The position numbers and the translations under genes are program-made. Positions 1 to 64,000 of a stretch of DNA of 64,000 nucleotides are shown here, piece by piece. The stretch comes from Lepisosteus oculatus (Eukaryota; Chordata; Actinopteri; Semionotiformes; Lepisosteidae). The notes beneath the pieces were generated by a model. That model did not search any database. It was not told the origin of the DNA and worked only from the letters and a program-made list of their open reading frames with translations. The DNA is taken from NCBI RefSeq assembly GCF_040954835.1, contig NC_090723.1:5652001-5716000 (forward strand). The letters run 5' to 3'. Positions within the stretch are counted from its first letter, which is position 1, and the number at the start of each line of letters is the position of its first letter.

Positions 1-68
1 TACAAGAACTGCCTAGTAGGTTTTTACACACTGGTAAGCCAAAAGGTACCGTGCAGTCAGAGACCCAC

Positions 69-21190
<21,122 letters not shown>

Positions 21191-21560
21191 CGCCTTCGGC
21201 TTCTACTCCATAGCGAGCACCGGGCGCCTCGGTTTTAGTCGAAACTTAAGAACGGGCAGTCTCCAAGAACCTCTTCTCCTTCCTTGTCGATTTCAAAAAC
21301 AATATCCCAGCACTTCCCCACTCCTACTCCCTGTCTCACTCGCTGTATCCCTTCCTTGTGGCTGGTAGGCGAGGGTGACGCGCAGCGCGCTCCCGGGGCC
21401 CGTGCTGGGAGTGGCAGAGCTGAAACTGAGCCGAGAGACCGACCCGCCTCACACTTCACTCAGCTTGCTGCTGCTGGTGGTGGTGGTGCTGGTGCAGGCA
21501 CCGTGTCCGCCTCTCTCTCCCTGTCCGGCTGTCTCTGACTGGGCAGAGGAACCCCAGCAA
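21191..21560 (-). promoter_or_regulatory. ERBB2: ERBB2 5' flank: GC-rich probable promoter/5'UTR
   Basis: The sequence around and upstream of the ERBB2 start codon (about 20.88-21.56 kb) is visibly richer in CpG than the surrounding AT-rich DNA. It has clusters such as GCGCGGCGCGACGCGG near 20.91 kb and CGCGCAGCGCGCTCCCGGG near 21.38 kb. I see no convincing TATA box at a fitting distance, consistent with a CpG-type promoter. The transcription start cannot be placed from sequence alone. Confidence 0.45.
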
Positions 21561-24500
21561 GGAAAAAAGACCCTTCCGAAAACGGGGACAGAGACTGGGC
21601 GAGCTGCTAATCGGGTGCTACAAATGTTCGGATTCCATGTTCAAATTCCCTAGTCTGTGCACGCCGCCCACGCAAAACAGTATCTGAAATTATCATTATT
21701 ATTGATATGCAGACAAGCGCATTTGTTCTGCACTGGCGACTGAACTTACTTATATCGCTTATTTTTGAATTAATTCACCCAGCTATCATAACGACGTTCG
21801 TATCGCGTTAAATGTTTGATTTTGTTTTCCCGGCTTAGATAAATTAATAGGTGACTGTTCTGAATAGTCCTTGTTATTCTAGCGTTAATCAGGAAACAAA
21901 GCTCCCATTCTGTTTCTCCTGTCATGAAACTGCCCGCCGGTGTATGCCAACGAGCAAGGTGCAAACGGCTAACAACTTTCTAATCGTCGTACGTCTCAGC
22001 AAAATGTCTTGAACAAGTTAGACGGTGCAGTTCTTCTATTCTTGCAAAAATGATGGCAGCTTGCCCTATATCTTAGTCTTTGGACTGACATTTTTCACTC
22101 GCAGACCCAAGATTCTTTTTAATCGACATTAAAAATAATAAGTTAAAAACTCACACCCTGAATGGAATTCAGTTCAAACCCCTCCCATGTCAGACCTCGC
22201 GTTTCGTTTTACAGGCACCAGGAATTTCCATTTAAATGTCTTGCTTGCGTTACTTTTTTTTAATTAAAATTCAATTACACTGACAGCAGCTTGCGAGCAG
22301 CGGCAGTTTGTCATTCTTTGTATCATATTACACCCAGTGACACCCGTTGTCTCGTTCCGGCGGTTAGGCGGCTCTGAGATGTTGTACAGCTAATAATAAA
22401 CCACATTGTCTGAGAGTTCATTATAAACCCGACTGGTGTCAGGGGTGACAACCCGAACACAGCTGACAAACTGGAATTTTTTCCGTTTTCAAAAGAGAGC
22501 GCTTTACGAAACAGTCGGGCTGCAGTTCTTCACCCCGGACTGTATAGAAATCTTAGTTTTGTCGCACTTCTGACTACAGTTATTGTGAATTTGGGGTATT
22601 GTATTCGCGCACTGTCGTGGGAGTATTGATTTCTAAACATCTCTTGCTCATTGGTGGTCTTTTCAGATGGGTTTAAGGAGAGGGATCACGGCCCGTCTGT
22701 GACAAATCTCTTACGTGGAAATATAGTTGTGGCCTGAGACGCGGATTAGGCTAAAGGTGAAAAAATGACTTCGCACTGCGAAAACTGACACCTGTCTAGG
22801 TAATGTCTGCCTGCACCTGTAATATACAGAAAATAAATCGTTAAGAGAATGAGAAAAAAAAAAAGATAATACCGGATACAGTATCTACCGAGATTTATCT
22901 GAGCTCCCCTAATCATTGTAATTAAATCAATTATCCACCTACTCGGCTTTGTCGTGACAATCAGGCTGCAATGTATTATTGTATGATTGTCCTAATAAGA
23001 AACCTTCTGATCAGGATGTTTTCAAACATTCTGGCATGGGAAATAAAATTCGGCTATCTGGAAAAAGACCTCCAATTTTTCTATACCAAAAAAAAATCAA
23101 ACTGATGGCAATGATCGTTACTGTTAGCGAGGAGGTATAAAAACCGAGCTGGAGGCCGGAGCGCTTGGACAGAGCGTCGATTTCGCGCAGCGCTGGGCTT
23201 GGGGAGGAGACAAGTTGCTCATTTTCGGCGTTGCCCTGTGGCTGACATTCCCTTGACTTCCACTTTCTAGTCAGACTAAACAACTCAGCTGGCCAGCGCT
23301 CGGCACCTCCTCTTGAAGTTTTATTTGGGGGGGTTAGTGACGGTGAACTGCTCGAGCAGCTCGCGGGTGGGTGGGAGATGCCGGGCGACGGCGCCGGTCC
23401 GAGCTGTAACGGTAGCGGTCTCGGCACAGTTTTCTCAAAACACCATAACGCCTGGTCAAATATGTGTATATCTTTCTGTACAGATCCACGGTCATACTTC
23501 CCAAATGTTACACGTTAGTTACAGTGTTAAATGATGTTACAAATGTTACAGCACACCCCCGAATTCCATCGGAGTCTGTAATACTCAGCTACGAAGGGTC
23601 ATTAAGATCCTTTTTTTTATAGCTATTGTTATTTTTACAAAAAGGTGATTACCTCAGTTAAAGAGAGCGTCGTAAAGGTATTGGTAGAATCATATTTGTT
23701 TGGTTTTTGACCATTTCCGGCGTGAACAAGACTTTTGTTGTAAAAAAAAATATTTTTTTTTGGGTGCTTCATGCACTTCAGTGTGTTTTAAGAAGACGTG
23801 TTTTTTTATATGTATTCTATTCCACTGAATTGGTTGAAATTCCTTTTGGTGTTGTAATATTTACTTATGTATGATTTAGAACACGAGAAGACAGGGAAAA
23901 CATTAAAATACTCCAAAAGCTAAAGAAAGGATGCTTGTCTGTAGGGGTTTTCTTTTTACAAAGCACACCATTAATATATTTAGTTATTTGGCAGAACATG
24001 ACACGTTGGCGATGAGGTGCTAGGGTTTGTTTTTAAACTCAGTGCACAAATAAATGGAGGGAGACAACACCTCACACGTCAGTCAGGTCTGTTTTCAGCC
24101 CCTGCTAAACTGTTGCAATTCAGTCCCCACCCCAAGAAAGTGACCACTGAGGACGCATTTTAAGTATTGTTGACTATGGGTGATAACTCATAAGGCAAAC
24201 TGGGGAACCAAGTTCATTTTACTTTAAAAAGGCCCCTGAACAGTGTTGACCCACACCCCTGAATTGTACTGTCTGTAAGATACGAACAAGGCCAGTCATT
24301 GGTGGCCACCATATCGGCTACCCACCTCTCTTCACAGCAGAGAAAAGGACTGGGGTCAAGATGTGGACAATCTCTTTCCTCCTGGACCGGTATTGTGTGT
24401 GTATGCCCTCTCCGAGACCTTCGTGCCTCTCAACACTGTGCCCTGGTCATTCCTGATACTGCAGGACTACAACACACAAGTCCTCAACACCCACAACAAG

Positions 24501-27500
24501 TTTAAGAGAAAGACGAACTCCTGGAAGGTGCTGTGACTTTAAAAAAACACAACAAAAATGGCAGCTGAAGTAACAGAAGACTATTTATTTGGATTCTCAT
24601 TCGTTTGCATTTTAAAGCTCCTTTTTTTTTGGATACAACACTGGATATATACAGGTTCATCATTCCCAAAGAGAAGAAAAAAATGACAATGTGCATACGT
24701 AGCAGAGAGGGGGCGCTGTGGAGCACAAAGTGTCTGGTGGCATGCCAACTGGTTAGGAAGGGCTCGGGTATTTATATATATATAGACCTGGGGACACCTG
24801 CAGGGACGCCCACTTGCTCTTTTAAGGTTTGTGGCCGTCAAAACGGAATGGAAGTTGACACGTTTTGTATGCAGGAAACAATCCTCTCCACTCCACCTTC
24901 CAAAGTGAGTCAGTCCGAATTTCTGCCATCCTGCCCCCCTGACTCAATCCTAAATCTCCCCCCTCTCTCTGTCCACCGTCTCACTCTCTCTCTGTATCTG
25001 AAAGCTGCTAGATTTATCCACATCATCTATCATCCTACTATCTTAGTGGAGACGTACTCTTGCACCGCAAACACAAGCATTCAGGATCCCGGACAGCAAG
25101 GGACAGACACACACACACATTCCCAGATCAATCACAGGGTTCCCAGGGATACAGCAGCCTACACACATACAATCACACAACTCAGACATATCACCTGCCC
25201 AGGACAAACTGGCAGTGTTCTGCATTTGTGAGCACACAGGTTAGTATGTAAAGAAAGGGTCATACTAGTTACCTTGTTCTGCACAATCGGTTGTATGAAT
25301 TTAACGGACTTTAACTCTGTTAAAACAGTTTGCAATTACAAGGTATAATGTAGCTGCACCAAGTACAAAGTATAACTGCAAAGTCCTCAAAGTGAACTGC
25401 ATCCTGCCCCCACCCCCAAAGAAATGAGAGAATACCTTTTTTTCTGTTAAAAAAGCAGACTTTGTACAGTTCACCACTAATTTTATCCTGCGAACACACT
25501 CCAACATAGACTTATATACCAATGCAGCCTCACTGCTCAACAATACACACTGAATTGCTCACAGTCTGCACAAAGATGTCTGTTTTCCCTGTCTCCCAGT
25601 TCAAAGCAGTTTATCTCAGTTGTCAAACACACACTGTCCACCCAAGGACACACACTTCCTCAAGGACACTGAAGCGCTGAACTGCACACTTACCCCAGCC
25701 AGCACACACTTGCACTGGAATTGTCTGTTGTAAAGCTTGAAAATGCATAAGAACTGAGAAGTTTGAAACTGTTTAAAAACGTTTTTTTATAAAGAGCTAC
25801 CTGGAACAGACTTTCAAGTCGGGTGGCTGAGACCCAAACTCTGATGTCCTTGAAGAAACATCCAGACATATCTTTTGTATTCCATTTACTACCAAACTAT
25901 CACATGACCAAAATGGTCCTTCTTTCATTTGAAAACGTCATGTTCTTATTTCCATCCTGACCCACACCTACTTCGGCAAAAAAAAAAAAGACCAGAACCA
26001 ACGGAATTTACCAACCCACGCAGAACTGGACACTTTGGACTAAGCTTGGTAGAATTTCTTTTCCAGAGCCGCAAGACAGAACCACCGGCTCCTAGCTCGG
26101 ACACAAGTGTGAGAACTGAAATCCCACGATGCATCTCACAGGTTTCCCACAATCCTTTGGGGCTTGATTTCCAGTCATGGTTTTCATGACAGCCCCGTCA
26201 TCAATCACGGCCACCCGATCTATGCTTTGCTACTCGCTTCTATACTTTTGGCACTTCAATTTAAACAGTATTCATTTTAAAGGCTCTTAAACACTAGGCT
26301 GGGGTCAGGTGGGACTGAGGGCCAGAGTTTCTATTCCCCTTGTCTCATAAGGAACAGGAAACACACATACACTTTCGAGCAATGTTGGCACTTTTATACT
26401 GAAGCAATCAGGGTAGACTTCCTTACTAAAAACTCAGCTACTGTCAGTTCCATACAGCCTTTCAAGTAACGGCCCAGTGCCATCACCATTCTCCACACCT
26501 GACTCATGGCAGCCTGCTGTGTAGCCTCAGTCAAACCTTTGGCACCCACTCCCACAGCTTTTCCATGGCTGTGAATCCCTGTCATCTTCCTCTCGGGAAT
26601 TCAATGCACGGTGGTCCTGTCTGGGGAATGACGTGCATGTAACCACACCAACACGGTGATGTAGGCTCACTCGCACTCACACGGTGGACAGCGGGGCACA
26701 ACCCAGACGAAAACACCTGACGGTGGCACATTTTTAAGTCATGAGGTAAAACTAGTTGAGTCCGGGGGAAAAAAAAAACATGGAAGCTGAAGCCCAGACC
26801 CAAACAGCACCCAGGGTGAAGCACTGGCAGAGGTGCACAATAAAAATAAGGGAGACACTGGAAGAGCTGGATCCCGTTGATGAAGGACAACAAGACAACA
26901 CCTCACGACCCATCAGGTTTTTTGAGGGTGATGGGGGAAGGGGATGAGCTGCAGTTTTTTCCCCCAAATGGAAGTTATTGCATTGTCTGAAGGGCACAGT
27001 GCAGGTTAGAACTGCTATCTGAATTTAAAATAGCCAGCCGGGAATACCTAAAAAGCACCAGTACAGTACGCATTCAAAACTCCTGTCTTCTCTGGCCACA
27101 GGGCTGGTAAATCAGCGTTCTTCAGCATCTTAGCCTTCCCAATCTCGCATCAGAATAACTACACAGCTGCTTCATGCTAAGACAGGGTGACCTCATTTCC
27201 ATACGAGGGGTGCCTATAAAGCGATGTTTGAGATGAAGTTGTATTTTGTTTTATGAAGTTCAATGTGAGTCACATGGAATTTGGTGTTCCTACTCTAACA
27301 AGCAGTGCCCCCAGACCTCTAAAGATCAAGAAGTCAGGACCTCTGACTTGGGGCACCAGTTTTTGGAAATTCAGAAATTCTGAGCACCACCTACTGGTCC
27401 ACCAACACCACTTGCAACAGCAGTCTCCATTCCAGTACTGCCCAGGACCAGACATGCTTAGCTTTCAAGATAGCCACACACTACTGCCCTCCCCCAGGCC

Positions 27501-29375
27501 AGTCGCACTCCCAAAACAAATGATCCAAGAACAGTCATAACACCACACACTCGCAGCAAACACACAGCGATCCCATTGGAGAAGACAGGGTCACCTGATC
27601 GGAGACAGACCCCCCCCCCCCTCCAAAACACACACACACCCCTTCCCTGTCCCTGTGAAAATAAAGGCAGCCAGGTGAATGAGATTGATAATCCTTTTGG
27701 TCAAAAAACACTCCCCCACCCCCCCCCCCAAAACAAAATCACACCATTTAACAGGGAAGGAGACAGAAGTCTCATTGCACAGCAGCGCCATCCATTTCAG
27801 GATTTTACAAGCTGGTAGACTCCGCTACATACCTTACAGAAAACAGATATTTTAGCTTCATGGATCTACTTATGTAAATCCAGTCAAAACCATGTTAACC
27901 AGCAGAGGCCTGGTGCTGGCTCATTATATAGAACAGCCCTTAAGCTGGTAAAATGAGAGACTGCTGTGCAATAGGAGCACTGCCACCCCTCTGTGAAAAA
28001 AGCATTACCCTTAACAAATAGATCAATAACAATTAGGATATAACAGTAATCTTTAAGAAAAAAAAGCAGCAACAAAATCTGTAAATGGCAAATCTCTAAA
28101 ACAGGACCACAGAGCACCCAGTCAGCAATGTAAGCGTGTAACCCCCTTCACCAACACCTAGTAGCAGACCTTGTCTGCTAACGACTATGAAAAAGCCCCA
28201 GGCTTATCTCAGCTGAGCTCAAAGGCACGTCAATCCCTAATGAAGGGCTTGGCACTGACCCCGTGGAGCCCCAGAGGGCACAGGGCAGCACAGCGTCAAA
28301 CACTGAGGACCACGTCTCCCTCTGCTGGCCGCGCGGCACAACTGCAGCCCAGAAGGACTGCCCTGTCCACGGACATTCAACCACCTGAATCGGCTCGTTG
28401 GCAAATTGGTCCAACTAAGCCAATGACGTCTTCCAGCTCCGAAGGTTCTGCTGCTGCTTCAAACAGAAGCAGAAAACCTGTAATGAAAGGGCCAATCGCA
28501 ATCTACCAAGCAACCGACGCCAAGGCAAGCTACTGTAATCTGCACGAGCTTGGACAGAGTGAACCATATTAAGGCAAGACCAGCCATGCGTCTTAAAAAC
28601 TGCTCAAAGTGGCTGGTCCCGGTTTGCTTCACCTCTTTTTAACCCCCTCCTCTCCGTGGACACCTCTCTCCCCGCCACCTCACCTGTTAAACTAGTCCTA
28701 GCTACGTTTCCAGTGCAAACGAATGCAGACAGCTTAAAATATAAGCAGCACATAAAAAGTGGGATGACTGCCGAGGCTGGTAACGATGACAACGCTGCAG
28801 CTACATCAGCCCAGCTGAGAGGTCAGGTCCCCGTTTCCTTCAGTCGGGGTGAGAGAATAATTCTCCCAGCATCCTTTGCAAAACAGGATGTTGGACAACA
28901 CCCATCAGCACCCTTTCTACCCCTGCAGACAGCACAGATGCCCTACCCCCAGACAGCGTGAGAGAGCACCGCTCATTAAATTCTTTAAGACTCTTAATGT
29001 AAGTATCCTGCAGCTCACGAAAACCCAGGACAGATCTCAGAGATCTCAGAGGCTCCCCTGTCAATAAAACACACTGCTGGGAGGGGGGTTCTCAGCACAG
29101 TCTCGCTGACTGGGCCTCCACTCACCCCCACAAGGCAAAGCTCAGTGAATGCAAATAAAGATAAATAAATAAAACTCGAAAGAAATCAATCATGGCACAA
29201 CATAAAATCTCTCCCTCCCCACCCCCTCCCCTCTTCCCCCAAAATAAAATCCAAATTAAAATCTGAAAATGTCTTTAAAAGTGGGGAAAAACAGTGTGGT
29301 TGCTGGGGAAACCAGGGCGTGCTCCTCTCCAGACCGGAGAGCCCAAAGAGACGAGCAGCTGGGGCCAGGCCTCTC
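21561..29375. other. ERBB2-PGAP3 intergenic region
   Basis: This stretch separates the ERBB2 5' end from the PGAP3 3' end and has no recognisable conserved coding exon on either strand. It contains a plus-strand TATA motif at 23136, a TA microsatellite at about 24773-24783, homopolymer C runs near 27.6 and 27.7 kb, and probably the PGAP3 3'UTR. An AATAAA on the minus strand (plus TTTATT at 24584-24589) is one possible PGAP3 polyadenylation signal, but it would imply an unusually long 3'UTR. Confidence 0.4.
23136..23143 (+). promoter_or_regulatory. Candidate plus-strand TATA box
   Basis: TATAAAAA in the context GGAGGTATAAAAACCGAGC is followed by about 280 bp that is CpG-richer than its surroundings. 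A downstream ATG at about 23378 opens a short frame starting MPGDGAGPSCNGSG. It lies about 2 kb upstream of ERBB2 in divergent orientation. No known gene was recognised, so it could be a non-coding RNA promoter or chance. Confidence 0.25.
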
Positions 29376-36354
<6,979 letters not shown>

Positions 36355-36720
36355 CGTCGGGCCCGGCGGACAGGTTTACGGAAGGCACACGACGGGGGTG
36401 GTGGGGAGGGGGGGAGGCGACGCGGCGATCAAGCCATAGGGAAGCAGCGGCAGGTCTCACCGGGGCATCGCGTCCTCGGCCCCCGGGCAGGTTTTCGCGT
36501 TCGGCGGCAGCAGGGCAAACCTGGCAGAAACGTCACTGCATGCAACACGAGCAGTGCCAACACTGCCTAGCTCCAGCTCCAGCAGCGCTGCCGCGGCCGC
36601 TCTCCACTTCCTATGTCTGTGGGAATACACTCCCCCCGCGCCTCCGAGCTCCGAGTAGCACAGTTCCGGGCAGCCGCAAGCCCAAGGTGTCCTGGCGCCC
36701 TGTCGCCACTAGAGGGAGCC
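36355..36720 (-). promoter_or_regulatory. PGAP3: PGAP3 upstream CpG-rich promoter region
   Basis: The sequence upstream of the PGAP3 ATG (36354) is strongly GC- and CpG-rich, for example GGCGACGCGGCGATC and CGCTGCCGCGGCCGC, up to about 36.72 kb, where composition drops sharply. I saw no TATA box. This fits a housekeeping CpG-island promoter, as expected for a ubiquitous GPI-processing enzyme. Confidence 0.5.
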
Positions 36721-36754
36721 CAAAGCTAAGGCGCCTAACTCGCCCACTTCACAA

Positions 36755-38165
36755 GCGCCACCTGTGCAAGGGACAAATGCAGGTGTCATACACTGTATGA
36801 GCCTGTTGTACTCCTCCTGTTCCTTTTGTCTCAGTCCCCGTGCTGGGCAAATCCTAGGCTTCTGTTCTCCAGCAGGTAAACCGATTTCCGTTTCCTTTTT
36901 TAAATGCCTTTCAGCTTTAAAACAACAACAACAACAACAAAAATATGCACGGAATTCGCGTTGGGTATCAGCCCTGTGCCAACCGCTGGGTTTGAGAATT
37001 CCTCTCTTGCAGGTGGGTCAGCTGAACAGTACCCAGTTATCAGTGTCTGATACACTGTCATTCCCACCTCTTAAGAGCTTCTTAGTCAAGAATTTGCTCC
37101 ATTATTTTTAACAAGCAAGCCGAGATGGGATTGTGTGTATGTTGAAGTTGTGGAAAACAACAGTTTAGGATAGTTAAAATCGAGGACTGAAAGAAATGCC
37201 TAAACAAGCCAGTAGATCAGTTAGATTGATGGTTACAGGGAAGAGCTGGAACACAAACCGGGAGAGAGCGTGGCTCTGAAGGATCAGGACTGAGAACCAC
37301 TGACCAGTCTTGATTCAGCACCATGATGCTCAACATCTCCTCTCCTGTTTTTGTGCAGGATCAGGATACTGAAAGGGTACTGCAGGAGGTCTCACTCCCA
37401 GTTCCTGGAGGACCTAGCTTCTCTGCAGGTTTTATTTTGCTAGACATGCTCTTATTTATATCACTCTTCTATATTTTTCTAGCCAGGCTCTGTGCCTCTA
37501 ATGATGTGAAGGTCTTTGTCTAATCAGCCATCAAAGAACCTAAGGAAAATCCCCAAAGCCCCACGTGTCCTGGGGGAGAAGTCTAGAGTAGAAGAGAAGA
37601 TGGGAAAGGGAGGGGTTTTAACAAGCACAGCAGCAGTTAAAACTGAGCAGTTGGGGGAACTTCACAGTGACAGCTTTTCATTTAAAAACATGCCCAAATG
37701 CAAGTCAGTAATTCTACACGGGGCCAAAAATGCACATTTTGAAAGTCATACTTCAGACTGCACAAAATGAAAAGGCTGCCTTTTACTAGGTTTCCAATTA
37801 GACAAGAGCTGCAGTTCTCTAAATTAACTGTACCACTCACACAAGTAGACCACATCCTTAAAAATCCAATATCTATTCCAGGTTGATGAAACCTATTGGA
37901 GCTGATAAGTAGCTCTACCAGGTGTAAACCTAGCCGATTCCTGGATTACACAGCATTTAAAAAGAACCAAAACAAACAAAATGACACCTAACCCCTCCAA
38001 AAGGCATTTCTTGCAATACAAGTTTCCAACTTTCAAGCAGAGTTTAGCACTGTGGTACATTGGAGCCTGAACCCTCCCTAAGCCACTGAAAGAACCTCTC
38101 ATCCTTTGAGATGCACATAAATGGTGGAATTACTCAAGAAAGGTACACTGGGAAGTTCAGATATG
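36755..38165. other. PGAP3-PNMT intergenic region
   Basis: It contains an (AAC)n run near 36920-36938 and a dispersed-repeat-like piece at about 37270-37320 (GATCAGGACTGAGAACCACTG). No gene was seen. Confidence 0.5.
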
Positions 38166-38169
38166 AAAA

Positions 38170-38175
38170 TTTATT
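38170..38175 (-). terminator. PNMT: PNMT polyadenylation signal candidate (AATAAA)
   Basis: Plus-strand TTTATT reads AATAAA on the minus strand, about 740 bp downstream of the PNMT stop codon. It is the first canonical hexamer I found downstream, a plausible 3'UTR length. Confidence 0.5.
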
Positions 38176-38909
38176 CAAGTTTCACAATGAATGTACATTA
38201 AATGAGGGGGGGAGGTGGGTTTAAGAAGCAACTTTGAAAGGACTGTAATGTAGGGTGTAAAATTGAACTGATCCAGTGTGTGAGGATCTCAAACAGGGCT
38301 GATGTTCCTTCCCTGTTTAAACGGCCTCAGCCTCAGTTGAGGAGGACTTGGTCTCTGTCCAGCGAGTATTTGAAAAGGGGTCTGTGAGAGAGGGGTCCAG
38401 GACTCTACAACAGGCAGGCAGCGTCGTTCAGGAGAATAAAAGTAGTGCAGATCAACAAGCTGCATCTTACATAGCACCTATTTCACAGAAAAGGCAATTG
38501 TTCCAAACAACCCAGACGAGCTGGAACTGCAAACAAGTGCATTTAAGACCGAAAAACAGAAGGGCCATTACACAAATAGTTGTGGGGGTCTGGAACAAGA
38601 ATTTCAGACAGCCTCTCTGCTCCTCACTCTCCAATCCCACCTGTTCCTGCATCCTGCCCAGCTGGACAGACGGGCACATCTGCCACTAGTGCCCATCTGG
38701 GGACTGGCGCCAGACAGCACCACTGGCCCCTGCTGCGATTGCTTCAGCGCCACCTTTCAGAACGAAAGGTAAAGATACCAACCGAGAAGGACAAGTCTCG
38801 AGTTGGGGATTTAGAAGCCAAGGAGCAGATGCAGACTCTCCGAATTAGACTGGCGAGGCTAACTTTGAGTAGGGAGCCATGACGATGGAGCCCCCTCTCA
38901 ATCCCCCTT

Positions 38910-40011
38910 CTACTTTTTTCTGGCCTTGAGGAAGAAGATGCCCACCACATCATCCACACCCACGCACATGTCCGCGGGCAGGACGTAGGTGCAGAACTCC
39001 AGCACGGTGTAGCCACACTCCTCCAGGCTGGCGGTGACGAAGGCCTGGTCCACGGGCACCACGGGGATCCGCACGCCCGGCCCGCCCAGGTAGTAGCTCT
39101 CCTCCAGCGCCCCGATCATCACCAGGTGCCCCCCCGGCCGCAGGAGCGTGGAGACGTGGCGCAGCGCCTGGGTGAAGGCGGGCCGGTCCGGGCTCACGGC
39201 CTCCAGGCAGAAGGAGGAGACGAGGCAGTCCGCCGGGCCAGGCAGGGCACCGGGCAGCAGGGGGGCGGGACGGTGCACGTCAATGGGCAGGACGTCGGTC
39301 ACCACTGAGCGCAGGCGGGCAGCCTTCTCGTGCCACGCCTCCGGGCTGCGGGGGGGCGAACAGGGACACAGAATCATACAAGTGTCTGAACACACCCCTG
39401 ACCTGGCCTTGATCAATACCCCTCTGGCCATCACACGGAGGGAGATCTCAGCCCACCGACGGCCACACCTTGGGAATGAGGCCCCAGCGCCGTGCCCAGC
39501 GTGCCTCACCTGCGGCCCTCCAGCTGGCAGACGTGCCGCAGGTACGGGCTCCAGTCGAAGCTGCCCGGGTCGTCCCCCAACCACCGCCGCAGCGCGGCCC
39601 GGTTCTGCGGCAGGAAGTCGGTCAGAACCAGCTTCTCGAACACCTCGCAGCCGCTCAGGACCTGGTACAGCGTGGGGCCCGAGCCGACGTCCACCAGGGT
39701 GCCCCCGCAGATGTCACCTAGGCGGGCAGAGGAGGGGGTCAGAGCAAGAGAGGACGCTCACTCCGACAGATCCACCCAGGGAGACGCCCCCCACCCCCCC
39801 ACGCACACTCGGCCCCAGTGCCAGGCTCACCCGCAGTGAAGGCTCGGTGCAGGCAGCCCAGTTTCCAGGGAACGATGCTGTCCAGCCGGGAGAAGTCCGC
39901 TCGGGGAGGGGTGTAGTTGTACTGCAGGTAGGCAGCCGGCTCAAACGGCTGGTAGCACTGAGCCATGGCAGCCACCCCCGCCTCGATGCCAGCCTCTTCC
40001 CGCTTTTCCAT
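38910..40011 (-). CDS. PNMT: PNMT, phenylethanolamine N-methyltransferase
   Basis: PNMT transfers a methyl group from S-adenosylmethionine to noradrenaline, making adrenaline, in the cytosol of chromaffin-type cells. Exons are 39831-40011, 39510-39717 and 38910-39345, totalling 825 nt and 274 aa (human 282). There are three exons as in human, and exon 2 is also 208 nt. Conserved blocks are YQPFEPAAYLQYNYTPPR, the SAM-binding motif DVGSGPTLYQ, LTDFLPQNR, SFDWSPY, LPIDVH, CLEAVSPD, LLRPGGHLVMIGALEESYY and GVDDVVGIFF. This identifies the PNMT/NNMT/INMT family and, within it, PNMT. The ATG at 40011 was chosen because it lies downstream of the TATA box. A nearer in-frame Met is possible (MAQCYQPFEP, 15 codons on). 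Confidence 0.95.
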
Positions 40012-40256
40012 CCCTCCCGCTCGCTGGGCTGCGGATTAAATCCCGGGAGCGAGACCGTCTCGACTTCCCCCGCAGACGTAGCCGGTTTTAAGTCTCGCCG
40101 GGCCGAGAACAGAACAAGACAAGCGATCGAGACCACGTCCGCCGGCCTGCAAGCGCAGCTCTGCGTCTGCGAGGAAGCCGTGCCAGTCTGAGGGCACCCG
40201 AGTCTCAGCGCAGCAGAGCCGCTCTCAGTCTGTCCCTGGGTGTGAGCTGCCATCTG

Positions 40257-40264
40257 TATTTATA
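40257..40264 (-). promoter_or_regulatory. PNMT: PNMT TATA box
   Basis: The minus strand reads GTATAAATAC here, about 245 bp upstream of the PNMT ATG, placing the transcription start near 40230. A tightly regulated, tissue-restricted gene with a TATA promoter fits the biology of PNMT. Confidence 0.7.
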
Positions 40265-40269
40265 CCCCT

Positions 40270-41200
40270 CGCTCGCTTTGTGCGAGTGAATCCTGGCGTC
40301 TGGAGAATTTTACTTGTCCCCCTCCTGCTCCATGCCCTAGGTCATCCCCAGCCCTGGGCAGTGATATGATCTAAGGAGGCTCTCTCTGCCTCAGCATCTA
40401 CTAATGGATCACCCCACCCACACTTCTCCTGTTAATATCCCCCCCCCCCTCCTTCCTCTCTCACCACCCACTCTCCAGTACAACAGGGATGCACACTCTC
40501 CCTGCTGCATTCTCATTGAGCTACACCATTACTGCAAAACACTGCACCCACTGGGCTGTACCACAGGGCAGATGACCAAAGGTTCTTTAGCACAAAAAAA
40601 AAAGGCCTATATCCTTGGAGAAAGCCAACAAATCCTTTTGAGACCAGATCAAAAAAATAGTCCCTTAGTAGAGTTATAATTACAGTTTAACTAATTTTCC
40701 TCACTAGAAGAAAAAAAAAAGTAGGATTAATTTAAACCATCCCAATTACCACAGACATAAAACCCACACACCTCTTTCACTGCCTTTCTCTCCCTCCTGA
40801 TTCCCAAAGCTGGACTCCTGTCCTGTTCTATCAGGTTTATATAGCAGCTGGGGCTCATTATCCCAGCCTACAGGTGTAATCGCTTACTGGAGTGCCCATC
40901 ACCATTTTGGTTCATCCTCTCCCCTTGTTTTCCAGTTGATCCAAAATGGCTGCTTTCTACAAAACACTCCAGGGCACAATCCTGCTGAATACTTCCTTCA
41001 GAAATCTAGACTCCCTCACCTTTCCCCCTATCAGGTGAGGCTCCTGACTGAACTGAATGTCTCAGGAAAAAAAGTCAGTATTTGTGTTTGTCCATCATGG
41101 TCTGTGTTTGGCTTCATTGCAAGGGGATGGTGCTGTCAATTGACATTCTCTGTGTCTCGTGTCTTTTTGCCCTCCAAGTTGTCCTCCCAGTCAAGGACTG
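40270..41200. other. PNMT upstream region: no gene recognised
   Basis: AT- and C-rich single-copy-looking sequence with homopolymer C (about 40440-40450) and A runs (about 40592 and 40710). No coding exon was seen. Any distal PNMT control elements cannot be named from the sequence alone. Confidence 0.4.
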
Positions 41201-41204
41201 TGGT

Positions 41205-41640
41205 CACTGTGCTACACTGCACCATCACTGTGTTACACTGCACGATCACTGTGTTCATTGTGCTAAACTGCACCATCACTGTGTTACACTGCACCATCAC
41301 TGTGTTCACTGTGCTACACTGCACCATCACTGTGTTCACTGTGCTAAACTGCACCATCACTGTATTCGCTGTGCTACACTGCACAATCACTGTGTTACAC
41401 TGCAGGATCACTATGTTCACTGTGCTACACTGCACCATCACTGTGTTCCCTGTGCTACACTGCACAATCACTGTGTTCACTGTGCTACACTGCACCATCA
41501 CTGTGTTCGCTGGGCTACAGTACACAATCACTGTGCTACACTGCACCATCACTGTGTTCACTGTGCTACACTGCACAATCAGTGTGTTCACTGTGCTACA
41601 GTACACAATCACTGTGCTACAGTGTATCATGATTATTCTA
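41205..41640. repeat. About 30-bp/20-bp composite minisatellite upstream of PNMT
   Basis: It is built from ACTGTGCTACACTGCACCAT plus CACTGTGTTC, a 30-bp unit, with interspersed shorter units in which the TGTTCACTG part is missing. Point variants occur at CACCATC, CACAATC and CACGATC. Both strands stay open over the array, which is an artefact of repetition. Confidence 0.92.
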
Positions 41641-41649
41641 TACTCCACT

Positions 41650-43900
41650 CTCACTGCTCGATATGGCTTTAGCCAACTGCGATTGAAAGAAAGAACGAAT
41701 GCATCAGGATAAACTGTACATAAGGAGGTACATGCACTGATAACAATATTGATATGCTCATAAAGATATGTCTTGGCCAGTGGCGTTTTTTATCTCTATC
41801 GTTTACAGATATGTCTCGGTATCGCACATCAGGACTCCTACAGGAACAATTGTGCGAGATTTAATAACTGAATCTTTCCATGGCAGGCAGGTAACTGAGC
41901 AGCTGAGGGGAGGTGGGGCTGGCTGTCACTGCCCTTTCCTGAAAGTGCATGGTGTGGTTTCCACAATCATGGCCACATGTCCTGAGATACGCACTAATTC
42001 AATAAAACCCCCCACACACACACACACTCTGGAGACATCAGGATAGTGTGAGAGTCTGTGATAGCATCTCCCTGCATCCCACGAGGCTATTAAAGTCCCA
42101 CATTCGCCCGCCCTACGGCATGCTAACTCAAGCCAGAGCTCCATTAACATAGAGACATGCTGATAAAGACAAGCGCTGTGCTGCTGTCAGCCATCACACT
42201 GATAGAGGTGGAGAGAGAGGGAGATAGGGAAAGAGGGAGAATGTGTATGTGTGTGTAGGGGGGGTATACACAAACTATACACAGAGCTTTCCAGATGTCC
42301 CCCAGAAGACTGGGCTCTGTAAGAGGGCCACCTGTCAGCACCTCTTTTATCATGAAGTAGGAGAGAGTGTTTGAGTGAGAAAGAACGGGATGAAGAGGAA
42401 GGAGGGGGAGGTATGGAGACACAAAGGGACAGAGAGGGCGAAGGTCAGACAGAGAAAGATTATAAGGGAAAGATAAAGCCGTGATGAAGAGGAGAAGACC
42501 ACTAGGGGACCTGATTTAACATATTCACAATCCTCAAAAACATCGACAAAATCATTCCAACGGACTCTTCTAGGATCAATCAGTGTGAATCCCAAACACA
42601 AAATCTAAGAGGACACAGGTGGAAACTATTTAGAGGTGCATTTGAACTCAGATCCAGTGGCGGCGTCTTTACCCCAAGGGTTGTGGGAGAATGGAGCAAG
42701 ATGCCCAGCCATGTTGTTGGAGCCCATTCTAAACCCTGGCCTTTTTACGAAACAGTTAGAGGAGACTGATTAGTTGCTTGCAACCAAAACGAACTACAGT
42801 GGGGGGTGGGGTGGGCAAAGGGTCTCCTCCTGTTTGTAACAACAACAAGAAGAAAAGCAACAAGAAAAAGAGAGAATGAGAGAGAGGAGACACAGGGAGT
42901 GAGGGATGAAAGAAAGGAGAGAACAGTGTCCTACAGGATTATTTGGAGCAGGGGTTGAAACAGGACCCTGCTGCCCCCCTCTAACATTCCCAGCTCATCC
43001 CCAGCTGTCACCAGACACAGCCTTGGTCTTGTTTGTCCTGCATTGTAATCCGTGTGGCTTAAAGCACCTGCCTACCGCTTCCCGGAGAGACTCAGCCTGG
43101 ACGTTTATCACCACGGCTGCAGAAGTATTCTGGGAAAACTGGAATATCCCGCTGTGTTTTGCAGGTCCTTATTTAAACGTCAGGATTCCGTGCAGCTATA
43201 TCCTTATCTATATATCTACGACTCCATTACCCCCGTCCTGTCTCCAGCTCTGCCACCAGCACACCGATAATCAGACAGACAGAGAGGCAGACGTCCCTGG
43301 CTGCACCAGGCCTGGTCACCCCCCCCCTCTCTGCAAGTGCTGGGCCACTGTGATGCTGGGGCAGTTATTCGTGGCACTTATTTTGGAAATACCCCCCAGA
43401 GAGCTGGGAGGATTATGGGCTCTGCTGTGAGGAGCAGTTAAGCCCAGCTCTAGGGGCAGGACAGTGTTTACTGTGCTATATATACCCCTGTGCTGATGCC
43501 CCGGCAGACAGGCAGGGTGGGGGAGCTGGCACAGAATAAAAGGGTGGAAAGAGCATCCGTACGAGTGGGAATTAAAAGGTCTGGACGCTGGGCGCCTTGT
43601 TGCGTTACCCCTGGCACATCTCGTGACATAGAGGCTGCTGCAGCTCCCAAGAACAACAAGCCTCCGATCGTGAGAAAGACCGCCCACACAGCTGTTGTAA
43701 AGGGGGCTTGTAAGTTTCATTAGAAAGGAGACGAGGGAAAAAAGGCTGTCACAACTCCAGGTCCCCTTCAAAAAGTGGAGTTCATGATAAGTTAAGATCA
43801 CTTTATTGGCCAAATACAATTTCTTGCATTAGGAATGTGTCTTTTCGCAGACCCCAACTTGCTCTCCACGAGACACACAGGCACACAGACAGGGAGAGAG
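41650..43900. other. PNMT-TCAP intergenic region, left part
   Basis: It includes a dispersed-repeat fragment at about 42590-42785 (contains GGTGGAAACTATTTAGAGGTG and CCCAGCCATGTTGTTGGAGC). A minus-strand open frame at 43468-43730 encodes one hydrophobic stretch, WAVFLTIGGLLFLGAAAAS. The flanks of that stretch do not match a protein I can name, so it is not called as a gene. Confidence 0.4.
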
Positions 43901-43917
43901 AAGCTGGGGGTCAGAGC

Positions 43918-44080
43918 ACAGTGTCAGCCATTTATACAGCGCCCCTGGAGCAGCTGGGGTGAAGGGCCTTGCTCAGGGGCCCAACAGAGTAGGATTCCTC
44001 TGCCGGCCGTGGGATTTGAACCAGCAACCTTCCAGTCAAAGGCGCAGATCTGTAGCCACAGTGCCACTGCTCTGCCCAAT
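43918..44080 (-). repeat. tRNA-derived SINE
   Basis: The minus strand has GGTTGCTGGTTCAAATCCCA (B box), then GTTGGGCCCCTGAGCAAGGC and GCTGTATAAATGGCTGAC, a well-preserved fish SINE body. An adjoining dispersed repeat (about 44083-44230, GGTCTCCCAGTCCTGGCCCT) continues to the right. A similar piece lies at about 60405-60510. Confidence 0.75.
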
Positions 44081-44756
44081 TCAGGGGTCTCCCAGTCCTG
44101 GCCCTGCAGGATCACTGTGCCAACTGGTTTACATTCCAGCTGACATCTCCAGGGCTTACTGATGACTCAATTGATCAGATTATTGTCTTAGACTTTTACT
44201 TAACTTGTCATTCAGTCAATCAGAAATACCTGACATCAAGGACACTGTTTTAACGTTAAGCTGTGCTCAGTTGGTTTCATGTTATGTCTGACTGAACAGT
44301 TCTAGTTGACAAATTAATGAACAGACACAGATGAGAACGGCACCGTATCAGACATGTCCACAGCAGGAGTGGCAGTGTATCAGATATGCCTGCAGTGGGA
44401 GTGGCACAGTTTCAGACAGGCCACAAGGAGCAGGGGTGCAATCAGTTAGATTTCAGACAACACACCTGAATGAGTGCAGTTCTGAACCTCAAAAATTGGT
44501 ACAGGATTTATACCAATTATAAATCTCACCTGAAATTTCATACAGATGAATACAAATACACCCCAAACAGTAAAATAGTAACGACTAGGGAGTTGGGGGG
44601 ACAACAGCACCAGTTAGACCCTTTTTTGTATATTGTGGTCCAGATACCCATAACAGCTAGTACACATATCCTGCATGTTCACAAAGACAAGACTGTCAAA
44701 CTTGCTAACAGAAATACTCAGTCACCCAGAAGGAAGTGTTTAAATCACATGGATAA

Positions 44757-44762
44757 TTTATT
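44757..44762 (-). terminator. TCAP: Possible TCAP polyadenylation signal
   Basis: Plus TTTATT gives AATAAA on the minus strand about 1.8 kb downstream of the TCAP stop, in an AT-rich setting. It is the nearest canonical hexamer I noticed; the distance makes it uncertain. Confidence 0.25.
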
Positions 44763-46410
44763 GTACAAAATAAAAATCACAATCCAAGATACCATAGCAT
44801 GTCTATACAGAATGCTACATATTAAGAAAGTCTCTGCCCTTCCACCGAAGAGAGTGCCCAAACCTAGTCTCCGCTAGAATCTGTGCAAGAGGACCCCACT
44901 GGCGCAGAAATCCCGAAACGAGCTCAGACCACCCCACCGAGCCTCAACCCCAGCTCAGAGGGCAGGATGCTTGCTCTCCCATCCTGCACAGGCATCTGCC
45001 CTGGTGGTCCCAGCTCCCCCAGGCAGCTGCGGCGTTGAGAGGGACTCAGGGAGAAGGAGCTGGAGCACCCATTGTGCTACACTGCCCCCAAATGACAGGC
45101 GCCCAGCAGTCCCACAGGGTTCCTCCAGAAGCCACAGCAGGGGAAATAACTCTGCCTCCCCCCCCCAAATAAAAGCACCGCAGTGAGGGGTGGGGCAGAT
45201 GGGCAGCGCTTGCAGCTCAGTGACAGACAGCGGAGAAATTTCCCGAGCCTGCAGCCCAGGCAGCTGCTGTCAATCCAACAGCCAGAAGACTCCGCTCAAG
45301 GCCTGGAGCTCCTGCTCCTCCTCCTTCCCTCTCTCGTTCAACCCTGTATCCACTCATCCCTCTTCCGTGCCCGACCTCCGATAATCCCTCCATCTCTGCG
45401 GGAACACTGCGTGCCCGCATTGCATTCTTCAGCAAGGTGCTCCCTCTGTAAAACGAGCCCTCTGTTGCCCACATGTGCACCTTGCCAACACCTGCTGTCG
45501 GCATTAGCCCTGCCCCAGCCACTTTCAGCCTGAATCGGGTCCTGTTCACTGTGCCCTCCACCTGCGTGGGCATTGAAGCAGGCGGGGGGTAGTGTCCCAG
45601 GGCGGAGCAGTGCTGTGCCAATTCTTCCGTGCAAAACTACGCCGTGCGTCCCCCAGTATCCATGACTATTTCTGTGTGCACTCTGCAGCTGGACCCCAAT
45701 CCAGGGTCGTCCGTTCACGAATCACCCCTGCTTGCACCAGTAAGCACAGTCTTGCAGAAGCTTGGCTGTGCTGCTGCTTTCGCACAGGCAAGAAGCAGGA
45801 GAACAAACCCCCACTATCAGGGGTGCAAATTAATCCTCAGGATCCCCTGGGCTAGGGGCTTTTCCAGCCAAATCCTTTCATCTGGGTACCCCAATACTGA
45901 AGCGACCTAGAAGCCATCCAGTTAGAATGACAACCTCAAAAGCTGTACTGCAAAGCAGCAGACTCAATCTAAATTTGGCAGAAACAGTCCCGTTTGCGAG
46001 AAAGAGCATTACTAAGTCTAAACCTCTGAATTAGGTTTTGGGGCAGCACTACCTAGGATGCCTCTGACAGGCTCGGTCTCCCCCTCGGGGCAGGAAAAGG
46101 AGGGGTGCTGGCGGGGTGACTCCTTTGGCAATGTGAAAATCCCATGTAAATTAATCTCAATAACTCCCCCCTCACTCCCCCTTCCACTGTAGAAAAACCT
46201 CCTCTGTTTAAGAAAGTTTAGCCTGGGGGGGGGGGTTCAATGGGGGGTGTGACACAGAAAATTGTTAACAGATCCTCGAACTCCAGGTACATAAATCAGA
46301 CAGATCACATCATTCAATCAGCTACACTCGTCCAAAATTTGGGCATTTCTCTATAACACCCCTTTTTCTCCATCCTGTTCCTGCTGCTCCATCAGAAGAC
46401 CTGTCACCCC

Positions 46411-46550
46411 CTCAGCCTCTCCCTGTCCCTCTCCCCCTCAGCCTCTGCCTGTCCCTCTCCCCCTCAGCCTCTCCCTGTCCCTCTCCCCCTCAGCCTCTGC
46501 CTGTCCCTCTCCCCCTCAGCCTCTCCCTGTCCCTCTCCCCCTCAGCCTCT
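46411..46550. repeat. 26-bp minisatellite running into the TCAP stop codon
   Basis: Five 26-bp units (46411, 46437, 46463, 46489, 46515) begin CTCAGCCTCT and alternate between CCCTGTCCCT and GCCTGTCCCT, giving a 52-bp higher-order period. A partial sixth unit (46541-46550) contains the TCAP stop codon and last codons. The array therefore grew from sequence overlapping the end of the coding region. Confidence 0.93.
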
Positions 46551-47602
46551 CTGGGCCTCCTGTGACATGGAGCGGCCCAGTGACCTGGGGGCCTTGGCGA
46601 AGTCCATCCTGACTGGCTGGGTGATGGGGGGCAGGTCCCTCTTGATGTCGCTGAGGGCCCTCTTGGTCGGACAGGCACCGTCGGAGAGGACGGCGGGGCG
46701 GGGCTCCTCCTCGTGGGGCGAGCCCCTGCCCAGGCGGGCGCCCAGCTCCGCGGGGGCGAACAGGGGCACGGGCAGGGTGTTCCGGTACGGCAGCTGGTAC
46801 TCGCGCACCCCCCCAGCCACAGTGCCCAGACGCAGCACGCCGGAGGGGCAGTGCTGGACCAGGGGACGGGCCTCCCACTGGCGGGTCAGAGACTCGCGCC
46901 GACACTCATCCACGGCGTGAAGAGACTGCCTGCAGGGGGGGGGTGGAGGAAGAGGACAAGAGTGAAGCAGACAATCAACCAGGCCAGGGCAGTTTTCAAG
47001 CACGGCTCACTCCTGTACAGAGGTGCACAAAATCCCGCAGACTATTGCCAGACGTCACCGTCTCCAGCCATCCGTCGCCATCAGGCCCTCCCAGCAGCAG
47101 CGATGGGCTGAGGCAGGCTGGTGTCTCTTCACTGTAACGCTGCTCAAAAGGCTGCTCTTAAGGTGGTCAGGTTCAGAAGCGGTTAACTTGCACCCATGTG
47201 TCCAGGACATTTCACAGAACCAGAGCACAGCAAACAGGCTGTTGGTGCCCACGACTGCGGTCCAGGTATGAAATATTTAATTATCTCACCATGGGGCAGG
47301 ACCGGAGAGCTGATCATGTAAAGCACACCAGGGAAGCACCAATTACTGTACAGAGGCACCAGTGGAAATTTGAATGAGAAAAGCCCGACGCCCAGTCTGA
47401 TCCCTCCCTATCGAAGCGTTCTGGAGTGCTCAGGGGTTGAACGCCTCTCTCACCTGTCCTGCGGCTGTGTGATGAGCCTCACGCTCTGCCAGTCTGCGCT
47501 GTAGCTCTCCCGGTCCGCCCGGTTCTCCTCCCGCACGCTGCAGCCCAGCTCGGCCCGCGCCAGGGTTCCTGCCCGCTTGACGAGCACCGTGCGCCCCTGC
47601 AT
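46542..47602 (-). CDS. TCAP: TCAP, telethonin (titin-cap)
   Basis: Telethonin is a small striated-muscle Z-disc protein that clamps two titin N-termini together. Exons 47454-47602 and 46542-46929 total 537 nt and 178 aa (human 167), a two-exon gene as in human. Exon 1 has CSVREENRADRESYSADW, matching the human N-terminal region. Exon 2 has SLHAVDECRRESLTRQWEA, VREYQLPYRNTLPVPLF and the C-terminal RSMSQEAQRG, which is identical to the human C-terminus that carries kinase target serines. The start at 47602 (MQGRTVL) leaves a longer N-terminus than human; an upstream in-frame extension exists but lies in the 5'UTR below the TATA box. Confidence 0.93.
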
Positions 47603-47797
47603 CCCGTCTGTCCGTCTGTCGTCTCTCTCTGGTTCCAGGACGCTCTCGATGTGCGGTCGGTCAGGCTCCTCGCGATGGTACCGCTCCCTTCTTCTGTGTT
47701 GCTGGGTGAGTAGCGCTGTAGCTGTAGCTGTAGCTGTAGTGGCAGCTGTCCTCTGATCTGCTCTGTCTCGGTCTCCCTCTCCGCCAGCCCAGCCCCG

Positions 47798-47806
47798 CTT
47801 TATATA
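47798..47806 (-). promoter_or_regulatory. TCAP: TCAP TATA box
   Basis: The minus strand reads CCCTATATAAAGC about 200 bp upstream of the TCAP ATG. A CAGCTG E-box lies nearby in the 5' leader (about 47744-47749). This fits a strong muscle-specific promoter; the factors are inferred. Confidence 0.6.
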
Positions 47807-49993
47807 GGGGAAGGTGCTGCTATTTCCAGGTTCTGCCCTCACCCTTCAGATCCAGCTAGCGCACTCCGTGTACCGACACCCGACACCCAGGGCAGAGTGG
47901 GCACCGGGCAGTGGGCAGGGGAAGGAGGGGGCGATGTTGGAAATGACGAGAATCAAAGCCCCCGACACCCCAATAACAATGTCTCCCCCCCCCCATTCCA
48001 TCCGACAAGCTGACCACAAATGGAAAATTACAATTATCCCCCTAAAATCCCCCAGGCGTCTTTCATTATGCCTCCTTTGTCCTAAATGAAAAATAATTTG
48101 AATGACTGTTTTTTTAAAGGGCCTGTTTAGGTTATCTCACCCCCCCCTTCTCTTCTGTTCAGAGGACTTTTAAACTACGCTGATGTCTGACTTATCACAC
48201 AGCCACAATATCTGCTCATTCCAGCTGACAGAGCAGGGCTCAGGGACAGCCAGAACACTCCAAACACCTCTCAAAGCTTTCGATTACATTTCCATCCTCT
48301 TTCTGATGCCAAAATATTTCACAGCTTTTTTTTCCCACAATTTTGCCTATTATAAATCTACTGTATGCCTTTTGGTCAAAGTATTTTAACATCCGATTTC
48401 ACGGTTGTACTCTTAGAAACTTTACCAAGTTGGTCGGGTGTATGTATTTCAATGCTACTACTGAAATAATATTGATTGATGACCTCTGAGGAGCAGAACG
48501 CTTTTGAGACTTTGATTCTGTTATGCTCTTTTTCTCGGGTTCTGTAAATTCATCTCGGGTAAGTGCTTGAAGGAGGAAGAGAGAAAAATCAGTGGGAAGA
48601 TCATATTAAGTATTTCCATACCTGCTGGGGCCTGTGCCGATTTACACTGAAATTACACCGAATTTACACTGAGCTCTGGAAGAATGCAGGTCACCCTGTC
48701 AGTCATGAAAGGGGGTATTAGCAGGGGTAGGGAAGGGTAAAAGGTCAGAGGGGACCCCGATATGACCAGGCAGCGTGAGATGGGAAGCTCAGTCACTGCC
48801 CACTAATCCAGCGCTGACGGGATGTGGCCACCGCCAGACGGTCTCACGTTACCGATCGCCGTAGAGCCGGCCCTGACCCGGCAGGGTCTGACACATACGC
48901 AGCCTGAGTCATTCGCCCAGCTCAGCTCCTGACATCACCCAACCCCCTCCCCTCTCCCCGCCCCCGCCTCCGCTGTCCCGCCACAGCTGTCCTGTCCACT
49001 CCAGAGGGAGGGGGGTGACAGTTTAGTCAGCCAGACAGCACAGAGCAGAGGCCAGGACTCAGAAGGCAGTGTGGACAAAGGGGCAGGGTGTTCAGACCCC
49101 CCAGCTGGGCTGTCATACCTCTGAGCAAGACGCACTTGAATCAGCCCGCTTCAGTAAAATCTAGCAGTTCAGCTGTAAGACAGCAAGTCTGGATCAATGT
49201 GTCAGACAGCTAGTGCTATTTAAACTAAACAATTTATATGTTCGAGCAAGGCCATGGGTTCTCAAACCTGCTGAAGGGATTACCAATGAGTGACACCAGA
49301 CAGGAGGAGAGTGAGGACAAGGCTTAGATTATATTTACCAGAGTGTGACACAGAGTAACCATGCACCTCAATATTTCTCATTTCCGGGTAACAAGCTGAT
49401 TAATTCTGCAGGCTCTGCTCTCAGCTATGACGCAGGGGCAGTGAGTCAAGGTGTTGCCTGCGCTCAACTCTTTCATCAGCCCGGAGAAACAGACCCTCAG
49501 TCATGACAGATGCCCCGCTGGAGTAGCAGCACAGCTGACCCGGGAATGGAATGCTGCCGAACGCATTCTGGAATTACTGGACATTAGGACACGTTTGTTT
49601 TTCCTTCTGTTCCTCCCCTTAGTGGTTTACCACAAACTAGTTTTCTTTTTTTAGGGCCAGTATTAAATGTACTATATAATTAACATACCAAAGAAACCCA
49701 GTTCGATCCAGACATCGATTTGCTCCCTGTTTCTGCTCGGCTCAGACGGGGGCAGCTCTGTGTAGGCAGCCCAAAAGGTGCCTGTGTGCCACTTTCGTGA
49801 AAGTGGTGGTTATTAATGGAGAAGAACTGCTTGGAGGGGAGGAGAGAGAGAGAAGATGGGGAGTGGGGGGGAGAGACTAAGAGGAAAGGCCATCTGGAAG
49901 TAAGTGGGTGAGACAGAGGGCTTACCGATCAACTACTTTTTGAGCATCTATCCTGCAGGGTTGGGCCTAACTGAGGAGGCGGTACCTCAACCC

Positions 49994-50325
49994 ACTAGCA
50001 AGCCAAGAGCCTTGCTGTGATACAGTGCCTCCTAAACAGCACCTGGAAGCCACTAGTATGGACTTTTCAGAAGAGCGCAGCTCCCTGTGGTTGATCTGTG
50101 CTTCATAAAGACCATTTGAGACAACTTTCCCATAACTCTCCATGCTTTTACCCAAATCGCTTGAACTTTTAACAGTTTTTAATGCTTATTCCAGATTTAC
50201 AAAATCCCACAAGCAAAGGTATGAGACGGTTGCCTATCACACAAAGCCTGGACACATGTTCTTACTCCGCACGCCGGTTTTGCACACATCTGTATCATTT
50301 CACGGCAATGCGGATGAAGCGCTTT
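49994..50325 (+). repeat. Local duplication, copy A
   Basis: It is paralogous to 51090-51410 in the same orientation. Shared landmarks in order are TGTGATACAGT, GAAGCCACTAGT, GCAGCTCCCTG, CTACCCAAATCACTTGA or its variant, AGATT-ACA-AATCCCA and GCAATGC. Confidence 0.75.
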
Positions 50326-51089
50326 AAATCTGGATCTAGAAAGACTCTGAAATGAGGGAGATTTGAGAGAATCAGAAGGACAGATGGAGAGCTGTTTATA
50401 ACTGCACCGCATGCCCTGTGCTCAGTCAGGAGATAAGAGACTCCCCTTTCCTTCCCAGTTCAGACTGGCTGCAGGCTCATCCGAACTGGGACACCCACAT
50501 ACCAAGCCCTGGTGCTGGTGTTTAACCCACAAGACCTTACTCTGCACTGGCAGAACTGCGACCTAACTATAAAAAGCATGTACATTGGCTTTTTTGTTTA
50601 ATTTGAACAGTCTGTGTACAATTTTGACTCTTTTACAGGCGATCTAAATGTTCCAGGAGCACAAAAGGAGTCTTATTTCCATCCCTGAGCTTATTGAGGC
50701 TGTAGGACCCAGGGGGAGGACTGAGACTGTGATTCCCTTCGCAACCACTCTGTGTTCTATGTTGTTGCTGTTTGTTGTTGTTCTCTTGCCACATAGTTAC
50801 ATAACCTGGCATCTGTCAGCACTGCCAGACTGTTACTGTAGAGATACACATTACCCCACACACACAGTCCCGCACTCACACACTCCTGCACTTAAACACA
50901 CAGTGTTCTGCACTGACACACACACAGTCTCAAGCACATAGTGATGCACTGAAACACACACTCTCACACACACTGCTGCAGTGACACACACTCCAACACA
51001 CGCACTCCTATGGTGACACCCAGTCCTGTACTTAAAAAGGTGTGCAGTTAGGCAGAGAGGACAGAACAAAACAGCAAGCTGTTTAGGAC

Positions 51090-51410
51090 ACTAGCAGCAG
51101 AAGCTCTGTGATACAGTTCATCCTAAACACTGAGAAGCCACTAGTTTGGACTGTTTGAAAGAAAGCAGCTCCCTGCGATTGAGCTGTTCTTCATGAAAAA
51201 AACATAAAACATTTGTTAGAGCTTTCCTGAAACTCGCCAGACTTCTACCCAAATCACTTGAGTTTTAGACACTGCAGAACCTTTTTTTTTATTTATTTAT
51301 CTGAGTTTTATTTCAGATTGACAGAATCCCAGCAGAGTTATGGGACAGTAGCCCATCGTACAGACAATAGGAGCACAGTCATGTCACTGCACAGCAATGC
51401 CAGTCTCAGC
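51090..51410 (+). repeat. Local duplication, copy B
   Basis: This is the second copy of 49994-50325, about 1.1 kb away. It is diverged by substitutions and by a T/A-rich insertion (CTTTTTTTTTATTTATTTATC). Confidence 0.75.
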
Positions 51411-52717
51411 GCCCTCTTCCACATCGTGCTCCTGATCACCTGGGCCCTGGGAAGAGCTCGCTGGCTTGTGCTCATGCTTCATTTGGATACTCAGAGGGGT
51501 GTGTTACAACCGGAGGCAGACTGAGCCCTGTTACAGAGAAACCTGGTGCTTTTAGAGCACCACATCTCACAGCTAGTACTGCCAGTTTTAGACACCTACT
51601 CCTACAAAAGCCACTTTAGGAGCCTCTCTTACTGACAAAAACAACTCACAACCGGTTCACTGCTCACTTCTTACAGAAAACACTTCGGTACTCAGACAGC
51701 AGAGCTACTCGCTAACAGCTGACTTATCTTTTTGTGTGAGTTGTGCGAGTCTGGAACATGTTGCCCTGCCATGCTCGTGAAGCAGATATCCTGGCTTATT
51801 TTAAAGATCCTTCAATCGCTGCTAGCTACCCAACAGGCTAGATGAGCCTCCTCTCATTTGTGACCTTTCTTCTGTTCTTGTAATTGGCATTGTTTTCAGT
51901 GAGAAGCACTGTGGTTAATCCTCTCTATGGGCTCTTCACTCTTCCCTGCTCTAGCTGCGCTGTGAAAGGGATCAGAGTGATCACACACACCCTACGGCCA
52001 GAGGAGACGGATCAGTTTCTATTGGCAAATGTGGAGCTGGAAAAACACACGAGCTTGTTTATGTCCTGCTCAGATATGCTGGATTTTTAATAAGGGAACA
52101 ATTCTAATTCTGGCTTCAAAGGCTTACAGAGAACATGGGAATAGAGCTCAAAGGCTTGTTAATACTTCATGCCTTGTAATATTCCATTACGCATGGGTTC
52201 TTATTCGTCTTCTGTAGGCAACCCAATGAACTGTATTTGGGCTGAAATAGTTTAATTAGGGCTCAATTAGATCAATGTGACCCTGCTGAGGACTTGAGGA
52301 CACCTTCAGAACCTGCTGGACGGCCAGGATCAGATCAGGATTGCAAGCATGCAGCCCTTTCCCCACTGGTTTCAATTTTACAGGAGAACTGACAGGAAAA
52401 ACAGGGGAAAGGGACCAACTGTGCCTGAGCCATTGTTGCAAATTCGCTCTCTCAGGACGAAATCCGGATCAAGTTCTCAAACTCCTCTTAATTTGTTTGA
52501 CGTCTCTTTCCTCGTGCTGCCTCACTCTTGTGAGCTTTGTACCCCTCAGCAACAACCTGAGTCCCTGGTTTTCTGCTGAACCCTCACACTGGCCCTGTAA
52601 CCCCAGCAAGCACACTGGAGCCTGGACCCCTGTGCAAGCATGTGCCCGAGCGCTGGGCACACTGCACAGGCCAGGCACTCTCTGCTGAAGGGCACACTGT
52701 GGCTTGTCAATTGATTT

Positions 52718-53313
52718 AAAGGGCAACTGCAGTCCCCATTTCTCAGACCGGTTATTAAATCGCGGTCACAGAATAAAGTCTTTGACGGTACAGAAAAATT
52801 TGACAAACTTCGAATTAAGCACAAAATCGTGAACTTTGTGAAAGTAACTGTATGGTCGCTAAGTTGTCAGGAGTTCGCGAGAATCACAACGTGATGCAGC
52901 CCTTCCTGCTCACTAGTCACTAATGTGATGGACAAGCGAATACACGCAGGTTGTGCGGCAGATGTTTCACTGTAGAAATATACCAAAGCCATCTGCATAC
53001 AGAGCAAACAAGTAAATAGTATTTCTCGGCAAAACTACATTGAAGTCGACAGCGATATTTCTATTGGCTTGAAAGAGCTGGATTCACGAAGCCTGTTTGT
53101 GTACAATGTCACAGGTCCGCTTCACCCCAGCCGACGCTTTGTTGCCTGAATTCTGAATCTTACAACATGGGGCTGCACAGACCTGGAATTTTGTGATGTA
53201 AATTTAAGGTTTTGCAAGTTACAGTGTACATATTGTATTTTGAATTGAAATGCACTCAGCTGTGCATCCGTTTCTAACCCCAAAATATAAAAATAGCATT
53301 GCAGTTCCCCTTT
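52718..53313. mobile_element. About 600-bp MITE-like element, copy 2
   Basis: It begins AAAGGGCAACTGCAG and ends GCAGTTCCCCTTT, and matches the element at 5723-6337 along its length (for example GACCGGTTATTAAATC and GTGAACTTTGTGAAAGTA). It is non-coding. Confidence 0.72.
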
Positions 53314-53785
53314 CAATCAGAATCTCCAGCTGGACTGAACAATGAAGCACACATTACTTATTTTTGAATATTTTGAAAGTATCCTCAAATGTAGGCCAAT
53401 TAATGTAAAAAAAGATTATTTTTTTGTTTACTCCAAAGCTACAAAATCTAAACAGAAGCAGTATCTGTAGATTCTGAGTTAACAGGCAAACCTGCAATCC
53501 TTCTAGACGGAGATTTTGGTTTTGGGATTGGATACAAGGCCAGTTCATTGCTTGCCTTTGATAACGACAAAAAAACTCTGAATATTGGGTTTTGGTGGAC
53601 TAGGGGAGTTTTTTTGTAGCTAAATACTTTAAAGAAGTACCTAAAGAACAGCAACTAGCAAAAAAAAAGGTTTATAAGGCTGGACTGGCCCAGTTTTAGC
53701 TGTCTCTTGCAACTTGCAACTAACCAAATCAAAACAGTGCCCCCTGCTGCCCACACCCTGCCAGGTAACCCACTCAACACCGCGC

Positions 53786-56700
53786 TCACTCCAGCGACTT
53801 GGACATGAACATGTCCTCGTCAATTTCTGCACTGCCCTCCTCCTCCACTAGCTCCTCCTCCTCGCCTGGCAGCAGGTGATTGGCCTTGGCCACAAGGATG
53901 GGTGTGGTCACCAACGGCTCCACCTCTGCCTCGTCCGGAAGCTCCTCCTCCTTGGGGTAGAATCGGCGGGCCTTGTCCACGAAATCCTCCGCCGCATCCA
54001 GGTAGATCAGGCGGTCCTGATGGAGGAGGAGGGACTGGATGGGATGAAGAGTTCGGATACTCCCTTTCTGTTTCTCTGCCTGCTCTCCCAGTCTGGCCCT
54101 CTCCTTACATCCTCCTCTTTTCCCAGATTTCTCTCCCCCCTTCCCTTCTCTCGCCCCCATTTCCTTCTGCTTTTCCTACTCTATCCTTACCTGGGGCCAC
54201 TGCTACCCCCTGTAATATCCTTGTTCCCCACCCACACCCCAATGATGGGCATGCCCCCCGTCAATGACCCCACCCCCCTACAGCTTCCCTCTCCACCCCC
54301 ACCCCCCGACCCCCCCTGCCCCTCCGAGCCTCACCAGCACGAAGAGGTAGCGCTCGGGTGGTGCCCCCTTGCTGTCGAAGATGGAAGTGTCCTGGTGCAG
54401 CGCCTGCAGCAGAGAGCGGGCGGTGGTGGCATAGCGCAGGTTGGCGTAGGTGGTACTGGAGGACACGGTGAGCAGAGACTCAGCCTCTGCCATGAACCCT
54501 GAGAGAGAGAGAGAGAGGAAATGGGCCAGTGGAGAGAGGGAGTGACGTCCGATTGCGTGGCGGGAGCGTAAGAAACACCCCAAACATCCAGGTCATTTTT
54601 AAACAGAAGAGACTGCAAAGGCGCTCCACGCAGAGTCTGCCCCCTGGAGAACTTCAGCTCCAGCAGTGAGTGCTTTTAGGAAGGAAAGTAGCTGTCACTT
54701 CGCTGCACGAAGAGTTGGGGGTGCGTGGTGCAGCTACCCAGCAACTACTCGATCACTGAAGACAACTCCCTGGGTGTCGTTCAAAAAAAGAAAAGAGCCG
54801 CATGAGATCTTTTAATCACCAAGCAACTAAGCAGTCAAACGATCGAGACGGGCGACAGGGACTCTTGTGTGCAGTGGTCAAGCAGACGGTGCTGTCTGCG
54901 GTTTCCAGACCTCACTCGTCCCCCTGCCCTTCACAGTGGATTCTGTCGGCGCCCTCCTCTTTCCCTCCCCCTTCGGGGACTCACCCAGGTTCTCCAAAAT
55001 CATCTTCCACTTCTCCCGCACGTCTCGGCGGACCTGCCGCATGGCGTGGATGTCCACGCTGAGCCGCCGGTACCCCTGAGAGGGAGGAGAGAGGGGCGCA
55101 GGGCCTCAGCACAGGAAGTCACAGGAAAGGCCGGAAACAAACAGGTGGACATTTAAAACCTCCTTCCTTACCTAATTAAGTAAAAACTCAGGTTGCTGCA
55201 GGAAGAGGTGTGAGTGGGGCCAGTAGGGGGCGCTCACCCTGTAGTCTGTGGGGGTCCTAATGCCCCAGTATAGTGACGGGGACACTAAACTGTAAAAAGA
55301 CGCCGTCCTTCGGATGAGACGTAAAACTGAGGTCCTGACTCTCTGTGGTCATTAAAAATCCCAGGGTGTTTCTCGAAAAGAGTAGGGGTGTAACCCCAGC
55401 GTCCTGGCCACATTTCCCCCCAGCCTTTACCAGTCACGGCCTCCTAATAATCCCCATCTCTGAACTGGCTTCATCACTCTGCTCTCCTCCCCACTGAGAG
55501 CTGGTGTGTGTAAGAGGACTGGAGCATCATCCAGGTGGGGCTGCACACTGGTGGTGGAGGGGATCCCCATTACCTGAAAAGTGCTTTGAGTGGAGTGTCC
55601 AGAAAAGTGTTTATATAAGTGTAAGCAATTATTATTAATTATTATTAATTGTCCCATTTGGGAATTTTGCTTTGCAGGGAGATACAGTAAAAGACAACAC
55701 AATACACAATACCTCTAACACAACATGAACCCATTTACTAATAAGAAACATCCGACCATTATCAGAAAGCTGTTTATTCCTGGATGGGGTCGAGGAAGCC
55801 CATTCCAGAAACGCAGGCTGCAAGGTGGGACTGGTTGGAATGCCAGTCCACTGCTGGTTGCACCCACAAAAATTCACTTATTAATATAGAAACAAGAGGC
55901 ACCAATTAGTGTGGGCTTAGTGTGCCATCTTGTGGCCATGTGTGATATCTGCACCTAGCCAACTGTCACCAATATTGCTATACTGATATACTGATATTGC
56001 TAAACTGATAGCTAATTACGGCTCATTAGCTTCCTTAATTAATATAAGACTCAAGCACAGTGACCCGACTTTTACAGTCGTAACCTTTCAAACTCAAAAC
56101 ACTGTTTACAGACCCTACAGTGTGCTGGGGTAGATGCTCTGGAAATGACCATTAGAATAAGGTAATAATGTAGGTTAATTAAATGATAATAAAGGCAGAT
56201 TGATTAACTGCCAGCTGATCACTGACGGACAGAGAACAATAATGCTCTTCAATCAGGGCAAAGTTCAGGGCAGCTATTCCTTAGATAAGCTTAGATAACA
56301 ATTCACCGTGGCTTAGATAACAATTCAGATACAGACAGGACCAGTAGATCAATGTTTGAAATGGCTTTGCATTCCATCATCACATTTCATACAGGGTATG
56401 TGCAAAGAAAAATGCGTTCTCCCCTGGTTCTCTCCCTCTGACCTCTAACCTCTGACCTGGGACCCCCGCCGTGTCTTGGCTCTCCTGTGCAGCAGGTTGT
56501 ACAGCTCGCGGTCGTCGTCTCTCTCTGTGTGTGACTTGTCGGCCGGCTCGCTCCACAGGTTGGTCTCCTCCGCCCTGCGCCTCTTGGCCTCGCGGTCGAA
56601 GTACTGCAGCGTCTCGCTGAGGACAGACACAGCGCCTTCACACACACACACAGACACTTCAGGGCGCGAGAGGCGGGCCGGGCCGGGGGGCCGATCGGTA

Positions 56701-56793
56701 CCTCAGAATGGGGCTCTTCTCTTCCGGCTCCTCTTCTCCGCAGCAGCAGCAGCAGCAGTACTGCGTGCAGAACCCTCGGAGTCCAGAGCCCAT
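53786..56793 (-). CDS. Melanoregulin-like protein (MREG paralogue)
   Basis: Exons 56702-56793, 56457-56616, 54985-55075, 54335-54498 and 53786-54016 total 738 nt and 245 aa (human MREG 214), all in phase, with a TGA stop. The N-terminus MGSGLRGFC...YCCCCCCGEEE has the cysteine cluster that is palmitoylated in MREG. It is followed by TNLWSEPADKSHTERDDDRE, LYNLL, SVDIHAMRQVRR, EKWKMILENLGFMAEAESLL and RYLFVLDRLIYLDAAEDF, each aligning with human MREG (NLWSMPHDVSHTEADDDRTL, DIHTLRQVRRE, RYLFVVDRLIALDAAEEF). MREG promotes centripetal organelle and melanosome transport through RILP and dynactin. The C-terminal 60 or so residues are acidic (PGEEEELVEEEG) and unlike MREG. Being beside TCAP and ERBB2 suggests an ohnologue rather than MREG itself. 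Confidence 0.88.
55205..55650 (+). repeat. LINE L2-type 3' end/related SINE (MREG-like intron 2)
   Basis: It contains landmarks CCGTCCTTCGGATGAGACGT, GTGGTCATTAAAAATCCCAG, GAGTAGGGGTGTAACCCCAG, GTGCTTTGAGTGGAGTGTCC and a TAAGTGTAAGCAATTATTAT tail. This is the standard fish L2-clade 3' region, inserted antisense to the gene and 5'-truncated. Confidence 0.82.
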
Positions 56794-59700
56794 CGCTGCA
56801 CCAGGGGGAGGCTGACCGGGTCAGAACCTGGTGCCACGCAGGGAGCACGCTTCGACGAAGCCCGGGATTTGGAGTCCTGGACGGTAGTTCTGATGGCACC
56901 CCGACTGGAGTTGTTCTGGAGAGCCGGGAGTCTGACACTGGTCTACTGGAGAGTTCGCAGGTCCGTGAGGAGTGGGCCTGCTGGTAACAGACCAGGGCTG
57001 AGCTGGGAATGTAGACTGGCGTGGCAGAGCAGACCTCTCTGTGCACCGGTGTTGACAGGGGAGTCCAAACTGCGGTTCACTAGATCAATACCACTGGATC
57101 GGTTCTGGAGATCCGACTGAAACAGAGGAGAGCGACATGAACAGAATTTCTTCCCAGGGCTGTAAAGTTGCCAGCTGGGTTCAATGTAGTGGTCTGAATG
57201 CTCGCTATCTGCGGAGGTTATGCTAGTTCAAAAGTGAAGCTGCTTCCCATCCAGACTGGAGATTAACTGGTACCAGACCCCTCAGGCTTACTGGAGATAA
57301 CCTGAAGAACTGCAGGAGTTGTACCGGGGCGACTGTGCTGTCGTCTTGGCCACTCGGGTGGCACTATCTTTTGGCCCGATGGTGACCCACTAACCCAGCA
57401 ATGACCCCAGAATCCCCCTGCTCACAGGCTGCAGAACCACCGGAGCTGAACCGGAGCTGTTCTAGTCCAGCACTACAAAATAACAAGAGATCTACTGCTG
57501 CAGACCTGCACCTCTGTCAGATAAATCCTGGTCCAGCACCAGAGTGACAGAAAAAGTATTTGGGTCCACAAAACAAGATGAATTAACTAGTAAATTGATC
57601 TCCCACCTCCAGACTCTATCCCGGGACTGACCTCTGAAGACTGGTTCTGATCCCAAACTGCAGATGGGACAAACAGCCTGATCTCTTTTCTCAGGGCTGG
57701 AATGAAAGCATCCTGCTGCACAGATTCAGATCCTTGGGATACACATGCAGCTGAATACCAGGGAGGTCCTGATCCGATGGGGAGACCCGATGGTTCTGGT
57801 CCAGAAGTGAGGAGGCTGTGAAAAAAAGACTACTGTGATCCCTCTGACTGTGTGAGCCGGTCCCAGAGACTCTCTCCCGTCACTGTAGATTTAACAGCAG
57901 ATCAGACTGCTGCCTGCATCCCAGCCCACTACTTGTGTTACAGTGAAGCAGCGCTACACACGCTCAAACTGAGAAAATGACCCGCACACACAGCGCCAGA
58001 GACACACGGTTTTTAGAGAAAACTGAAATAAACTCACTGCAATCAGGGAGTCACAGTGCAGTCATGTGCAGCCCCTTTCTCTGCCCCTGGCACCCACTGG
58101 CTGACAGTGTGAGGGTACCGCGGTCTCGGCTCCCCGTATCCCCTCCGCCCACTGCCCCGGGGACAGCACTGTAGACAGACGCTGCACACAGCCAGAGTTC
58201 AGGCCAACAAACCTGAACGAACTCCAACATGAACACCTTCTACCTCCTAAAAAACAGCAACCATGATAGCCCTTCTGTCTGTCAGTGTATCGTCATTCTG
58301 AACAATTATTAAAAGTTTTTTGAGAACATTTACATTGTAAAACCTGAGAAGTACCAGGGGGGTGGGGTTGGTATTTCAGTGTTGCTCAGGCTTCACAGCA
58401 CCGGCCATCAGCTGCCTTCACTGCAACAACCACCTGGGATGATCAGAAAAGAAACAACTCACACTCACGGGCACACAGCTTAGCTGAGGGAGTGGGTAAA
58501 GGAAGGAGACCCAAGGGAACAAGGGGCAAATTCAGCCCCCCCCCCCCCACCTCTCAGCCTGCTCACCGAGCTCTCCAAAGGCAGCCTTTGATCTCTTGAG
58601 CTGCAGACTTCCAGCCTGGGTCACATGAAACAGGCCTGGGCTCAGCCCCTTGCTCCCAGCCCACACAGGAGACGTTCCTCCGGGTGCGAACAGCCGGCAC
58701 ACACGTGCTCTTCTGGACCCCAGTCCTGCTCGACAGATGTTCAGACGCAGCAGGTCACCTGCTACGAAGCACTCCCTCTCGTCTGGTCAGGAGAAAGGCT
58801 CTTGGTAAGAGTGCACCTGGGCTAACAGAGATTCATGACCTAGTAGAGTAGCCCAATATTTACAGCACAAGCCCTCAGAGCTGTTTCAACACACATTCCC
58901 TCAGTGACTGGTGCACACAGTCCTTGGGGTTTGTGGCATCCTCTACCTTTCAGTCCAGCTTGAAATGGCCTAATTGAAGCAGCTTTTTGCATAAGAAATT
59001 GGATCATTTGTTGTTTATAGCTCTTGCTCAGTTGCTCATTAACAAAGCACCCGTAAGACTTGCAGGCCCTCCTGGAGTGGAGGAACCCAGCCCTGACACA
59101 GTCGCCCTTGCTGTCACCCTCGTCACTGACCGCTCACCACCAGCGCCACAAGCACACAGGCCGGACACCTGACTGCGGACAACACATCCATTGCTAACCT
59201 GCTCTCTCCGTTTTTTTTTCTGAAATGGGAAAAAGCCTTGCAAACTGTTAAAAGCTACAAAGCTGAGAGGCCCATTGAGATCACACCCGTACAGACGGAA
59301 CAGCTGAACGATCACAAGATCTGCGCCAACCGCCAAGGGGCTCAGGGCCCGAGACAGCCAGCTCCTGCACCCAGCGGAGGGGAGCGGGGGGGGGGGGGGG
59401 GGTTAGGACGCAGGGAATGAGGAAGAGGATGAAGGCACAGAGTGGAGAAGAAGTGTGGAAGAAATGTAGAGTGTGGAGTGGGGAGATGGGGAGAGAGCAG
59501 GGCGAGGACAGCTATGAAGGAGCTGAAAGCAATTCATGCAGGGGGGAAACCGGAGAAATGCAGAGCAGCAAAGCATGGCTGCTGTATCATGTAGTATTGC
59601 CTCGCTATGATACAGTATACCGATAGACTGAGGACACAGATTCTGGGCTGGGCTGCTGTAATGCTCAGAGCTAGGCCCTGCATGCTTGAGGGACAACCCT

Positions 59701-62700
59701 CCCGCCCAAGAACCCACATGGCCTCCTGTCTCTGGACAAACTGCCCTTTGCTTTCTATCCAGTGGGACACTGTGAACACAGTGGGAAATCAGAACCTGGG
59801 CTCTTTCTCTATAGGAACAAACTCCAATCAAAGCTGGCACTGACACACTGCAGCACAGGCAGGGGAGGCACGCAGCTTTTACTGTGCTTTCATGTGCTCG
59901 TTTCCAGGGGCCCTAATCTACAACTAGGAGACAGAAACGGAACAGGGCGCCATCCCAACACCATGGGAGAACACCAGGAATTGATCCCTAGAGAGAGCTG
60001 AAGCAGAATACTCAAGCCAGCTGAAGTAGCCCCCTCTCTCAGTCCCAGTGGGGAAAGGATAAGCCTGCGTCCCCTGCGCACACCTCTCTCCATGAGGCAG
60101 CGTGCATGACAGGGGCATTGTACGTGAAGCAGGGAAGAGGGAAGGACTGTCCCCTGATGATTCCTCTTGCCCCGAGGGACACACACGTACACAACAGTCT
60201 TCTGTCTGCTGGCCTTCAGCACTTGCACAGAGAGCGAGTGTGTGTCGAGAGCATTCTCAACAAAGCCTCCATTCAGGCTTGCATTAAAGCCACTCAGCTA
60301 GGCTGGGCACTTCTACCCTCGCATCTCCGATGTAGAGTCTACACAGCTACAAATGGAGAGGAACAGGGAGAGACTAGAAGCACAGGGCCTTGACATGTTA
60401 AGGATAGTGTTCAGGTCCCATGGTTCCAGTCCTGTAGGAGATCCACAGTGCTGCAGGTCTTCTGGTTGTCTGTAATTAATCATTATGGGCTTGGAAGACT
60501 AAACACAAGTCGATCACTCACTTAAGAAGCACTGATACAATGAACACCTGACTGCTTGCAGAACACCGTGGCCGAATTCAGCCAACAATGGCCTGCTTCA
60601 ACCACCAGGCCTCGTTTTGACCAGTTCGTGGGTGCTTTTCTGTCCCAGGTCTTTAACAAGCGAGGTCTCACAGAGAACCAGGCAACCCGAGGGACTTGTC
60701 AAACTCGACAGTCTCTGTTTTAAACCAACAGGCTCCCGCACAGCTCAGCCAGCGAAGTCGCTTGCTCAGCGGGCAGGTTGGTGTACGACTGGCGAGAGGG
60801 GCGCCAGAAAGGGCAGAAACAGACAGAACCGTGACCATCTGTGCTCCTGGGAACAGGCAGCAGTGTGAGCGAGAGTTGCCTTGCTCTGATGCCCAGCGCT
60901 TGCTCTCCAGACTGGGTGGGTTTATAATAAAGAATAACCCAAATGAAGACCTGTGACAAAACCAGTCACATCAGGCAAACACTGGGCTGAGTGAGAGTGA
61001 AGGAGTAACTAAACTCAGGTGATCCACTAGTCTCTGGAGCCAGGTTCAGAACAAAAGATACTTGAAAATATAATAATAAACTCCTCGTCCCTGAAGTGCC
61101 CTCTCCCCCACCATATTTATTTTCCTAGAAGGCTGTGGCTGTGCAGGGAATCCCTTAACGGATACTGCCATCGATCCAGATTTCAGGAAAGAGGAGCACA
61201 CAGAGAACCAGTCTCCACATCAGACAGACAGGGGATTCGGGTTTCTAGGTTTGTGACTAGACTTGCCAATGTCTGTATTTACTATAGTGCACTACAGTGA
61301 TGACTCTCGGCCCAGAGCAAAAGCAGACCCACATCAAACAGTTACAGCATGTCACTATTCAGAATGTAAGAAAGACGCTGGTTGGTTTATAAAACGTAAT
61401 TTGCCCTTAGAGGACATTTTATTAAACCTGGCCTTAATAAATACAGTAATGTCTATGTGAGAACATAGGACACTCACATGCAATCAGAAATTCAGCAAGG
61501 GTACCACTGTTGCAATTTCTATTATCTGAAGGCTGTGCTCACTGCTGCCTGGGTGAATAATCAGATGGCTACTGTCAATTACACATCAGGAATGTCGATA
61601 GAGCAGCATACCCCAATAACGCCTCACCCAGCTCAGCTTTACAGAGCAGTCAGACCTGAGATACGTGGGTCTGTCCCACTCAGAGACCCAGAGATCAAGC
61701 CCAGCAGAGAGATCTGGTCCCAGTGTATGCATCTCTTCTTAGCACTGCAACACGGATGTGTTCTCTCTGCTACTGCTTCGGCTGGGGCCTGTGACTCCCG
61801 AGTCACCGTGCGGTCTACCATGAGGGACGCGAGTGAGGGAGCACAAACGCTGGCAGCAGCAGCAGCAGCACCGGCAACAATCGCAGCTTTGAGAGGCTGG
61901 TCTGTGAGGACGCGATTGTTCTGAGCCAATCTGTTGGGGGGCAGCGATCACAAGAGCCTGCTGTACTCCAGCTGCTCCAGGGTGCCAGACCAGCTCCAGG
62001 ACACCCTGTGCCGTGCGGGATTTCGTTTCGGGAAGCTCTCCTAGAGCAGGGAGATAGGCCGCACCCAGCTGAAGATGCGACAGGGTTATAAACAAGGAAA
62101 AAGAATTCCTCTTCAGGATATGTAAGCTACAGGCCCTTGTGCAATTATATACTGATGAAGCAGAAATTGAAATATAAAAATCTGTATTTGTACATTACTT
62201 TTCAAATTAATTTAACTGAGCCCATCGGTCTACACAACTTTACTTGACATTAGGTAGAAAGCAGGAAAGATCAAGCACCTTCTCTTACAAAGAAGAACCC
62301 TTTTGGAAAATGTGGGGAAAAAAGCTGCCTGTAATGGAAAAGCAATATAGTCAGGGCCAGGCACTGCAGATTCTGGAGGAGGTGGTCAGACACTGACTCG
62401 AGTCAGGGCAGTACTACTGTAAACCCAGAAACCCATTAATAAAACAACAAAGGGACAGAGTAGACAGTTGTTCTTGTAGAACTGCAATTCCAGGAAGGTT
62501 TGCCTCTGAAAATTCATATCGCCTTAACAATTCCCACAGCACAATGTCAAATCCATGCTCAAGTTACAGTTGCTGGTACCTCAAAGACAGCCCATGACTC
62601 AGACCCCTGCTCTGCTCCATTTCCGATACAGTATGATGATGCAACATTAACATGTCAAGCGAGAATCTCCTCCACCCACAGTGCACGACAAAGCCCTAAG

Positions 62701-64000
62701 CACCTTGGGCCAACGTGTGGAACAAGGCTGCAATTCCAGTTTGGCACAGAAAAGAAAAAAACAATGCATGCAAAGTGAACCCCTCTTTTCCTGATTTTTT
62801 CAAAAAGGCACGAGTTCTTTTGTCAGGCAAGGCAAAATTCCTCCACATGATGTAAGCAGCATTATTCTCCTCTGTAGTGGTTGCTCTGGCCCCATGGTTC
62901 AGCACTAACGTGATTCAGCCAGACTTTTTACACTGCACAAAAGGCTAGAACAAGGCCATGGGGAAGAGGAGTGTGTGCACACACCATCTCATTTTGTCTT
63001 CCACCATCTATCAGTGTTTTTTTGCAATATGAAAACATTCCCCCCCCCAGAGTTAACAGTAAGAAAGCATGAATAGAACTGGTGATCCAACACTGGCACA
63101 ACAAAGCAGAACTAGAATTCAATTTGATATGTACACATATAAAAAATAACCAGTCAGACATAATTTGTTCAACCCAGTTTGAATTGCATGGTGTGCATGT
63201 AGAAACTGCTCCTTCCAGGACACCTGCAGGCCAGGAAGTACAATCGACAGCACCCCATTCCGCCTGCCTAGCACATCTCTGAGGGAGATCAATACAGAAT
63301 CAGTCTCCTCTAAAACCCAAGGGAGGGTGCAAAAGGGCATCACCTGTACTCCTAGGGAAACCAGAAAAAAACAAAAAGAGTCCTGTGATCGCACATGCAC
63401 GGAGCCTCTGGGATAGGGGGATGGGAGCCTGGGTTTGGTCCATAAGCATCAGCCCCAGCACGTAGCTGTATGCAGTCTTGCTTAGCGTGATCGCGGCTGT
63501 GCGAGTGCCACATGAAAATGGGTCCTCAACACCTGCTCGGGCCCTGCCTGAGCACCAGGCTGAGCTGGCAGAGCTCTTTGCTTGGTGCTGCAGGCAAACT
63601 CTCAGGGAAAAGCTGCCCATTTTCACAGAACAGGGCTATGCATGCATGCCCTTTTATTTCTTTATTTTTTTACGCACGGCCCCCCATGTGTATGCCTTTC
63701 AGGTCTGCCTACGTCTGGCTGGATGGGTCTGTGGTACGCCTGGCATAAAAGTGAATATGAAGACCACGGGGAAAGATGAGACAACTTCTGGAACCGAGTC
63801 GTACTAGAACCAGTATCTTTAACCGGGCAGAGGAATTCGAGAAGCAATGCAAATTGGACCAGATAATTAGGTGTTGACCACCTGAAACCCACTTCACCAG
63901 AACCCAAAGTCTGGACGGAAGACCCCACAGCCAACATCAAGATGGACTCAGCAAAGCTCACTCTGTGGTCCTTCTTCTGTGCTGCTCGGACATCCACACC
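56794..64000. other. Upstream of MREG-like gene: no gene recognised
   Basis: About 7 kb with no conserved exon on either strand. The START-domain protein STARD3, the human neighbour of TCAP, was looked for and not found. It has homopolymer C at about 58538-58550, homopolymer G at about 59388-59402, a dispersed-repeat piece at about 60405-60510 and a (CAG)n-like run at 61855-61870. Two minus-strand AATAAA-like hexamers near 63655-63670 could mark the 3' end of another minus-strand gene to the right. Confidence 0.45.

Follow-up and report, generated by a model that had tools for sequence, protein, structure and literature searches.

We identified an intact paralogue of the melanoregulin gene (MREG) in the ERBB2 cluster of Lepisosteus oculatus, within a 64,000-nucleotide stretch of DNA (hereafter the window; NCBI RefSeq GCF_040954835.1, contig NC_090723.1, positions 5,652,001 to 5,716,000 of the forward strand). 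Taken as a whole, the best explanation of our data, and one that we regard as highly probable, is that this gene is the whole-genome-duplication copy of MREG on the HOXB/ERBB2 side and that it probably encodes a palmitoylated, dynein-recruiting adaptor whose tail would have a role of its own.

The gene lies on the minus strand at positions 53786-56793, with the ATG at 56793 and the TGA ending at 53786. The initial annotation had given exactly these coordinates and five in-phase exons, leaving the strand unstated. Reading of the sequence yielded exons of 92, 160, 91, 164 and 231 nt separated by four introns of 85, 1381, 486 and 318 bases, all with GT-AG borders and with phases 2-0-1-0, and a 245-residue product free of internal stops. 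Exon 1 (56702..56793) carries the start codon and encodes an N-terminus with a six-cysteine run (MGSGLRGFCTQYCCCCCCGEEE...), ending in phase 2 at the donor GTACCG. The MREG core begins in exon 2 (56457..56616; NLWSEPADKSHTERDDDRELYNLL; AG acceptor, GTCAGA donor) and continues through exon 3 (54985..55075; YRRLSVDIHAMRQVRRDVREKWKMILENLG) and exon 4 (54335..54498; FMAEAESLLTV...PPERYLFVL). In a profile search of the fish's own genome these three exons aligned to positions 1-42 (E 1.3e-13), 39-74 (E 3.6e-11) and 73-130 (E 6.2e-17) of the Pfam melanoregulin family PF15812, respectively. Exon 5 (53786..54016) completes the core (DRLIYLDAAEDFVDKARRFYPK) and adds an acidic tail of 54 residues, of which 19 are D or E and 2 are K or R, before the stop codon. 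A CpG-rich stretch at 56250..57250, with GC of 0.56-0.64 and CpG observed/expected of 0.56-0.74 in the 500-base windows at 56250, 56500 and 56750, spans exon 1 and is presumably promoter-like. Downstream of the stop, no AATAAA was found in the 2.3 kb between 51.5 and 53.8 kb, which hold only two ATTAAA motifs (52256 and 52091), so that no clear polyadenylation signal marks the 3' end of the gene.

The translated protein matched all 149 positions of PF15812 with 255 bits (cut-off 27; E 3.7e-76), so the whole MREG core claimed for it is indeed there. Among solved structures, up to an E value of 1, a single sequence was recovered, melanoregulin 6cmy (E 1.8e-41, 146 bits), which we take to be the mammalian protein. 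These matches are far beyond chance. Two trivial origins were rejected: chance open frames, by the full PF15812 match, and a processed retrocopy, by the four retained GT-AG introns. Like melanoregulin (MREG, mouse dilute suppressor, PF15812, 6cmy), the window protein combines the whole core with a cysteine-rich N-terminus, read from the sequence as MGSGLRGFCTQYCCCCCC; this feature of MREG has been considered suggestive of membrane anchoring (PMC3439427, available text). The window protein differs from MREG in its six-cysteine run and its 54-residue acidic tail, and 76 of 156 core residues are identical to 6cmy.

The neighbours ERBB2, PGAP3, PNMT and TCAP, all named by the initial annotation, proved to be real and are likewise encoded on the minus strand. 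Exon-like segments of ERBB2, with a Pfam tyrosine kinase match, extend over approximately 666..11679 and run past the low end of the window; against solved chains (best single domain) its kinase exons scored 218 bits with erbB-2 and 200 with EGFR. Joined exon pieces of PGAP3 (approximately 30117..36375, outer ends by eye) matched Pfam Per1 (E 1.4e-43), the 38913-39350 piece of PNMT (38913..40029) matched NNMT_PNMT_TEMT (E 3e-31) and the 46551-46916 piece of TCAP (approximately 46551..47686, the upper segment by eye only) matched Telethonin (E 1.5e-56). Past the window end we found STARD3, with a MENTAL match of 43 bits and, for START, a piece whose 21.2 bits fall slightly short of the cut-off of 22. 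Because STARD3 comes next, the slot of the MREG-like gene is between TCAP and STARD3, and all genes from ERBB2 to STARD3 are on the minus strand. On the far side of ERBB2, below the window, lie FKBP10-type and P3H4-type genes (Pfam FKBP_C and TPR_leprecan), and the upward order on the contig is thus FKBP10-type/P3H4-type, ERBB2, PGAP3, PNMT, TCAP, MREG-like, STARD3. The human 17q12 order is STARD3-TCAP-PNMT-PGAP3-ERBB2; the order here is the same apart from the MREG-like gene, which is additional. The human far side of ERBB2 is presumably MIEN1-GRB7-IKZF3, from which the P3H4/FKBP10 side of the window contig differs.

Subsequently, the whole genome (1.2 Gb, 813 contigs) was searched with the PF15812 profile. 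Nine candidates were scored and six exon matches were obtained, three at each of two loci, one in the window (its contig is hereafter C31) and the other at 36.378-36.383 Mb of a second contig, C12. The C12 gene spans 36376223-36384182 and encodes 189 residues in five exons with GT-AG introns. It shares with the window gene the four introns, the phases 2-0-1-0 and the lengths of exons 3 and 4 (91 and 164 nt). Its product matched PF15812 with E 2.1e-72 and 6cmy with 196 bits, compared with 146 bits for the window protein. Without gaps, the two proteins are identical at 77 of 185 positions (42%); the C12 protein ends three residues after the core, where the window protein has its acidic tail. The initial annotation had expected the species to have a separate MREG gene on its ERBB4-bearing chromosome, and this is where it was found, with MREG at 36.38 Mb and ERBB4 at 8.88-8.91 Mb of C12. 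The gene on the HOXD/ERBB4 contig is best explained as MREG proper, in contrast to the window gene on the HOXB/ERBB2 contig.

The identity of these contigs was derived from three gene families. For Hox9 (PF04617), four of five candidates matched, one each on C12, C1, C10 and C31; by their signatures we take these first exons to be HOXD9 (at 17.41 Mb of C12), HOXC9, HOXA9 and HOXB9, respectively. The Furin-like domain (PF00757) gave only three matches as an ERBB marker (C32, C5 and C1) and, being cut by introns, is a poor one, so the ERBB genes were sought again with ERBB2 kinase exons. This search, in which 150 of 244 candidates were scored, returned at least 15 matches at E up to 1e-10, led by two each on C31, C6 and C12 and followed by C13 (42% identity), C1 (57% over 58 residues) and then weaker kinases. 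Ranked against solved chains, the C12 exons scored 238 bits with erbB-4 and 196 with EGFR, and those on C6 matched EGFR best (236 bits); chain 9p9u, which is labelled EGFR, was matched twice and topped all three lists, was set aside in this ranking. A Furin-like exon is found 7 kb away from the C1 kinase match, and we take this locus to be an ERBB3-type gene. One of each ERBB type was present among the at least 15 kinase matches, and one Hox9 per cluster, a pattern suggestive of a non-teleost genome. For the third family, IGFBP (PF00219), 25 matches were spread over 14 contigs. Among them were opposed pairs 42 kb apart on C12 and 29 kb apart on C6, the latter with EGFR, and a single match at 9.80 Mb of C31. 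Their arrangement suggests IGFBP2/5, IGFBP1/3 and IGFBP4, respectively, the names being tentative; IGFBP matches are common and the other 20 are unassigned, so the single match on C31 means little.

With the HOX names so assigned, C31 therefore carries ERBB2 and HOXB9, C12 carries ERBB4 and HOXD9, and C1 carries HOXC9 and the ERBB3-type gene. On the same reading of the HOX signatures, both MREG copies reside on corresponding paralogous chromosomes. MREG resembles the HOX-linked families (ERBB2/ERBB4, IGFBP4/IGFBP2-5 and ZNFN1A, that is IKZF) in occupying the same paralogous chromosome pair as ERBB and, by arrangement, IGFBP, and differs from them in that only two copies were found here. According to the available tables of PMC2235844, ERBB2/IGFBP4 on 17q and ERBB4/IGFBP2/IGFBP5 on 2q form corresponding blocks, and C31 and C12 resemble, respectively, the 17q-type and the 2q-type member of the HOX/ERBB paralogon that is set out there and in the accessible part of PMC2622764. 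As both contigs belong to the HOX/ERBB paralogous region, the proposed ohnologue reading is supported: the window gene would have originated by whole-genome duplication. Neither finding that the initial annotation had named as speaking against an ancient whole-genome duplication, a recent lineage-specific duplicate or the lack of a separate MREG gene on the ERBB4 chromosome, was obtained. With 39.9 of 1200 Mb, C12 accounts for 3.3% of the genome; were the second copy placed at random, its chance of landing on this contig would be about 3%. The ERBB4-bearing chromosome had been named in advance as the site of the other MREG.

At the level of single genes the correspondence between the two loci is not seen. 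A codon-score exon finder applied to 140 kb recovered four of the five window exons but one of the five C12 MREG exons; its silence around C12 MREG consequently means little and it was replaced by tblastn. Nine pieces of ERBB2, PGAP3, PNMT, TCAP, STARD3, FKBP10 and P3H4 gave no match at E 0.01 in the 140 kb of C12 at 36.30-36.44 Mb; as controls, all nine pieces found themselves on C31, and the MREG-like query found three of the four core exons on C12. Genes recognised around C12 MREG are AIG1/GIMAP GTPases, a HIT-domain gene and, by eye, rhodopsin-type receptors. The distances on C12 from MREG to ERBB4 and to HOXD9 are 27 Mb and 19 Mb, respectively. For human MREG we take the neighbours to be FN1, PECR, XRCC5 and others. 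In this genome, the gene-order comparison proposed for the two copies yielded matching ERBB and HOX chromosomes (the latter by the HOX names assigned above) and no common immediate neighbours. Loss of shared neighbours is common after old duplications, and it weakens the ohnologue claim without excluding it. With no gene-level double synteny and with such distances on C12, the evidence is therefore of chromosome scale rather than gene by gene.

To date the duplication we compared site patterns of the window protein, the C12 protein and 6cmy over 154 core columns, using three sequences and no outgroup. All three agreed at 63 columns and all differed at 44. Of the columns shared two ways, again out of 154 and without an outgroup, 27 united C12 and 6cmy only, 12 the window protein and 6cmy only, and 8 the window and C12 proteins only. 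Core identity was 90/154 between C12 and 6cmy and 71/154 between window and C12. In column bootstraps, C12 and 6cmy formed the closest pair in 99% of replicates, and only 78% placed the window protein nearer to 6cmy than to C12. These patterns agree with a duplication that predates the fish-tetrapod split, although three sequences without an outgroup constitute a weak test. A long branch leading to the window protein would inflate the count of 27 as well and make C12 look closer to 6cmy.

Three other explanations of the window gene were weighed. It could be a fast-diverged, lineage-specific duplicate of MREG that arose within the fish lineage and came to lie near ERBB2 by chance, as might be suggested by its greater distance from 6cmy (76/156 against 90/154 for the C12 copy) and by the lack of common immediate neighbours. 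A recent duplicate should, however, leave many columns shared by the window and C12 proteins only, and these are the fewest, not exceeding those shared with 6cmy only (8 against 12). Together with the 42% identity between the copies, this does not bear out a recent duplicate, as far as a test without outgroup can tell, and the location fits the prediction of HOXB/ERBB2 and HOXD/ERBB4 counterparts. We therefore regard such a duplicate as very improbable. An old but small-scale event, in which a tandem or translocated copy arose before the genome doublings or at about the same time, might be suggested by the finding of only two copies of up to four expected and by their having no neighbours in common. 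Moreover, according to the available text of PMC2235844, the HOX-linked families originated as separate co-duplicated groups and not all together by two whole-genome duplications, and rearrangements are needed to reconcile the trees in PMC2622764 (accessible part). The contigs of both copies nevertheless bear HOX and ERBB genes of the kinds that had been predicted, and we consider a small-scale origin unlikely, though less so than a lineage-specific one. If the view of PMC2235844 is right, the MREG pair would still go back to an old block duplication, for which "whole-genome" would then be a misnomer.

That the window gene is a decaying or unexpressed copy likewise has little probability. The absence of AATAAA within 2.3 kb past the stop would agree with a pseudogene, but splice sites and frame are intact across 245 codons and the core has kept its match to all 149 positions of PF15812. 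The reading of an intact whole-genome-duplication copy of MREG remains the most probable.

In mammals, palmitoylation attaches Mreg to melanosomes, and the protein engages dynein-dynactin by way of RILP (PMC9586991; palmitoylation also PMC12838948); its loss disperses melanosomes from around the nucleus (PMC9586991). MREG is a palmitoylated, RILP-dynactin-recruiting cargo receptor in the available text of PMC9586991, and RILP/p150Glued binding is published for the mammalian protein (PMC9586991, PMC12838948). The window protein keeps both elements of this mechanism, the N-terminal cysteine run and the conserved core, of which 63 columns are unchanged in all three sequences. By analogy with the family, palmitoylation of the cysteine run would anchor the protein in the membrane of a lysosome-related organelle, such as pigment granules or others, and the core would recruit RILP-dynactin-dynein and move the organelle inward along microtubules. 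The acidic tail, absent from the C12 copy, may provide the protein with its own partner, organelle or mode of regulation. We infer that the protein would act as the same adaptor as MREG with a changed partner or organelle. More speculatively, and less likely than not, a functional second melanoregulin may have been kept in the fish ERBB2 cluster since the early-vertebrate doublings and lost toward mammals, its tail serving another organelle or motor partner, possibly in the fast two-way movement of pigment granules in fish pigment cells.

In public genome annotation, the name "melanoregulin-like" may well be in use for such genes already. Among the literature matches listed, whose coverage is partial, we found no description of an ERBB2-linked MREG ohnologue, and in the available text of the paralogon papers "melanoregulin" and "mreg" occur 0 times in PMC2235844 and "mreg" 0 times in PMC2622764. 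The accessible parts of the fish literature on sturgeon, zebrafish, sole, Nothobranchius and carp name melanoregulin without telling two genes apart. A cichlid study remarks on a response of one MREG copy to colour change and on the possible divergence of this copy from its paralogue (PMC3623868), and in lake trout a melanoregulin-like gene lies at a QTL for spots and vermiculation on Sna3 (PMC7263693, accessible part). This salmonid "Melanoregulin-like" is likewise a second MREG-type gene name in a fish, and may be either this ohnologue or a later duplicate of MREG. A caution follows for studies of fish pigmentation, in which "mreg" and "melanoregulin-like" may be a pair as old as the early vertebrates and not teleost duplicates. 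Furthermore, the window gene is a candidate addition to the HOX/ERBB paralogon. MREG has been described, in the part of PMC3439427 available, as vertebrate-specific and without homology to other proteins; a retained ohnologue would provide it with a relative. Residues common to both copies would then point to the shared mechanism, and the differences between them, in the tail and the cysteine run, to what has diverged.

The exon 5 of MREG, the melanoregulin gene at the other such locus of the genome (contig C12), carries the C-terminus at C12:36384105-36384182, and the protein stops three residues past the conserved YPK. The solved melanoregulin chain 6cmy comprises 182 residues, while its alignment to C12 MREG reaches only 161. 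Thus the C-terminus differs among the window protein, C12 MREG and 6cmy. Beside MREG, at C12:36.391-36.417 Mb, lie single-exon genes that by eye look like rhodopsin-type receptors, and AIG1/GIMAP-type GTPases, one of which was checked and matched AIG1 at E 2.7e-41. About 40 kb above MREG, an intronless open frame of 350 residues on the minus strand (C12:36.4247-36.4257 Mb) contains a HIT domain (E 8e-7) and by eye looks to have a second HIT-like half.

Intron 2 of the MREG-like gene in the window harbours a candidate repeat (ccttcggatgagacgtaaaactgaggtcctgactctctgtggtcattaaaaatcccagg, about 55230-55650) that by eye looks like a fish SINE-type element; peptide frames resembling it were also found at 5.6305-5.6311 Mb of C31, the contig carrying the window, and at C12:36.4312-36.4315 Mb. 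A reverse-transcriptase-like open frame on the plus strand (window 11791-12027) adjoins the ERBB2 exons and by eye reads as a LINE fragment; no Pfam family matched this short piece at E 0.001. The window also holds minisatellites, with 23.6 copies of a 40-base unit between ERBB2 exons (9590-10537), 34.4 copies of another 40-base unit (32660-34034), 17.2 copies of a 16-base unit (34758-35032) and a compound array of 30/81/111-base units (41225-41621).

Beyond ERBB2, to the left of the window, an FKBP10-type gene (minus strand) and a P3H4-type gene (plus strand) occupy C31:5.624-5.645 Mb, where the human far side carries MIEN1, GRB7 and IKZF3. Relative to this human order, the ERBB2 block therefore seems rearranged on the FKBP10/P3H4 side.
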